Of a stretch of DNA of 64,000 bases, positions 1 to 64,000 are shown piece by piece. Below the pieces are notes generated by a model. The model searched no databases. It was not told where the DNA came from and saw only the letters and a program-made list of their open reading frames with translations. Origin of the DNA: Deltaproteobacteria bacterium CG11_big_fil_rev_8_21_14_0_20_47_16 (GTDB taxonomy: Bacteria > UBA10199 > GCA-002796325 > 1-14-0-20-47-16); contig PCXA01000001.1 of NCBI GenBank assembly GCA_002796325.1, forward strand, positions 1 through 64,000, read 5' to 3'. How positions within the stretch are numbered: the first letter of the stretch is position 1; each line of letters begins with the position of its first letter. The position numbers and the translations under genes were made by a program.

Positions 1-267
1 GTTAATATTTGGATAATGAATGCGGATGGGAGTAATCAAAAGCCTGTCACGTCCGTAACTGCCTCAGGAATCGCGTGTGCCAATCCCCAATGGTCTTCTG
101 ATGGTTCCATGATTGTCTTTCAATCAAATCGAAAGGTGGATGGTAGCGACATCAACGGTGGCACTCAAAATATTTGGGTCGTCGGAGCAGATGGCGCCGG
201 CCTTAAAGCCCTAACAACGATAACTGCACAAGGTGTAACCAGCGGCTTCCCCCAATGGTCGTTCTAA
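1..267 (+). CDS. TolB/PD40-like beta-propeller protein, C-terminal fragment
   Basis: The frame is open from base 1 and ends at TAA 265-267, so only the last 88 residues are seen and the start lies outside the window. Two propeller blades are visible, each with the TolB/WD40-like (PD40) signature: NIWIMNADG then PQWSSDG, and NIWVVGADG then PQWSF at the very end. Such repeats form beta-propellers in periplasmic or secreted proteins. Role is not inferable from the fragment; TolB itself is one possibility, but PD40 repeats occur in many other proteins. Confidence 0.75.
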   Translation, partial: VNIWIMNADGSNQKPVTSVTASGIACANPQWSSDGSMIVFQSNRKVDGSDINGGTQNIWVVGADGAGLKALTTITAQGVTSGFPQWSF

Positions 268-281
268 AGAGAGGAGTTGCC

Positions 282-896
282 ATGCAATCATACCCGATCT
301 TTTGTTTTAACACGGTCTCCTTGAGAGAATTTGTCGAATTCTGGAGCAAGGTGTATGGCTCACCACCTGTTGAGAAACTTTATGCGGAGCGAATCGACAA
401 GGAGCAGTTTGATGCTGATGATGTTCGACAGTTGTACAGGTGGAAAAATGGAACAAACCTTAGTCAGGATAAACAGTCATCAGTTGAAAGGCAATTCGTT
501 GCCAAGCTGGATGTGATCAATGCGCTGAAACAGGCTTACGATGCAAAAATATTTGATGAACATTTTGGGAGCGCGACTGGAGCGGTCTGGAAAATCTTTT
601 TGAGGCACATTATTTCTCCAAACCAGTTTCCGATTTTCGACCAACACGTTTTTCGGGCCCATTATTTCTTGGTGAACGGTATTGTCAGGGAGGTTGAGGA
701 AAGTCTTGAGGTGATTCCTTACTCCAAACAAGAGCGAGCAAAAGAAGAGTTATACGCGAATTCGTATGTGCCATTTGCTCGCGGTTTGATGCAGGGCGAC
801 GTCCCCCTCAAAAAAATTGATGAGTGTTTGATGATGTTTGGAAAATTTTTAAAGTCAGAGTTTTCAAGGGCGTTATTGCCATCTGCCAAAATCTAA
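282..896 (+). CDS. Hypothetical protein (~204 aa), uncharacterised family
   Basis: The frame is open from an ATG at 255, but I choose ATG 282 because a strong Shine-Dalgarno (GAGAGGAG) lies just before it and the upstream gene ends at 267. The product is soluble with no signal peptide. It carries the segment WKIFLRHI followed by FPIFDQHVFRA, which I associate with a family of about 200-residue bacterial hypothetical proteins of unknown role. The bases after its stop are A/T-rich and lead into the RBS of the next gene. Confidence 0.7.
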   Translation: MQSYPIFCFNTVSLREFVEFWSKVYGSPPVEKLYAERIDKEQFDADDVRQLYRWKNGTNLSQDKQSSVERQFVAKLDVINALKQAYDAKIFDEHFGSATGAVWKIFLRHIISPNQFPIFDQHVFRAHYFLVNGIVREVEESLEVIPYSKQERAKEELYANSYVPFARGLMQGDVPLKKIDECLMMFGKFLKSEFSRALLPSAKI

Positions 897-962
897 CAAA
901 TGACCGGTTTAAGTTTTGAAAGCGTCATTATATGAGCACTCGAAAAACACAAGGAGCCTGAT

Positions 963-1301
963 ATGACGCTTGAGAAACCTGTTCACTACAGCCACACACA
1001 TCAACCGCAGCCCTTTAAAAATCCGGGGGTAGCAGCAGTGCTGTCCTTCTTCCTGCCGGGTCTAGGTCAAATTTATAACGGCCAGATTCTGTGGGGTATT
1101 ATCGTTATGATTGTAGTTATGCCCCTAACGGCTCTAATCGCATTTTTTATGGTGCCTCAGGCGGCTCAGTATGCTGTTGTTGGCGCTGTTTTCATTCCGT
1201 TCTTATTGCCGGTTGTTGTATGGATAGGGAACGTGGTGAGTGCATATAAAACCGCCGAACACTTCAATCGAAAACGATATATGACTAGGGACGATGCGTG
1301 A
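963..1301 (+). CDS. Small TM2-like membrane protein
   Basis: A 112-residue protein starting at ATG 963 behind AAGGAG. The N-terminal segment ends in FLPGLGQIYNGQ, the Pro-Gly-x-Gly-x-Tyr-x-Gly hairpin typical of TM2-type small membrane proteins. Two hydrophobic segments follow (about residues 38-60 and 65-92), then a short basic tail. It overlaps the next gene by 8 bases, so the two are probably translationally coupled. Function unknown. Confidence 0.7.
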   Translation: MTLEKPVHYSHTHQPQPFKNPGVAAVLSFFLPGLGQIYNGQILWGIIVMIVVMPLTALIAFFMVPQAAQYAVVGAVFIPFLLPVVVWIGNVVSAYKTAEHFNRKRYMTRDDA

Positions 1302-1749
1302 TTATCAGAAGGACGCCCTCCCATCAATCATTGGCCCAATTTTAATAAAGTCTATGTTCTATAGTGATCTGGAAAGAGCAGTAACCGCGGCTAAGCAAAT
1401 TCTGAAATCCCTGGCCGTGAAATATGCAATCGGGGGATTGTTTAAGGAGGCGAAACCCTATCTGGTTCTTTCAAGTCGCTTGGGGCAAGTTGAAATCGAT
1501 GCTTCGCTTGAAAAGCAAATCGCTGATTTTCCAGAAATCTTCACAGAAGAGACCCGAAAAGCCAAATTTAAGGGCGATATTGTCTACTTGGATAACGTTT
1601 GTATTGAATTGCGATTTACAGCGCTTGTTTATGAGCTGATCTGGCTTTTACAGCAAGACCCACTCGTTGATCGCGCACTGACTCCGCAAACTCATGCCTC
1701 GATCAGAATTGTCATTGGGACAGTTGGAAATCTATCTAAGGCATCTTAG
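1294..1749 (+). CDS. Hypothetical protein (151 aa)
   Basis: Starts at ATG 1294 inside the end of the preceding TM2-like gene (8-base overlap). No signal peptide, strong hydrophobic stretch or recognised motif. Composition is that of an ordinary soluble alpha/beta protein. The overlap supports it being a real gene in a two-gene operon with the small membrane protein. A 44-bp repeat copy starts 15 bases after its stop. Confidence 0.55.
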   Translation: MRDYQKDALPSIIGPILIKSMFYSDLERAVTAAKQILKSLAVKYAIGGLFKEAKPYLVLSSRLGQVEIDASLEKQIADFPEIFTEETRKAKFKGDIVYLDNVCIELRFTALVYELIWLLQQDPLVDRALTPQTHASIRIVIGTVGNLSKAS

Positions 1750-1763
1750 TGTAACCTCAATTC

Positions 1764-1807
1764 AACCTGTTAAAACGCCATCTCCTAAGGCTGAGGGGTA
1801 TTAGATT
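1764..1807 (+). repeat. Direct repeat R1 (copy at 3171-3214)
   Basis: A 44-bp stretch from AACCTGTTAAAAC to ATTAGATT recurs in the same orientation at 3171-3214 with 36 of 44 positions identical. Weaker similarity (AACCT..TT.CAACC) extends to the left. The two copies bracket the HEPN/PH-like pair. It does not fit integron attC core sites, because GTTAAAAC is not GTTRRRY. Confidence 0.65.
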
Positions 1808-1844
1808 GGGCAGTGCTAAGTGTTTTAAAGGTGGCGAATATCAT

Positions 1845-2513
1845 TCATTCCGAAAAAATATCTTTCTGAGTATAACTCCTGATCATACCCACGCCTTCGC
1901 TTAATCTAATCTCATTCCAAATACCACTTTTAGGCCATGAGTGCCCAAATTTATCTGCGATCAGTTTAACGAGTTCAAGAAAAGAGTTGGCGCATTCTTG
2001 TGCTAATTCAGCAAACTCCCGCACTGTGTTTTCCCCAGTGTGAATACACTTGTTACGTCTTGGCCATAAAAGTTCGACGAAAGTTTCCCACATTCCTTTA
2101 TTGTTGCTTAATCTGTGCTCACTAATGGTTATGCCCCATGAATCTAAGACCTGAGGCAAAAGTTTTCGATCGTTAGCAGACCTGCTTGATATTATCGCCT
2201 TCGTCAATATTTGTACCCATTTGTAATCCAAAAGTGCCCCATGAACCAAAGGCATTAAAATGAAGAAACGAACAATCAACTCTGTAGCAGTGGAGCTCAT
2301 TATGAGGGAGGAACTGTAATGATTTGATTCGAGAAGTTCTTTCCCTTCTTTAAGGCAATAGCGAACTCTACTCTCAATACAATCCCCATATGTACCCAAA
2401 TAATCCCTAACATTTTCTTCTGATACATGTTTCAACGAGTCCTCAATCATCCTTTCTTCGTACTCATCAGCCAGGGCCATTTCATATGCATAGTCTTCGA
2501 TGGTTGAGGACAT
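1845..2513 (-). CDS. HEPN-like domain protein (candidate RNase/toxin)
   Basis: A 222-residue, mostly helical protein. Near residues 151-160 it has WPRRNKCIH, matching the R-x4-6-H motif of HEPN domains: Arg153, Asn154 and His158, with the Asn directly after the Arg as is common in active HEPN RNases. The long helical segments before it, and the motif near the C-terminal third, fit the HEPN bundle. Start is ATG 2513 with GGGAG about ten bases upstream. It lies 18 bases after the stop of the PH-like membrane gene, so the two are probably one minus-strand operon. Many HEPN proteins are toxins or abortive-infection effectors; that role here is inference. Confidence 0.6.
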   Translation of the reverse strand: MSSTIEDYAYEMALADEYEERMIEDSLKHVSEENVRDYLGTYGDCIESRVRYCLKEGKELLESNHYSSSLIMSSTATELIVRFFILMPLVHGALLDYKWVQILTKAIISSRSANDRKLLPQVLDSWGITISEHRLSNNKGMWETFVELLWPRRNKCIHTGENTVREFAELAQECANSFLELVKLIADKFGHSWPKSGIWNEIRLSEGVGMIRSYTQKDIFSE

Positions 2514-2531
2514 AATTGATGTCTCCCTAAT

Positions 2532-3050
2532 CTAATATCCCTGTGGCAATCGTAATTCCTTAAACTTTTTTAGTTCTGCATAGAAATCCATGTGACTTTG
2601 ATCGCTCCCGTCTATACTGGGAGGGATCATAAGATATGTTTCTTGGTTATTGAGTGTTATTGCAGAGAGGCGATCTGGGGCGCCGCTGTTTTCGCTTACC
2701 CCCAAATTTCCACCTAGAAGTATTTTAAAATAAAGCACCTTGTCCATAGGGACAATTTCCTTTTTGAAGTGGCGATATATGGTAAGTTGGTTTGGGCTAA
2801 TTACAATTTTATATGCTGGATTGTATGCCCACCAATAGAAAACCTCTCCTAAAATGCCCAATCCGAGTAGACCGATAGCGACCAGGGGAGATGCAAAGTA
2901 GGCGGTCAATACAACTAGAAAAGAGGTTATTATGAGAAAGCCAACCCATGTAATTCTCGGTTTGGATTGGAGAAACAAAGTGTTGCCTTCCATCCACCAT
3001 ACATAGTTGGAATTGTAAAATTGGTTTGTTGTTTTGTGAGATGATGCCAC
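2532..3050 (-). CDS. Membrane protein with PH-like domain
   Basis: A 172-residue protein with two adjacent hydrophobic segments (about residues 33-52 and 54-75). A beta-rich region follows (YKIVISPNQLTIY and onward) that resembles bacterial PH domains in layout. The start is GTG 3050 without a clear Shine-Dalgarno, and an ATG in another frame at 3057 gives only a shorter shadow. It is the first gene of the pair with the HEPN-like gene and could tether it to the membrane or sense envelope damage; both are inference. The stretch 3051-3234 upstream holds repeat R2 and no gene. Confidence 0.55.
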   Translation of the reverse strand: MASSHKTTNQFYNSNYVWWMEGNTLFLQSKPRITWVGFLIITSFLVVLTAYFASPLVAIGLLGLGILGEVFYWWAYNPAYKIVISPNQLTIYRHFKKEIVPMDKVLYFKILLGGNLGVSENSGAPDRLSAITLNNQETYLMIPPSIDGSDQSHMDFYAELKKFKELRLPQGY

Positions 3051-3170
3051 TCGACATTCTATATCTTAATGTTGGGACGTTGTACAGTTTGCTGCTTTGG
3101 CTCAGCTAAATTTTCCCCTTCAAGGTGGCGCCTGAAGTTTAAAATGGAACAGATCAGCCCAACCTATTAC

Positions 3171-3214
3171 AACCTGTTAAAACATCATCTCAAAAGGCTA
3201 CGAGGCATTAGATT
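3171..3214 (+). repeat. Direct repeat R2 (copy of 1764-1807)
   Basis: Second copy of the 44-bp repeat, 36 of 44 identical and in the same orientation. Start-to-start distance is 1407 bases, and the enclosed segment is the HEPN/PH-like gene pair plus one repeat. The mismatches are clustered in pairs, so the copies are old or are recognised as a structure rather than an exact sequence. Confidence 0.65.
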
Positions 3215-3234
3215 TGCGTACCTTTACATATTCC

Positions 3235-3963
3235 TTAGAGAGGGCATTTCTCAAAGTCCTGTGCAAAACAAAACTTTGAGGCAAGTGATAGTGATTTTCT
3301 GTTAATCGCAGCGACCTCTTCTCGGGTAATCATTCTGTCATCGGTCATTGTTACAAAACACAGCTTTGGACTTATTGGCATGATGGCCCCTTCATGATAG
3401 CAGTCGGCAACTAAAAACTCACCTTCTTCGGCCTGAAGTAGCGCCCATTTAATCTTTGCGTAGCTGTGAATGTGTTTATCTAGATCACGCTGAATTAAAA
3501 ACGAGACCAAAAAGCGGGCTGGAACAGCCCCATCATCTCTAACAAACATGCCATGCTTCCTTTCAATTATCTCTTCATTGTCTTTGGTGAGGTTTGAGCC
3601 ATCAATTCCATTTAGAAAGATATCTGATCGAAAGTGCTGGTATTTATGTCTTAAATTCCAGAGAAGGTGGTATTCAGATATTGCCATGTTATTTTTGATG
3701 CTGCCCAAGGAGATACAATCAATTTCGTGATGAAAGGCATCCTCTATTCGTTTCATATAGCCATTTTCAGCTTTTTGATCCCATACCCATGACACACAAA
3801 ACTCCCTCGATCTTCTTCCCCTCTTGATAATTTTATCCGAAGAGTTGAGTTTGATCTGCACCAAGCCAGTCTTGTCAGAAAATCTACCAATGCAGTGTGC
3901 TGTATGAAAATGCTGGTTAATCTTTAATTTATGAGGATTTCCTGGTTGTGTCTTGAGGGGCAA
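3235..3963 (-). CDS. DUF4238-like hypothetical protein
   Basis: A 242-residue soluble protein. The start is TTG 3963: a perfect GGAGG sits five bases upstream and no ATG or GTG competes. The layout is an N-terminal NQHFHTAHCIGRF, then a Phe/Trp block and an IEDAFHHEID helix. This resembles DUF4238 proteins (a QH near the N-terminus, then an IE helix), but I assign it only tentatively. It lies 32 bases downstream of the NACHT gene on the same strand, so it is probably the last gene of that defence operon. Function unknown. Confidence 0.6.
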   Translation of the reverse strand: MPLKTQPGNPHKLKINQHFHTAHCIGRFSDKTGLVQIKLNSSDKIIKRGRRSREFCVSWVWDQKAENGYMKRIEDAFHHEIDCISLGSIKNNMAISEYHLLWNLRHKYQHFRSDIFLNGIDGSNLTKDNEEIIERKHGMFVRDDGAVPARFLVSFLIQRDLDKHIHSYAKIKWALLQAEEGEFLVADCYHEGAIMPISPKLCFVTMTDDRMITREEVAAINRKSLSLASKFCFAQDFEKCPL

Positions 3964-3995
3964 GATAGCCTCCGTAAAATCCTAGTAAACGCAAT

Positions 3996-6900
3996 TCATT
4001 CTTCCGTTGGCCACTTTTCCCCAGATTCGAATGAAGGGTGTCGCGGTTCATTTGGGGGCTTCCCGTATTCGACACGCCATCTTTCTATTTGCCCTAAAAG
4101 AGCATAGGCTGATTTCTTCCGTCGGGGGTCATTCAAAAACATCTCAAAAAGTTTTTCCCTCACAACGTTAAAGCTCTGTGAAGAAAGCGTGTGGGTAGAT
4201 CCAGATTGGCCATAAGGCTTTTGTTCGACAAAAACAGTTTCAAGTTTTCGCTTCAATGGATGTGGCACAGATGGGCCGGAAGAGTCATCAATGAGATTTA
4301 AACTCGCAACTACAGATTCCTCTATGTCGAGACGAACAAACACTTCTGATAACAACAATCTTTTGCCTGGGGGTAGTGTGAGACCACACAATTGAATAAG
4401 TCTTTGATAAACACTGAGGTCCTTACGTGCAATGTCCGCAATTCGCGAAGCCAATATATTAGCTCGGCCAAATTTTGGATTGGCTCCGAACATCGCTATC
4501 TCTGGATCAACAAAGCTCATGAGTATTTTTTTCGATTCTGGTGTATCAAGAGTTGCAAGTGCATCTACCCATTGTTCTCCCAAATCCTCTATACATTCCC
4601 CATTTGAACCAGCAAGTTCACGAAGTAGCGGAACGGCATCCTTGCATTGGCTATGACCAATTGCAGTGAGAACCTCCCGTTGCGCATGCCGGGGGAATCT
4701 GAATTCTGAGACAGCTTCTCTGATTTTTTTAATTGCTTCAGAAGGATCATCTACAAATGGAAGAATACAGAGGAAATGTCTTAAAAGTCTTTCACCATCA
4801 TCGTTTGAACCGTGCTTACGAAGATGTTGCAGCGTTACCTCAAACAGCTTGAGTATTGGGTCGGCCGGCAATATTGCTCCTCCATACAGAAGGTTTTCGA
4901 GAGCAGTAATTTTGGACCAATCATCATGTTCTCCTAGCGACGATAACACTTCGAAAATAAGATTTGCGGATCCCTTTGGATCAAGAGCGGCCAATGATTT
5001 CGCTAAATTCTTCACATTGTAGGGTACTGCGACTTTGTCAGATTGGCATTCCCTCAAAAGGCTTAATATTCTCTCACGGATTGCGAATGAAAATTTTATT
5101 CGTCGATCTTCATTAAATTGATTAACATCTTGATCGGCACGCGCTTCCCAGATGTTGGCATACCCATGCTTATAACCACCAAAAGGTGGTTCGGATCTAT
5201 CTTCTTTTGCCAGGCTAATGAGTACCGATGCACTCTCACAATCATAGATTGGTTCACTGATTAAATTTAAAATAATGTTTTCAGCTCCTACGGGATCTAA
5301 TTGAACTAATGCCTTGAGATAATGGCCACACTGGCTCGTTATTGTTACTGGGCGTCCTTCTATCCGAGTCTTTAAAATTTCCTTAAGTCTTTTAAGATCT
5401 GCTTGAAGAAGACGGTCTAGCTCTGCCATGTCTTCCGGCTCTCCAACTCTTCCTAAACAGGAAGCAAGTTCAGCCTTAATGCTTCCTGACGAATCAGGTT
5501 CATTAAGAACAAAAGCGATAGCGCCTTTCAAGTATGCCCGTATTTTTTGACGCAGATCAGGATCCAATGTATCGTGTAAGCTTGGCTCTGATCTTCCCAC
5601 GGAATTAAGAACATCAATGACCACAAGAAATTCAATATTATCAAGCTTGGAGTCAAAGCATTTTGATAAGCCTGATACTGCAATCTTTGGAGGGATCGCT
5701 CTAAACAAATCTTCTAATTGCCTTACAATAGCATGTTCTTTTTTTTGTATTTGGTCAGGAGTAGAAACCTTTAGCCGTTTGAACTCACAGAGTTTTAAAA
5801 AAATGTTTTCGGCAAAAAGTTTATCTGCACCAACAGAAAGTAGTTCGTTAATATGAGTGTGGTGCTGGTATTCAAGATCTTCGCTTGAGAGCTTCTGGAA
5901 CCAATCGGTCATAGTCTTTTCGGGTATAGCCGTTATAAATGCACTCCAATGATTGAACCATAACGAACCATCTGCGACGCGCTCTGCAACCCAGTGACTA
6001 ACCCACTGCGGATCTGTTTTTTTAATAATATCCAATGCAGGTTTTATTACAAACTCACCAATATCTTTCATCTTGGTACGATCAAGGTTTTCAAGTTCAG
6101 TTTTCAGCCCATCCACAATACCTGTCTCCCCAAGTTTGGCTTGATTTAATAGGGCTCGCAAACGAGGCAATGTGTCAGTCGATTCAGAGTAGATTTTTTT
6201 GTAACCATTGAGGACTCGAGATCGCACTACAGATGGAATTTCTTCTGGAGACATCTGTTTGATGGCCTGATCAAATGTTTGTTGGTCCATCCTTTCCAAT
6301 ACACTACCAACGTCCTCGCGAGATCCAACCCAACTTAACCATTCCATCCCTGCAACCCGCACCTTCATGCTGGGGTCTTTCAGTATAAATTCCTCTACGA
6401 TCTCTGCCATCCAACGATGCTGTGTTACTTCTCGAACGAAATCAATTCGGGCTTCTTCTTTCCATCCTTGAAGCACACTCTTCCAATCAGGCCCTAGCGT
6501 AGACAGATGAAATTCATTCAACTCTCGGTATGTGCTGAGGCGAACTTGGTGGTCATTGCTTGTAAGAAGGGGGAGGATAATGTCTAAAAAATCGGGTGAT
6601 CCGCTGGCCATCATACCAGCCAAGGCACATTCCCGATGATCTACATTTTTTGATTTGTACCATGCGCGAAGACAATCAGACAATGCAGGTCCAATATTCT
6701 GCCAAACAGTTGGCCCACAAAGGCGAGCCAAATTTGCAGCGAAGATCGGATCAACGCTTAAAGCCATCTTAACAAGCAATACACCTGCTTCAATTAAAAC
6801 CTCTTCGTCGGACCTTTTGGCACACTGAACGCCAATTTCTTCAGCCAGCATTTGAAGAGGTTCTGTCCAAACCGGTTCATTCACATATTTTTTCGTAAAT

Positions 6901-7895
6901 TCTCGAATCGCCTTTTCATCACTGCTTCTGGCTAGCGTTAGCAGTTCATTCTTGAGCCGCGATGCGGCAAAGAATTCTTGAAATTGCTGATGTTCAAACC
7001 GAAACCCAATCGATGGATAGTCATGTCTTTCTAAGATATGACGTTTGCACAGTTCTTCAATAATTGATTGTGGCTCGGGTATAGCAGAGATCTGTCCAGA
7101 AGTTTGTAGGTTAATACTAACGGAGTTTACAATTGAACGGGCTTCTTCTTCAGAAATCTCTACAGATGTTCGAAAGGTCATTTGTATCGCCAGCGCGCAC
7201 AGATATGTGCGCGAATGACCAGACAGTGGAGGTTTCTTAAGTTGATTTCTATGTTCTGGGAGTTGTTCAGCTAAACTCATGACCGCATCAAGTACACCTA
7301 TTTTTGTTGTTGGAATTGGGCGCCCCGCTGAAAAGATATCCACCACCTTTGATAAAAACAAAGGGGTTCTTGTTATCTGATCCAGAACAGGATCATTGTC
7401 GAGCATTGAGCGAAGAATGTCGCCTGCCTGCCCAGCAACCATCCTCAGGTATTCTGTACGCTGAAGCCTATTGAGCGGCAATAACCGTATGTGCTGCACA
7501 CCTGAAAGTAGTGGAGTTAGATGATGAGTTCGCGTTGCGATAGCGATACCCGCAGCTGGGAATGTGCACTCAAGTTCCAGCAACTCTGTGCGGACTTTAT
7601 CAGAATTGTTTTCAGAAATTTCATTCCAACCATTAAGAAGGAATATAACCTTGTTACTATTACAAATTTTTACGATGGCTTGAGCATCAATATTCAGTGC
7701 ACGATAACATGGTAGTCCTGCTATAAATTCATAAATATCCTTTCCTGAATTTGTCCACATAGGCAAGTCAATAAGAAATACAATACATCCATTTTCGATG
7801 CAGTCTTTTGCCAGCTGAAACATTGTCGTGCTTTTTCCCCGTCCAGCTGGTGCTTCTAGGATAATTCGACTACCAAGAGCCAACATTCTACTCAC
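3996..7895 (-). CDS. NACHT-type STAND NTPase with HEAT-like repeat tail (bacterial NLR-like)
   Basis: A 1299-residue product from GTG 7895. The NACHT module shows a P-loop APAGRGKST (residues 15-23), a Walker B-like block IFLLNGWNEI (near 85-95, with Asn where the first Asp is usual), an ATRTHH arginine block, and the FEHQQFQEFFAA segment that closes bacterial NACHT modules. From about residue 330 to the end it is helical-repeat-like with many Leu/Ala/Glu-rich 30-40-residue units, consistent with a HEAT-type sensor. Bacterial NACHT proteins include antiphage NLR-like systems. The nuclease-like gene upstream is in the same frame, separated by TAA 7914-7916 and six sense codons, and the GTG has no clear Shine-Dalgarno. 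So this may be the C-terminal part of one interrupted protein of about 1508 residues. Confidence 0.85.
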   Translation of the reverse strand: MSRMLALGSRIILEAPAGRGKSTTMFQLAKDCIENGCIVFLIDLPMWTNSGKDIYEFIAGLPCYRALNIDAQAIVKICNSNKVIFLLNGWNEISENNSDKVRTELLELECTFPAAGIAIATRTHHLTPLLSGVQHIRLLPLNRLQRTEYLRMVAGQAGDILRSMLDNDPVLDQITRTPLFLSKVVDIFSAGRPIPTTKIGVLDAVMSLAEQLPEHRNQLKKPPLSGHSRTYLCALAIQMTFRTSVEISEEEARSIVNSVSINLQTSGQISAIPEPQSIIEELCKRHILERHDYPSIGFRFEHQQFQEFFAASRLKNELLTLARSSDEKAIREFTKKYVNEPVWTEPLQMLAEEIGVQCAKRSDEEVLIEAGVLLVKMALSVDPIFAANLARLCGPTVWQNIGPALSDCLRAWYKSKNVDHRECALAGMMASGSPDFLDIILPLLTSNDHQVRLSTYRELNEFHLSTLGPDWKSVLQGWKEEARIDFVREVTQHRWMAEIVEEFILKDPSMKVRVAGMEWLSWVGSREDVGSVLERMDQQTFDQAIKQMSPEEIPSVVRSRVLNGYKKIYSESTDTLPRLRALLNQAKLGETGIVDGLKTELENLDRTKMKDIGEFVIKPALDIIKKTDPQWVSHWVAERVADGSLWFNHWSAFITAIPEKTMTDWFQKLSSEDLEYQHHTHINELLSVGADKLFAENIFLKLCEFKRLKVSTPDQIQKKEHAIVRQLEDLFRAIPPKIAVSGLSKCFDSKLDNIEFLVVIDVLNSVGRSEPSLHDTLDPDLRQKIRAYLKGAIAFVLNEPDSSGSIKAELASCLGRVGEPEDMAELDRLLQADLKRLKEILKTRIEGRPVTITSQCGHYLKALVQLDPVGAENIILNLISEPIYDCESASVLISLAKEDRSEPPFGGYKHGYANIWEARADQDVNQFNEDRRIKFSFAIRERILSLLRECQSDKVAVPYNVKNLAKSLAALDPKGSANLIFEVLSSLGEHDDWSKITALENLLYGGAILPADPILKLFEVTLQHLRKHGSNDDGERLLRHFLCILPFVDDPSEAIKKIREAVSEFRFPRHAQREVLTAIGHSQCKDAVPLLRELAGSNGECIEDLGEQWVDALATLDTPESKKILMSFVDPEIAMFGANPKFGRANILASRIADIARKDLSVYQRLIQLCGLTLPPGKRLLLSEVFVRLDIEESVVASLNLIDDSSGPSVPHPLKRKLETVFVEQKPYGQSGSTHTLSSQSFNVVREKLFEMFLNDPRRKKSAYALLGQIERWRVEYGKPPNEPRHPSFESGEKWPTEE

Positions 7896-7913
7896 ATCAT
7901 TGAGTTGAAGGAT

Positions 7914-8522
7914 TTATCCGGTCTCACAACCTTCACCATCAACCTTCATTGATCTTAATAGGAGTAGTGGTTTTCCTGTAAGAGGGGCGCTAGAAAATCG
8001 ACCATCTATAAATTTTGAGGCGGCCACTTGAGCATTATTTGCTAGATCCACGACATCTTTCTCTGTTGGTGTGGAAATGCCAAGGATGCGACAGAGATCT
8101 AAATTGGCAGGGTCTCTCAAGCGTACAACAATGTCTTCACGAGACATCACAATTAATTGGTACCCGAATCTTTCCTTAATCTTTTTAATCCAGGGCTTTT
8201 GCTGCTTTTTTGTAACATATTCAGTGGTCACAAAAATTAGCACACCAATATCATCATAGTTTTTCTTGGTTTTTATTGCATCCCCTGAAATTTTTCCCAG
8301 ATCCGCCGTTAGCGAGGCGGCCATTCCTTTGCCAACCCCACCAGGCGATATAGAGGCAGGCGCATGTGCATCAAGACCTAAATCACCCCTGCGCTCACAG
8401 GCTATGAATGTACGATCCATCCGTTGAATGATGCTAACAGCGACTCTTTGAAAGATTAGCCAACCCTCGTTCGCCTTTAATTCCTTCAAAGCATTTTCTA
8501 TTTCGAACCAAGGGATCATCAT
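7914..8522 (-). CDS. Nuclease-like (PD-(D/E)xK-type, Mrr-like) effector domain of the NACHT system
   Basis: A 202-residue product from ATG 8522 behind AAGGAA. It has RRGDLGLDAHAP, then AASLTADLGKI, then a strand-rich core VLIFVTTEYV and LIVMSRED. This pattern resembles the restriction-endonuclease-like N-terminal domains fused to bacterial NACHT proteins: an acidic residue in GLDA and a Lys after a strand. The catalytic residues are not certain. The C-terminus (about residues 175-202) looks like a linker and stops at TAA. The same frame continues after six codons into the NACHT gene, so this is probably the severed N-terminal domain of that protein. Confidence 0.65.
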   Translation of the reverse strand: MMIPWFEIENALKELKANEGWLIFQRVAVSIIQRMDRTFIACERRGDLGLDAHAPASISPGGVGKGMAASLTADLGKISGDAIKTKKNYDDIGVLIFVTTEYVTKKQQKPWIKKIKERFGYQLIVMSREDIVVRLRDPANLDLCRILGISTPTEKDVVDLANNAQVAASKFIDGRFSSAPLTGKPLLLLRSMKVDGEGCETG

Positions 8523-8750
8523 TAATTTCCTTGTAGCGGATGCTATAAAATAATCACTGTTAGACTAGTAAACCAATTGAGTGGATTGTAAGCACAAATA
8601 CCATTTCTGTTCAATAAGAAGCCCGGAGCAGTTTTAATGAGTCATTTTGACCAAAGAATAGGAAGAGTGGCACCATTGACGACAAATCCGCCTTAATACC
8701 GGTGTTTAGGTATGTCAGGCCACCAACTTATGGCGCCACAACTCTAGGAC

Positions 8751-8793
8751 CACCCTCAGCACCTTTTTTGTGTTTGGATAGCGTTCGCGGAGC
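8751..8793 (+). repeat. 43-bp direct repeat, copy A (copy B at 10856-10898)
   Basis: Runs from CACCCTCAGCACC through TGTGTTTGG to TAGCGTTCGCGGAGC. Copy B at 10856-10898 is identical at 41 of 43 positions and in the same orientation. Immediately after GCGGAGC the two copies diverge into different terminator hairpins. Related shorter boxes ending in TGCGGAGCAAAA occur near 9722-9733 and 11592-11604. The copies bracket the DUF6602, cyclase-like and DUF6176 genes. Confidence 0.8.
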
Positions 8794-8833
8794 AAAAAAG
8801 ACTCGGGTCCCTCCATGGGGCCCGGGTTTTTTG
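8794..8833 (+). terminator. Rho-independent terminator, probably bidirectional
   Basis: An A-tract is followed by the stem CGGGTCCC, loop TCCAT, complementary GGGGCCCG (one G-U pair) and a six-T run. A-tract and T-tract on opposite sides suggest activity on both strands. It lies directly after repeat copy A and upstream of the DUF6602 gene. Confidence 0.75.
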
Positions 8834-8904
8834 TTTCCAGATTTCAAAAACGAATAGTGAGGATTTGATCCCCCTGTTCTTATCTTGTAAATTGGATTTA
8901 GAAT

Positions 8905-9657
8905 ATGACCCTACTTCAAAACCAACTACATGATGCCGCTGCAAGCCTGGTGGCTGATTTTACAAAAACTTCTTCTTACAAAAATCCAAATACAAATGGG
9001 TCTATCAAAGAGGATTTAATTAGGAAGGAGCTAATGCAAAGGTTACCTTCCGGTATTGAGTTTGGAAAAGGTGAAATAGTTGACACTTTCGGCAACAGGA
9101 CAGGCGAACATGATATCGTTGGCTATGACAAACACTTTATGCCACTTTTTCAATCTCATGGGACCATATCGACATTTTTTTCTGAATCTGTGTTCTGTTG
9201 TGTTGAGGCAAAAAGTTTCTTGGATGAGGCGGCCTTAAAAGACGCGAAGAAGAAATTTGATTCAATCGCCCAACTGAAAAGGGTGTATGAGGCAACCTCA
9301 TTAAGCCACTATATGCAAACTGTTATTGGAATTGGCGGATTTAGCGGAACGCTTACAATCCCAGGCAGAGATAATAACATTAATGTGCCGAAGATGGTTA
9401 CTGCCGTATTTGCCATTTCCGGACTAAAGAATGAAACCATTTCAAATCACTTAATCACCATAAAACCAAATGCGGATTTGGTGTGCATTCTCGATAAGGG
9501 CGTGTGGGGTCGAAAACACGATAGCCAGCAGTGGATTTGCGCTTGTGATAGGCCTGAACTCACATATTATACTTTTATTGTTTTACTTCACGAACTTCTT
9601 CATCCCCATCTACTGAGACATCTATATGCGAGAGTAAATTTAGCAAAATATGTTTAA
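8905..9657 (+). CDS. DUF6602-like protein, PD-(D/E)xK nuclease fold
   Basis: A 250-residue product from ATG 8905, with only a weak ribosome site. It has the arrangement KEDLIRKEL, GKGEIVD, EHDIVGYD and CVEAKSFLD. Asp70 followed by Glu101-x-Lys103 is the PD-(D/E)xK catalytic pattern seen in DUF6602 proteins. The C-terminal part (from about residue 185) is less distinctive. DUF6602 genes often sit near defence genes, and here it follows the NACHT operon. A nuclease role is inference from the motif. Confidence 0.65.
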   Translation: MTLLQNQLHDAAASLVADFTKTSSYKNPNTNGSIKEDLIRKELMQRLPSGIEFGKGEIVDTFGNRTGEHDIVGYDKHFMPLFQSHGTISTFFSESVFCCVEAKSFLDEAALKDAKKKFDSIAQLKRVYEATSLSHYMQTVIGIGGFSGTLTIPGRDNNINVPKMVTAVFAISGLKNETISNHLITIKPNADLVCILDKGVWGRKHDSQQWICACDRPELTYYTFIVLLHELLHPHLLRHLYARVNLAKYV

Positions 9658-9711
9658 ACAGTCATTGAGAACCGGCTTGACCTCCACAGAAGTGCCACCA
9701 GCTTCGCCGAT

Positions 9712-9761
9712 GCATAGCTCGTGCGGAGCAAAAGAGACTCAAGCAAAAACTTTCTTGGGTC
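9712..9761 (+). repeat. Degenerate GCGGAGC box with hairpin
   Basis: GATGCATAGC then TGCGGAGCAAAA, followed by GACTCAAG (9736-9743) pairing with CTTGGGTC (9754-9761) through one G-U pair. It has the same layout as the box-plus-terminator elements at 8751 and 11590 but lacks a T-run, so it looks like a decayed terminator. It lies between the DUF6602 gene and the cyclase-like gene. Confidence 0.5.
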
Positions 9762-9830
9762 CAGATCCCCACGAGGGTCGGCCATAAAAAGCACTTGAAT
9801 CACATTTTATCCACCAAGGGGAGCATTGGC

Positions 9831-10517
9831 ATGGCGAATAACAACATGAGGTTTGTTGGACTGATTGACTTACTTGGCTTCAAAAATTTGGTAAAATCTC
9901 CTGATCCAAGTAAGGGATTGGCTTGGTTGCTATCCGAGGTTGAAAAAATCCGGATTTGTGTTGAGCGAACAGTAGAACTTGAAGGTTGGAAACTCGCTGA
10001 GTTCGCATGGTTTTCTGACACCATTGTTTTCTATACCGAAGATGATTCCGATATATCACTACTGGGACTCGTGGCCTGCGTGAGTCGCTTTCTTTTTGAG
10101 TCACTGGGGGAAGGATTCCCAGCGCGTGGTGCAATTACCCATGGCGAACTGCACGTTGGAAAGGGGCAAGGAGATATTGTAGGAAGAGCACTTGTAGATG
10201 CCTATGAATTGGAGAAAAAACAGGACTGGTGTGGCGCAATAATCGCGCCGGGAATTTTACATCAAGAACAATACAAAAAAGTGCGCGGGTCAACTGTCCA
10301 ACTGATAGTTGAGTACAATGCACCACTAAAACATGGAGAAGCCGTTAAGACATACGACTGTATAATGTGGCCCACACTTTTCTCTGATGGATTCAAGGGA
10401 CCAGAGCCTCCAATTAGAAAACTATTTCTTCGGCACCACAATAAGCCAACCACATGGGATGTTGAGCAAAAAATTCAAAATACTGAAAACTTTTTAAATT
10501 TCTGCAGATCAATCTAA
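9831..10517 (+). CDS. Class III nucleotidyl cyclase-fold protein
   Basis: The frame opens at TTG 9795, but ATG 9831 has AAGGGGAG upstream and gives 228 residues. It begins FVGLIDLLGFKN, with WFSDTIVFY near residue 60 and PARGAITHGEL and ALVDAYELE later. Asp13 and Asp63 sit where the two metal-binding aspartates of class III cyclases lie (first strand and the beta2-beta3 hairpin). I associate this fold with a widespread uncharacterised single-domain family. Whether it makes a cyclic nucleotide is unknown. It is ten bases upstream of the DUF6176-like gene and probably co-transcribed with it. Confidence 0.6.
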   Translation: MANNNMRFVGLIDLLGFKNLVKSPDPSKGLAWLLSEVEKIRICVERTVELEGWKLAEFAWFSDTIVFYTEDDSDISLLGLVACVSRFLFESLGEGFPARGAITHGELHVGKGQGDIVGRALVDAYELEKKQDWCGAIIAPGILHQEQYKKVRGSTVQLIVEYNAPLKHGEAVKTYDCIMWPTLFSDGFKGPEPPIRKLFLRHHNKPTTWDVEQKIQNTENFLNFCRSI

Positions 10518-10527
10518 TGGAGCCCAC

Positions 10528-10845
10528 ATGACCGCCATCCTCACCCAACTCAAAATCAGACCTGGCAAAGCGAAAAGGACCATCGCGTTTTTGAAAAAAT
10601 TGAATAGGCGTCAGAAGGAAATGCAGATCGTATTGAAAGAATCGGGGATCGCGCTCGACTGTTCGTTCATCAGCGGCAACACACTTTATATTTTCAAGAA
10701 ATTAAAAACCCTGAAGCAACTCAAACACAAAATTAAATATTCAGAGTTGCCGATCTACAATGAGATTCGCGAGTGGGCCGATGAATGCCTGAGTTCCCGC
10801 AAAGATATCAAGTCTATTGCTACGTTCGAGAAATCTACCAAGTAA
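10528..10845 (+). CDS. DUF6176-like small protein
   Basis: A 105-residue product starting ten bases after the cyclase-like gene. It begins ILTQLKIRPGK, then FLKKLNRRQKEM and later YIFKKLKTLKQL. This is the arrangement of DUF6176 proteins, which probably adopt a ferredoxin-like (ABM-type) fold. Basic, no membrane segment. Co-transcription with the cyclase-like gene is likely from the spacing. Function unknown. Confidence 0.55.
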   Translation: MTAILTQLKIRPGKAKRTIAFLKKLNRRQKEMQIVLKESGIALDCSFISGNTLYIFKKLKTLKQLKHKIKYSELPIYNEIREWADECLSSRKDIKSIATFEKSTK

Positions 10846-10855
10846 CACCCAAACT

Positions 10856-10898
10856 CACCCTCAGCACCCTTTTTGTGTTTGGGTAGCGTTCGCGGAGC
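10856..10898 (+). repeat. 43-bp direct repeat, copy B (copy A at 8751-8793)
   Basis: 41 of 43 positions match copy A. It begins ten bases after the stop of the DUF6176-like gene. It is followed by its own distinct terminator, so the shared sequence ends exactly at GCGGAGC(A). Confidence 0.8.
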
Positions 10899-10902
10899 AC
10901 GG

Positions 10903-10939
10903 AACCCCAATTAGGTCATAGACTTGATTGGGGTTTTTG
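10903..10939 (+). terminator. Rho-independent terminator
   Basis: Stem AACCCCAAT (10903-10911) pairs with ATTGGGGTT (10927-10935), followed by a T-run. It ends the cyclase-like/DUF6176 unit just upstream of the LysE-type gene. Confidence 0.75.
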
Positions 10940-10953
10940 TTTTATAGGGAGTC

Positions 10954-11559
10954 ATGTCCTTGGTTCTCATCAAATCATTCTCATTTGGGTTTGCAGTGGC
11001 CATAGCGGTTGGTCCGATTGCGCTAATCATTGTTAACAATGGACTAAATCACGGCTTTGCTGTTGCAGCAAAAAGCGGGCTTGGGGCCGCATTGGCCGAC
11101 TTAACATTTGCAATTGTATCTTTCACAATAGGCATTCAAATTTCGGCCATTCTCAAAGGGCATCAAGACATCCTCAAAATTGCCGCATCCATCATTCTTA
11201 TTTTACTTGGATTATGGTTTCTGAAAAATTCGTTGGCCCAACTCAAAACCACAAAAACCATCGAAGCAAACACACCAAAGGTATGCGGCCTAAAAACAAC
11301 CTACACACTTACCCTGCTCAACCCTCTCACCATAATCATGTTCAGCGCATTTGCAACCCAAGTGAACATGTTGAATCACTTTATGTCCATTGTGCCCGCA
11401 GCATTTTCTCTATTCTTGGGAAGTCTCGTGGTACAAATATCCTTAGCAACTTTGGGATCCGTGTTAAAAACGTTTCTCATACATCACAAATGGAAAATTG
11501 CTCTAAACGGACTAAGCGCACTCGGAATAATTGCGTTTGGCCTACTAGGTCTATTCTAA
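10954..11559 (+). CDS. LysE/RhtB-family amino-acid exporter
   Basis: A 201-residue integral membrane protein from ATG 10954 behind GGGAG. It opens with SFSFGFAVAIAVGPIALIIVN, and the A-V-G-P motif in the first membrane segment is the LysE/RhtB hallmark. About six hydrophobic segments follow, with TLLNPLTIIMFS as the second family motif. The family exports amino acids or related metabolites across the inner membrane; the substrate cannot be told from sequence. Terminators flank it on both sides, so it is a single-gene unit. Confidence 0.85.
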   Translation: MSLVLIKSFSFGFAVAIAVGPIALIIVNNGLNHGFAVAAKSGLGAALADLTFAIVSFTIGIQISAILKGHQDILKIAASIILILLGLWFLKNSLAQLKTTKTIEANTPKVCGLKTTYTLTLLNPLTIIMFSAFATQVNMLNHFMSIVPAAFSLFLGSLVVQISLATLGSVLKTFLIHHKWKIALNGLSALGIIAFGLLGLF

Positions 11560-11600
11560 ACCCCACCGCCCGTTTCATTGATGCACATGCCTTGCGGAGC

Positions 11601-11630
11601 AAAAAAGCCCCTCAGTTGAGGGGCTTTTTG
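11601..11630 (+). terminator. Bidirectional rho-independent terminator (repeat D)
   Basis: AAAAAAGCCCCTCA, a short loop, TGAGGGGCTTTTT: a nearly perfect stem with A-tract and T-tract. It follows AAACCCCACC-CCCGTTTCAT (11558-11578) and a TGCGGAGC box. A decayed copy of the same stretch lies at 13096-13145. Confidence 0.8.
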
Positions 11631-11668
11631 TTTTTCTTCCGCCAATTTCTGCATTAGTGTCGATTCCC

Positions 11669-12232
11669 ATGTCACGCATAGCCCCATCCACCATAACCAC
11701 CAAGTCTGGAGCTCCGCTCCTGCTGCGGGCCCCCGAACCGTCCGATTACGACAGCTATGTTGCCTTTCAACACCAGGCGGCCACTGAAACAACCCACACT
11801 CTCCAAATTCCAGGACGCATTCGCCCAAGAGAAGAACTCGTTTCGGTCTGGCGAAACGCATTGTCTGATTCGTCCGTGGAAAGTTTCTTGGGATGTTTTT
11901 CTGGAAACACATTAGTGGGATACTGCGGACTTCACCCAGATCGCAAGGAACACCCGTGGGTGCGACATGTTGCGCTGTTTGGCATGATAATCCTTAAACC
12001 CTATTGGGGACAAGGCATTGGCAAAGAGCTCTTGGGAAAACTAATCCAACATGCGCAATTGATGGGCATTATTCGCCTAGAAGCACTCGTGCGCGTGACC
12101 AATGAGCGTGCCATACAACTCTACAAAAATTTTGGATTTGAAATTGAGGGCACTCGCAAAAAGGCAGCGCTCATTGACGGGCAATTTGTAGATGAATACT
12201 TCATCGCCAAGATGATTGAAAGGACACCATGA
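11669..12232 (+). CDS. GNAT-family N-acetyltransferase (RimJ/RimL-like)
   Basis: About 187 residues from ATG 11669; a GTG at 11657 in the same frame is an alternative, and neither has a good Shine-Dalgarno. It begins with the RimJ-like LLLRAPEPSDYDSY. It then has the acetyl-CoA-binding motif region YWGQGIGKELLGKLI, followed by LEALVRVTNERAIQLYKNFGFEIEG. It transfers an acetyl group from acetyl-CoA to an amine; the target is unknown. It overlaps the next gene by four bases (ATGA). Pieces of a second copy lie at 13171-13266. Confidence 0.85.
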   Translation: MSRIAPSTITTKSGAPLLLRAPEPSDYDSYVAFQHQAATETTHTLQIPGRIRPREELVSVWRNALSDSSVESFLGCFSGNTLVGYCGLHPDRKEHPWVRHVALFGMIILKPYWGQGIGKELLGKLIQHAQLMGIIRLEALVRVTNERAIQLYKNFGFEIEGTRKKAALIDGQFVDEYFIAKMIERTP

Positions 12233-13032
12233 CCGACATCGCAATCACCGCACGGGCAATGGCGTATATGCGTTCGCTGGATGTGGACGTCAGCCATGAT
12301 ATTTTTGCCAAACACTTTGTCACCGATGAGGCCAAGGTGCTTGGCGATGCGTGGCTTGCGACCTATCCCGGCCTCTCCCGTCATGGCGCGCTTCGGTGCC
12401 GCTACATGGAAGACACCGCCGGGCGCTACATCGCCAATGGCGCCGTCCAAATGATCAACATGGCCGCCGGGCTCAATACCTTTCCATACCGGCACAGCGC
12501 GGCAACGGGGTTAACACACTATGCGGAATTTGATCTCCCCAACATGATCACTTACAAACAAGCGGCGGTTCGTCAGCTCACCCAACAAGGCATTTTGCAG
12601 CCGCCGCCCGTCAAAGTGGATTACGTTCCAACGGATCTTTCAACCGACATCACCGCGTCTTTTGAGCAACTGGCCTGGGACTGGTCGCAACCGACGGTGG
12701 TGATGATGGAAGGGATTAGTTACTACATTCCCATTGATGCCTTAAAACAGGTAATGCAAACCCTGGCGCGGTTTCTGGCTAAGGGAAGCCCCATCTTGTT
12801 TGATTATTTCCGCCCCAAAGATACAGAAACGGCGCTCTACAAAACCCTGTTTAAAACAATCACTCCAAGGGGCGAATTGCTCCACACCTTTTTCACGCAC
12901 GACACGGTTGTGGAATTGTTTGATCCCATCAAGGTTCTCTCGGATCGATTAATGCCGGATATTGAAAAAGATTATTGCAAGGACCACAAGACCATCGACT
13001 TTGCGTCTTACCTGCTAGCTGAGCGGGGTTAA
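12229..13032 (+). CDS. SAM-dependent methyltransferase, leucine carboxyl methyltransferase (LCM/PPM1) family
   Basis: A 267-residue protein whose ATG overlaps the GNAT stop (ATGA), so the two are translationally coupled. Family signs are a Phe/Arg-rich start, MINMAAGLNTFPYRH (SAM-binding G-x-N/D-T-x-x-Y/F-R), YAEFDLPNMI, and VVMMEGISYYI. Members methylate carboxyl or hydroxyl groups of diverse acceptors; the substrate is not predictable. G+C seems higher here than in the neighbouring defence genes, which hints at a different source. Confidence 0.8.
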   Translation: MTDIAITARAMAYMRSLDVDVSHDIFAKHFVTDEAKVLGDAWLATYPGLSRHGALRCRYMEDTAGRYIANGAVQMINMAAGLNTFPYRHSAATGLTHYAEFDLPNMITYKQAAVRQLTQQGILQPPPVKVDYVPTDLSTDITASFEQLAWDWSQPTVVMMEGISYYIPIDALKQVMQTLARFLAKGSPILFDYFRPKDTETALYKTLFKTITPRGELLHTFFTHDTVVELFDPIKVLSDRLMPDIEKDYCKDHKTIDFASYLLAERG

Positions 13033-13095
13033 AGCACGTTCACCCTAGGAAAAGAAAAGGGGCCGAGTATTGACTTTTCACTTTTGCACCAACCG

Positions 13096-13266
13096 AAACC
13101 CCACCACCCGTTTCATAGAGGCATCAGTTGAGGGGCTTTTTGTTTTCCTTCCACCCGTTTTTGCATTAATGTTGCGCTGTTTGGCATGATGATCCTTAAA
13201 CCCTATTGGGGGACAAGGCATTGGCAATGAATTCTGATGAATACTTCATCGCCAAGATGATTGATT
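13096..13266 (+). pseudogene. Deleted remnant of the terminator-GNAT segment
   Basis: The segment first repeats AAACCCCACC-CCCGTTTCAT from 11558 (20 of 21 matching), then the right half of the terminator (TCAGTTGAGGGGCTTTTT). Next come two patches of the GNAT gene: 13171-13228 matches about 11969-12027, and 13236-13264 matches about 12190-12218. About 300 and 160 bases are missing between the patches, and one extra G shifts the frame. No intact product can be made. Confidence 0.85.
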
Positions 13267-13292
13267 AAAACCGCCCAACTTAGGAAGGCTCC

Positions 13293-14273
13293 ATGAAACA
13301 TTTTGAGCGAAAGACTATAATCGGAATCCTGTTTTGTATCGCAATTGCCTTCCTTTCAAAGTGGCTTACCACAAAGGTTGCAATTGGCGCGATCACTTGG
13401 GGTATTCTAATCGGCGTATTTGCAAACTCGTCATTTTCGATTTCCAAAAGACTGAAGCCAGGCTTGCAACTGTCTGAACATATTCTGTCTATTGCCATCG
13501 TCCTATTGGGTGTGGATTTGAATTACGGTATTTTACAAGAGCTTGGCTGGAAAAGTTTTGGATTTATTGTGATTTGCCTCACTTCAACACTCTCACTTGC
13601 TTATGGTTTGGGACGCATTTTCAAACTCAATCAAAGTTTGGCGCTATTGATCGGAATTGGAAGCGGCATTTGCGGCAGTGCAGCAATTGTTGCCACTCAA
13701 AAAATTTTGCAGAGTGAAGAAAAAGATGCTGCCATTGCGATTGCCGTTATCAATCTTCTTGGAACGATTGGGCTCTTTGCCCTACCCGCACTTGCCACCA
13801 TGTGGCTGCACCTTGATTCCACAAACACCGGATTTTTGCTTGGCAATACACTGCAGGCTGTTTGGCAAGTGGTTGCCAGCGGCTTTAACTTGGACTCCAT
13901 TTCTGGCGAAACCGCACTAATTGTTAAGATGGCCCGAATACTTTTACTCACGCCTGTGAGCTTAGCCCTGGCATTTATCATCGCAAGAGGTGTTCGCGTG
14001 GCAGATGGTCAACAGACCAAAGCACACGGCATTCCATTTTTCATTTGGGGATTCATTGCCATGTCTATTTTGGCTACCACTCACATCATTCCAGCCACAT
14101 GGATAAGACCCATCAAATCAATTGCCGAATTTCTATTGCTCGTCTCCATGGTTGCCATTGGATCCAAAATTACACTGAAGACATTGTTTCAACACGGACG
14201 GGTAGCGCTCGCATTTGGCATCGCTATTTTTGCATTTCAAATTCTAATGAGCGTGCTGGTTATTCAACTCTAA
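13293..14273 (+). CDS. yeiH: YeiH-family (UPF0324) putative sulfate/anion exporter
   Basis: A 326-residue membrane protein from ATG 13293 with GGAAGG upstream. About ten hydrophobic segments are visible. Family signs are LSIAIVLLGVDLNYG and GIGSGICGSAAIVATQ, both typical of YeiH/UPF0324 proteins, and a C-terminal VAIGSKITLKTL. Members are annotated as putative sulfate exporters; the substrate is not established from sequence. The gene follows the GNAT remnant, so its promoter probably lies within that scar. Confidence 0.85.
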   Translation: MKHFERKTIIGILFCIAIAFLSKWLTTKVAIGAITWGILIGVFANSSFSISKRLKPGLQLSEHILSIAIVLLGVDLNYGILQELGWKSFGFIVICLTSTLSLAYGLGRIFKLNQSLALLIGIGSGICGSAAIVATQKILQSEEKDAAIAIAVINLLGTIGLFALPALATMWLHLDSTNTGFLLGNTLQAVWQVVASGFNLDSISGETALIVKMARILLLTPVSLALAFIIARGVRVADGQQTKAHGIPFFIWGFIAMSILATTHIIPATWIRPIKSIAEFLLLVSMVAIGSKITLKTLFQHGRVALAFGIAIFAFQILMSVLVIQL

Positions 14274-14284
14274 GGAAATGGGGG

Positions 14285-14313
14285 TTGTTGAACCTTTTTT
14301 AAGGTTCCAACAA
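14285..14313 (+). terminator. Hairpin between convergent genes, probable bidirectional terminator
   Basis: TTGTTGAACCTT pairs with AAGGTTCCAACAA around a TTTT loop, interrupted by one extra base. It lies just past the YeiH stop and overlaps the last codons of the minus-strand DUF2846 gene. T-runs are within the loop rather than after the stem, so its strength is uncertain. Confidence 0.5.
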
Positions 14314-15186
14314 TTTCAATCCGTTCATTTCTTTTTCGGCCAAACTGGATGTTACTGCATCCAAGCGAATTTTGTAATCATCGTATGTTCTCTGAGGCAC
14401 ACGTATGCCGCTCAATCTCACATAATATGTTCCGCCTGACTCTGATTGTATCGTCAGCACAGCATCGGGTCTCTTACGAAAGATTCCAAACTTGGTTTGA
14501 ATAGTGTGGCTTCCCGCATCCACATAAAACCAAGTATACTTCTTTTTCCCAATCTTAACTTGTGGCGTATTGTCCACACTCACATCTAGACGATGCATTT
14601 TCGGATCTGAGTTTGTACGATACAAATATATCAACGCTTTTCCCTCTGAGGGCGGAGGCGCTAAAAGTAACTCTGAATCTATTGTTGAATTTTCTGCTGC
14701 AGCTTCTGCAATTTTGCCAATTGTTGTTTTATCAGATTGGACATAGTTTTTAACCTTGGCCAGATCCTTCATCGCCTCTGCTTCAGATACTTCTTTGATA
14801 CTCGTGTACGTCTTTGTTGCATTCAACCCCCATGCACGCATTGACCCATCGAGTTTAATATAATGAACTTGGTTGGGATATATTTGGGTCACTACTTCCA
14901 AATCGGGCACCTCCGACATAAAACCCCATTTTGTCTTAATGGAATGGGATCCTGGGGCCAAATAGAACCAACCATATGAATTATTCTTCAATTTCAAAAT
15001 AGCATCGCCATCTACTAGAATTTTAGGAGCTTGCATCGAAGGGGGCACTTTGATGCGATACAGATAAACGAGACTGTAACCTTCCGGTGGCGGCGGCGCT
15101 TCTTGAAATGAGCCTGCATACGCACACAACGGAAAGACAGCCGCCATCACCGCCACAAAAACGAATCTTATAATCTGGCTTTTCAT
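14299..15186 (-). CDS. Secreted protein with two DUF2846 domains
   Basis: A 295-residue protein with a signal peptide (hydrophobic residues 5-23, cleavage after CAYA). Two homologous units follow, about residues 33-130 and 175-280. Each starts PPPxGxxLVYLYR or ALIYLYR, contains YGWFYLAPGSH or YTWFYVDAGSH, and then TKWG or TKFG. That is the DUF2846 pattern, here duplicated in tandem with a linker. DUF2846 proteins are exported and of unknown role. It is convergent with yeiH. Confidence 0.8.
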   Translation of the reverse strand: MKSQIIRFVFVAVMAAVFPLCAYAGSFQEAPPPPEGYSLVYLYRIKVPPSMQAPKILVDGDAILKLKNNSYGWFYLAPGSHSIKTKWGFMSEVPDLEVVTQIYPNQVHYIKLDGSMRAWGLNATKTYTSIKEVSEAEAMKDLAKVKNYVQSDKTTIGKIAEAAAENSTIDSELLLAPPPSEGKALIYLYRTNSDPKMHRLDVSVDNTPQVKIGKKKYTWFYVDAGSHTIQTKFGIFRKRPDAVLTIQSESGGTYYVRLSGIRVPQRTYDDYKIRLDAVTSSLAEKEMNGLKLLEP

Positions 15187-15265
15187 ATGGCCCCCTTACT
15201 CTGTTTTATGACCATTAAAATAAATGGCATGGACGTATGGCGCAACTGAAAATATCGACTTAAAA

Positions 15266-16729
15266 TCATTTGGCACCCTCAGCTACCATTCGAATTCGCA
15301 CGCTGAGTTTTGAAAATATAATGCGGTGTACCGGATAAAGAAGATACCAGTACAGGGTCCCCATCAACCCACGTGGCTCAAAAAATGCGGTCTGCGTTAA
15401 ATAGCATCTTCTCGAATTTTCTGGGTCTGCATCAATTTTAAATTGCAACCATGCCTCACCTGGCAACTTCATTTCGGCACGCAGTCTCAGCAGGCTATTT
15501 TCCTTGATTGTTTCAACACGCCAAAAATCAACAGCATCACCGCGACGAAGGGAGTTGGGATCACGACGTCCACGTCTCATCCCCACACCACCTACTAGAC
15601 GATCCATCACACCGCGGAGTTTCCACGCCCAATTAGCGTACAGCCATCCAAACTGGCCGCCCAAACGACTTACAATCGAAAATACTTTTTGGGGTGATGC
15701 GTGAATCGGTAAATGCCTTTCTTCGGCAATCATTCCCTCTCGCACACTCATATGCTGTGATGGCGTTCGTACAATTGAAGATTCTGTTCCCGACCAAATT
15801 GTTTCAATATTACCTTGCTGAACACGATCAAGCGCCAAGCGCACCGCAGATTCATATGACATGGGTTCAAATGGAAAAATCTTCCGAGCTTCATCATTTC
15901 GCACAACCACATCATTTTTGAGGCCTTCAACCAACGGTCGTGCAATTGAAGCAGGAATAGGTGTGATCAAATCAATCCAATACGAAGACAATCTTGGCGT
16001 TAGAACTGGAACACTAATCAAAAATCGTCGTAAGCCTTGAACTTTTGCGTATCCCAACATGACATCATGATACGTAAGAACATTTTTCCCACCAATTTCT
16101 AAAATCTTTCCATCGCATTTTGGTTCATCCGCCGCTGATACCAAATAGGTCAACACATCGCGCACAGCAATTGGTTGACAACGACTCAAAACCCACTTTG
16201 GACAAAGCATGACGGGAAGGCGATCGACCAAATAACGAATAATTTCGAACGATACACTACCAGAGCCAATGATAATCGCTGCGCGGAATTCTGTGACTGG
16301 AATACCAGAGAGTCGGAGAATATCCCCAACTTCCTGACGACTTTTTAGGTGGTGCGACAATCGCTGTTCATTTGTATCGCTGCCCAGGGCACCCAGATAG
16401 ATAATTTTTTTAACGCCGGCCTGATGCGCAGCACGCGCAAAATTTTCAGCAGCACGACGATCATGTTCCTCAAACGAAGATTCACCCGCCATCATGGAGT
16501 GAACCAAATAATACGCCACATCAATACCAGACATCGCATCAACCAAAGTGTCGGGCTTCAATAAATCTCCGGTCACCACTTTTAAGTGGTGACTTTCCTT
16601 CGACCAGGGACGGTCCAACAAGATATCTGGATTTCGAGCAAGACAACGGACACTGTGCCCCGCAGTTAAAAGCCGCGGCACCAATCGACCACCAATGTAT
16701 CCAGTTGCGCCAGTAACAAGAATATTCAT
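15266..16729 (-). CDS. NmrA-like NAD(P)-binding protein with C-terminal DUF2867
   Basis: A 487-residue protein. The N-terminal Rossmann domain begins MNILVTGATGYIGGRL (dinucleotide motif TGATGYIG) and continues with AYYLVHSM and KKIIYLGALG, typical of NmrA/atypical SDR proteins. From about residue 330 a DUF2867 domain follows. The combination matches the E. coli YbjT type of architecture. Substrate unknown; it may bind NAD(P) as a sensor or reduce a small molecule. The 183-base gap to the next gene (16730-16912) holds only a short 5'-UTR hairpin (CTCTC/GAGAG near 16868). Confidence 0.85.
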   Translation of the reverse strand: MNILVTGATGYIGGRLVPRLLTAGHSVRCLARNPDILLDRPWSKESHHLKVVTGDLLKPDTLVDAMSGIDVAYYLVHSMMAGESSFEEHDRRAAENFARAAHQAGVKKIIYLGALGSDTNEQRLSHHLKSRQEVGDILRLSGIPVTEFRAAIIIGSGSVSFEIIRYLVDRLPVMLCPKWVLSRCQPIAVRDVLTYLVSAADEPKCDGKILEIGGKNVLTYHDVMLGYAKVQGLRRFLISVPVLTPRLSSYWIDLITPIPASIARPLVEGLKNDVVVRNDEARKIFPFEPMSYESAVRLALDRVQQGNIETIWSGTESSIVRTPSQHMSVREGMIAEERHLPIHASPQKVFSIVSRLGGQFGWLYANWAWKLRGVMDRLVGGVGMRRGRRDPNSLRRGDAVDFWRVETIKENSLLRLRAEMKLPGEAWLQFKIDADPENSRRCYLTQTAFFEPRGLMGTLYWYLLYPVHRIIFSKLSVRIRMVAEGAK

Positions 16730-16912
16730 GGGTTATATTAGGTACAGAATATGCCCATCCACGTGTAATTAGAAGCAAATTGATACAGACCACACATATG
16801 CTCGTCCTAAATATAAATTGAATGACACCTCTTTCCGCAGTACCATGTGCTATGCGTTTTATATACCTCTCTCATTTTGAGAGACATTGTTTTGCATGAC
16901 CTTGGGGGATAC

Positions 16913-17281
16913 GTGTCTAAGCGTCTATTAATCGTAGATGACGAGATTGATTTGGTGGACGCGCTTGCCGCACACCTCGAAGCGGATGGTTATGAGGTCC
17001 TCAAGGCCCTGGATGGCAAAGATGGTTATGAGAAAGTACAAACACAAAAACCAGATGCAGTTCTCCTCGACTTACGCATGCCTCGAATGGATGGTTTTCA
17101 GGTTTGCCGCCTCATCAAATTTGATGACAGCCTTAAAGCAATCAAGGTCATTATTCTGACCGCTCACAACTCCGACAATGAACACAAGATTGGCAAATCG
17201 GTTGGTGCTGATGCATTTTTGACAAAGCCATACGAATATCCAAATTTGCTAGAAACGATTAAAGGGCTCTTGGGGGAATAA
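16913..17281 (+). CDS. Single-domain response regulator (CheY-like)
   Basis: The reading frame is open upstream, but GTG 16913 gives the natural start SKRLLIVDDE, with GGGGGA just before it (122 residues). Receiver features are the acidic pair DDE, the phospho-acceptor Asp in AVLLDLRMPRMDG, Thr in ILTAH, and Lys in FLTKPYE. There is no output domain. It is three bases from the pilus ATPase gene, so it probably regulates pilus assembly through protein contact. No cognate histidine kinase is in the window. Confidence 0.9.
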   Translation: MSKRLLIVDDEIDLVDALAAHLEADGYEVLKALDGKDGYEKVQTQKPDAVLLDLRMPRMDGFQVCRLIKFDDSLKAIKVIILTAHNSDNEHKIGKSVGADAFLTKPYEYPNLLETIKGLLGE

Positions 17282-17284
17282 ACG

Positions 17285-19000
17285 ATGCCCATTTCATCAT
17301 CCAAAGTCGAAGAGATTGCGCGAGATTTAGTAGAAACGGGCGTTTTAACTCAGGACCAACTCGCTGTCGCAATCGAATCTCAAAAAAATTTGGGCGGAAA
17401 CTTGGCCGACATACTTGTTTCACGACGCTTTGTAACCGAAAGCGATCTCATCAGAGGCGTTGGGAAAAGGAGCGGCACAGTTGTCGTTTCACTCACACAT
17501 TACAACCCTGACCTCAAACTACTCAAGCGCATCAAGGCACAACAAGCAGAGCAATGGCAAGTCATACCCTTATTCGAGGTCGAGGATAAAATTACCGCTG
17601 CAATTGTAGACCCTTTTAACCTATCCACTATGGACGAAGTGAGAACCGCACTTAGCCAAGATGTGGACTTTGTTCTTGCAACTCCCAGTGACATTCAAAG
17701 TGCCATACAGCGCTGGTATAGTAGTGTCGAAGAAGCGCTGCCCATTGATGGAAAAATCGATATTGAAGTGGTACGCTACGAACATGAAGAAACATCGAGC
17801 GATGATTCTACCGAATCACCTTTGGCCAAACTAGAACGCGAGGCTGAAGGCGCTCGCGTCGTTGCAGCCGCCAACAACGTTCTCATTCAAGCTTACAAAG
17901 AGCGCGCCAGCGATATTCACTTAGAACCACTACGCGATTCACTTAAAATAAGACTGCGCATCGATGGTATGCTGGAAGAATTACAGGCGCTCCCAAAATC
18001 GATGCACAAAGCCGTTATCTCGCGCATCAAAATCATGGGGGGAATGGACGTCGCTGAAAATCGCATCCCTCAGGATGGCCGTGTACGCGTTAAAGTGGGT
18101 GGTCGCGAAATGGATCTGCGCATTGCCACCTATCCCACCATGTTTGGTGAAGCTGTGGCAATTCGACTTCTGATCAAAGAACAGGTCATCACATTGGAAG
18201 CACTTGGCTTCTTGGAAAGGGACCTGGAAATCTTCAGCAAAACTATCAACAAGCCCCATGGCATTTTTTTAGTTACAGGCCCCACAGGTTCCGGAAAAAC
18301 AACAACACTCTACGCAGCTCTTCATAAGATTGATCGAAAGGCCAAACACGTACTCTCCGTTGAAGATCCAGTTGAACACGAAATTGAAGGTGTTGACCAA
18401 ACCCAAATTAACCTAAAAGCCGGCGTTACCTTTGCAGGAACTATTCGCGCCATGATGCGTGAAGATCCCGACGTCATTATGGTCGGTGAAATTCGTGACC
18501 AAGAGACTGCCGACATCACCTTCCGAGCGGCCATGACAGGCCACTTGGTTTTCTCCACACTACATACAAACACTGCCGTGGGTGCCATTGCACGCCTAAT
18601 CGACTTGGGTGTTGAACCATTTCTTATTTCGTCATCACTACTCGGTGTTATGGCACAACGATTGGTTAGGCGCATTTGTCCAAATTGCAAAATGGAGGTG
18701 GAACTCAGCAGTTATGAAAAGCAGCTTATTGACCCGCAAGGCGTTGGTATAAAGGCCTATAAGGGACGTGGCTGCAAAGACTGTCGCATGTCAGGATATC
18801 GCGGCCGCGTTGGTCTATTTGAGTTGGTAGCTCTTGATGATGAATTTCGTGTCTTGATTAATACACGTGCACCTGAAGTACGTATGCGAGAGAAGGCAAC
18901 ATCTGCAGGGTTTCACACAATTTTGGATGATGGCATTGAAAAGGTGCGTCGCGGCATCACTACAGTAGAAGAAGTGCTGCGCGTAACGGCGGAAGTATGA
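17285..19000 (+). CDS. mshE: Type IV pilus assembly ATPase, MshE/PilB-like
   Basis: A 571-residue GspE-family ATPase that powers pilus extension. The N-terminal MshEN-type domain spans about residues 1-150 (LVETGVLTQDQLAVAIESQ and LADILVSRRFVTESDL). In MshE this domain binds c-di-GMP, but here the RLG motif Arg positions are not conserved. The motor domain has Walker A GPTGSGKTT, the Asp box, Walker B DPDVIMVGEIRD and the His box TGHLVFSTLHTN. A zinc-binding tetracysteine follows (CPNC, then CKDC). Its stop overlaps the platform gene by four bases. Confidence 0.92.
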   Translation: MPISSSKVEEIARDLVETGVLTQDQLAVAIESQKNLGGNLADILVSRRFVTESDLIRGVGKRSGTVVVSLTHYNPDLKLLKRIKAQQAEQWQVIPLFEVEDKITAAIVDPFNLSTMDEVRTALSQDVDFVLATPSDIQSAIQRWYSSVEEALPIDGKIDIEVVRYEHEETSSDDSTESPLAKLEREAEGARVVAAANNVLIQAYKERASDIHLEPLRDSLKIRLRIDGMLEELQALPKSMHKAVISRIKIMGGMDVAENRIPQDGRVRVKVGGREMDLRIATYPTMFGEAVAIRLLIKEQVITLEALGFLERDLEIFSKTINKPHGIFLVTGPTGSGKTTTLYAALHKIDRKAKHVLSVEDPVEHEIEGVDQTQINLKAGVTFAGTIRAMMREDPDVIMVGEIRDQETADITFRAAMTGHLVFSTLHTNTAVGAIARLIDLGVEPFLISSSLLGVMAQRLVRRICPNCKMEVELSSYEKQLIDPQGVGIKAYKGRGCKDCRMSGYRGRVGLFELVALDDEFRVLINTRAPEVRMREKATSAGFHTILDDGIEKVRRGITTVEEVLRVTAEV

Positions 19001-20208
19001 CGACATTTGTTTATAAGGCACGCGATCGTACAGGAGGACTCATTTCTGGAACACTGGAAGGTCCTAGTGTTACCGTTGTAAAAGAAGCACTGGCCAGCCA
19101 AGGCTTATTCCCGGTATCTGTGCAACCGCGCGGCTTTGACATGTCGATCCAGCAATTGCTGCAGCGCAAGATCAAGACACGCGACATCGTCAATCTTACA
19201 CGACAATTCGAAGTCATGTTCGCTGCAGGATCCCCCATGGATCGCATCTTGGCAACACTGACTCGTCAAACCAAGCACGAAGGTCTTAAAGATGCGTTGA
19301 GTAAAATTCATAAGGACGTCTCTTCCGGCATGCGTCTATCTGATGCCTTTGCTAAGCACCCCAAATATTTTGGTCATCTTTATACCAGCATGTTGGCTGT
19401 TGGTGAGATTGGCGGCGTGTTAGATCGCACACTCAAAGGTATGACCGGCATCTTAGGTAAAGAGGATCGGATTAAATCGAAAGTCAAGTCAGCGACGCTA
19501 TACCCCAAGATCGTCATTTTTGCGCTCGTTGTTGTAGCAACACTCATGTTAATTTTTGTGATTCCAGTTTTTAATGATTTTTATGCGGGCTACAGCGCAA
19601 AGTTGCCGGTGCCCACACGAATCCTGATTTTCGCTAGCAACGTGGTGGTCGGGTATTGGTGGCTTGCAGCTATTGTGACTGGCGCATTAATTTGGGGATG
19701 GAAAAAGTTCAAAAGAACAAACCGTGGCAAAGAGTTTACCAGTTATCTCGAATTCCACTTTCCCGTTTTTGGAAAACTAAACCTCTTGGCTGCCAACGCC
19801 CGCTTTGGTCATTTACTTGGTGCCCTCTATAAATCCGGACTTCCCCTCTCACGCTCACTTGAAGTCGTGGCAGATACCATTGATAACTTGCGCTACGCCC
19901 GCGACGTGAAGCATTTGAAAGAGGAGCTGGATAAAGGTCGTTCACTTTCTGTAGCGATGGAAGAAGCCAAGTATTTTACTCCCCTTATGAAAGAAGTCAC
20001 GGGCGTAGGAGAGCAGACCGGAAAGCTCGATGAAATGCTAGAAACAACTGCCATCTATTATGATGAAGAAGTCGACGACATGCTCAAAAATTTGACAACG
20101 CTCTTAGAACCCCTACTCCTCTTTGGCATTTTTGGCATGGTAGGATTGTTGGCACTTGCAGTTTACATGCCAGTTTGGAACCTCTCCAATATCGTCAACC
20201 ATCAGTGA
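18997..20208 (+). CDS. mshG: Type IV pilus inner-membrane platform protein, MshG/PilC-like
   Basis: A 403-residue GspF-family protein. It has the family's two repeated cytoplasmic helical domains: one from about residue 65 (RQFEVMFAAGSPMDRIL, MLAVGEIGGVLD) and one from about 265 (LGALYKSGLPLSRSLEVV, TGVGEQTGKLDEML). Three hydrophobic segments lie near residues 165-190, 215-235 and 370-395. Length is standard. It anchors the motor to the growing pilus. The ATG overlaps the ATPase stop (ATGA), supporting coupling. Confidence 0.92.
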   Translation: MTTFVYKARDRTGGLISGTLEGPSVTVVKEALASQGLFPVSVQPRGFDMSIQQLLQRKIKTRDIVNLTRQFEVMFAAGSPMDRILATLTRQTKHEGLKDALSKIHKDVSSGMRLSDAFAKHPKYFGHLYTSMLAVGEIGGVLDRTLKGMTGILGKEDRIKSKVKSATLYPKIVIFALVVVATLMLIFVIPVFNDFYAGYSAKLPVPTRILIFASNVVVGYWWLAAIVTGALIWGWKKFKRTNRGKEFTSYLEFHFPVFGKLNLLAANARFGHLLGALYKSGLPLSRSLEVVADTIDNLRYARDVKHLKEELDKGRSLSVAMEEAKYFTPLMKEVTGVGEQTGKLDEMLETTAIYYDEEVDDMLKNLTTLLEPLLLFGIFGMVGLLALAVYMPVWNLSNIVNHQ

Positions 20209-20317
20209 TAAAAAACTGCTTGGAGGGATATTAGGAATAGGCGTATACTTTTGGTTCGTGGAAGGTTCTTTATAAGTTTCGTGGTGTCTCGGTATAAACG
20301 AGGCCGAGGGGGTCGTT

Positions 20318-20674
20318 ATGACACTGAGCAAACAAAACTGGTACAGTATCATCGTCGCGGCAATTGTGGTTGCAGTGGGGTTTGCGGGGTTCAATATTCA
20401 CGCTGCCCGAAAGGCTGAGAAAGAACAGGCCATGATCTATCAGTTAAAGCAATTGCGCGAAGCCGTGCAATTGTATGAGATGGTTCAGAAAGCAAAGCCA
20501 ATCGATTTAAAGGCAGCAATGGTGGTCACAATCGATGGCAAGGTAGTACCCATCCAGTGGGCCTTTGAAAAGGATGCATCTGGAAATCCACTTGATCCGT
20601 TTGGCGCACCCTATCGTTTTGATACGAAAAGCGGATGGGTGAAATCAGGAACGGCTGGTTATGAATCATGGTGA
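20318..20674 (+). CDS. Pilin-like membrane protein without prepilin motif (MshF-like position)
   Basis: A 118-residue protein from ATG 20318 behind GAGGGGGTCG. One N-terminal membrane segment (residues 10-28) is followed by a helical region and the ending DPFGAPYRFDTKSGWVKS. Such an ending (DP-G-PY then G-V-S) is typical of pseudopilins. There is no G-F-T-L-I-E prepilin peptidase site. It occupies the place of MshF in MSHA operons, between the platform gene and the pilins. It may be an assembly factor rather than a processed subunit; role unknown. Confidence 0.65.
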   Translation: MTLSKQNWYSIIVAAIVVAVGFAGFNIHAARKAEKEQAMIYQLKQLREAVQLYEMVQKAKPIDLKAAMVVTIDGKVVPIQWAFEKDASGNPLDPFGAPYRFDTKSGWVKSGTAGYESW

Positions 20675-20707
20675 GGAGTGCTTAATTAAACAGAGGGGGA
20701 CGAGCAT

Positions 20708-21148
20708 ATGAGAAAACAAGGTGGTTTTACGCTAATCGAGTTGGTGCTGGTGATTGCCATTTTGGGCGTGTTGGCAGTAGCGGCATTGCCCAACTTGTTC
20801 AACATCACACTATCCACAGCGCGTCAGAATGCGGAAGATGCGGTTGTTGGTGCAGTGCAAACGGGTATCAGTCTCTATGCGGCTAACCAAGTCGCATCCG
20901 GAAACACAGTATCATATCCAGCAACACTGGATGCAGCTGCTGCAGGAGCTGCATCGAAAGCAGCGCCTCTTTTAGGAAGCGTTCTGACCAATGGTGTGAC
21001 GAGTAAATGGTCTAAGATCAGTGACACCTGCTATGCTGCGGATACGAGTGGTGATGGCGCGTTTGGTGCGGGCGACAATACCTATAAGTACACACCGGCA
21101 TCTGGCACCTTCCAGTATGCTGCAGCTGATGGCGCCACGTGTCCATAA
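20708..21148 (+). CDS. mshA: Type IV major pilin candidate (MshA-like)
   Basis: A 146-residue prepilin with a short basic leader ending in Gly before FTLIELVLVIAILGVLA; Glu5 is present. The hydrophobic helix is followed by a head domain rich in Ala, Gly and Thr. Two cysteines close the C-terminal D-loop (DTCYA and ATCP at the end). It is the first prepilin in the cluster, has AGAGGGGGA upstream, and is the most typical, so it is the likely main fibre subunit. The leader is cleaved by a prepilin peptidase not in this window. Confidence 0.85.
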   Translation: MRKQGGFTLIELVLVIAILGVLAVAALPNLFNITLSTARQNAEDAVVGAVQTGISLYAANQVASGNTVSYPATLDAAAAGAASKAAPLLGSVLTNGVTSKWSKISDTCYAADTSGDGAFGAGDNTYKYTPASGTFQYAAADGATCP

Positions 21149-21173
21149 TAGGGCGGGGGTGATATGAACCCCT

Positions 21174-21629
21174 ATGAAAAACTCATCGGGCATCAGCGTT
21201 GTCGAAATTATTGGCGTCATGGCCTTACTGGGTATTTTGGGGCTGGCTGCTGTGGTCTTGGTTCCATCTGGATACCCGGCGCGGCTTGACGCTGCATCCA
21301 AGCAGGTCCAATCGGATATTGAGCATGTGCGGCAGTTGGCAATGTCGACCACCGTTACCCACGGTATTCAGTTTGTGGCTGGCGGGGACTATACCGCCTA
21401 TCAAACCGACATTAGCACCCCTATTCTGAGTCCCCTCACCCATCTGGATATGATTACAACACTGGGGAACAAGTACCCTGGCGTGAGCATCCAAACCAAT
21501 TACACCGTTGAATTTGACGATAACGGTGCGCCCACTGTGGGAGCCGGGGGTTTTGTCACGATTAGCAATAGTAGTGGCAGCAAAAATATTTTGGTAACAG
21601 CAGGAACGGGAAGCGTGGTGATCCAATGA
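21174..21629 (+). CDS. Type IV pseudopilin (MshC/GspH-like)
   Basis: A 151-residue prepilin: leader MKNSSG, then ISVVEIIGVMALLGILGLAA, with Glu at position 5. The head is beta-rich and has no cysteines, resembling GspH/FimT pseudopilins. Ile replaces the usual Phe/Met at position 1 of the mature protein, as in the two late pseudopilins of this cluster. Its end overlaps the next gene by four bases. Probable minor subunit of the pilus initiation complex. Confidence 0.75.
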   Translation: MKNSSGISVVEIIGVMALLGILGLAAVVLVPSGYPARLDAASKQVQSDIEHVRQLAMSTTVTHGIQFVAGGDYTAYQTDISTPILSPLTHLDMITTLGNKYPGVSIQTNYTVEFDDNGAPTVGAGGFVTISNSSGSKNILVTAGTGSVVIQ

Positions 21630-22072
21630 AGCGGGGGCAACGACATCGGCTTTTGGGATTTACGATTATTGAGGCGGTTCTATCCATTGGCCTCATGGCC
21701 TTCGGACTCTTGGGGGTTATTTATGCTTTCCACGGAATGGGTACCAGCTCAGTGCTGGCCGATCAAACTGTAGTTGCTACCAATATTGCACGGGGCGCCA
21801 TTGATAAGATCATCGCCAAGCGTGACACCAGTGGCTACTCCTCTGCTTTAACAGCCATTACCAATGGCAACTTCAGTGAAAGTCCTGTTGCCAACTATCC
21901 TCCCTATACACTCTCTGTAACCGCTTACGAAGTCGACCCCGATAAGGATGGTGGGCTAGATGATTATCTGGATGCCTCTCCGGGGTCCGGATTTGCACGT
22001 GTGACCATCACCGTCTCTTGGAACTCCGGTGCGAATACTGCTACTTTGGTGACGTTGATTGCAAATTATTAG
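21626..22072 (+). CDS. Type IV minor pilin (MshD/PilV/GspI-like)
   Basis: A 148-residue prepilin with a basic leader (KRGQRHRLLG) and then FTIIEAVLSIGLMAFGLLG, with Glu5 present. In size and position it matches GspI/PilV-type minor pilins. ATGA overlap with the preceding pseudopilin. An acidic run (VDPDKDGGLDD) in the head could bind calcium, which is speculative. Confidence 0.75.
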   Translation: MKRGQRHRLLGFTIIEAVLSIGLMAFGLLGVIYAFHGMGTSSVLADQTVVATNIARGAIDKIIAKRDTSGYSSALTAITNGNFSESPVANYPPYTLSVTAYEVDPDKDGGLDDYLDASPGSGFARVTITVSWNSGANTATLVTLIANY

Positions 22073-22093
22073 TTGTCAGACGGAGGAAATCGA

Positions 22094-22597
22094 ATGAAGC
22101 GCGGATTTACCATGGTAGAGCTGGTCCTGGTGATCGCAATGATCGGTATCCAGGCGCTCGTCTTGGGGCCACCGATTATGAATGCCGTGAAAGAGTATAG
22201 CCTTGTGTGGTCACGGCGGCAAACACTCGCTGAGGCGCGATCTGCGATGGATCGCATGGTAAAAGAAATTCGCCTCATTCCTTCTGCGGCAGCAATTGTT
22301 AATATCAGCGGTCCTGCTCAATTTACATTTCAATATCCCTTGGGCACCACAATCACTTACGGACTGAGCGGGACTGATTTACAACGCAATGGCATCTTAT
22401 TGGCGCCCAATGTTGGACTACTGGAATTTAAATACTACAATTCGGCAGGTACGGAGACAAGCACCGCTTCAAACGTGCGCACAATTCAAATTCGGCTCAC
22501 CATGAATGCACCCTCTGCCCAAGGAACGTTACCCCTGACAACGACTGTCTTTTTAAGAAACATGGGGAATAATTATGGAAACTTTACGAGCCCATAA
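22094..22597 (+). CDS. Type IV minor pilin (MshO/PilW/GspJ-like)
   Basis: The frame opens at TTG 22073, but ATG 22094 has an ideal GGAGGAAATCG upstream and gives the leader MKRG before FTMVELVLVIAMIG (Glu5 present). About 167 residues. The segment RSAMDRMVKEIRLIP is the conserved helix of PilW/GspJ-type minor pilins. It overlaps the next gene by 23 bases. Confidence 0.78.
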   Translation: MKRGFTMVELVLVIAMIGIQALVLGPPIMNAVKEYSLVWSRRQTLAEARSAMDRMVKEIRLIPSAAAIVNISGPAQFTFQYPLGTTITYGLSGTDLQRNGILLAPNVGLLEFKYYNSAGTETSTASNVRTIQIRLTMNAPSAQGTLPLTTTVFLRNMGNNYGNFTSP

Positions 22598-23318
22598 TAC
22601 CCGAGGCATTTCGGTCCTGGGAATTATCATTGCGATTATCATTCTCGCTGCAATGGGGGGCTCCATGGCGGTTCTCGTTGCCACCAATCAAGAGGCTCGT
22701 AATGAACAATACTTTAAAGACCAATCGTTTGCGACTGCACAGGGCGGTCTTGAAGTATCATTGGGCCTCATTAGTACCGGAATCAACCCCTGTGATCCCC
22801 TCAATTGGAATCTGGCAGGCGATTCTCTCGTTGGAAATACAATTATTGTGACACGCGAGGATGGCCGAATCTATGTCACTGGCAGCAAGGGCTCTGCGAC
22901 AACCGCCTTGAGCATTGTCGACCCCACCCCTCCCAGCGAGGGACAGGTCCTGCAGGTAGATGCCAACCATGCTAAAGATGCAAGCAACGGAGCGCCGCCC
23001 CGAAAATTAACTGACATTACCTTTCAGTTGGCGCCAGGGTGTGGACAAGTTGTAACAATTACATCGCTCGTTGTCAGTTGGTCTCCAAATTATGGTGAGT
23101 CCATCTTACAGGTCAAATTTGATGGCGCCAACGTGTACGATGCGGCAGGTGTATTATCTGGAGGCACAATCGATATCACCAACCAAAGCATAACGGATGC
23201 CAATGTACACTTAATTGACTTTATTCGCTGGGATAGTGATATTCAAAATCGTCTATATACAATTCAATTTAATTTTTTAGACGGCTCAAATAAGGTAATC
23301 GAAGTCGATACGAGGTAA
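22575..23318 (+). CDS. Pseudopilin lacking Glu5, copy 1 (MshP/PilX/GspK-like tip candidate)
   Basis: A 247-residue protein with a short leader ending RG before ISVLGIIIAIIILAAMGG. Position 5 is Gly instead of Glu, a feature of GspK-type tip pseudopilins. Two cysteines (NPCDP and PGCGQ) may form a disulfide in the head. The C-terminal half contains WSPNYGES and HLIDFIRWDSDIQNRLYTI. The following gene is a tandem paralogue. Probable tip or adhesive subunit by analogy with MshP/PilX; this is inference. Confidence 0.75.
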   Translation: METLRAHNTRGISVLGIIIAIIILAAMGGSMAVLVATNQEARNEQYFKDQSFATAQGGLEVSLGLISTGINPCDPLNWNLAGDSLVGNTIIVTREDGRIYVTGSKGSATTALSIVDPTPPSEGQVLQVDANHAKDASNGAPPRKLTDITFQLAPGCGQVVTITSLVVSWSPNYGESILQVKFDGANVYDAAGVLSGGTIDITNQSITDANVHLIDFIRWDSDIQNRLYTIQFNFLDGSNKVIEVDTR

Positions 23319-23322
23319 CAGG

Positions 23323-24066
23323 ATGTCGTCACACACCCATAAAGGTATTTCGGTTCTGGGGATACTCATCGCCATTATGATTTTGGCGGCTATGGGGGGC
23401 GCCATGGCGGTTCTCGTTGCCACCAATCAAGAAACGCGCAATCAACAGCTCTATAAAGACCAATCATTCGCCTCGGCACAAGGTGGCATTGAAGTTGTGT
23501 TGGGCTTAATTGCCAATGGGGTCAATCCTTGTGACCCACTCAGTAGTAATTTATTGGGGGATAGTTTTTTGGGCAACAGCATTTCCGTCACGCGAATCAA
23601 CAACAAAATCTACGTGGTCGGCAGTAAGGGGGGTGCCTCCACCGCACTCAGTGTCACGGACCCCGTGCCGCCTAGCATGGGAACACTATTAACAGTCGAC
23701 ACCAGCAATGCCCACGATGCCAGCAATGGCGCACCTCCCAAGAAACTGATCGGGATCACATTTCAGCTCCAACCCGGCTGCGGTGGCCCTGTAACCATCA
23801 CATCCATGATAGTCACCTGGTCACCCAACTACGATGAGCTCATCCAACAAATCAAATTTGATGGCGGTAATGTCTACAGCGAGACTGGATCTGGCGGCGC
23901 ACCGTCAGGCGACACAATAGATATTGTTGATACCACCATTGCCGATGCCAGCGTTCATACAATTGATTTTATTCGCTGGAATAGTGACATTCAAAACCGT
24001 CTTTACACGATTCAATTTAATTTCGGGGACGGATCCAACAAGATATTCACGATTGATACCCAATAG
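23323..24066 (+). CDS. Pseudopilin lacking Glu5, copy 2 (tandem paralogue)
   Basis: 247 residues, collinear with the preceding gene. It shares ISVLGI-IAI, MAVLVATNQE, NPCDPL, NGAPP-KL and IDFIRW-SDIQNRLYTIQFNF. Gly again replaces Glu5 and both cysteines are kept. Divergence is greatest in the middle (about residues 95-125) and around residues 200-210 (a GSGGAPSGD insertion). It starts four bases after the first copy. Either a second tip subunit or a variant with different binding specificity. Confidence 0.75.
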   Translation: MSSHTHKGISVLGILIAIMILAAMGGAMAVLVATNQETRNQQLYKDQSFASAQGGIEVVLGLIANGVNPCDPLSSNLLGDSFLGNSISVTRINNKIYVVGSKGGASTALSVTDPVPPSMGTLLTVDTSNAHDASNGAPPKKLIGITFQLQPGCGGPVTITSMIVTWSPNYDELIQQIKFDGGNVYSETGSGGAPSGDTIDIVDTTIADASVHTIDFIRWNSDIQNRLYTIQFNFGDGSNKIFTIDTQ

Positions 24067-24114
24067 CCCCGCCTATTGTTTGACGCCCCAAGCGACATCT
24101 GGTACAGAATACAC

Positions 24115-24951
24115 ATGTATTCTCGCTTCTTTAACCTTCGTGAAGAGCCCTTCTCAATGACACCGGACCCCCGGTTTTTATTTCTATCCGCCCAACACGA
24201 AGCCGCTATCGAATCACTTTTGTACGGTATTCGGCAGCGCAAAGGATTTATGACGCTCACGGGCGAAGTGGGTACTGGCAAGACAACAATATGCCGCGAG
24301 CTCATTAATCGCTTAGATAAAGATATTGAGATTGCTGTCATTTTAAACCCCCTACTGTCAGTCTTCGGCTTACTCAAAGCCATCAATACCGATTTTGGTA
24401 ATAAGGTGCGGGGTAAAACGGTCGAAGAACAGCTCGATGGCCTCCATCGTTTCCTAATTTCCCAAGCTCAAAAGAGTCATAATGCCGTCGTCTTAATTGA
24501 TGAGGCGCAGAACTTATCCGTTGAAGCTTTAGAAACGGTGCGTCTGCTTTCAAACTTGGAAACGGATACCCAAAAGTTGCTGCAGATTATTTTGGTGGGG
24601 CAACCAGAGCTTGAAAACACGCTGCAATCATATCGCCTTCGGCCCCTTAATCAACGTATTAGCATCCGTCACCATCTTGGAACATTGAATCTAAGTGAAA
24701 CACACAATTACATTATGCATCGCCTCCTGTGCGCTGGAGGTGATGGACAAGTCAGCTTTGAAAATAAAGCAATTCGCCGACTACACTTATATTCAGGTGG
24801 GTTTCCGAGACTGATCAATATTTTATGCGATCGTTCATTATTAGAAGCCTATGCAAGACGCGTGCACACAGTTAACAAATCAGTGGTCAAAGAAGCACTA
24901 CGCGATGTGAAATTACGGCCCATCGAACCTTGGTGGCGCCGCCTTTTTTAA
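24115..24951 (+). CDS. mshM: ExeA/MshM-like AAA ATPase
   Basis: TTG 24076 opens the frame, but ATG 24115 gives the family-typical start MYSRFFNLREEPFSMTPDPRF (278 residues). Walker A is GEVGTGKTT, Walker B is VVLIDEAQNL, and sensor-1-like LVGQPEL and RLINILCDRSL follow. The ExeA/MshM family couples ATP use to insertion of a secretin or pilus machinery through peptidoglycan. It begins the second half of the MSHA-like set. Confidence 0.87.
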   Translation: MYSRFFNLREEPFSMTPDPRFLFLSAQHEAAIESLLYGIRQRKGFMTLTGEVGTGKTTICRELINRLDKDIEIAVILNPLLSVFGLLKAINTDFGNKVRGKTVEEQLDGLHRFLISQAQKSHNAVVLIDEAQNLSVEALETVRLLSNLETDTQKLLQIILVGQPELENTLQSYRLRPLNQRISIRHHLGTLNLSETHNYIMHRLLCAGGDGQVSFENKAIRRLHLYSGGFPRLINILCDRSLLEAYARRVHTVNKSVVKEALRDVKLRPIEPWWRRLF

Positions 24952-24974
24952 TCCATGTTTTAGGGGGAAGTTAA

Positions 24975-25754
24975 ATGTCCGTTATATTAAAGGCCCTGCG
25001 CTCTCAACAAGAGGGGGCTGATTCTGCGCCTCAAGATGCAGGTACAAGTGATTCTGGAAATGCCTTTCAGGTTGATACCTCAACTCCCACACCCGGCACA
25101 GGTGGCCCAGGCTCTAACAAGCGCACACTGATTCTGGTGATTATTCTCATCGCGGCAATTATTTTAGCGGTTGTATTGCGCCTGTTCCGACACACAGATA
25201 CAGCGCCCATACCCAAAAAACCAACGGTTGCGGCCATGCCAGCACCAGCGGCAACGCCGCCTGCAGCACAACCTAACACACAAGCGGCAGCTGAAAACGA
25301 TCTTCGTATTGCCCGGTCGCAATACTCGGCAGGTGAATATGATGAAAGTCTCAAGTCATTTCAGAAAGCCGTTGAATTGGATCCCAATAACGCATCCATT
25401 CATAATGATATGGGCTTGGCTCTTTTGAAGAAGGAACTCTATACCAGCGCAGAAACACACTTTGCCAAAGCCCTAGAGCTCGATGACAGCTGTGCAGAGT
25501 GTTACAATAACCTGGGTTATCTCAAAACCATACTCGACCAACCCATGGAGGCCGAGAAGTATCTACAAAAGGCCGTTGCCCTCAATCCCAGCTATCCGGA
25601 CCCTTATTTTAACCTTGCTGTCCTATATGAAAAGCAGGGCAACATTGGTAAGGCCGTGGAAAATTACCGCGCCTTTTTGAAGCTGGTCCCAACATCGGAC
25701 GCCGATATGATTGGAAAGATTAAATCTCGCATCCATGATCTAAGCGGAGAATAA
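24975..25754 (+). CDS. Membrane-anchored TPR protein (MshN-like)
   Basis: A 259-residue protein with AGGGGGAAG upstream. A cytoplasmic tail is followed by one membrane segment (about residues 50-68), then a Pro/Ala-rich linker. Three to four TPR units run from about residue 105 to the end: YDESLKSFQKAVELDPNN, YTSAETHFAKALELD, MEAEKYLQKAVALNPSY and IGKAVENYRAFLKLVP. Position and architecture match MshN, a pilus-assembly scaffold. It ends one base before the PilM-like gene. Confidence 0.82.
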   Translation: MSVILKALRSQQEGADSAPQDAGTSDSGNAFQVDTSTPTPGTGGPGSNKRTLILVIILIAAIILAVVLRLFRHTDTAPIPKKPTVAAMPAPAATPPAAQPNTQAAAENDLRIARSQYSAGEYDESLKSFQKAVELDPNNASIHNDMGLALLKKELYTSAETHFAKALELDDSCAECYNNLGYLKTILDQPMEAEKYLQKAVALNPSYPDPYFNLAVLYEKQGNIGKAVENYRAFLKLVPTSDADMIGKIKSRIHDLSGE

Positions 25755-25755
25755 T

Positions 25756-26763
25756 ATGTCACTCGGCGCAGAACATTGGACCGTTGGCGTAGATTTGGGT
25801 GCCTCACAAATCAAACTTGTCTGCCTACAAAAGGAAGACGCGCACTATCGACTCATGGCCCACGGGATTTTGCCCCGCAATAACGTTGCTCAAATAAAGG
25901 CCGCCTTTGCAACACCCGCAATCCACTCTGGCCATATACGGGTTAACATCTCTGATCCTTCGCTCAAAATTCGGCGCGTAGACCTACCAAAGGTTCCAAG
26001 CAACGAACTTCCAGAAATTATCAAGTGGGGAATGAAAGATGTTGTGGGTGGCGAAGTAGACAATTATATTTTTCGCCATCAAATACTGCCGGCTGATCCG
26101 GCGCGCACCGAACAGCCTTTCCTGATTTTTGCACTCTTACGTGAAGCATTGGCAGCAAAACTCGACTTTCTTTCCCAACTGGGTATACCACGGCCATCTA
26201 TTGTGGAGCCCAATGTTGTTGCGACGGGAATTTCTGTGCGACAAAGCTATGACCTGGGACCAGAGGACCGCTGTGTTGTGGTTGATATGGGCTGTACAAG
26301 TAGTTTGTTTGCGGTTCTCGGCAATGAAGGACTCTTCTTCTCTCGACCTTTAGGTAATATTTCTGGCGACGGACTCACCAAACAGATCAGCCGCGCAGTG
26401 GGCGTAGATGATGCGCAAGCAGAACAGTTTAAAGTCACCTATCCCGCACCGTCTATTCCAGAGATCCACATGTCAAAAATCAAAACAGTTATCGATAACT
26501 TCTTTACAACCGTTGTGGTCGAAATTCAACGGTCTATCGATGCGTTTAGCGCACAGTTTCCAGGAAAATCTATTGGGAAAATTTATTTTACGGGGGGCGG
26601 CAGTCAATTGCCAGATTTTATCCAACGTGTGTCGGGCACCCTCAACATCCCCGCAGAAATCGTGGAACCATTTCAAAAAATCAACCTCGGCCGCTTTCGA
26701 ATGGATGTATTAGCACCGCAAAAAGCATACTATACATTGGCCTGCGGACTGGCGCTGGAGTAG
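25756..26763 (+). CDS. PilM-like actin-fold protein (MshI-like)
   Basis: A 335-residue protein of the actin/FtsA-like ATPase fold. The phosphate-1 loop is WTVGVDLGASQIKLV, a second loop is VVVDMGCTSS, and the adenosine loop is IYFTGGGSQLPDF. In type IV pili, PilM is the cytoplasmic ring partner that binds the PilN N-terminus. It directly precedes the PilN-like gene. Confidence 0.85.
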   Translation: MSLGAEHWTVGVDLGASQIKLVCLQKEDAHYRLMAHGILPRNNVAQIKAAFATPAIHSGHIRVNISDPSLKIRRVDLPKVPSNELPEIIKWGMKDVVGGEVDNYIFRHQILPADPARTEQPFLIFALLREALAAKLDFLSQLGIPRPSIVEPNVVATGISVRQSYDLGPEDRCVVVDMGCTSSLFAVLGNEGLFFSRPLGNISGDGLTKQISRAVGVDDAQAEQFKVTYPAPSIPEIHMSKIKTVIDNFFTTVVVEIQRSIDAFSAQFPGKSIGKIYFTGGGSQLPDFIQRVSGTLNIPAEIVEPFQKINLGRFRMDVLAPQKAYYTLACGLALE

Positions 26764-26774
26764 AGGTTATTGTC

Positions 26775-27356
26775 ATGGCACACATTAATTTTTTGGAACC
26801 ACCAAAATTTAATTTACGACAGTTCAATCTTAAAAACTTTGAGCTCAACTACTTTTGGCTCATGACAATTGCGGGCAGCATGCTGATTTTGATGTTCCTC
26901 TATGGCATTATCCAACGGTATCGCGTTGGTTCCCTCAACAAAGCCGTAGCCATTGCAACGACTGAAGCGCAAAAAGCCCGAGGTGCCGGCCAAGCCAAAC
27001 CTGGCGCGACTCCCGCTTCAATTTTATCAAGCCTGCAACACCGCGTATTGTGGTCACCTGTCATCAATGCCGTTGCCAACCAAACACCCGATACAATCGC
27101 TCTAAATTATATTAAGGGAAGTGCAGCAGCGCGTACTGTCGGCTTGGAGGGTCTATGCGCCGATGTTGCATCTGCTTCACACTATACCGAAGATCTTTCA
27201 ACAATCCCCTTACTCGCCAAAGTAACCCTACAATCGATATCCACAAGTGCTGCGTCAAAAGCAGGCGCTGACAAGGAAAAGCTGGACGAAAAGGACAAAC
27301 CCAAAGGTAAGTCCACTGAACGGATACTCTTTGACATCGAAGGGCGGCTCAAATGA
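26775..27356 (+). CDS. PilN-like inner-membrane alignment protein
   Basis: A 193-residue bitopic protein: short cytoplasmic start INFLEPPKF, one membrane segment (about residues 28-46), then a periplasmic coiled region with Ala-rich helix and a small beta domain. INFLxPP resembles the INLLP motif by which PilN docks on PilM. The C-terminal tail is very charged. It overlaps the next gene by four bases. Confidence 0.78.
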   Translation: MAHINFLEPPKFNLRQFNLKNFELNYFWLMTIAGSMLILMFLYGIIQRYRVGSLNKAVAIATTEAQKARGAGQAKPGATPASILSSLQHRVLWSPVINAVANQTPDTIALNYIKGSAAARTVGLEGLCADVASASHYTEDLSTIPLLAKVTLQSISTSAASKAGADKEKLDEKDKPKGKSTERILFDIEGRLK

Positions 27357-27907
27357 TGGGATTACAGTCTGTCGATTGGCAGCAAAAACCCAATGCACGA
27401 GAACGCACCATGTTCTTTGCGGCAATGATTGTATTCTTTCTGGGCTTTCTCAAGGCCTGTTGGTTTCCCAGTCGGTCGGCACTATCTGATTTGAAGGAAG
27501 AGCTACATAAGCTGGAACAAGAAAAATCCGTATCCATTCACCTTCAAGCCACACCACAAGCAGGCGCCACCATACCCCAGATTCCCCAATCAGGCAGCAC
27601 AGCAGGAATTGGTAGTCTCAAAGATGTGCAATCTGCTATCGGTACAATCTCGCAACCGCTGTTATTACGGGGCGTCAAGATACAAGAGGTTAAAACCACG
27701 GACCTTGAGCATGAGGGCAATATTGTGAGTCAAAATGTGGAGTTACAGCTTGTGGGAAGCTTCTATTCGATGGCGGAATATCTGGAGTCCTTGGAATCCC
27801 TACCGGCACCACTTGTAATTGAGGACTTTTCGCTTGCACTAAATGATGATAGATCAGGTAAGGTGCTGGCCGATATCAAAGGACGCTTTTATGGTATGGA
27901 TAAGTAA
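27353..27907 (+). CDS. PilO-like inner-membrane alignment protein (MshJ-like)
   Basis: A 184-residue bitopic protein with a membrane segment at about residues 18-36, a coiled-coil stretch (LKEELHKLEQEKS), and a ferredoxin-like domain ending in VELQLVGSFYSMAEYLESLE. That is the PilO signature of a small periplasmic domain. Two adjacent in-frame ATGs (27353 and 27356) could both start it. It pairs with the PilN-like protein to link motor and secretin. Confidence 0.8.
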   Translation: MMGLQSVDWQQKPNARERTMFFAAMIVFFLGFLKACWFPSRSALSDLKEELHKLEQEKSVSIHLQATPQAGATIPQIPQSGSTAGIGSLKDVQSAIGTISQPLLLRGVKIQEVKTTDLEHEGNIVSQNVELQLVGSFYSMAEYLESLESLPAPLVIEDFSLALNDDRSGKVLADIKGRFYGMDK

Positions 27908-28292
27908 ACAAGTAATCATCGCTACCTTGGTTGTCTGCGCCTCGCCTATATATGCGCAGGCGCCATCAACACCCACCGCGCCCGCAGCTTCCAAAAGTGC
28001 TGCTCCAATGTCTGGTCTTAATCTCGGCGAATTTGACACCAGCAAACCCGGACAACTCAAATGGGAAAATAATCCATTTGTGAAGACCGTTGAATCAATT
28101 GGTGTCCAGGACATGCACCTGACCGCCATTGTATATCGCCCTGGGAGTGCTGCCGCCCTCATCAATGATCTTGTTGTCAAGGAAGGTGACCATGTTGGCG
28201 ACAGCCAAGTGGTCCACATCGAGGCCAAGCGCGTTGTCATGAGAAATGACGATGGTATTTTTAGTCTCACACTCAGTGGAAGGGCACAATGA
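27891..28292 (+). CDS. PilP-like periplasmic protein (MshK-like)
   Basis: The frame is open from 27843, but ATG 27891 yields a signal peptide (VWISKQVIIATLVVCASPIYA) and about 133 residues. A Pro/Ala-rich linker leads to the HR/PilP fold: NPFV, LTAIVYRPG, AALINDLVVKEGD and VVHIEAKRVVM. It connects the PilNO complex to the secretin. It overlaps the PilO-like gene by 17 bases and the secretin gene by four. Confidence 0.8.
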   Translation: MVWISKQVIIATLVVCASPIYAQAPSTPTAPAASKSAAPMSGLNLGEFDTSKPGQLKWENNPFVKTVESIGVQDMHLTAIVYRPGSAAALINDLVVKEGDHVGDSQVVHIEAKRVVMRNDDGIFSLTLSGRAQ

Positions 28293-29638
28293 AGCGTGCA
28301 CTAATTGCCATGATGATTCTTGTGGGGATAATGCCGGCACTCGTTGCAGCCGATCTCAATTATTCCGTTGAAGTGCGTGACGCTCCGCTTGGCGATTTGG
28401 CACGAATGCTTGTCAAATTGGATGGCAAAAATGTTGTGGTCCCCGCCAACATTGACACACGTGTTACTGCCAGCTTTGGGTCCACCACACTACTTGAAGC
28501 ACTCAAGGCAATTCTGCAGGCCAATGGCTTTGGATATGTTGAAGATAATGGCATTGTTCAAGTCGCTTCAAAAGAAGTGTTGGAAAAAATGGGCGCCGAT
28601 CTCGAACAAGACACCATTCCACTCAAATATTCCAAATCCATTCCAGTGGCATCTCAAGCAAAATCTCTCATTTCAGATCGTGGCACAGTAATCGTAGACG
28701 AACGCACCAATGCCATTACCGTTCGTGATACCCAACAACGCATGAATAATATTCGCAAGTTGGTTGCAAGTATTGATCATGCAGATAGGCAAGTGCTGAT
28801 TGAGGCTAAGATTGTTGAAGCTTCCGAAGATTTCACACAGAGCATTGGTATTCAGTGGGGAGTTAATCGCGCCGGCCATAGTGCCAGCTTTGGTGGTGTA
28901 ACCAATGTGGGGCTCGACGACCAAGGGCGCCCTCTCATGGTTAACAATGTAGCCAATCCACTTTTCAGTGGTGCATCGGTAGCGTTGGGCAGTTTCAAAG
29001 GTGTCTTTACAGATGTGCAGCTGACGGCTGGCGAACAGAATGGGTTGCTCAACGTGTTGTCACGTCCATCTGTGGTCACACTCAACAATCAACCCGCGAC
29101 AATCAACAGTGGTATTAAATTCTATGTCAAATCGCCTGGTAACGTAACCATTGGCGGTGCAGCTTCGGGCACAACAGCCGCTACATCCAACCTTCAGGAA
29201 ATCCGCGCGGGTATTACATTGACGGTCACACCACAAATCACCATCGATAATCGTGTCAGCCTGGCTATCAACGTTACAGAATCACAACCTGACTTTAGCA
29301 ACCTCGTGGATGGTACCCCGTCCATTAATGACAATTCTGCCACCACAACTGTTATGCTTCGGGACGGTGAAACAACTGTGATTGGCGGCCTCTTTCAAAT
29401 TCAAAAATCCAAATCGATTAATGGTGTCCCTGTACTAAGCCGCATTCCAATATTGGGAGCACTCTTTGGCAGCCGGACTCGGAAGCGCAATAAGCGAGAG
29501 TTATTTATCTTTATTACGCCCACTATCGTGGAAAACGTTCCTCAAATACCCGTATATCCCGAGTCATATGAAAAAATTAATACACTCCGGTATGATAAAC
29601 CCAAATTTTCAGATAAGCCAACGCTGCCACAAGAGTAA
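28289..29638 (+). CDS. mshL: Type IV pilus secretin (MshL/PilQ-like)
   Basis: A 449-residue outer-membrane secretin with a signal peptide (cleavage after LVAA). An N-terminal STN-like domain covers about residues 20-90 and an N1-type domain about 95-170. The beta-barrel domain has VLIEAKIVEASEDF at its start and VPVLSRIPILGALFGS (the conserved secretin VPxLxxIPxLGxLF motif) near the end. It is short for a secretin, with a single N-domain, as in MshL. It ends the pilus locus. Confidence 0.9.
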   Translation: MKRALIAMMILVGIMPALVAADLNYSVEVRDAPLGDLARMLVKLDGKNVVVPANIDTRVTASFGSTTLLEALKAILQANGFGYVEDNGIVQVASKEVLEKMGADLEQDTIPLKYSKSIPVASQAKSLISDRGTVIVDERTNAITVRDTQQRMNNIRKLVASIDHADRQVLIEAKIVEASEDFTQSIGIQWGVNRAGHSASFGGVTNVGLDDQGRPLMVNNVANPLFSGASVALGSFKGVFTDVQLTAGEQNGLLNVLSRPSVVTLNNQPATINSGIKFYVKSPGNVTIGGAASGTTAATSNLQEIRAGITLTVTPQITIDNRVSLAINVTESQPDFSNLVDGTPSINDNSATTTVMLRDGETTVIGGLFQIQKSKSINGVPVLSRIPILGALFGSRTRKRNKRELFIFITPTIVENVPQIPVYPESYEKINTLRYDKPKFSDKPTLPQE

Positions 29639-29639
29639 A

Positions 29640-30833
29640 TTATCCATCCAAACGAAATGTAAGCAAGTCACCGGGTCGCAACCCACCTTTTCGCGCTTGC
29701 GATAAGCGCTTAAGCTGAGTGGCATTAATTTTATATTGCCGACTAATACTCAGATACGTGTCACCCTCCTGCACCTGATACGAAATCACCTCATCTACAT
29801 TTTTAGAAAGATGCATAGAGACGCGTTCAATAGACAGGGGTAACATTTTTTTCGAATAGTACGTGTGAGGTTCATCCTTCGATTCTAGCAGTTTTTTCAT
29901 TTTTGTCCGGTGTTCCGGTTTAATATTGGCCAAGGCTAACTTGAATTGCGTGGTCTTTCCCAGCGGCAGCTTGATGGGATAGTGCGCGGGAGCAATCCCT
30001 CGCTTGAGCTCACTATTTAAGCGTTCCACTTCTTTCACATTAACCTGCGCACATTTGGCAACAACACCCACATCAATAGGTGTATCAATGAGCACTTCTT
30101 CATATGAAGTGGGAAGCTCGGGCTGAATAGCGTTAAAGCCAAAATACATTGGATTTTTGGCAATGATGGCTGCTGCAATATATTTGGGGACATAATCCTG
30201 TGTTTCAGGACGAAAAGCCGACTTCTGTGGATCAGACAAGTCCCAATAATCTCGACTTCCATAGCGGGCTATTGCTTGTCGCACCGTACCTTCGCCAGAA
30301 TTATAGGCCGCCATTGCTAAGTACCAATCCCCAAACTCTGAATGTAAATCATACAAGTATTGTGCTGCGGCATGCGTTGCCTTTTCGACATTCTGTCTCT
30401 CATCAATCCAGTTGTCTTGTTTCAGACCATAGCGCTCTCCCGTGCTTTGAATAAATTGCCAGATTCCCACCGCCGCCGCAGGCGATCGCGCTGTCTCTGA
30501 AAAACCGCTCTCGATCATCGCCAAATAAATGAGATCACTTGGGAGTCCATAAATATTCAAAATGCGGCGGATTGCCCCTTCATAGCGCCCCCCGCGCTGT
30601 ATCGATGCAATAAATGTTTTACGGCCCGGCCCTGCAAAATAATTAACCCACGCCAACACCTTGTCATTCATCACCAAGGGCACATTCGATTGCGAAAGCA
30701 CCTGAGTATCAATTTCATAATGATGATATGCTGCGTGCTGTGATCCTGCACACGCAACAATCGCCAAGAACAGTATCGGAACAAGCCCGATACGTCCTTT
30801 TTTGATGCAAAATTGAATTTGCTTTGCTAACAT
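29640..30833 (-). CDS. mltD: Membrane-bound lytic murein transglycosylase, MltD-like (SLT + LysM)
   Basis: A 397-residue lipoprotein: hydrophobic signal ending LAIVAC (lipobox). The SLT domain has the catalytic Glu in YLAMIESGFSETA, then AVGIWQF and MAAYNSGEGTV. A LysM domain at the C-terminus (YQVQEGDTYLSISRQYKI) binds peptidoglycan. It cleaves glycan strands and may open the wall for the adjacent pilus secretin (inference). Its start codon is only six bases from that of the divergent Calx-beta gene. Confidence 0.9.
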   Translation of the reverse strand: MLAKQIQFCIKKGRIGLVPILFLAIVACAGSQHAAYHHYEIDTQVLSQSNVPLVMNDKVLAWVNYFAGPGRKTFIASIQRGGRYEGAIRRILNIYGLPSDLIYLAMIESGFSETARSPAAAVGIWQFIQSTGERYGLKQDNWIDERQNVEKATHAAAQYLYDLHSEFGDWYLAMAAYNSGEGTVRQAIARYGSRDYWDLSDPQKSAFRPETQDYVPKYIAAAIIAKNPMYFGFNAIQPELPTSYEEVLIDTPIDVGVVAKCAQVNVKEVERLNSELKRGIAPAHYPIKLPLGKTTQFKLALANIKPEHRTKMKKLLESKDEPHTYYSKKMLPLSIERVSMHLSKNVDEVISYQVQEGDTYLSISRQYKINATQLKRLSQARKGGLRPGDLLTFRLDG

Positions 30834-30839
30834 AGCCGT

Positions 30840-31304
30840 ATGATTACCATTATACGTTCCGCTTTTGGGGTTTTTTTTCTACTTATTGCCACAGTGGTAT
30901 TGGCTGATCCGAATCCCTTTCCAATTGAACGCCCCCCTGTCATTCCACCCATTCCAACCGTACCCACGATAGGGTTTGCACAGAGTGAAGGCAATGCCAA
31001 CGAAAGTCTGGGGCAGGCAAGTGTGACCATTGTCTTAAGTCAACCCACTAGCAATCAGGTTTCTGTCTTTTATAGAGTCAGTGGTTCAGCATCAGGAGAG
31101 AGTGACTATTCTCTACAAAATGGCGTAATTGCATTTGCGCCGGGCTTGGCCAGTAAGACACTGACGTTCCCGATTAAGGATGATAAAGCTGTAGAGGGAG
31201 ACGAAACGCTAACCATCACGCTATCCGACCCTCAAAATGCAATGTTAGGTCAGTCCAACTACACACTCACCATTCACGATAACGATAAACCGGCCACGCC
31301 ATAA
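30840..31304 (+). CDS. Secreted single-domain Calx-beta protein
   Basis: A 154-residue protein with a signal peptide (cleavage near VVLA) and a Pro-rich linker (PPVIPPIPTVP). One Calx-beta domain follows: ESLGQASVTIVLS, SDYSLQNGVIAFAPG, DDKAVEGDETLTITLSDP and LTIHDND. Calx-beta domains bind calcium and usually occur as repeats in large adhesins, so a lone copy is unusual. It has no clear Shine-Dalgarno, and its promoter must lie inside the mltD-like gene. Confidence 0.8.
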   Translation: MITIIRSAFGVFFLLIATVVLADPNPFPIERPPVIPPIPTVPTIGFAQSEGNANESLGQASVTIVLSQPTSNQVSVFYRVSGSASGESDYSLQNGVIAFAPGLASKTLTFPIKDDKAVEGDETLTITLSDPQNAMLGQSNYTLTIHDNDKPATP

Positions 31305-31331
31305 CAATCATAAATACTGGCATATCAAATT

Positions 31332-32402
31332 TCATTGAGGCAGTTCCGGCGCTTTGACAAATGGATAAGGATTGCCTTCCAACGCCTTCATAAATTGAAC
31401 GAGGTCGGCCTTTTCTTCTGCTGTCAGATGGAGTGGTGTAATGCGCGGATCCAAGTGGTCGTTGGGCTCGCCGCCCTTGTCATAAAACTCCACCACTTCT
31501 TCTAATGTTAACTGCGATCCATCGTGCATATAGGGCGACGTCTTGAGCAAATCGCGTAAGCCCGGCGTTTTGAATGCACCAACGTCTTCCTTCTTCTTGG
31601 TCACCACATGTCGACCCATATCTGGTTTTTCTGCTGCCATTCCAACGCCAATGTTGTGAAACTGGCTGTCGCTAAACGTGGGGCCCACGTGACACAGCAC
31701 GCACCTACCTTTACCCATAAAGACGGCCAGACCGCGCACTTCTGCGGGGTTAAGAGCCGATTGATCACCCTTTAAATACTGATCATATCGAGAGTTGGCA
31801 CTCAAAACAGTTCGTTCAAATGCGGCAATGGCACGCGCCAAATTCTCTTCGGTTGGTCCTTGATGAAATGTCTTTTCAAAGTACGGCAAGTATCCCTGGA
31901 TGGTTTTGATGCGTGTCACTACATCTTTGACTGTTTTGTTTCCCATCTCGATGGGATTTACAAGCGGCCCCAAGGCCTGTTCTTCTAAACTGGCCGCGCG
32001 GCCATCCCAAAATTGTGATCCCATAAATGTGGAGTTCACAACGGTTGGGGCGTTGCGCACACCCTTCTGCCCCCGAATTCCGGTAGAGACCGCTTCATGT
32101 TCGCCCCAGCCCTCTTCAGGTTTATGACACGTGGCGCATGACACCGTGCCGTCTGCGGATAGGCGCGGATCGAAATACAAAATGCGGCCCAACTCGACTT
32201 CATTCTGAGTAAGTGTACTTGTTTTAGGAATGTTAAGATTATCGTGCGTGAGGCCTAGAGGCACATCCAGGAATGGCGCCTCTTTGGCGTGGGTTATATT
32301 GATTGTAGATGGCTGCAAAGCTTCAGTTGGCGGAGGTGTTTTAGAGCAAGATAAAATTTCGCTCACCACAACAACCACTAAGAACGTCTTGAATAACTGC
32401 AT
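31332..32402 (-). CDS. Dihaem cytochrome c peroxidase (CcpA/MauG family) lipoprotein
   Basis: A 356-residue protein with a lipoprotein signal (EILSC). Two haem-binding sites are present, VSCATCHKP (about residues 91-99) and CVLCHVG (about 232-238), each C-x2-C-H. GRILYFDPRLSADG is the family's characteristic start, and TPGLRDLLKTSPYMHDG the C-terminal one. It reduces hydrogen peroxide in the periplasm with electrons from cytochrome c, or acts as a MauG-like oxidase. It converges with the Calx-beta gene. Confidence 0.9.
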   Translation of the reverse strand: MQLFKTFLVVVVVSEILSCSKTPPPTEALQPSTINITHAKEAPFLDVPLGLTHDNLNIPKTSTLTQNEVELGRILYFDPRLSADGTVSCATCHKPEEGWGEHEAVSTGIRGQKGVRNAPTVVNSTFMGSQFWDGRAASLEEQALGPLVNPIEMGNKTVKDVVTRIKTIQGYLPYFEKTFHQGPTEENLARAIAAFERTVLSANSRYDQYLKGDQSALNPAEVRGLAVFMGKGRCVLCHVGPTFSDSQFHNIGVGMAAEKPDMGRHVVTKKKEDVGAFKTPGLRDLLKTSPYMHDGSQLTLEEVVEFYDKGGEPNDHLDPRITPLHLTAEEKADLVQFMKALEGNPYPFVKAPELPQ

Positions 32403-32507
32403 CTATCCCCCCCATGAATCAATTTGATATGCCACAGCTAATTCCCCAAGACAATGCCAAGCATTTTTTACTGGTCTTATTAATTTTGGCTTGTTACGCG
32501 ATTCGCA

Positions 32508-33263
32508 ATGAAGCAACCCTCTCACTTCGTTTATATTCTAAAATCTAAGGATGGCCGATTCTACATCGGTTATACCAACAACATTCAAAAACGCTTGGCT
32601 GCACACAAAGCCGGGAAAGGCGCTAAGTTCACGCGCGCGTTTGGCGTGGCAAAACTGTGCTATCAAGAAACGCTTCCCACAAAATCACTCGCATTAAAAC
32701 GTGAGGCACAGCTCAAAAAATTCACGCGCGCCGAAAAGCTTCGACTCATTTCCAAAAAATTCAAAACCGTTACGGTCTCTGACAAGATGCAAAAGAACTA
32801 TCGCTATGCATTGACTGCCCCAACGGGAAAACAGTTTCATCCCGAATTTAAACCAGAGCTTACGCCCAAACAGATGCTTGCGCTGGGCGTCTTTGGTGGC
32901 AAGTACATGACCGATTGTAAGAAGGAGTTTCCGGCAGATTGGTTTAAAATCGCCAAGCTGTGCCCGGAGAAACATGACCCCAAATTGAATTACTTTGGTA
33001 TTAATGCATCGCAACCTTTATCGGTGTGGAAAAAGAAGGGCTGGATTTATCCCGAAGATCCGCGTGGTTGGTTTCAGTGGTATTGCCGCTACTACATGGG
33101 GCGCCGCCTCATGGAATATGACGACATTCAAATCAAACGTTGGAAAAATATTCGGCGGCACATTGCTCAAGTCAAAAAACATTGTGTGCGCGGCGACAAG
33201 TCTTGTCGCCCCAAACAGCGCCAGGCATTGTTACATTGGGCGTATGACAGTCGAAAACTATAA
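32508..33263 (+). CDS. GIY-YIG nuclease domain fused to a conserved uncharacterised domain
   Basis: A 251-residue protein. The N-terminal GIY-YIG domain covers residues 1-85: FVYILKSKDGRFYIGYT, the catalytic Arg in IQKRLAAH, and the Glu in LKREAQLK. It is of the single-domain YhbQ/SLX1 type. Residues 90-251 form a second domain (GVFGGKYMTDCKKEFPADWF, NYFGINASQPLSVW, DPRGWFQWYCRYYMGRR, RPKQRQALLHWAYD). I recognise this as a conserved hypothetical domain that usually stands alone. The fusion suggests DNA processing. The gene ends 6 bases into the convergent LMF1-like gene. Confidence 0.85.
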   Translation: MKQPSHFVYILKSKDGRFYIGYTNNIQKRLAAHKAGKGAKFTRAFGVAKLCYQETLPTKSLALKREAQLKKFTRAEKLRLISKKFKTVTVSDKMQKNYRYALTAPTGKQFHPEFKPELTPKQMLALGVFGGKYMTDCKKEFPADWFKIAKLCPEKHDPKLNYFGINASQPLSVWKKKGWIYPEDPRGWFQWYCRYYMGRRLMEYDDIQIKRWKNIRRHIAQVKKHCVRGDKSCRPKQRQALLHWAYDSRKL

Positions 33264-34700
33264 ACCCACCGGCGGCAGATAATCACCCACCAATTCCCGA
33301 TGCCACCATGCGCCTGTCGCCTTGCGCTCTTCGGGCGTGCTATAATGATAGTGATAGAGGCGTGCACGGAGTTGTTTGGGTGGATTATCGACGAACGGAT
33401 TGACGCGCAGCAATCCCAAAACCGCCGCATCCCCTTCCAACATCTTTTCAACGAGCGATGCAAACCACGGGAATTGGTAGTAGTTGTATTTGGGCGTCAT
33501 AGCCGCAAACCACATAAGCCAATCTAGCCGCAAGTGATATGGCGCAAATTGCCGCGGGCGATAGAAGGGATCGCCAGGCTTTCCCTTGAACTGATATTCT
33601 TTCCATTCGATCGAATCAGGATCTCCAGCAGTTTCCGATCCTTCCAAAATAATTTCATAGCGTTCTTTGGTCACGCTGCCAAATGCGCCATAGGTATTCA
33701 CCAAATGATAGCTGTTAAAACTTGCGTTCATCATTTGCCGATCCGACAACAAATTGCGCACCGGCCAATAACTCATTATCCCCACCGACGCGGTGAGCAG
33801 CATGGTGGACCATTCGTGAATACTGCTACGAATCAAATCCTGCGGAATCTGTAAAAACGGCAAGAAGCGTGTGAAGCACCCATTATTGAATGCGCTGAAG
33901 GTCAGCACAATCGTGATGAAATTAAGCCACGCATAATTCCCACTCAACATGAGCCAGCTTTGCGTGCCGATAATCAACGCGCCTGAAATACCTGCAAATG
34001 GTTGCGGCAGAAAAAGCCCCCACGGCACTACCAATTGTACAAAGAAATTCCCAACCACTTCCAAACGATGAAACCACGCGGGCAGATAATGAAAGAACCA
34101 ACTCAATGGATTGGGCATGGGTTGGGTTTCATGGTGGACCATCATGCATGTGAGGTTGCGCCAACAGGGATCACCACGCCACTTGATGAGCCCTGCCCCA
34201 AATTCCAAACGAAAGACCAACCACCGCATTAATATAATGACCAAGAACGGCGCCATGGTCTTGAAGGGCCCCAAGAAAATCGCCAAGAAGCCGGCTTCCA
34301 ACAATAACGACTCCCAGCCAAAGGCATAAAAGGTCTGACCAATGTTGACGATTGAGAGATACAGCACCCACATGGCCGTCCACACGACCACAGACATCCA
34401 TATGGGGCCGCGCTCTGAAAGGCCGAGCAATGCGACCATGGCCAATGTTGCACCGAGCCACGCCACAACGGAGAAAAAGCGATCCGAATAATAGAAATGA
34501 AAGAGGCTGGGCGCTTCGCGAAAGTTGACCGCTTGCAAGAATTGGGTTGCGGGGAGTAATCCATTTTCGCCCAGTAGCGGTCGGAACTGATTAATGGCAA
34601 CAAAAAATCCAATCAAGTAAACTAGCGCCAATCCGCGCTGAATCAAAAATCGCGCGAACCAATAGTCTTCGCTAAAAAGTGAATTCCACAAAATTTCCAT
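33258..34700 (-). CDS. LMF1-family (lipase maturation factor-like) membrane protein
   Basis: A 480-residue multi-pass protein with about eight hydrophobic segments. Family signs are LLGENGLLPATQFL, FYAFGWESLLLEAGFLAIFLG, RLEFGAGLIKWRGD and CWRNLTCMMVHHETQPMPNPLSW, and a C-terminal soluble block (GDPFYRPRQFAPYHLRLDWLMWF). In animals LMF1 matures lipases in the ER; bacterial homologues have no defined role. It overlaps the GIY-YIG gene end by six bases. Confidence 0.85.
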   Translation of the reverse strand: MEILWNSLFSEDYWFARFLIQRGLALVYLIGFFVAINQFRPLLGENGLLPATQFLQAVNFREAPSLFHFYYSDRFFSVVAWLGATLAMVALLGLSERGPIWMSVVVWTAMWVLYLSIVNIGQTFYAFGWESLLLEAGFLAIFLGPFKTMAPFLVIILMRWLVFRLEFGAGLIKWRGDPCWRNLTCMMVHHETQPMPNPLSWFFHYLPAWFHRLEVVGNFFVQLVVPWGLFLPQPFAGISGALIIGTQSWLMLSGNYAWLNFITIVLTFSAFNNGCFTRFLPFLQIPQDLIRSSIHEWSTMLLTASVGIMSYWPVRNLLSDRQMMNASFNSYHLVNTYGAFGSVTKERYEIILEGSETAGDPDSIEWKEYQFKGKPGDPFYRPRQFAPYHLRLDWLMWFAAMTPKYNYYQFPWFASLVEKMLEGDAAVLGLLRVNPFVDNPPKQLRARLYHYHYSTPEERKATGAWWHRELVGDYLPPVGL

Positions 34701-34750
34701 GGCTTTCCCCCCTTTACATCAGCAACCACTTCCTTTAATACTAGCCCACT

Positions 34751-35119
34751 ATGAAAAAATTATCCATTTGTCTCACAGTCTTCTTTACCGCCCTTGCTCC
34801 TCAACTATTTGCGGACGATGATGGCCCCAGTTTTGACTGTGTCCACACCCGATCGGCACAAGAAGACATTATTTGTGATAGTGATGGGTTATCGGCCATG
34901 GATTTACAGCTCTACACCACTTATCAATCACTTCTAAAACAGCTGTCTCCGACAGATGCCGCCCAACTTAAAGACGAACAGACGGCATGGATCAAAAAGC
35001 GTAATAAAACCTGCAAGAAGAGTCTGGGTGTTTATGCAGGCGGTTGTCTGCGTGAAATGTATGCCGCAAGACAAAATACACTTGATGCATTAGCCAAAAC
35101 ATTTAACATTACGCCATGA
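34751..35119 (+). CDS. LprI/DUF1311-like periplasmic protein
   Basis: A 122-residue protein with a signal peptide (cleavage near LFA). The LprI-type helical domain has four Cys (FDC, IIC, KTC, GGC) that probably form two disulfides. The motif DEQTAWIKKRNKTC is typical of DUF1311. Family members include lysozyme-inhibitor-like lipoproteins; this one has no lipobox. It overlaps the SulP gene by four bases (ATGA). Confidence 0.8.
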   Translation: MKKLSICLTVFFTALAPQLFADDDGPSFDCVHTRSAQEDIICDSDGLSAMDLQLYTTYQSLLKQLSPTDAAQLKDEQTAWIKKRNKTCKKSLGVYAGGCLREMYAARQNTLDALAKTFNITP

Positions 35120-36657
35120 AAACACTTCGATACGACATTGAGGCATCCATCGTTGTTTTCCTAGTTGCCCTTCCACTTTGCTTGGGCATTGCACTTGCAT
35201 CTGGTGCATCTCCCATATCCGGCATTTTGGCGGGTATCGTTGGCGGCATTGTCGTAGGTGCCATCAGTGGTTCTCAGCTCAGCGTTTCTGGACCGGCAGC
35301 AGGCCTCACTGTCATTGTAGCTGCCGCCATTCAAGATTTGGGGTCATTTGAGATTTTCTTAAGTGCGGTTGTTCTAGCGGGACTTATTCAAATTCTTTTG
35401 AGCTACGCTAAGGCAGGCGCTATCGGATACCTATTCCCCAATGCGGTGATCAAAGGGATGCTTTCTGCAATTGGCATTATTCTGATTATTAAGCAAATTC
35501 CCCACGCCTTTGGTGCCGATACCGACTATTTGGGTGATTTGGATTTCTTTCAAAGCGATGGGCACACCACATTTTCGGGACTCAAAATTGCGATCAATCA
35601 AATTTCTCCGGGTGCGATGGTTGTTTTTGCAACAACACTGTTTTCGCTATTAGCCACTCAGCACCCCAAAATTGCAAACACTCGATTTTTTAAAGCAGTC
35701 CCCTCGTCTCTTATATCTATCATTATAGGAAGCCTCGTTAGCACCTTTCTTCTGTCCAACACCACATGGGCACTCACAGCAGATGATCTGGTCAATGTAC
35801 CCACCGCAAACAGCATGGGGGCTTGGATTTCTAATCTACACTTTCCGGACTTCAGCCAAGTGGGTTCGCACAACGTTTGGATGGCCGCTATTACAATTGC
35901 ACTTATTGCCAGCCTTGAGTCTTTACTGAGTGTGTGTGCAATCGACAAACTTGATCCGCAGCATCGCGTCACGCCGCCCAATCGCGAACTTTTAGCCCAA
36001 GGGGTGGGCAACCTTTGTGCAGGCCTTATTGGTGGCCTTCCAGTCACAGCTGTTATCGTGCGGAGCTCCGCCAACATTGAAGCGGGTGGCAAAACAAAAA
36101 CTTCTGCGATCATTCACGGCGCATGGCTCTTGGTCTGCGTCATGTTCATTCCCAACGTTTTGAATAGCATTCCTGTTGCATCACTGGCCGCGCTTCTTGT
36201 TCTCGTAGGCTACAAGCTTGCAACGCCCGCTCTATTTCAAAAAATGTGGCGAGAGGGATTAAGCCAATTTCTGCCATTTATTGCAACCGTGGTAGCAATT
36301 CTATTTACCGACCTATTAATGGGTGTCGCATTTGGACTTGTGATTGGATTAGGATTTGTACTGCGAGCCAATTTAAAATCAGCCTTCTTTGTCGCTAACG
36401 AGGGCAATACCTACATTATCAAATTACAACAGAAGGTAACCTTCGTTAATAAGTTGCGATTAATGCGCACACTTGAAAAGCTGCCAAAGGGCGCAACCGT
36501 TGTCATTGATGGCACCAAATCCTTCTTCATCGATCATGACGTGATTGATGCTATTGGCGAATTTTGCACAGTAGGCAAACACAAAGGTATTGAAGTAATT
36601 GTTAAACGATCAGCGCATGCGCTGGTGCCCTACTTTAGAAGGAGCAGTGCCACATGA
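35116..36657 (+). CDS. SulP-family anion (probable bicarbonate) transporter
   Basis: A 513-residue protein with the SulP membrane domain (about residues 5-400, 10-12 hydrophobic segments; SGPAAGLTVIV matches the SulP consensus) and a C-terminal STAS-like domain. The gene overlaps by four bases a beta-carbonic anhydrase gene. This pairing strongly suggests bicarbonate as the substrate (BicA-like) rather than sulfate, although that is inference. Confidence 0.85.
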   Translation: MKTLRYDIEASIVVFLVALPLCLGIALASGASPISGILAGIVGGIVVGAISGSQLSVSGPAAGLTVIVAAAIQDLGSFEIFLSAVVLAGLIQILLSYAKAGAIGYLFPNAVIKGMLSAIGIILIIKQIPHAFGADTDYLGDLDFFQSDGHTTFSGLKIAINQISPGAMVVFATTLFSLLATQHPKIANTRFFKAVPSSLISIIIGSLVSTFLLSNTTWALTADDLVNVPTANSMGAWISNLHFPDFSQVGSHNVWMAAITIALIASLESLLSVCAIDKLDPQHRVTPPNRELLAQGVGNLCAGLIGGLPVTAVIVRSSANIEAGGKTKTSAIIHGAWLLVCVMFIPNVLNSIPVASLAALLVLVGYKLATPALFQKMWREGLSQFLPFIATVVAILFTDLLMGVAFGLVIGLGFVLRANLKSAFFVANEGNTYIIKLQQKVTFVNKLRLMRTLEKLPKGATVVIDGTKSFFIDHDVIDAIGEFCTVGKHKGIEVIVKRSAHALVPYFRRSSAT

Positions 36658-37247
36658 AATCGTACGAAGAACTCCTTTTAGAAAATCGGGCGTGGGTAAA
36701 GCAACACCTCTATTTTGATCCCAACTTTTTCAAACGCCACGCCGAAGGTCAAGAGCCGCGCTTTCTTTGGATTGGATGTTCTGACAGCCGCGTTCCCGCT
36801 GAACATTTAACGGGCTCAGGCTATGGTGAACTATTTGTTCATCGCAACATTGCTAACCAAGCACACCTTGATGACAACAACGTATTAAGCGTTCTCGCAT
36901 ATGCGGTGGACGTTTTGAAAGTACATCACATCATTGTTTGCGGACATGAACATTGCGGAGGTGTTATTGCGGCACAAACAGATACAGCCACGGGCATCGT
37001 CAAAGAATGGTTAAAACCAATTTATGAAATTAAAGGTAAGCAGGCATCCCAATTAGCAACAATGTCACAGGTAGAGCAACAAAACACCCTAGTAAGATGG
37101 AATATTGAAGCACAAGTAGACAACCTAAAGCAATGCCCCATCATACAAAAGGCATGGGAGCGTGGCCAAGGACTTGCTATTCATGGATGGCTCTACGAAC
37201 TTGAAACCGGCCTACTCAAATCCCTTTGCTATCATGATCATATTTAG
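36654..37247 (+). CDS. can: Beta-class carbonic anhydrase
   Basis: A 197-residue enzyme that interconverts CO2 and bicarbonate. Zinc ligands Cys42 and the His98-x-x-Cys101 pair (GHEHCGG) and the Asp44-Arg46 dyad (CSDSR) are all present. ATGA overlap with the SulP gene indicates coupling and a shared role in inorganic carbon supply or pH balance. It runs 14 bases into the AzlC gene. Confidence 0.92.
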   Translation: MKSYEELLLENRAWVKQHLYFDPNFFKRHAEGQEPRFLWIGCSDSRVPAEHLTGSGYGELFVHRNIANQAHLDDNNVLSVLAYAVDVLKVHHIIVCGHEHCGGVIAAQTDTATGIVKEWLKPIYEIKGKQASQLATMSQVEQQNTLVRWNIEAQVDNLKQCPIIQKAWERGQGLAIHGWLYELETGLLKSLCYHDHI

Positions 37248-37920
37248 CATTAGCGGCATCATACGTGGTTTTCAAAAATGTATCCCCTTAGGTATTAGTG
37301 TCGGCAGTTATGGGTTGGTTTATGGCATGTTGGCATCAAAGGCGGGGCTTACTTTAGCCCAAGCACTTGTCATGTGTCTTACCGTATTTGCGGGTGCATC
37401 TCAGATTATTGCGCTGGAACTTTGGCACTCGCCTCTCCCTATTGCCGCCATCCTAATCACCACCTTTATTGTCAACTCGCGACACGTTCTCATGGGAGCA
37501 GCAATTCAACCTTGGGTCGGCCAACTATCCCCTATTAAGGCATATGGCAGCTTGTTCTTTTGCGCCGATGAAAATTGGGCTCTATCGATTAAAGCATTCA
37601 AGTCGGGAGAGGCAGATGGTGGATTTTTTCTAGGTAGCGGTCTTTGCATCTACGTCTTTTGGGTAACCGCTGCATGGATTGGTTATTTGGGTGGTCTTAT
37701 CGTCGAAGATCCGAGTGTTTATGGACTCGATTTTGCCTTCATTGCCGTCTTTATTGTTCTTGCGCTTTCACTCTGGCAAGGAAAGCGGGAGCTGCTGCCA
37801 TGGACTGTCGCGGCCGCCACAGCAACGGCTGCACATATTTTACTTCCGGGAAAGTGGTACATTTTAATTGGTGCACTATCAGGAAGTCTTTTGGAAGGAT
37901 GGCGATATGGACGCAAATAG
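37234..37920 (+). CDS. azlC: AzlC-family branched-chain amino acid export subunit
   Basis: The frame is open from 37162, but the protein's family-typical start is ATG 37234 (MIIFSISGIIRGFQKCIPLGISVG), giving 228 residues. Membrane segments include FAGASQIIALELW and NSRHVLMGAAI, both AzlC hallmarks. With AzlD it forms an exporter of branched-chain amino acids or analogues. It overlaps both neighbours by 14 bases. Confidence 0.88.
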   Translation: MIIFSISGIIRGFQKCIPLGISVGSYGLVYGMLASKAGLTLAQALVMCLTVFAGASQIIALELWHSPLPIAAILITTFIVNSRHVLMGAAIQPWVGQLSPIKAYGSLFFCADENWALSIKAFKSGEADGGFFLGSGLCIYVFWVTAAWIGYLGGLIVEDPSVYGLDFAFIAVFIVLALSLWQGKRELLPWTVAAATATAAHILLPGKWYILIGALSGSLLEGWRYGRK

Positions 37921-38212
37921 CCAAGCGTATCTGACTATTTTAGGCATGGCGGTCATTACCTATCTTACACGCGTCACCGGACTATTTTTGACCAATCGCA
38001 TTCGCATGACGCCCCGCACAGAAATTATTTTAAAATCGCTTCCTGGCACTATCGTGGTTTCCATTGTTGCTCCTGCATTATTAACCGCAGGTCTCGCCGA
38101 AATAATTGCTGGAACCTTCACGGGACTTGTCGCGTGGAAAACACGCAATCTACTATTTGCACTTCTTGTTGGCGTTCTATCTGTCTGGGCGCTGCGACAA
38201 CTCATTGCATAG
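37907..38212 (+). CDS. azlD: AzlD-family transporter subunit
   Basis: Start ATG 37907 (MDANSQAYLTILGMAVITYLTR) with GGAAGG upstream gives 101 residues and four hydrophobic segments. The motif TYLTRVTGLFL is typical of AzlD. It overlaps azlC by 14 bases and is the small partner of the AzlCD exporter. Confidence 0.85.
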   Translation: MDANSQAYLTILGMAVITYLTRVTGLFLTNRIRMTPRTEIILKSLPGTIVVSIVAPALLTAGLAEIIAGTFTGLVAWKTRNLLFALLVGVLSVWALRQLIA

Positions 38213-38220
38213 GAATAAGG

Positions 38221-38823
38221 ATGACTTCAAAATCACCACTACCTCGTCCCTACACGCGTGGATACAATCACGAACCAGAGAACTGGGCCGTTCTCGATCA
38301 TATTGATTGGCAGCACTATGTTGTTGTCGAAGTGGGCTGTGGTGCTGGGGATTGGATTTGCAAAGAGGCCGAAGCTCACCCTAACCAACATTATATTGGT
38401 ATTGAAAGTACTCAAGCGCGGTCTCAGCAGTTTTTTAAAAACGCCCACCGGGTTGAACTTTCAAACCTTACACCCATTCGTGCAGATGCTATTTTGCTAT
38501 TAGATGCGAAGTGCCCACCTGAGTCTGTAGATGAATTTTATTTCTTCTTTCCAAATCCGTGGCCAAAATCTCGACAGGCAAACAAACGCTTTTTCTCTGG
38601 TTCTGCAATTCATGTCTTCGACCGGTGTCTAAAGTCAGGGGGCAGCATGCTTATTGCCAGCAATAGCGAATCTTACACCCAAGAAGCTGCTGACAATTTG
38701 GCTCATCTTGGTTATAAAATCTCAATAAACTCAACACCTTCTCAGCCACGAACAGGTTTCGAGCAGAAATACCTTGCACGTGGGGAAAAAATCTTCCAGA
38801 TAACTGCGGTCAAACAAAACTAA
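38221..38823 (+). CDS. trmB: tRNA (guanine-N7-)-methyltransferase, TrmB-like
   Basis: The frame opens earlier, but ATG 38221 has AGGAATAAGG upstream and gives 200 residues. SAM motif I is VVVEVGCGAGDW, motif II is HYIGIESTQ, and the TrmB signature FFPNPWPKSRQANKRF is followed by FLGSG-like FFSGSAIHVFDR. It methylates guanosine 46 of tRNA at N7. Slightly short for the family. Confidence 0.85.
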   Translation: MTSKSPLPRPYTRGYNHEPENWAVLDHIDWQHYVVVEVGCGAGDWICKEAEAHPNQHYIGIESTQARSQQFFKNAHRVELSNLTPIRADAILLLDAKCPPESVDEFYFFFPNPWPKSRQANKRFFSGSAIHVFDRCLKSGGSMLIASNSESYTQEAADNLAHLGYKISINSTPSQPRTGFEQKYLARGEKIFQITAVKQN

Positions 38824-38832
38824 GGAGGTCCA

Positions 38833-39816
38833 ATGAAACGACTTACTCAACTGGCAACAATCACAGTTGTAATTGCCATGATGATGGGAATGGTGGCGTG
38901 CAACAAATCACCAAGCTTAAGAAATAATGGCCACTTGTTAATGTGGTATTATCCTAACAAAGCCCTCTTTCAGTCTACTGATGGCCGCAAATGGACAAAG
39001 GTAAATGATGTACAGGACTGGCTACTTTGGCTCAGTGCCGATAGCAAAGGTCAGCTCTATGCTTCAAATTTAGGTACAACTCCTACCATCACAACATCTA
39101 AGGATGGTAAGAAATGGGACAAAGTCGCGCCTAACGAAAATAATCCACAAGGGGATCATGGAAGTTACGCACTATGCGCCGGTGAAAAAACACTCTATGC
39201 GCTCAGCTCCCGTGGTGACTTCTTTGTCTCAGAAGATGGGGGCTCCACTTGGACTAAAAAGACACGTCCCGCTGCAGAAGGTGCTCGCGGTGCAGGTGAT
39301 GGCTTCAAGGGCTACTGCACAGTTTCACCCGATGACAAGACGGTTTTGATTCAGGGATGGTACTTTAGTCCTGCAGGTCCAGTGCTTGCCACCACTACTG
39401 ATAAGGGTGATAGCTGGACAACCATTCCAGCACCTACAGAACGTAACGAAGCAATGGGTATTGGATTCGTTGGTGTTGGTACCGGCATTGTATATGCCGA
39501 CTACGATGCTGTGTATCGAACTACCGACAACGGCAAAACATGGACAAAAGCAACACCTGAAAAATTGGTCGCCAAAGATTCCAAGCGCAATTTCTACAGC
39601 TACCGTAAAATGGTCACCGATGGTGACAAGATCGTCGTGGTGGTTGAAGCTCCCGGAAAAGATGGCGGTGCTGATAACAAGTGGCCTGGCGCAACATTCT
39701 ATTCCAAAGATGGCGGTGCAACGTTTGAAGTCTTAGATCTGCCATGGAACACTGATCCAACGCCGACGGTGTCTGATGAATATGTAAGCTTAACGTTTGT
39801 TCCAACGAAGGGTTAG
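38833..39816 (+). CDS. Lipoprotein with BNR/Asp-box repeats
   Basis: A 327-residue lipoprotein (lipobox MVAC) with TAAGGAGG upstream. At least six Asp-box units are visible, each of the form S/T-x-D-x-G-x-x-W/F: STDGRKWTK, SKDGKKWDK, SEDGGSTWTK, TTDKGDSWTT, TTDNGKTWTK and SKDGGATFEV. They predict a six-bladed beta-propeller of the sialidase or photosystem-II-assembly (YCF48) type. No catalytic sialidase residues are evident. Role unknown. Confidence 0.82.
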   Translation: MKRLTQLATITVVIAMMMGMVACNKSPSLRNNGHLLMWYYPNKALFQSTDGRKWTKVNDVQDWLLWLSADSKGQLYASNLGTTPTITTSKDGKKWDKVAPNENNPQGDHGSYALCAGEKTLYALSSRGDFFVSEDGGSTWTKKTRPAAEGARGAGDGFKGYCTVSPDDKTVLIQGWYFSPAGPVLATTTDKGDSWTTIPAPTERNEAMGIGFVGVGTGIVYADYDAVYRTTDNGKTWTKATPEKLVAKDSKRNFYSYRKMVTDGDKIVVVVEAPGKDGGADNKWPGATFYSKDGGATFEVLDLPWNTDPTPTVSDEYVSLTFVPTKG

Positions 39817-40649
39817 CGTTTGAGTTGTTCGAGTTGCTCGGGGGGTACGGTCAACAAGCCATTGAATTGGCCGGCCCCCTGAAGCCACTCTCCCCCATCA
39901 ATCGTAATACAGTCCCCATTGATGTAGTTCACTGAACCAGAAAGCAGCAGCGCCGCCAACGTGACCAATTCTTCATGCGTGCCCAATCGCTTCATGGGAT
40001 TTTTATCGACTAAAAATTTTTCAAATCCGGCGGGCATCAAATTTTTCCAAGCTCCTTCTGTTTTGAAAGGTCCCGGTGCAATGGCATTCAATCGAATATT
40101 GTGACGCCCCCACTCTACCGCCAAAGAGCGTGTCATGGCCAAAACGCCCGCTTTTGCACATACCGAAGGAACTACCAGGGCAGAACCCGTCCATGCATAT
40201 GTTGTACAAATATTGATGACACTTCCGGCCTGCTTTTTCTCAATCCAGTGTTTGGCAACCGCTTGAGTACAATGAAATGTGCCGTTCAATACAATTCCCA
40301 CAACGGCATTAAATGCATTGGCTGAAAGTGCTTCGGTCGGGCAGACAAAATTTCCGGCGGCGTTGTTAATCAATCCGGTTAATTGACCCAAAGAAGAAAA
40401 GGCACCATCAACAACGCGCGCTACTTCATCGGGTTTACGAACATCACAGGTATCAAAGAAATGCGTGCCGCCAATTTTGTTAAGCTCTGCCGCTGTTTCT
40501 TCTAAAACATCACGGCGGCGACCGCAAATGGCTACCGATGCGCCAAGCGTTGCAAAACCCAACGCCAGGGACTTTCCTAAACCGGAGCCACCACCGGTTA
40601 TTAAAATTTTATGGTCTTTGAGTAGATCGTTTCGAAATGGGCTTATCAT
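39813..40649 (-). CDS. SDR-family reductase, 2,4-dienoyl-CoA reductase-like
   Basis: A 278-residue Rossmann protein with GGGSGLGKSLA and NNAAGNF. The active-site stretch TTYAWTGSALVVPSVCAKAG has Tyr followed 15 residues later by Lys instead of the usual YxxxK, which is the arrangement of mitochondrial-type DECR1 enzymes. It probably reduces 2,4-dienoyl-CoA with NADPH in fatty acid breakdown. It starts six bases after the ferritin stop on the same strand. Confidence 0.8.
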   Translation of the reverse strand: MISPFRNDLLKDHKILITGGGSGLGKSLALGFATLGASVAICGRRRDVLEETAAELNKIGGTHFFDTCDVRKPDEVARVVDGAFSSLGQLTGLINNAAGNFVCPTEALSANAFNAVVGIVLNGTFHCTQAVAKHWIEKKQAGSVINICTTYAWTGSALVVPSVCAKAGVLAMTRSLAVEWGRHNIRLNAIAPGPFKTEGAWKNLMPAGFEKFLVDKNPMKRLGTHEELVTLAALLLSGSVNYINGDCITIDGGEWLQGAGQFNGLLTVPPEQLEQLKR

Positions 40650-40655
40650 AAGCCG

Positions 40656-41171
40656 CTACACTTTTTCAATCTGGTCACTATTCTGCCCAATTTTTGGAAT
40701 TTCACGATCTAGGAAGAACAACCCCTTTTCATCTTTGCTAAAGAGTTTGATCATATCGATAACATCTGTGAAGAGCGCCTCTTCTTCATGTTGTTCCGAA
40801 ACATACCATTGAAGGAAGTTAAATGATTGGTAGTCCTTTATGGTTAATGACATGTCGACCAACGCGTTAATTGCCTTACTGACGGCGCGTTCACCTGCCA
40901 GCGACAGTTCCATTGTTTCCAAAAGAGATTTAAACGCTTTTTGTGGGGCCTTGCATGCTGGCACCTCGGCTACGCCATCCGTTTTGTTAATATAACGCAC
41001 AAGCTTCAACATGTGCTCACGCTCTTCCCGAGACTGGCGATAAAAGAAACTCGCTACTCCGGGCAATTTGTTAGTTTCACACCACGAAGCCATTGAAAGG
41101 TACAGCTGCTCTGCTGCAAATTCACGCACAATCTGTTCGTTGAGTGCGGTTTCCATTTTTTTTGACAGCAT
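40656..41171 (-). CDS. ftnA: Ferritin (FtnA-like)
   Basis: A 171-residue ferritin with a Shine-Dalgarno AAGGAG at the correct distance. It aligns to E. coli FtnA without offset: ferroxidase ligands Glu17, Glu50, His53, Glu94, and Glu126/Gln127 with Glu129/Glu130 are all present. It oxidises and stores iron as a 24-mer. It may be co-transcribed with the downstream SDR. Confidence 0.92.
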   Translation of the reverse strand: MLSKKMETALNEQIVREFAAEQLYLSMASWCETNKLPGVASFFYRQSREEREHMLKLVRYINKTDGVAEVPACKAPQKAFKSLLETMELSLAGERAVSKAINALVDMSLTIKDYQSFNFLQWYVSEQHEEEALFTDVIDMIKLFSKDEKGLFFLDREIPKIGQNSDQIEKV

Positions 41172-41193
41172 TCGAATCTCCTTTAAAAATGCG

Positions 41194-42846
41194 TTAGAAT
41201 TCCAAGCTGAGTGTCAAACGGCCCGCATATGACATTTCAGCACGATCATATGGGATAGGATTAATGATTCCGCCCGGATCCGTAACGTTCACGTTGATAT
41301 TATATGCAGATCCCGGGAATAAAATTGCGGCTTCAAAACTGGTCCAGAGATGATCAAAAAACTGTGCTTCCGCAATAAGATCTGTTTCAACGCCATACCA
41401 TTTGCCGCGACTTTCAATAACTGGCATATTTGCATTATTTAGAATTTGTGCAAAATTTAATGACACGGGTGGCTTGTCTGCCCATGCCGTAATGCCTTTA
41501 ATGCCCACCTTTAAGTAGTTGGCTTGGGGAATGGCGTTTTTCACATTGATCTCTTGCATGTATTTAACCGTCGCAAAAATAGCATTATTAATATTGTTAC
41601 CCGTAATCGCCTGGCCGCCTGCCAATTTGGCCCCGGTAGCAGAGCTATATAATGATGGTGATGTTCCTAATGGGTAGTAGAACATCATCAAACCCAATTG
41701 ATAGTCATGCCTGAAACCATATTGTGTGATTTTGTTGGATAGTGGCGATGAATCCCCTTGCGCAAAGCCGCCCCTTGCTTCCCATTCACCGCCAAAGTCA
41801 TAAAACCCCTTGGCTTCGGCAGCGGCCATATTCACACCAATCGATTGATTGGCTGGCAACTGAATGATTCCGGGTGCTGCAAGTCCCGTAAACGGAATCG
41901 CATCAATCGCAATACCTGTTGAGACATGACCTCCCAGATAGATATATTCAAATTGAAAGCGATGATGCTTCAGATTGACACGTGCATAGGCATCCAAAAA
42001 GTACATCAGGGTTGGGCCATCAATGCCCGCAGCCTGCAAGGTCCCATTAATATCACGCGCCGTTGTTGTGGTGCCATTACCACCACTGCGGCGTCGAATT
42101 CCTGAAAATGTGCCAATTGTAAATTCCGGTTGTTCATAATAACCCACAAATGCGTATTGCCCCATGTTCTGACCGTTTGCGACTGTAGATGTCGATAGGT
42201 TGGTCGTCAGAGGATCCGTTTGGGCTTCAAATGGAATGTCCCAAAGACCACCCAATGTGAGCGCGCCCTTTGGCCCCACCGGCATTTGAGCCAAATAGAG
42301 TACACGATCAAATGTATCCCCAAAGTCACCTTGACGAATGTTACCATCGTTTTGGAAAATACCGAGACCCCAGTGAGAAGGCTGGCGCCCGATACGCAAC
42401 TTACCAATCGGCGTCATGATATCCATCCAGATGCGGCGCACATTAATACTACCGCCTTCACCCGCGGGCCCACCCACAATAGACACTGCACCCGCTGTGG
42501 CTGGCGCCGTGATGGTTCCAATCACAGGATCTAAAATTTGTTGTCGAACTGGCGTATTGGTCCCGTATAAAATGTTGTCTAAAAAATCGATCTGAGAGCT
42601 GATTTGCAGATAATCATTAAATTTTGCAGTGGGCTCAATACGCAAGCGTTGTTGCGTAAAATACATGAGCGAATTTGAATTATTACTATTGGCAATATTG
42701 GTGTTATTACCCTGAAGATCAATATTATAGAGTGGAATAAAGCGCGTTCGATAATAACCATGCATGGTAAAGTCGAAGGCCACCGAAGGTGTTGCCCAAC
42801 AAACAACGAACAATACAATTGTAAGGACTTTGCCCCCGAAACGCAT
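41194..42846 (-). CDS. Outer-membrane beta-barrel (porin-like) protein
   Basis: A TTG at 42873 opens the frame, but ATG 42846 gives a good signal peptide (MRFGGKVLTIVLFVVCWATPSVA) and about 550 residues. Alternating hydrophobic strands run throughout, including FTMHGYYRTRF, GKLRIGRQPSHWGLGIF, EFTIGTFSG and a C-terminal AGRLTLSLEF that ends in Phe, the BAM recognition signal. Ligand not predictable. It is divergent from the ABC transporter operon, with 87 bases between the starts. Confidence 0.75.
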   Translation of the reverse strand: MRFGGKVLTIVLFVVCWATPSVAFDFTMHGYYRTRFIPLYNIDLQGNNTNIANSNNSNSLMYFTQQRLRIEPTAKFNDYLQISSQIDFLDNILYGTNTPVRQQILDPVIGTITAPATAGAVSIVGGPAGEGGSINVRRIWMDIMTPIGKLRIGRQPSHWGLGIFQNDGNIRQGDFGDTFDRVLYLAQMPVGPKGALTLGGLWDIPFEAQTDPLTTNLSTSTVANGQNMGQYAFVGYYEQPEFTIGTFSGIRRRSGGNGTTTTARDINGTLQAAGIDGPTLMYFLDAYARVNLKHHRFQFEYIYLGGHVSTGIAIDAIPFTGLAAPGIIQLPANQSIGVNMAAAEAKGFYDFGGEWEARGGFAQGDSSPLSNKITQYGFRHDYQLGLMMFYYPLGTSPSLYSSATGAKLAGGQAITGNNINNAIFATVKYMQEINVKNAIPQANYLKVGIKGITAWADKPPVSLNFAQILNNANMPVIESRGKWYGVETDLIAEAQFFDHLWTSFEAAILFPGSAYNINVNVTDPGGIINPIPYDRAEMSYAGRLTLSLEF

Positions 42847-42933
42847 GGGCGGTTCATAGAGAGAATACCCCAAAACCGCAAGAAAAAAGCTTGTTCTATT
42901 GATGCTGGTTGGGCTATTCCGCGCACACTCATT

Positions 42934-44019
42934 ATGTCAGTCCGATTGAACAACATAGCTAAGCAGTTTGGTGACACCACCGTACTGCGCGACCTATCCC
43001 TAGATGTAACCAAAGGAGAGTTGTTTACCCTATTGGGGCCATCTGGTTGTGGTAAAACCACTGCAATCCGCATTGTAGGGGGATTCATTTTGCCAACTTC
43101 TGGCGATGTCCTCATCGACGGAAAGAACATGACTCACATTCCGCCCGAAAAGCGCAACTCCGCCATGGTTTTTCAAAGCTATGCCTTGTTCCCTCACATG
43201 ACCGTCTTCGAAAACATTGCTTACGGGCTTAAAGTTGCAAAGCTGCCAACAGCTGAAATTAATCAAAAGGTCGAACGCGCCCTAACAATGATACGCATGG
43301 AACGCCGCAAAGACCGCTATCCATCCCAACTATCGGGTGGTCAACAGCAGCGCGTCGCGTTTGCACGCTCTTTGGTCGTGGAACCCCACGTTTTGCTTTT
43401 GGATGAACCTTTAAGTAACTTAGACGCCATCATGCGCATCGAAATGCGCCTTGAAATCAAGCGTTTACAACGCGAGGCAGGAATTACCACTATCTATATT
43501 ACACACGATCAGTCTGAAGCCATGGCAATATCAGATCGGATCGGTGTTATGAACGAAGGAACATTGGTTCAAGTGGGGCGCCCTGAGGAAATATACCTCT
43601 ATCCCCACAATGAGTTTGTTGCCCGCTTCATTGGCGCCACCAACCTCTTTCGTGGAAAGATTCAAATGGATGGATCGGTACCTGTGTTAACAACAGCCGA
43701 AGGCGTGGTCATCCGAGGAGAATCCAAACTCACTCACCGCATCACACCAGGCCAAGAACATTTTGCGTCTATTCGGCCTGAAGCGATTCGCGTTCCCTCT
43801 GGTGAACCTGAACAGCCCGCCAATCTTGTTGAAGCCGTCGTCACTGATCGTGAGTTTCAGGGGTCCCACTTGCAACTTCACCTCAAATTAGCCAAGAACC
43901 ATGCAGTTCCCCTTATTTTAAATTTGCCCAACACGCTCGACAATCTGGCCATTGCCGCAGGGCAAAAGTTGACACTCAACCTATTACCACGCGCTATTCA
44001 CTTTTTTCCGTGTAACTGA
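42934..44019 (+). CDS. ABC transporter ATPase, Fe3+/polyamine type (FbpC/PotA-like)
   Basis: Start chosen at ATG 42934 (MSVRLNNIAKQFG), 361 residues; the longer frame from 42760 runs through the divergent porin leader. Walker A GPSGCGKTT, Q-loop VFQSYALFPHMTV, signature LSGGQQQRVAFARS, Walker B VLLLDEPLSNLD and the H-loop THDQSEAMA are all present. A C-terminal TOBE-type regulatory domain begins about residue 245. It powers import by the next two gene products. Confidence 0.9.
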   Translation: MSVRLNNIAKQFGDTTVLRDLSLDVTKGELFTLLGPSGCGKTTAIRIVGGFILPTSGDVLIDGKNMTHIPPEKRNSAMVFQSYALFPHMTVFENIAYGLKVAKLPTAEINQKVERALTMIRMERRKDRYPSQLSGGQQQRVAFARSLVVEPHVLLLDEPLSNLDAIMRIEMRLEIKRLQREAGITTIYITHDQSEAMAISDRIGVMNEGTLVQVGRPEEIYLYPHNEFVARFIGATNLFRGKIQMDGSVPVLTTAEGVVIRGESKLTHRITPGQEHFASIRPEAIRVPSGEPEQPANLVEAVVTDREFQGSHLQLHLKLAKNHAVPLILNLPNTLDNLAIAAGQKLTLNLLPRAIHFFPCN

Positions 44020-44021
44020 TT

Positions 44022-45707
44022 ATGGGCCTATCCATCTTCAAATATTATCGCACTTGGTTTGTCTTGGGACTGCTGGCATTCATTGGTATTTATCTATTAT
44101 ACCCACAGCTCGAGTTAATCTTATTTTCGCTCCACACGGACGACGCATTCCCAACGCTGCATAACTACTTTGAATTTTTCAACCCAACACGCACATATAA
44201 CCAGGCACTATGGCACTCGCTTTGGCTATCGGGAACTGCCGTTGTTACAACTACCTGCTTGGGACTACCACTCGCATTCATTCTCACGCGTTTTCAATTT
44301 ACTGGGAGAACTTTCTTTTCAACGCTCGCCACACTACCCATGATTATGCCGCCATTCTTGGGTGCATATGCGTTTCACTTACTATTAGGGAAAAGTGGTG
44401 TCATCACACGCATTGTCATGCAGCTATTTAATCTACATGCAGCACCCTGGAGTATCGAAGGCGCCCAAGGCATCATTTTGGTGCAAATGATTAACTTCTT
44501 TCCCTATATTTTTCTGTCAGTGCGCGGCGCATTTGCTAACATCGACCCCTCGCTCGAAGAAGCCGCACGGGACTTGGGTGCGCGCAAACGACTGGTGATG
44601 CGCACCATCACACTTCCAATGCTTCTACCCGGCATTACTGCAGGCGCCTTGCTTGTCTTTATGAATAGCATGGCAGACTTCGGCACACCGTATGTCATGG
44701 CCCCCAACTACCCCGTGCTCTCCACCTTTATTCTGCAACAGAAGGTGTTGGGTGACTACCCTCTTGCAATGACCGCCGCAGTCATTCTGATGAGCTTTTC
44801 ATTACTATATTTTTTCCTGAACCGTTTCTATGTCAGTCGCAAACACTTTGGGAATAGTGGCAAGGGAGTCGCGGCTCGCCCCCAACCAATGGATAAGCCT
44901 TGGCAACGCTGGATGTGCACCATCATTTGCACAATCACATTTATTCTCATCTTTCTACCCACCTCTATGCTGGTCATGAGTTCGCTCACCACTACAGATC
45001 AGTGGACTACCACCATTTTTCCAACAGGATGGACGATTGACAATTACGTTCATATTTTAGCCCACGCTTACGATCCCATTGTGAACAGTTTTCTCTTGGC
45101 GGGAGCTGCAACCATCGGCAACATCCTATTTGGCATTGTTGTAGCTTATTTGATGCACAGGACATCAAAAGGCGCTCGTGGCCTACTCGATTTGACAACA
45201 ACACTACCATACGCACTACCTGGTACCGTTTTGGGTATGTCACTTTTGATCACATTTACCCAGCCCCACTGGTTTACAGGTGGTCACATTGTGGCGGGGT
45301 CTGCACTCATCCTGATTCTGTCTTATTTCACGCGCCACACCCCTTTTGTTATCCAGTCTGTAAATGCCAATTTGCAACAAATGGATCGGCACACCGAAGA
45401 AGCATCCCAGGATCTGGGCGCCTCATGGTGGTACACTTTTCAAAATGTCGTGTTTCCACTCATTGTCCCCGGTATCGTCACCGGCGCCATTATGAGTTTT
45501 GTAACATCTATTGGTGAGTTATCATCCACAATCCTCCTCTACCCCCCTTCCTGGCCCACCATCTCCATTGCCATCGTCGGCTTTATTAACGACTTTGATA
45601 TTGGCAGAGCCGCCGCTCTTGGTGTAGTCCAGTTGGCGGTTGTTGCCATGCTCATCTTTGGCGTCAATCGCCTGTTCGGCAATGCCGTCAATCAGGCGAT
45701 GGATTAA
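44022..45707 (+). CDS. ABC transporter permease, fused two-domain FbpB-type
   Basis: A 561-residue protein with about twelve membrane segments forming two homologous halves. Each half carries an EAA loop: LEEAARDLGARKRLVMRTITLPMLL and TEEASQDLGASWWYTFQNVVFPLIV. A single protein with both halves is typical of the Fe3+ (FbpB) and 2-aminoethylphosphonate importers. It starts two bases after the ATPase stop. Confidence 0.9.
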   Translation: MGLSIFKYYRTWFVLGLLAFIGIYLLYPQLELILFSLHTDDAFPTLHNYFEFFNPTRTYNQALWHSLWLSGTAVVTTTCLGLPLAFILTRFQFTGRTFFSTLATLPMIMPPFLGAYAFHLLLGKSGVITRIVMQLFNLHAAPWSIEGAQGIILVQMINFFPYIFLSVRGAFANIDPSLEEAARDLGARKRLVMRTITLPMLLPGITAGALLVFMNSMADFGTPYVMAPNYPVLSTFILQQKVLGDYPLAMTAAVILMSFSLLYFFLNRFYVSRKHFGNSGKGVAARPQPMDKPWQRWMCTIICTITFILIFLPTSMLVMSSLTTTDQWTTTIFPTGWTIDNYVHILAHAYDPIVNSFLLAGAATIGNILFGIVVAYLMHRTSKGARGLLDLTTTLPYALPGTVLGMSLLITFTQPHWFTGGHIVAGSALILILSYFTRHTPFVIQSVNANLQQMDRHTEEASQDLGASWWYTFQNVVFPLIVPGIVTGAIMSFVTSIGELSSTILLYPPSWPTISIAIVGFINDFDIGRAAALGVVQLAVVAMLIFGVNRLFGNAVNQAMD

Positions 45708-45731
45708 TTAAAATTAAGGAGAGACTTTGCC

Positions 45732-46757
45732 ATGAAGAAACTTCTCGTTGTTTTGGGGTTGCTCGTTGTTGTGGGTGTTGCTGTTGGCATTTACCGACAG
45801 TCTAACGTGTCAAAAAATGTGGTGGTCGTCTACACGCCTATGTTCGAGGGCTTCATTTCCGAAATTAACCGCCTATTCGAAGAGCAAAATCCTGGGATTA
45901 CTGTTCAAACAGTTCGTGCTAGCACCACCCTACTCGAAGATCGTATCCGCTCAGAAAAAGCAAAGCCATTAGGCGATGTTATGTTTGCGGGTGACTTAAC
46001 AACGTACCTGCAATTGAAGAAACACAACTTGATTCAACCATATGAGCTTTCCGGCAGCGCAACAATCCCAACCAACATGAAAGATCCTGATAAAACATGG
46101 TATGCCGTTTACCAATTACCTGGAATCATCTTCTATAATGACAAGCTGGTCACACCCGATCAGGCCCCCAAAGATTGGGAAGACCTCGTCAAACCTGAAT
46201 GGAAGGAAGCCATTTTAATCCGAAACCCCACCCAATCAGGAGTTGCCCGTGCCTTTTATATCGCATTAATTAAGGCCTGGGGGGAAGGTAAGGCCTTTGA
46301 CTTCTTCCAGAAGTTGAATGACCAAATGAATGGCAACTATGTAGCATCAAATGACAAGTTGTTGGGCGCTATTGTTCGTGGTGAAGCTAAGATTTCCGTC
46401 CTCAATGAAGCCGATGTTTGGATGGCCCGCAATGAAAAGAGCTATCCTCTTGCGGTTGCCTATCCATCAAGCGGCGCCTTTGTGATGCCAGAACCTGCCG
46501 CGATTATTGCAGGTGCGCCCCACCTTGATGCCGCCAAAAAGTACGTGGAATTTTTGCACACTGTTCCTGCCATGGAATTTGCTGCTAACAAATATTATAA
46601 ACGCCCGGCACGCACTGACTATCCAAAGGATAAGCTTCCAGAAGAAATTCGCTCTCCGCTTAAAGCCCTACCAGTAGACTGGCTAAGCGTTGGTGATCAA
46701 GGCACTGTCTGGCTTCAGAAGTGGAGCGAAGACGTCTGGCATAAGAAAGCATCTTAA
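45732..46757 (+). CDS. ABC transporter substrate-binding protein (FbpA-like family)
   Basis: A 341-residue periplasmic protein with a strong AAGGAGAG upstream and an N-terminal signal or anchor (residues 3-22). VVVYTPMFEGFI and DVMFAGDLTTYL belong to the Fe3+/thiamine/2-AEP-binding protein group. Ligand residues cannot be read confidently. Gene order ATPase-permease-binding protein is the reverse of typical fbpABC. Iron (near ftnA) is a plausible ligand. Confidence 0.85.
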   Translation: MKKLLVVLGLLVVVGVAVGIYRQSNVSKNVVVVYTPMFEGFISEINRLFEEQNPGITVQTVRASTTLLEDRIRSEKAKPLGDVMFAGDLTTYLQLKKHNLIQPYELSGSATIPTNMKDPDKTWYAVYQLPGIIFYNDKLVTPDQAPKDWEDLVKPEWKEAILIRNPTQSGVARAFYIALIKAWGEGKAFDFFQKLNDQMNGNYVASNDKLLGAIVRGEAKISVLNEADVWMARNEKSYPLAVAYPSSGAFVMPEPAAIIAGAPHLDAAKKYVEFLHTVPAMEFAANKYYKRPARTDYPKDKLPEEIRSPLKALPVDWLSVGDQGTVWLQKWSEDVWHKKAS

Positions 46758-46780
46758 TACTTTAAGTCGCTACAAAACAA

Positions 46781-46812
46781 AAACCCCCTGCCTCGTAAGA
46801 GACAGGGGGTTT
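46781..46812 (+). terminator. Rho-independent terminator of the ABC operon
   Basis: AAACCCCCTG pairs with CAGGGGGTTT around a 12-base loop. It lies 24 bases after the binding-protein stop, and a weak T-run follows. An inverted repeat element follows immediately. Confidence 0.75.
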
Positions 46813-46822
46813 ATAGCTTTTT

Positions 46823-46929
46823 GAAAACGCGCCAGATGCAAGACACCCGCTGAGGCCCGACTGAGGCGTACTAAGTACGTACGCCGCAGGGAGCGGCCGA
46901 TGCGGGAAACGCCGCAGGTGGCCGTTTTC
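46823..46929. repeat. Imperfect inverted repeat, 107 bp (REP-like)
   Basis: Outer ends GAAAACG and CGTTTTC, then GCCA-NTGC, GGCC and GGCGTAC match in opposite arms around a centre GTACTAAGTAC. The arms are about 52 bases each with several mismatches. It is the only such element in the window, and lies between the convergent ABC operon and groEL. Elements with GAAAACG ends of this kind are known as dispersed repeats in deltaproteobacterial genomes (from memory). Confidence 0.65.
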
Positions 46930-46941
46930 GGAAAGCGGTCA

Positions 46942-48603
<1,662 letters not shown>

Positions 48604-48609
48604 TTAATG

Positions 48610-48945
48610 TTAGTTCAATACGCCCAAAATATCGTCTTCGCGAACGATGAGGAACTCTTCGCCATCGAACTTGATTTCGCTACCGGAATACTTGCTGAAG
48701 AGGACCTTATCGCCCACCTTCACATCGAGTGGCTTGGTTGTGCCATTTTCGAATGTTTTGCCATTTCCAACCGCAACCACCTTACCCTGTTGGGGCTTTT
48801 CCTTGGCGGAATCGGGGATATACAGACCACCCGCAGTCTTTTCTTCACCATCTAAACGTTGAACCAAAACACGGTCGCCCAGTGGACGGACCTTCTTGGC
48901 GTCGGTCGAACAGTTTGTGTCGCCGCCGCAGCATGATGCACCCAT
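48610..48945 (-). CDS. groES: Co-chaperonin GroES with Cys-rich N-terminal extension
   Basis: A 111-residue protein. From about residue 19 it is ordinary GroES ([47 protein letters not shown]). It starts with [12 protein letters not shown], 18 residues not found in normal GroES and containing three Cys. The start is firm: a perfect AGGAGG lies before ATG 48945 and no other start codon occurs at the normal position. The extension might bind metal or react to oxidants; unknown. Confidence 0.95.
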
Positions 48946-48980
48946 GTATTACCTCCTTGAAATTGAATGGTTTTTTCAAA

Positions 48981-49007
48981 TTAGCACTCTCCCTGCGAGA
49001 CTGCCAA
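48981..49007 (-). promoter_or_regulatory. CIRCE operator (HrcA-binding) of groESL
   Basis: TTAGCACTC (48981-48989), a 9-base spacer, then GACTGCCAA (48999-49007). One half-site is perfect and the other matches 7 of 9 to GAGTGCTAA. It lies just downstream of the predicted start of transcription and upstream of the groES RBS, so HrcA would repress groESL in the absence of heat stress. hrcA is not in the window. Confidence 0.9.
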
Positions 49008-49024
49008 CTTAAGAGTCGGGGCCC

Positions 49025-49052
49025 TATATAGGCCCCATTCGCGGGATGTCAA
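49025..49052 (-). promoter_or_regulatory. Sigma-70-type promoter of groESL
   Basis: Minus-strand -35 TTGACA (49047-49052) and -10 TATATA (49025-49030) with a 16-base spacer. Predicted transcription starts near 49018, just before the CIRCE element. Confidence 0.8.
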
Positions 49053-49084
49053 GGGGCCCCTGTGGAAAAACTGATGAATCGGGA

Positions 49085-51019
49085 TTAATTTAACGGGAAC
49101 CGGAAGAGAGGTGTCTTATCGTATACACCATCGCTAATCTCTTCAAAGACCTGTTCAAAGTCGTCGATAGCCAATGGACGGTTGAAACGGCTCGGGTCCA
49201 ACACAACCCCTGCTTGATGGAGCTTAGATTGCAGGGACTGCCACTTGGGATTAAAGGACACCTGTGTCAGCAATACACCCAAAGCCATACCAACGCGCCG
49301 CTCATCCACATCTTTCGACAAAAGTAGTTTTTGCATGGTTGAAGCAAGTTGTTCAAAAAACGCCTTGTCCAAGTTTTTCGCAGTAGCATAGCGACTACTG
49401 AGCTGTGCCCAGGTTGCAGTGCTTAAGTCCATATATGGTGGAACCAAAAAGTTGCGCTGGGTCAGCGGTTTGCTCAAAACTGTTTCACGAACACCTTCTT
49501 CACCTTGCTGCGCAGCCTTTTGTAGGGCCCGATCCGCTTCATTCACCGCAACATCTTCACCATCAAACGGACTAAAGAATTGGTTAATGAAACCAATCAA
49601 CCCCATGAATATCAACTGCGCACCAAAGATGGCGCGGGCACTATTTCCTTTAGCACACAGGTAGAGGTAATGATCAAACAGAGCAATTGACGTTACATTG
49701 CGAACATTGGTCATGGCCATCGATTCTGAAATATTCGAATTTTCAAATGGCGAAAGGGATGCAATCGCCTGGGTCCCATTACGATAGACCGTAGCAAATA
49801 TTGCATAGAGTGCGTACGTCCGAAAGCTGGGCATGTAATGGGGTGCAAGCACTTGACTGACTTGTTTACCCAGTAACCACTGGGCACCATGCCAGAGCTG
49901 TGCCACCGCCCAGTTGCCATAATCAGATGCGTGAACGGCCTGTGAAAAACGCGCTGTTCCCCATTTCATCCACCATTCGCGAAAGCCAATACGACCAATG
50001 CCTTCAAGCGAAAACCGGCCAATAGTAATCCGCGGTACATTGCTCAAAATACCCACGAGTGGATAAAAGAAGGTGCTTGTGAATCCGAAAAATCCGGCGG
50101 TGCGTGTGGCACGATCAATATCCACACTTGCCAAATCCACATCGTTTGCTGTCATTTGATGTTCAAAAAAGGCCAAATTTCCAAGTGCTGACATAGCATG
50201 AATTGCACCAAACGATGGAAGCTGAGCAAGGAACTTTGTAACAAACTCTGGACCCAACTTGGCAGCCAAGGGTCCGCCCACAAAACGACTTGCTAGTGCA
50301 ATTGCCATCGTACCCGTTGTCGTTTCAGCAGCCATCACTTGATGCGCACCCAGAATCGTTCGAGCGGCTACAGCTTCTCCAAAGAGGGGCTCATAAACAT
50401 AATCATACAGAATCGGACCATGGTCTTTGCTTCCCGTTGCCATGCGACGGCCGATTTCGGCGGAGGTTAATACCGTTGAGGCATAAATATACCAACGGTA
50501 CAGCGTACCTGCTCCTTGCACCCAAGGATTTTGACCCACTTGCGTGGCAACGTCTTTAGCTCTAGCCGCTGCATCACGCGCAGCTTTCAACAATTCACGC
50601 CACTTGGGATCTTGACCGGGTGGTGGTGGCTCACCTGCACCACCATCAATGCGTCTTAACGGAGCAGTTACAGGTTGTGTTGGCAGCACAGATGGCGCTT
50701 CAATATGCACAATCGGCGGCGCCCAAGGCTGAATCGCACCAATATCCAAATCCAAACCACCGGCTTCGGTGATGGGGAGTGGCGGTGTATCCGTATCATA
50801 ACGCCACATGGTCGGTGCACGACCAATCACGGGTGCCATGATCCACGGCAGGGCTTTGACGGCCATTTCGGCCGTTGCTGCGCTGGCAGTTTCGGCAAGC
50901 GTGCCCAAACCTTCTGCCAGCCCTTTACGCCTGGCAATCGCGACCGCAGCAGCACCGGTACCTGCGGCACCAGCGGCTATCAGTTCATACGCACCAATTG
51001 CAATTAGTGGGGCTACCAT
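49085..51019 (-). CDS. Large unknown protein downstream of an S-box riboswitch
   Basis: I use ATG 51019 (MVAPLIAIGAYELIAAG), 644 residues; GTG 51052 in the same frame would add 11. The N-terminal 80 residues are Ala/Gly-rich and hydrophobic. A Pro-rich stretch (about residues 105-140) follows, then a long region with several weak membrane-like segments (for example AIFGAQLIFMGLIGFINQFF) and a charged C-terminal domain. No known domain recognised. Its only strong context is the SAM-I riboswitch, which would tie expression to SAM or methionine status. Confidence 0.6.
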   Translation of the reverse strand: MVAPLIAIGAYELIAAGAAGTGAAAVAIARRKGLAEGLGTLAETASAATAEMAVKALPWIMAPVIGRAPTMWRYDTDTPPLPITEAGGLDLDIGAIQPWAPPIVHIEAPSVLPTQPVTAPLRRIDGGAGEPPPPGQDPKWRELLKAARDAAARAKDVATQVGQNPWVQGAGTLYRWYIYASTVLTSAEIGRRMATGSKDHGPILYDYVYEPLFGEAVAARTILGAHQVMAAETTTGTMAIALASRFVGGPLAAKLGPEFVTKFLAQLPSFGAIHAMSALGNLAFFEHQMTANDVDLASVDIDRATRTAGFFGFTSTFFYPLVGILSNVPRITIGRFSLEGIGRIGFREWWMKWGTARFSQAVHASDYGNWAVAQLWHGAQWLLGKQVSQVLAPHYMPSFRTYALYAIFATVYRNGTQAIASLSPFENSNISESMAMTNVRNVTSIALFDHYLYLCAKGNSARAIFGAQLIFMGLIGFINQFFSPFDGEDVAVNEADRALQKAAQQGEEGVRETVLSKPLTQRNFLVPPYMDLSTATWAQLSSRYATAKNLDKAFFEQLASTMQKLLLSKDVDERRVGMALGVLLTQVSFNPKWQSLQSKLHQAGVVLDPSRFNRPLAIDDFEQVFEEISDGVYDKTPLFRFPLN

Positions 51020-51128
51020 TCCTAAAAATACTCCGCCGTTATACGACAGCACATTTCCAGAAACGACGACACACCGCCCATAGTAATTGGGTTGGTTCTT
51101 TCAGTTAAATAGTTTGGGAATAACGACC

Positions 51129-51270
51129 GCACTATATCTGCCCTGGCATTTCAGCCAGGCGGGAATTAGCACCTACACGATGTGTGTCGCGAGGTTGCTG
51201 TAGTTTTCGGGCCCGTCCCTAGAGCGCCACCCTTGTCGGGATGCGCTCAGCTACTCTGGATAATTGCACT
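51129..51270 (-). promoter_or_regulatory. SAM-I (S-box) riboswitch, variant with extra hairpin
   Basis: Read on the minus strand, all S-box parts are present. P1 pairs 51258-51270 with 51129-51138. The 5' side has TTATCCAGAGTAGCTGAG. P2a GTAG/CTAC encloses GGGACGGGCCCGAAAA. CAGCAACC, P3 (ACAC/GTGT) and the core GGTGCTAATTCC follow, then P4 (CCTGGC/GCCAGG). The pseudoknot is also kept: loop CGGG of P2 pairs with CCCG after the core. A 27-base hairpin (51222-51248, stem GAGCGC/GCGCTC) replaces the short strand of the usual K-turn. It should bind S-adenosylmethionine. Confidence 0.88.
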
Positions 51271-51307
51271 GCCGTTGTGAAAGATCGGATTACTTAGAAC
51301 GACGCCC

Positions 51308-51336
51308 CTTCTAGAGGGGCGTGGTCCCGGTGTCAA
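51308..51336 (-). promoter_or_regulatory. Candidate sigma-70 promoter for the riboswitch unit
   Basis: Minus-strand TTGACA (51331-51336), 17-base spacer, TAGAAG (51308-51313; 4 of 6 to TATAAT). A start near 51300 would place the riboswitch about 30 bases into the transcript. A GC-rich inverted repeat (ACGCCCC/GGGGCGT) overlaps the promoter and may double as a hairpin after the upstream gene, but it has no T-run. Confidence 0.5.
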
Positions 51337-51345
51337 GACTGTTAT

Positions 51346-53334
51346 CTAATATTTGGTGTTACCTAAAAAGATGCCCTTAAGGGCGGTGCAGTCAGCCCCA
51401 TCACTTTCATACAGAAGGTTGTAGGGATCAAAAAGTGGGTGGCCGGGGCAAACAGGCTTGTTACTATTTTGGTCAAATTTGGCACCAACCCAGGTAAATG
51501 AGTTACAGCTCTGCAGATCGTAAGCCATATTTTGTTGAGCACACGTATTATTATCTAGAAAATCTACAGATCCTGGAGAATATAGCCATCCAATAAGACC
51601 GCCTTTAACCACACCGGACTTTGGCTCTGCAGTCAAATCAAAGCCCAACCAATTCGGAGTGTCGATTGATGGCCCGCTTATTTTTGTCTTTGGCTTTTTA
51701 CTAAATGGGTATTGATCAAACACAAAGTAGCCCTGAAAGGGCACTTTCTTCGATTCTTTTAAGATATAGGCGTAATCAATCGTGTCATTTTTGACAGTTG
51801 CGTTCATTGAATAGAGATTTCCGATTGGATCCGATGACCTTGGAAGACTCACTTTAAGTGTGTGCGCACCACCCGACTCGCTATTTCCAACTGATACCAT
51901 ACATACTGCTGTATCTTTAGGCCCAAATTTTACAGCTGAAAATGGGGCTGGTAGCGCTTTTACGGGATCTAAGATCAGGTCTAGGCATGGATTAAAATAA
52001 CTGTGCACAACAATTCCATTGGCCAAATGAATATCTATTTGAATACCCTTAACATGGAGTGGGCTTGTTCCAGAAACTTCCAGCCGGACATATCTAAATT
52101 TATCTAAATCATCATTACCCAGCTGATTAAATTCCCCAAATGGATATTCACCGTAATTATTCATCATTGTTCCAGATGCAACATAGTGAAATGAATTTTC
52201 ATAATCATCAAACGAACCTGGCTTGTCTGAAAACACAAAGCTCACTTTATTGTTGTACTGTCCATTGGGCGGATTTGGTGGAAGATCGGTATGAAGTCTC
52301 ACAATAACAGAACCTACTTGGCTCTTGCCACAAACCTTGGCTGAGCTTCCCACAATAACATTAATGCCTTTACCTAAAAGCTTGCCCACCTGACTTGCAT
52401 CAACATTATTACAACGCAAATTTATGTTAAATCCAAACTCCTTCTGTTTAACAATGTTGGGATTATCAATAAGCGGCGTAATATCAGTAATATAATTGCT
52501 CTCGAGCAATATATTCTTTAGACTCTTTAGCGTTTTGAGTGGTGATAAATCCGAAATGTGGTTCGCATTCAGCGCCAACCCCTCGAGTTGACTTAATTGT
52601 CCCAGCTCATCGATAGAAACAATACGATTTCTGGACAGATTTAATGTTTTCAAATTCGGGAAACAGTGTAACCCAGCCAAATTGACAATTCCCATATCCG
52701 ATGCATTTAAAACTTTAAGGCCAAGAGCCTCTTGCACTGTAATCCCTTTATTAGGATCTTTTTTTAAACTCTTTAAAACCGCTTCACGTAAATCCTTATC
52801 GATAAACACTTGTCCCACATCGCCATCTTGAACACATTGATCCGGCAATTTATCTATTACTTCGCCTGCCTTGTCTGGGGTCTTTGAACCACCAAAGGGA
52901 TTTCCCATCCCGCTAAACATTTGCTGCATGGCTCCCGCTGCAGAACTCATTGCAGAATTCATCGAGCTAATCGCTGCTGCTACACTGTTTGCTGCAGCGG
53001 CCATTGAGTTTGAAGTTTCAGAGATTGCCGCTGCTGCTGATGCTCCCACTTCTTGAAATATGGCCTGACAATCATCAGTCATTGGTAGGCCCGCATTAAC
53101 ATCCTCAGCGCATTTCTTTAGCTTGGCTTCTTGATCCTTGTTACCTTCATCATCTTTACCGTTAGAACCAAGTGTTCCCGAAAAACCGAGATTGCCGGGG
53201 GATTCTGAGCCAGGATTTTTAAAATCGAAGTTCGTCTTAGAGTCATCCTGAACGGCCTGGTCATAATTTCCTTCACTACACGCCACCGCGAATACGGCCA
53301 AGATAACTGCCACTACTGTCATTTTTAGCTTCAT
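51346..53334 (-). CDS. Lipoprotein with internalin-type leucine-rich repeats
   Basis: A 662-residue lipoprotein (lipobox AVAC). A low-complexity Ala/Ser region (about residues 95-150) leads to about five LRR units of 21-22 residues (about residues 190-320): NLKTLNLSRNRIVSIDELGQ, LEGLALNANHISDLSPLKT and similar. The C-terminal half is beta-rich, with no recognised domain. LRRs of this type mediate protein binding on the surface. Upstream, 53335-53570 holds no clear gene, only a hairpin at 53410-53438. Confidence 0.75.
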   Translation of the reverse strand: MKLKMTVVAVILAVFAVACSEGNYDQAVQDDSKTNFDFKNPGSESPGNLGFSGTLGSNGKDDEGNKDQEAKLKKCAEDVNAGLPMTDDCQAIFQEVGASAAAAISETSNSMAAAANSVAAAISSMNSAMSSAAGAMQQMFSGMGNPFGGSKTPDKAGEVIDKLPDQCVQDGDVGQVFIDKDLREAVLKSLKKDPNKGITVQEALGLKVLNASDMGIVNLAGLHCFPNLKTLNLSRNRIVSIDELGQLSQLEGLALNANHISDLSPLKTLKSLKNILLESNYITDITPLIDNPNIVKQKEFGFNINLRCNNVDASQVGKLLGKGINVIVGSSAKVCGKSQVGSVIVRLHTDLPPNPPNGQYNNKVSFVFSDKPGSFDDYENSFHYVASGTMMNNYGEYPFGEFNQLGNDDLDKFRYVRLEVSGTSPLHVKGIQIDIHLANGIVVHSYFNPCLDLILDPVKALPAPFSAVKFGPKDTAVCMVSVGNSESGGAHTLKVSLPRSSDPIGNLYSMNATVKNDTIDYAYILKESKKVPFQGYFVFDQYPFSKKPKTKISGPSIDTPNWLGFDLTAEPKSGVVKGGLIGWLYSPGSVDFLDNNTCAQQNMAYDLQSCNSFTWVGAKFDQNSNKPVCPGHPLFDPYNLLYESDGADCTALKGIFLGNTKY

Positions 53335-53570
53335 CGCCTCACTCCTTGGTTACAAAACCCCAGGGTTTCTAAGAGCAAAGGCCATGCCAAGATTCGAGCC
53401 AAAATTAAGGCTCAGCACCACTAAAACTGGCACCTGAGCACCTCCTGATACCCTTCTGTGGTAATTCAATATTGATACCGTCATCTTTTTGGCGAGTTGA
53501 CTCCTCAGAAAAGGGTTGTGCCTCAGTCTCAGTCCGCTATGGAGTATCACCTGCAAATTAAGGAGGATCC

Positions 53571-54341
53571 ATGCAAAAGCGTCATTTAATTCAATTTCCA
53601 CAGAACTGGTCCGATGATCTCAATCAAAACGAAACCTATTTTTATCTAATCCAGGGTAATGAAAGGCAGAAGATCCGCTTTCATGACTATGACGCCATTT
53701 ATAAGATTCCCGGGCTCTACGAGCAGCTTTTTTATGATCGATTAAAATGCCAATCTCCCAATAAAGTCTCAGAAATTTTAAGGGCCGCTGTTGCTCAAAC
53801 TCAAGAAGCCTTTACTGAACTTCGCGTTTTGGACTTGGGTGCCGGAAACGGCATGATGGGCGAGGCCATGAAGAAATTTGGTGTCGCACGCCTCGTTGGT
53901 GCTGATATTATTCCAGAAGCTGAAACTTCATTGCAACGAGATCGGCCTGGTATGTATGATGCCTATTATGTTGCCGACTTTTGCAATTTAAATAAGCAAA
54001 CGGAAGACGACATTGCATCGTGGTCACTTAACTGTCTTACAACCGTTGCAGCACTCGGCTTTGGAGATATTCCCCCCTCCGCTTTTTTTAAGGCCTTTAA
54101 CTTGATTCAAGATCAAGGTTGGGTTGCATTCAACATTAAGGAAACATTTTTGGACAATCAGGATCAATCCGGATTTTCACGTGCCATTCGTGAATTAATT
54201 TTCTCAGATTATTTAAATTTGTACCATATGGAACGTTATCGTCACCGATTGTCAATCGAAGGAAAGCCCTTGTATTATTTTGCGGTTGCGGGACGAAAAA
54301 ACAATGATGTTGGACCCGATTTTTTAAAACAACTTGCGTAA
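53571..54341 (+). CDS. Class I SAM-dependent methyltransferase
   Basis: A 256-residue enzyme with AAGGAGG at ideal distance. SAM motif I is RVLDLGAGNGMMGEA, followed by the acidic post-I residue in LVGADIIPEA. No target-recognition domain is evident, and the N-terminal 75 residues are unique. Acceptor unknown. Its last 18 bases overlap the convergent gene. Confidence 0.75.
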   Translation: MQKRHLIQFPQNWSDDLNQNETYFYLIQGNERQKIRFHDYDAIYKIPGLYEQLFYDRLKCQSPNKVSEILRAAVAQTQEAFTELRVLDLGAGNGMMGEAMKKFGVARLVGADIIPEAETSLQRDRPGMYDAYYVADFCNLNKQTEDDIASWSLNCLTTVAALGFGDIPPSAFFKAFNLIQDQGWVAFNIKETFLDNQDQSGFSRAIRELIFSDYLNLYHMERYRHRLSIEGKPLYYFAVAGRKNNDVGPDFLKQLA

Positions 54342-56015
54342 AAATGGCAGAAGCTTGATCACCGCAATACCGTATGATGCTGCGGAAAACACCCATGCAT
54401 ATACCGAATAATGGTGGCTAGCGCCCACAACCCAAGCGGGCACCATCACCAGCCCCACAAATACGAGACTTGTGACAAGCCCTGCAAGTTGCACCAAAAT
54501 TTGTGGCTGTTGACTTTCAAGCCACATATCCGAAGTATCCACAAAAACAATTGGTGCCATCCAGCGCCAACCAAATCCCACACCAACAACTTCACGACCA
54601 AAATACTTCACTGCAAACCCGTGCCCCAACTCCTGCATCACACCCACAATTAAAAGGAATGGTAATAAACTTAAAAACTGGGTTGGTGGATATTTGGGAA
54701 GCAATGCAATAATCGCAGGTGTCATTATCGAAAAACCAATCAGACCTGCTGCCGCAATTCCCGCTTCAACAACCAAAGCAGGTACCGAAAATAAGTGTCT
54801 TACAATCCGCTGATGCCAACGCGCAAACCACTCATCTACGTGTCGCTTCATAACAACAACGGTTAATGCTTTCTTTATTCGCGCTGTTGCCTTCGCCAGA
54901 GGTGGCAGGCGCACGAGCAACTTCTGTGCGGATTTATTCCATGCAGAACTTTCTAAAAATCCCGCATTACCCAAACCACCCACCACCTCTGCAATAGCTT
55001 GAGGTGTAACGCTTTTATATTTTTCAAAGTACACTTGCGACAAATCTCGCAAGGTTCGAGTCCCATCTAATAAGTCCCATAAGAACTTTCCTTCGGGAGT
55101 CAGTCGATAATAGGTGCCCGCCATCGTGTTTTTCAAAACTACGGCTTCGCCGCGTTCATCCTGTCGAACAACCTGCTCTACAACATCAGGATTCCGCTTT
55201 GGCCGATCACGCAATCGCAGTAATTCCATCATATGAGATGCGAGCTGCCGATCTGTCAAAACGGCATCGAACAGATCTTGTTTTCCAACGGCTAAAATTT
55301 CACACACATCACGGCTGATAACAGCCGCACTTCGCGTACTACTTGCCAGCAACGATGCCTCCCCAAACAACGCACCCGGAAACAATGTGGCCACCTTCTT
55401 TTCTTCGGACGCCCTCTTCAAGACCACATCCACAGAACCCGATTTTAATAAGTAGCAGTAATGTCCCCTGTCTCCTTGATCGATAATTGTAGTGTTGGGC
55501 TGTACCCGCAACAGCTTGAGTCGCTTAATAAGAGCATCGACCTTATCTTGTGGCAGCACCGAAAATGGGCTTGATCGCTTGATAAAATTAAGGAGTAGAA
55601 TTTTTTTTGCCAAGGCTTCGAGCTTAAGACGTACCGGCGGATGCTCAGCGCACATGCGATCTAAATCTTCTACAGAAATACTAAACGCGGTAACTGCAGT
55701 TAATGCGGTAATTGTTGCGGTGCGGGGAGTGTTGGGAATGGCAACGGCCACCTCCCCAAACATATCTCCCTTGCCCAGAGTCGCCAGAACAACCGTGTCT
55801 TCCTTTGATTGGCATGTCACCCGAACTTCGCCAGATACAATTACAAAAAGACGTGTTCCTGGCTCTCCCTCTTGGATAATCACTTTTCCAGCATCAAATT
55901 GCTCTTCTCGTGCAAGCTTCGAAAGGCCCATCAAAATTTCGGTTGGAGATCGTGCAAACTCTGGAACTCCCGATAAGAGTCGGCTGCGCGCCATAATTTG
56001 CTGAAGGCTTATCAT
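54324..56015 (-). CDS. Two cNMP-binding domains + PqqD-like + degenerate M50-like membrane domain
   Basis: A 563-residue protein. Domain order: cyclic-nucleotide-binding domain 1 (about 15-135, GEVAVAIPNTPRTATITA), domain 2 (about 145-260, GEASLLASSTRSAAV), a PqqD-like chaperone domain (about 280-365, YRLTPEGKFLWDLLDGTRT), then four or five membrane helices. The membrane part has MQELGHGFAVKYFGREVVG and IVFVDTSDMW, as in M50-type peptide metalloproteases. The first His of HExxH is replaced by Gln (QELGH), so catalysis is doubtful. It overlaps the cyclase gene by four bases, so it probably senses its product. Confidence 0.8.
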   Translation of the reverse strand: MISLQQIMARSRLLSGVPEFARSPTEILMGLSKLAREEQFDAGKVIIQEGEPGTRLFVIVSGEVRVTCQSKEDTVVLATLGKGDMFGEVAVAIPNTPRTATITALTAVTAFSISVEDLDRMCAEHPPVRLKLEALAKKILLLNFIKRSSPFSVLPQDKVDALIKRLKLLRVQPNTTIIDQGDRGHYCYLLKSGSVDVVLKRASEEKKVATLFPGALFGEASLLASSTRSAAVISRDVCEILAVGKQDLFDAVLTDRQLASHMMELLRLRDRPKRNPDVVEQVVRQDERGEAVVLKNTMAGTYYRLTPEGKFLWDLLDGTRTLRDLSQVYFEKYKSVTPQAIAEVVGGLGNAGFLESSAWNKSAQKLLVRLPPLAKATARIKKALTVVVMKRHVDEWFARWHQRIVRHLFSVPALVVEAGIAAAGLIGFSIMTPAIIALLPKYPPTQFLSLLPFLLIVGVMQELGHGFAVKYFGREVVGVGFGWRWMAPIVFVDTSDMWLESQQPQILVQLAGLVTSLVFVGLVMVPAWVVGASHHYSVYAWVFSAASYGIAVIKLLPFLRKLF

Positions 56016-57925
56016 GCCGTTACCTTAACCTCTGCAAGAGGAAGAGTCCAGCTCACCGTATATACCTTAACAAACTCGGTCTTGCCTTTGACCTGAATGG
56101 TGTCCACATAACGCGACTGTATTTCAGCTCCTGCAGCCTCTGCCGTTGCCTCACTGAGTAAGATATCTGTACCCAACTCTTTATTGGCCCCCTCAAGACG
56201 TGATGCCAAATTCACTACATCTCCCATAACGGTATAATTAAGCCTATCGCGGGTGCCCATATTTCCCACCACCACAGGACCTGTATGAACGCCTATTCGC
56301 AATTTGAATTCGGCGACACCAAACTCCCTTTGAATTCGTGGAGCTAAATCATTCGCCTTTTGCTGTATAGTAATCGCTGACCTGCAAGCGCGCACTGCAT
56401 GGTCCGCCATTGGCAATGGTGCGCCAAAAACAGCCATGACTGCATCACCAATTAATTTATCAACATAACCGCCTTCAGCCATAACCGCCTGACAGATTGG
56501 ATCAAAGAATGTGTTCATGAGTTGCGTCAACTTCTCCGGCGCCATGTTTTCAGAAATTGTGGAAAAATTTTTAACATCGCAGAACAAAATTGTGCAATTT
56601 TTGCGTTGCCCTCCCAACTTCAGATTTTCGGGATGTTCGGTAAGTTCAGCAACAACACTCGGATGCAAATAGGCACGAAACGCGCGGCGGATCTGTCTCT
56701 TCTGACGCTCTTCGGTGAGACCACGATATACAATAACAATTGCAGTAAGAATCACACATTCCAAAAGTGGCATTGCTAAGGCGACAACATAACCCTGCTT
56801 AAACCAAAGCTGTGCACTCCATGCATAGACAATCATCACAACAAGACTTATCGCAACGCCGAGTAGCAATCGCGTGCTCAACAAAATGGAGCCCAACACA
56901 ATTGCCAGCAAGACAAGCATTGAAAGATTCCAATACTGTGTCACGGAACCCTGTCGAAGCAAGTCGCCTTTGTACAGCATATCTAACAAGTTGGCGCCCA
57001 CCACAACACCAGGCATATTCGGCGAAATGGGTGTGACTCGCAGGTCGTAAATGCCAACAGCGGTGGCACCAACCAACACTGTTTTATTAGCAAGCACATC
57101 CGGGGCCACCTGACCTGTCAACACGTCTGCTGCAGAAACCACTTTAAACATCTCCGAACCGCCACGGTAATTAATAAGGACCTCTCCCAACGGAGAAGTT
57201 GGAATTATCTGTTTACCAACAACAATACCTCCAACCACACCATTTTCTTTGGAAGTCACAACCGGCGCAAACCCACCTTGTTGCCGCGATAGCGCATTAA
57301 GCGCCATTGATGGAAACACATGATTGCGGTACCGCAGAACAAGCGGAACATGACGCAACACCCCATCATGGTCAGGAAAAGCATTAATATATCCTTGGGT
57401 CGCTGCGGATGCTGCTAGCTCTGGAATTGTGGCCACAATACCCGACGCCGCAATGAGTTGGGACGCGCCCAGATCAGGAAGGGCAACAGGCAAAATAGTT
57501 TCAAAACTCTTATCTAAGACTTTTTGAGAAAAATCAGCAGCAGCAACTTCTTGCGGCGTTTGATAAAAATAATATCCCAGAGCGACATTGCCTGCTCGGT
57601 TCACCGCCTGAGATAAAAGGTCGTCTCCAATAGACGCTTCAGAAAAAATGATGTCCAATGCGATTGTCTTGGGATGTGCGTTGGCAAGCTTTGTAACTAA
57701 TTGTGCAACGGTCTCGCGCGGCCAAGGCCAACGCCCTACATGCGACACACTTTTATCATCGATTGCCACCACAACAATATCGCCCGTAGGCTTAATAGGG
57801 CCGCGCCATAGAAAGCGCCAATCCAAGGATTTACTTTCCAACCAACGCAACGCAGGTGGATTGACCACAGACAAGCTGATGCAGGCAACCAGTGGTAATA
57901 CAATGAACAGAAGTCGTCGCATCAT
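56012..57925 (-). CDS. CHASE2-domain adenylate cyclase
   Basis: A 637-residue membrane protein with an N-terminal anchor and a periplasmic CHASE2 sensor (about 30-310; DWRFLWRGPIKPTGDIVVVAIDDKS, VGATAVGIYDLRVTP). Three membrane segments lie at about 330-405, then a class III cyclase domain (about 440-620). Catalytic features are the metal Asp in TILFCDVKNFS and in KLIGDAVMAVFG, and the block YTVMGDVVNLASRLEGANK. The Lys-x-x-Gly-Asp pattern favours ATP, so cAMP is the expected product. It sits in a four-gene unit with FecR and CNB proteins. Confidence 0.88.
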   Translation of the reverse strand: MMRRLLFIVLPLVACISLSVVNPPALRWLESKSLDWRFLWRGPIKPTGDIVVVAIDDKSVSHVGRWPWPRETVAQLVTKLANAHPKTIALDIIFSEASIGDDLLSQAVNRAGNVALGYYFYQTPQEVAAADFSQKVLDKSFETILPVALPDLGASQLIAASGIVATIPELAASAATQGYINAFPDHDGVLRHVPLVLRYRNHVFPSMALNALSRQQGGFAPVVTSKENGVVGGIVVGKQIIPTSPLGEVLINYRGGSEMFKVVSAADVLTGQVAPDVLANKTVLVGATAVGIYDLRVTPISPNMPGVVVGANLLDMLYKGDLLRQGSVTQYWNLSMLVLLAIVLGSILLSTRLLLGVAISLVVMIVYAWSAQLWFKQGYVVALAMPLLECVILTAIVIVYRGLTEERQKRQIRRAFRAYLHPSVVAELTEHPENLKLGGQRKNCTILFCDVKNFSTISENMAPEKLTQLMNTFFDPICQAVMAEGGYVDKLIGDAVMAVFGAPLPMADHAVRACRSAITIQQKANDLAPRIQREFGVAEFKLRIGVHTGPVVVGNMGTRDRLNYTVMGDVVNLASRLEGANKELGTDILLSEATAEAAGAEIQSRYVDTIQVKGKTEFVKVYTVSWTLPLAEVKVTA

Positions 57926-57927
57926 TA

Positions 57928-58734
57928 TTATTCACCAGGGGGAGTGGGGCTATCGCCCCCCGTCCCGGCATCGCTTGGAGTGTTGGTATTACCACCAGGC
58001 AAATATGGCAATTGAGGGGGTTGTTCTTGGTGTTGAGGCTGTGGCTGTATCTTTTCAGGCGTCTCAGAAAGCGCGCCAGCCCCCAATTGATTTAAAATAT
58101 CTTCAACACTTTCTCCATTCATAACATCTGAAAATTGCTTGAGTGCACTTGCCGTCACAGGCAGTGGTTTCGTTGGTGTTGGTCCTGAAATATCCGTCCA
58201 CTCACCGGTCTTTACCATCACCCCATTTTCTGGATTAGATTTGGCATAGGCCTTGAATGCACCGTTGAAGCACGCCATGCGCGCCGATTTTCCCGCCGCA
58301 TGAACAGCCACGTCCGTTCCACGAATACCGGCAACTGCGGTGGGCGTTTGTAACTGCACGTCGTTTGTTTTCAAGTCACCCGGCTTGTCAACAATAGCGC
58401 GCACTGTCCCATGTACAATATCGTAGACACTACTCCGCTCAGCTCTCTTCTTATTGTAGAAATGCTCAGTAACAAGCACCTTGGTATTGGCACCTAGAGT
58501 TAGAAGCGTCTTATCGTTGAACAAAATTTTGAGCTTTCCATTGTGAGTTTCGAGCGTATCCATCTTATGTACATCCGCCCCAAACTTCGCTTCAACTGGT
58601 GCATTTGATATCTGTTGAAGCGTTGCTGCACCCGAAACCAAAACAACATGCCCAACAGTTGCCTCTGCATGTACAACCTGCGGCACCATCATCACCAGCG
58701 CAACCAAAAAAATTCGCCTAATATGCGACACCAA
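57928..58734 (-). CDS. FecR-domain periplasmic protein
   Basis: A 268-residue protein with a signal peptide (cleavage after VVHA) and a FecR domain (VGHVVLVSGAATL, DTLETHNGKLKILFNDKTLLTLGANT, LQTPTAVAGIRGTDV). The C-terminal 60 residues are a Pro/Gln-rich disordered tail. Such FecR proteins often neighbour CHASE2 cyclases and are thought to signal with them; here its stop is two bases from the cyclase start. It overlaps the upstream gene by 17 bases. Confidence 0.85.
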   Translation of the reverse strand: MVSHIRRIFLVALVMMVPQVVHAEATVGHVVLVSGAATLQQISNAPVEAKFGADVHKMDTLETHNGKLKILFNDKTLLTLGANTKVLVTEHFYNKKRAERSSVYDIVHGTVRAIVDKPGDLKTNDVQLQTPTAVAGIRGTDVAVHAAGKSARMACFNGAFKAYAKSNPENGVMVKTGEWTDISGPTPTKPLPVTASALKQFSDVMNGESVEDILNQLGAGALSETPEKIQPQPQHQEQPPQLPYLPGGNTNTPSDAGTGGDSPTPPGE

Positions 58735-60043
58735 AGGTCACCCCCACAAGGTTACGGTCATAGGTAAAAAATGCCTGATTGGAATTTTCGTTCCAATAAT
58801 TATAGTGCAACGTCACGTCCATGTACTTGAAAAACTTTCGCGTCAAATTAGCGCCCGCCATATACAGGGTGTCCTTTCGACGGGTGCCGATAACAGAATC
58901 CACATTATTAAAGTTTTTATCGAAGGTGAAGCTGCCAAACACATATAAATCCATTTGCCATGGCAGTGGCAGCAATCCGGATGCAACAATTGTGTTAGCG
59001 TGGTAATCCCAGTCATTACCACTCGCCCAATTCTTTTCATAATTATAGGCCAGCGCAACATAGTGTTTCTTGTCGTTGAAAAATACGTACTGAGTAATCC
59101 CCGGCAACAAATTCCAGGCGTCACGATCTTGAGGGTTGTTGGTCACTGTTTGAAAAAAGTCATCGTAGGACGTTGGCATGCCAATTTGGGTCAACATGCG
59201 ATTCATCCAAAAATAAGTTACATTGGGATTGACCGCCACAACCCCCAAAAACTTGGTCGAACCCAACGTCGAAAACTCATACGTGGTGGGAATACCCATC
59301 GTCCAACGACCTTCTATGAACTTATTTTGCAATCCAATGTGCGCAAGTCCATAGTTAAACCCAGTAAGGCGTGGATGTAATGATTGATAGTAAAAAGCCT
59401 CAGGCGTAATCTTGAGATGTTTTGTATCAACAACATGATAGCCGCCGCCCCCCCGTAGTGCAAACTCTGCATCGCGCGAATCTGACGGAAGGTTGGCCAA
59501 GGCCAGATTATCAGGGTTAAGCGAAACGTTGCTGTCGTACGACGTTGAATAGCTGGCATACACATACCATCGCTTCGATTCTCCCACAGCTACCGATTGG
59601 ATTTCTTCTCCTGAATCAATATTGCGCACATAACTGCTTGAGAGGTTATCAATATCACCCGGTGGCGCCAACTCCTGCGCGCGCACAAAATCAGATCTGG
59701 CCTGAGTCATTTGTCCAATGCGATACAACGACAACCCACGATAGAAGCGGGTTGCCGACGCAACATCTCCCAGAGCAATCGCAGCGCCAAACGCCTGTTG
59801 AGCGGCTTCGTAGCGTCCAAGCTGATATTCCGTCATGCCCAAAAAATGCTGGGCCTTTTGTAATTTGGGGTTAAGCGACACCGCTTTTGAAAAGTCCCTC
59901 TCAGCGCGGTTATAGTTTTGGTTGTTGTAGGCTAGAAGCCCTTCGGAAAAAGCAACTTCAGCACGACCGGCATCGTCCGCAGCTAGAGCTGAGGCTGAAA
60001 TGAGCAGTGCAAGCAGAACAACTATCCCCCATTGGCAACGCAT
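58718..60043 (-). CDS. Outer-membrane protein with N-terminal TPRs and beta-barrel
   Basis: A 441-residue protein with a signal peptide (cleavage after SALA). Three TPR units (about 25-140: YNRAERDFSKAVSLNPK, YEAAQQAFGAAIALGD, MTQARSDFVRAQELAP) precede a strand-rich region (about 165-441) that ends NLVGVTFGVAY. Its terminal aromatic residue fits a barrel. The layout resembles SLAM-like TPR-barrel proteins, but I do not claim that family. It is the first gene of the signalling operon and could relay an outer-membrane signal to FecR. Confidence 0.7.
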   Translation of the reverse strand: MRCQWGIVVLLALLISASALAADDAGRAEVAFSEGLLAYNNQNYNRAERDFSKAVSLNPKLQKAQHFLGMTEYQLGRYEAAQQAFGAAIALGDVASATRFYRGLSLYRIGQMTQARSDFVRAQELAPPGDIDNLSSSYVRNIDSGEEIQSVAVGESKRWYVYASYSTSYDSNVSLNPDNLALANLPSDSRDAEFALRGGGGYHVVDTKHLKITPEAFYYQSLHPRLTGFNYGLAHIGLQNKFIEGRWTMGIPTTYEFSTLGSTKFLGVVAVNPNVTYFWMNRMLTQIGMPTSYDDFFQTVTNNPQDRDAWNLLPGITQYVFFNDKKHYVALAYNYEKNWASGNDWDYHANTIVASGLLPLPWQMDLYVFGSFTFDKNFNNVDSVIGTRRKDTLYMAGANLTRKFFKYMDVTLHYNYWNENSNQAFFTYDRNLVGVTFGVAY

Positions 60044-60101
60044 ATTCTGGCAGTATTATATTCACGACAGCAAAACAATTGCTTTGTTCAGTTGTGGGTG
60101 A

Positions 60102-60632
60102 TCATCGACATAAGGAATATTCGTATGGCGCAATTTCGAAATGATCCGAAATGTTAATTTGAATACCATGGGTAGGGTACGAAAACGCAATATCAACCAG
60201 ATTGCTTCCGTTACAATGCGGCGTTGCATAGACATCCCCGACAGCGGTTTCGAACACCATCGTCCCCGATGAAAGCCTGTGTTTGTTTTCTTGTAAGACC
60301 GTCAGCAGCGAGGTGGATATCCGCCAAGCGGCATCGAGCTTAAGCTGTGCAATCATCCAAATATCCTTATCTCCCTCTGGATATTCGTGACTTGCTTCAC
60401 GGTACACATCCAGCGACGTGCCATCTGCAAACCGGCGCAGGATACTATGTACCCAGCGTCCTGGAATTTCAGCAACCGATGTGCGAACTTCGCAGGCGGG
60501 ACGTGACTTATTTGGCGTCGGGTCAGCCTCTTTTTGATGGCATCCCGTATCAAAAGACTGGGTAAGTCGAAATGCGCTGCTTGTACGCTCAATTCGTGTG
60601 AATAATAACCGTCGTGAGGCTGTGTCTGCCAT
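60102..60632 (-). CDS. Hypothetical protein (176 aa)
   Basis: A soluble protein of unknown family. The N-terminal 60 residues are basic and irregular. The central part (GRWVHSILRRFADGTSLDVYREASHEY) and the end are more ordered. No signal peptide or membrane segment. It is divergent from gap and read toward the signalling operon, but 58 bases separate it from the TPR-barrel gene, so it may be independent. Confidence 0.6.
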   Translation of the reverse strand: MADTASRRLLFTRIERTSSAFRLTQSFDTGCHQKEADPTPNKSRPACEVRTSVAEIPGRWVHSILRRFADGTSLDVYREASHEYPEGDKDIWMIAQLKLDAAWRISTSLLTVLQENKHRLSSGTMVFETAVGDVYATPHCNGSNLVDIAFSYPTHGIQINISDHFEIAPYEYSLCR

Positions 60633-60753
60633 AAGGTCTCCTATAACTTATGTATCGTCCAAATCACCAAAAAGTTGTGTGGGCCCAAGTCTTGACCTGT
60701 CTATAGTATAGTGCTAGGCGGCGAACCGCATTTGACCCCACAAAGGAGCGTTT

Positions 60754-61761
60754 ATGGGAAAAATTAGAGTCGCTATTAATGGATTTGGGCGCATTGGCCG
60801 CAACATTGTCCGCCAAACCCTAACCAATCCTAAGGTTGAAGTCGTCGCGATCAATGATTTAACAGACGCTGCAACGCTTGCACACCTACTTAAATATGAT
60901 TCCATATTCGGCCCCCTTAAAGAGACTGTAACAGCAACGGATACCAGCATCACGGTTGGCGACAAAACATTCCAAGTGACTAAAGAAAAAGATCCCACCC
61001 TTTTACCCTGGAAAAAACTTGGCATCGATATCGCATTAGAATGTACGGGGCGATTTACCAATAAAGAAGATGCAGCCAAACACTTGAGCGCCGGCGCCAA
61101 GCGCGTGATTATTTCCGCACCTGCCAAAAATGAGGACATCACAATTGTGATGGGTGTTAACAATGATCGCTTCAATCCCGAAACGGATTTTGTGATTTCC
61201 AACGCATCTTGTACCACCAACTGCTTGGCGCCATTTGCAAAGGTTCTGCATGAAACATTTGGAATTGAGCAGGGCTTCATGGTCACCATTCACAGCTATA
61301 CCAACGATCAACACATTATGGACAGTCCCCACAAAGATTTGCGGCGCGCACGTGCAGGCGCCATAAATCAAATTCCAACGTCAACGGGTGCAGCCAAAGC
61401 AGTTGGGCTCGTTTTGCCTGAGTTGAATGGCAAACTCGACGGTTATTCCATTCGTGTTCCCACACCAGACGTATCGTGCGTGAACCTGGTTGCAACGTGC
61501 AAGCGCGCAGTCACTGCAAAGGAAGTCAACGACGCCTTTAAAACCGCATCTAATGGCGCCTTGAAGGGAATCCTCGGATTTTCAGATGAGCCCTTGGTAT
61601 CCACGGACTACATTGGGTGCCCACTTTCTTCTATCATTGATGGACTCACCACCAAGGCCATGGGCAATGTGGTCAATGTGCTCTCTTGGTATGACAACGA
61701 AGCGGGTTTTTCTCACCGCATGGTCGACCTGACAGAGTTTGTTGGCGCCAAGATAGCCTGA
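60754..61761 (+). CDS. gap: Glyceraldehyde-3-phosphate dehydrogenase
   Basis: A 335-residue type I GAPDH with the NAD motif INGFGRIGRN and catalytic Cys153 in SNASCTTNCLAP. It oxidises glyceraldehyde-3-phosphate with NAD+ and phosphate. AAAGGAG precedes ATG 60754. First gene of a gap-pgk-tpiA-secG cluster; seven bases separate it from pgk. Confidence 0.97.
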   Translation: MGKIRVAINGFGRIGRNIVRQTLTNPKVEVVAINDLTDAATLAHLLKYDSIFGPLKETVTATDTSITVGDKTFQVTKEKDPTLLPWKKLGIDIALECTGRFTNKEDAAKHLSAGAKRVIISAPAKNEDITIVMGVNNDRFNPETDFVISNASCTTNCLAPFAKVLHETFGIEQGFMVTIHSYTNDQHIMDSPHKDLRRARAGAINQIPTSTGAAKAVGLVLPELNGKLDGYSIRVPTPDVSCVNLVATCKRAVTAKEVNDAFKTASNGALKGILGFSDEPLVSTDYIGCPLSSIIDGLTTKAMGNVVNVLSWYDNEAGFSHRMVDLTEFVGAKIA

Positions 61762-61768
61762 GGATTTT

Positions 61769-62953
61769 ATGCACTCCATTACAGATCTTGATATTTCTGA
61801 AAAGCGTGTTTTCATTCGTGTGGACTTCAACGTTGCATTGGATAAAAAAACTGGTGCCATCGCGGATGACACACGTATTCGTGCAGCACTTCCAACGATT
61901 CAATATGCGCTCGCCCACGATGCCAAAGTCATCTTGGCTTCACACCTGGGACGCCCCAAAGGATCTGGCTTCGAAGAAAAGTATAGTCTAAAGCCTGTGG
62001 CAGAACGGCTTTCTGAATTATTGCCAAAGGTCGAAGTTGTTTTTCCAGAAGACTGTGTTGGCGACGGCATTCGCAAACTTACTCACGATTTAACTCCCGG
62101 AAAATTAATGTTGTTGGAGAACCTTCGATTCCACGCCGGCGAGGAAAAGAATGATCCTGCATTTTCAAAAGAATTGGCAAGCCTTGCGGATATTTATGTG
62201 AACGATGCGTTTGGGACTGCCCATCGCGCACATGCATCCACCGTTGGCATGGTTCAGTATTTCAAAGAAAAGGCAGCAGGCTTCTTGCTTCAAAAAGAGG
62301 TCGATTTCCTTTCTCAAATCACCAAAAATCCAACCAAACCGTACGTGGGAATCTTGGGAGGGGCGAAGATCACGGACAAATTGCCGGTTATTGAAAACCT
62401 ATTGGACCACGTCACAGCCCTCTGCATTGGTGGCGGCATGGCCTACACCTTTTTGAAGGCCAAGGGTGTTAACGTCGGCGCTTCGCTGGTTGATGACACC
62501 AAAGTCCACTCGGCCACCAAGGTTTTAAGGCGTGCGGACACCAAAGGTGTGCCCATCTACCTGCCCGTTGATAATGTTGTGGCATCTGGCCTGGAATCCG
62601 CTGACCCTCAAACCACGGCTGGCACCGATATTCCGGCAGGGATGATGGGCTTGGATATTGGCCCCAAAACGATCGCCCAATTTACTGAAGCTCTCAAATC
62701 TGCCAAAACTGTCTTTTGGAACGGGCCCTTAGGGGTTTTTGAAAATCCGAATTTTGCGGCGGGCACCCTGGCCATTGCACAAGTCTTGGCCACATTAACC
62801 GATGCCACCACGGTTGTGGGTGGGGGGGATTCTATCGCCGCCATTCACCAAGCGGGTGTGGCGGATAAAATCACCCACATCTCAACCGGTGGCGGCGCAA
62901 GCCTTGAATTTGTCGAAGGAAAATCCTTGCCGGGTATTAGGGCGTTGGGCTAG
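61769..62953 (+). CDS. pgk: Phosphoglycerate kinase
   Basis: A 394-residue PGK. VFIRVDFNVALDK and LASHLGRPKG in the N-domain bind 3-phosphoglycerate, and the C-domain nucleotide site includes VFWNGPLGVFE and VVGGGDSIAAI. It makes ATP in glycolysis (reverse in gluconeogenesis). GAGGA precedes the ATG. Confidence 0.97.
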   Translation: MHSITDLDISEKRVFIRVDFNVALDKKTGAIADDTRIRAALPTIQYALAHDAKVILASHLGRPKGSGFEEKYSLKPVAERLSELLPKVEVVFPEDCVGDGIRKLTHDLTPGKLMLLENLRFHAGEEKNDPAFSKELASLADIYVNDAFGTAHRAHASTVGMVQYFKEKAAGFLLQKEVDFLSQITKNPTKPYVGILGGAKITDKLPVIENLLDHVTALCIGGGMAYTFLKAKGVNVGASLVDDTKVHSATKVLRRADTKGVPIYLPVDNVVASGLESADPQTTAGTDIPAGMMGLDIGPKTIAQFTEALKSAKTVFWNGPLGVFENPNFAAGTLAIAQVLATLTDATTVVGGGDSIAAIHQAGVADKITHISTGGGASLEFVEGKSLPGIRALG

Positions 62954-62966
62954 AAACTTGCGCCTT

Positions 62967-63755
62967 ATGGCGACCGCACCTCGGACACCCTTAATTATTG
63001 GGAACTGGAAAATGAATGGTACCATTGGCGAATCTTTAAAACTCGTCACGGTGCTGATGCAATCATTAAAGGCCCCTATCGGATGTGAAGCGGCTGTCGC
63101 ACCTCCTTTCACCGCTTTGTACTCAGTTGGCGTCACACTACAAGAATCGGAATACCAGCTCGCGGCGCAAGATTGCTTTTGGGAAAATGCTGGTGCTTAC
63201 ACAGGCGAGATCTCGCCCGTTTTTTTAAAAGATTTAAGCTGTAGCTACGTTTTGGTGGGGCATTCTGAACGTCGTCAGTTTTTTGGTGAAACGGATGCAG
63301 CTGTTAATCGCAAAATTGATGCAGCACTGCGCAACGACTTAAAGCCGGTGTGCTGCGTGGGTGAAACGCTCGATCAATACAATGCAAAGGAAACGTACAC
63401 AGTAATTGAGCGTCAAATAAAGCAGGCGCTTGTTGGCATTGGTGCGCGCGATCTGGAGTCCATTGTCATTGCATACGAACCCATTTGGGCCATTGGCACA
63501 GGAAAAACAGCCACATCCGGATATGCCGCAGAGGTACATGCCTTTATTCGCAACCTCTTGGGCAAACTCTATGATGCGCCCACAGCAGATTTGGTTCGCA
63601 TTATCTATGGGGGCAGCGTGAAGACCTCCAACGCTGAAGAACTTTTAAGAGAATCTCAGATTGATGGATTACTAGTTGGTGGTGCCAGTCTCGATGGTGA
63701 GCAGTTTGCACAAATTATAAAGGCAGCCGAAGTCAAGGCTGTCGCAGCACAGTAA
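62967..63755 (+). CDS. tpiA: Triosephosphate isomerase
   Basis: The frame opens inside pgk at 62802, but the enzyme starts at ATG 62967 (before RTPLIIGNWKMNG), 262 residues. Catalytic Lys15 (NWKMNG), His in VGHSERR and Glu in AYEPIWAIGTG are present. It is 13 bases after pgk and ten bases before secG. Confidence 0.96.
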   Translation: MATAPRTPLIIGNWKMNGTIGESLKLVTVLMQSLKAPIGCEAAVAPPFTALYSVGVTLQESEYQLAAQDCFWENAGAYTGEISPVFLKDLSCSYVLVGHSERRQFFGETDAAVNRKIDAALRNDLKPVCCVGETLDQYNAKETYTVIERQIKQALVGIGARDLESIVIAYEPIWAIGTGKTATSGYAAEVHAFIRNLLGKLYDAPTADLVRIIYGGSVKTSNAEELLRESQIDGLLVGGASLDGEQFAQIIKAAEVKAVAAQ

Positions 63756-63765
63756 AGGAATTGTT

Positions 63766-64000
63766 ATGGAAACCATTGTAACCGTTATTCACTATATCGT
63801 GTGCACATTCATGATTGGTGCAATTTTAATGCAGGCAGGAAAAGGCGCTGACATTGGTGCCGCATTCGGGTCGGGCGGATCCCAAACTGTTTTTGGTGCA
63901 CGCGGTCCTGCGACCTTTTTAAATAAAATTACAATTGGCGCAGCGATTATCTTTTTGTTTACGTCGCTCACGCTGGCACAGTTGGCAAAAAAAGAGTCTG
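63766..64000 (+). CDS. secG: Protein translocase subunit SecG (5' part)
   Basis: Starts at ATG 63766 behind AAAGGAA and runs off the window after 78 codons. Two membrane segments flank the conserved MQAGKGADIGAAFGSG and SQTVFGARGPATFL. It is the SecYEG accessory subunit. Position after tpiA is common. Confidence 0.93.
   Translation, partial: METIVTVIHYIVCTFMIGAILMQAGKGADIGAAFGSGGSQTVFGARGPATFLNKITIGAAIIFLFTSLTLAQLAKKES

Follow-up and report, generated by a model that had tools for sequence, protein, structure and literature searches.

The K-turn of the SAM-I riboswitch is a standard model of RNA bending, and the locus described here raises the question of what becomes of this bend when a hairpin enters the K-turn of P2. 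The element lies in a window of 64,000 nucleotides (the whole stretch of DNA analysed) from the genome of a bacterium classified as UBA10199, where an S-box had been predicted from the sequence.

The prediction of a SAM-I aptamer is borne out, on the minus strand. In a cmscan of the region, positions 51266-51132 matched RF00162 over the complete model (1-108/108) with 44.4 bits and an E-value of 3.1e-9. The gathering cut-off of RF00162 is likewise 44.4 bits, so that the score sits exactly on it, which is presumably why no match was returned when the whole window was scanned at the gathering threshold. When the whole genome (1.95 Mb, 99.75% complete) was searched, the element was the sole credible SAM-I (E 5.5e-9), the next-best match reaching 14.8 bits with an E-value of 2.1. 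A chance match is rejected both by the E-value of 3e-9 and by the z of -4.8 obtained for the inserted hairpin. The parts of the aptamer are as follows:

51132-51266, minus strand: complete SAM-I aptamer (RF00162, 44.4 bits, E 3.1e-9; whole genome 5.5e-9)
51259-51266, minus strand: 5' strand of P1 (CAAUUAUC), whose core UAUC pairs with GAUA at 51138-51135 (RF00162 alignment)
51251-51254, minus strand: 5' strand of P2a, GUAG, pairing with CUAC at 51203-51200 (NC helix; MFE fold)
51209-51219, minus strand: P2b, GGG/CCC, with loop ACGGG that holds the pseudoknot strand CGGG at 51215-51212 (alignment, fold, relatives)
51169-51198, minus strand: GCAACC...GGUGC, P3 and conserved pocket strands (alignment, relatives)
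51160-51163, minus strand: pseudoknot strand CCCG in J3/4 (4/4 pairs with CGGG)
51142-51159, minus strand: P4, CCUGGC/GCCAGG (alignment, fold)

The MFE fold contains all of the expected helices, namely P1, P2a, the inserted hairpin, P2b, P3 and P4, and in the RF00162 alignment P1 has mismatches in its outer part. The strands AGAG, GCAACC and GGUGC and the UAUC/GAUA core of P1 are intact, and we take these to be the SAM pocket of the SAM-I crystal structure of Montange and Batey (2006). As had been predicted along with the other core elements, the pseudoknot between L2 and J3/4 (CGGG 51215-51212 / CCCG 51163-51160) is present, with four of four positions paired; relatives from the same class use other words (TTGG/CCAA, ATGG/CCAT, CTGG/CCAG), and several of them pair at just two or three of the four positions. 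The original prediction had also proposed a scan with the SAM covariance models, in which RF00162 was the best match within the clan, with an insertion at the K-turn. SAM-IV (RF00634), which has no P4 but a second pseudoknot, and SAM-I/IV (RF01725), in which P2 is uninterrupted and PK-1 absent (PMC6890682), share the core of the SAM clan with the element; both are ruled out by this best clan match and by architecture, as the element has both P4 and PK-1.

In K-turn nomenclature, the non-bulged strand 3n-2n-1n reads xGA and the bulged strand consists of three loop bases and then 1b and 2b (PMC4316175). A simple K-turn of this kind in P2, with a three-base bulge and G·A and A·G pairs, is absent from the element. 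To locate the insertion, 14 SAM-I elements from genomes of the element's class were aligned with it by segment. In all 14, exactly 7 nt, with GA at their end, separate AGAG from the GGG of P2b, whereas the element has UAGCUGA, again 7 nt (relatives UGACUGA, UGGCUGA), then 27 extra nucleotides and only then GGG, which places the insertion point between A1n and -1n; in the RF00162 alignment, the element has 38 nt at one place where the model has 13. The idea that the three-base strand of the K-turn had been replaced consequently has to be corrected, since UGA is kept and the 27-nt hairpin follows A1n. Between CCC and GCAACC, all 14 relatives have 12 nt and the element 10, its bulged strand being 2 nt short and devoid of G1b. 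The sequence CAGCAACC is common to the element and all 14 class relatives, which suggests that the element is a modified member of the class and not a foreign import. The junction itself comprises:

51247-51249, minus strand: UGA, i.e., 3n, 2n and 1n of the non-bulged K-turn strand, kept as in class relatives (relatives' alignment)
51220-51246, minus strand: 27-nt insertion (GCGCAUCCCGACAAGGGUGGCGCUCUA), candidate T helix with the stem GCGC/GCGC or, when extended, GAGCGC 51248-51243 / GCGCUC 51227-51222
51199-51208, minus strand: bulged strand and 3' strand of P2a (GAAAACUACA), 2 nt shorter than in the 14 class relatives

The stem-loop with the predicted GAGCGC/GCGCTC stem is present at these positions and, at -17.2 kcal/mol, is far more stable than its shuffles (-7.3 kcal/mol; z -4.8), none of 200 being as good. 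Among 46 genomes of the element's phylum, no genome beyond its own carries the insertion, so that the stem offers no homologue for a test by covariation.

A precedent for such an architecture is the k-junction, in which the non-bulged strand of a K-turn carries an additional helix and which crystal structures have established for TPP riboswitches and the DUF-3268 RNA (PMC10573300, PMC4005666). The T helix of a k-junction is stacked on its C helix, with loop bases pairing into this stack in TPP riboswitches (PMC10573300, PMC4005666); 16.9% of the TPP k-junction sequences, including that of E. coli, have A·A at 1b·1n (PMC4005666). It has further been demonstrated by an engineered pk-turn swap that the K-turn of SAM-I is functionally replaceable (PMC4316175). 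From our point of view, it is on balance probable that the element is a SAM-I aptamer in which the 27-nt hairpin between A1n and -1n makes the P2 K-turn a three-way junction, and most likely a k-junction. Sequence homology and the insertion site are established, as are the potential for pairing and the independent entry of hairpins into this K-turn in other bacteria. The earlier claim that the bend would call for a three-way junction stands in so far as the sequence has the potential for such a junction at the K-turn; its folding as a k-junction remains a candidate.

The geometry of the k-junction, the binding of SAM and the regulation of the gene downstream we infer as follows. P2b (GGG/CCC) would be the C helix, G 51208 would be L3, and A 51207, A 51206 and A 51205 would be 1b, 2b and 3b, the last opposite U3n, with A 51247 as 1n, G 51248 as 2n and P2a (GUAG/CUAC) beyond. 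The inserted T helix would stack on P2b and the P2a side would retain the K-turn-like pairs A1n·A1b, G2n·A2b and U3n-A3b, and loop bases that pair into the C-T stack would permit the shorter bulge. The resulting bend would carry loop L2 to J3/4, where CGGG and CCCG could pair; SAM would then be bound between P1 and P3, and the downstream gene would probably be repressed upon SAM binding, as in other S-boxes.

Against the k-junction stand the bulged strand, which is 2 nt short and without G1b, an orphan target gene without a known link to SAM, the absence of the insertion from the other genomes of the phylum, and the preferred computed fold. Adenines occupy 1n and 2b in the sequence; in the best computed secondary structure, however, A1n is paired, as the 6-bp stem uses up G2n and A1n. 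This leads to an alternative that we regard as unlikely but still worth weighing, namely that P2 contains a plain three-way junction with the full GAGCGC/GCGCUC stem, no sheared G·A pairs and the linkers CU, UA and GAAAA, in which P2b folds back by flexibility and SAM binding persists, perhaps more weakly. The 6-bp stem is indeed found in both the MFE and the centroid structure (-20.9 kcal/mol compared to -16.2 for the 4-bp form), so that freeing G2n and A1n costs about 4.7 kcal/mol; moreover, a Clostridia element has, beside its hairpin, Watson-Crick pairs where the G·A pairs would be, so that a junction lacking the K-turn bases is used elsewhere. However, these energies leave out the gain from tertiary contacts, and UGA is kept exactly as in the class relatives. 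Roughly judged, we favour the k-junction over the plain junction.

To see whether such insertions recur, 84,980 species, each represented by a single genome, were scanned for a SAM-I core in which 18-48 nt take the place of the usual 7. As the pattern was strict (exact TATC, AGAG, GGGA..GGCCC and GCAACC), its counts are lower bounds. The scan yielded 8 loci, each of which was read individually, and viral contigs gave no match to the pattern. In Meiothermus, the insertion occurs in M. taiwanensis (L039), in a MAG (L036) and, from a separate search, in a third genome (L055). These elements read CAGCGGA, CAGGGCAACUGCCCGAC and GGG, have a clean 17-nt hairpin between A1n and -1n and keep all standard K-turn bases (GGA; GAUGA); the first two score 71.6-73.7 bits with RF00162. 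The Meiothermus element lies just upstream of a cysC-like gene followed by a PAPS-reductase-like gene, both named from sequence motifs and not by profile search. The genomes of L036 and L039 also carry hairpin-free paralogues (L050, L051) with identical flanks, a pair that is a natural control. When the Meiothermus P2 is folded by itself, a competing structure comes out slightly ahead in energy.

In an Uhrbacteria MAG (L034), P2 lacks standard K-turn bases and its non-bulged strand contains a 7-bp GAAA-capped hairpin; in a Clostridia MAG (L037) the element precedes a metK-like gene and its hairpin has 4 bp. Both score 41-43 bits, under the RF00162 cut-off; since these and the present element lie at or below that threshold, annotation pipelines can miss such cases. 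A hairpin-free SAM-I from the phylum of L034 (L061) also precedes a metK-like gene. In this candidate phylum, the P2 loops of L034 (1-8000, element near 6367-6517) and L061 (near 1501-1620) lack the standard K-turn bases, with GAUG opposite AUGCCAA or a hairpin. None of 148 other genomes from the family of L037 has a hairpin at that site. L038 proved canonical on reading, as did the one other match in the element's own phylum (G038), which had been matched from an upstream AGAG. Three Gastranaerophilales loci (L032, L033, L035) were not counted because their hairpin sits in J1/2 before P2a and their K-turn is normal. This position, between AGAG and P2a, represents another unusual insertion site in SAM-I. 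The insertion event is thus rare and recurrent, and it is probably young in each lineage.

The output of the element concerns the following downstream features:

49085-51052, minus strand: gene of an orphan protein of up to 655 aa (start at GTG 51052 or ATG 51019)
51017-51065, minus strand: very stable hairpin in which the likely start codon, ATG 51019, is buried; candidate OFF structure (-22 kcal/mol, z -6.0, 0/200 shuffles as good)

A sulphur or methionine gene was looked for downstream, and this orphan gene was found instead. No homologues of its product occur in 45 relatives (genomes of its phylum), and it has no Pfam, NCBIfam, PHROG or PDB match; two hydrophobic stretches cover residues 1-35 and 471-494, and the AlphaFold model is uninformative (mean pLDDT 36). 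The hairpin at 51065-51017 is a plausible OFF structure, and the best candidate for a SAM-controlled alternative pairing is at chance level. This 8-bp antisequestor, GUCGUUAU (51127-51120) with AUAACGGC (51042-51035), is not claimed, as the best duplex between the two regions was equalled by 1439 of 2000 shuffles and the common word AACGGC by 552 of 2000. A 19-codon reading frame (ATG 51081) crosses the start-codon hairpin and ends 2 nt short of ATG 51019, a spacing that would permit translational coupling. Just upstream of the riboswitch, 51346-53334 on the minus strand encodes a lipoprotein-like protein with leucine-rich repeats (Pfam LRR_4).

The orphan target bears on a last alternative, that of a decaying relic, i.e., an ancestral SAM-I leader that acquired a hairpin and lost SAM binding and gene control. 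It could account for a gene other than the cysteine-synthase-like or threonine-synthase-like genes (judged from motifs) that follow SAM-I in class relatives, for the lowest score in the class, for the mismatched outer P1 and for the lack of any SAM-I match in five genomes of the same order, but it is improbable given that the pocket strands, P2b, P3 and P4 are intact and that the pseudoknot pairs more completely than in several canonical relatives.

Variable insertions at unusual positions have been reported for riboswitches in general (PMC2258182). SAM-I and k-junctions are each known. SAM-I with a hairpin inserted at its K-turn is a rare and recurrent form of this riboswitch, and the open literature that was searched yielded no natural SAM-I with a k-junction. 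It appears quite possible, and we propose it tentatively, that K-turns of SAM-I riboswitches were repeatedly and independently converted into three-way junctions that keep the fold, in the element's phylum, Meiothermus, Uhrbacteria and a Clostridia lineage, with true k-junctions, the first in a SAM riboswitch, in the element and in Meiothermus. Natural aptamers in which the SAM-I bend has become a three-way junction put to the test whether the simple insertion of a hairpin can turn a K-turn into a k-junction and whether a junction can perform the work of a K-turn, and Meiothermus taiwanensis is a named species that offers both forms with identical flanks.

Overall, the element shares with the SAM-I riboswitches of RF00162 all helices, the pocket strands, the L2-J3/4 pseudoknot and a full-length match to the model, and differs from them by the 27-nt hairpin at the K-turn, the bulge shorter by 2 nt, the score at the cut-off and the orphan target gene. 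The Meiothermus SAM-I elements (L036, L039, L055) likewise have a hairpin between A1n and -1n, but with a 17-nt insert, all standard K-turn bases, a sulphate-assimilation target and an independent origin. In the k-junctions of TPP riboswitches and the DUF-3268 RNA, the third helix is found at the same site as the insertion described here, and the remaining bases fit the pattern of E. coli TPP, in that A·A could form at 1b·1n and A·G at 2b·2n. TPP is, however, a different riboswitch; the element, known from its sequence and a computed fold, has a T stem that can extend and consume G2n and A1n, and its 3b-3n pair would be A-U where that of TPP is C-G.
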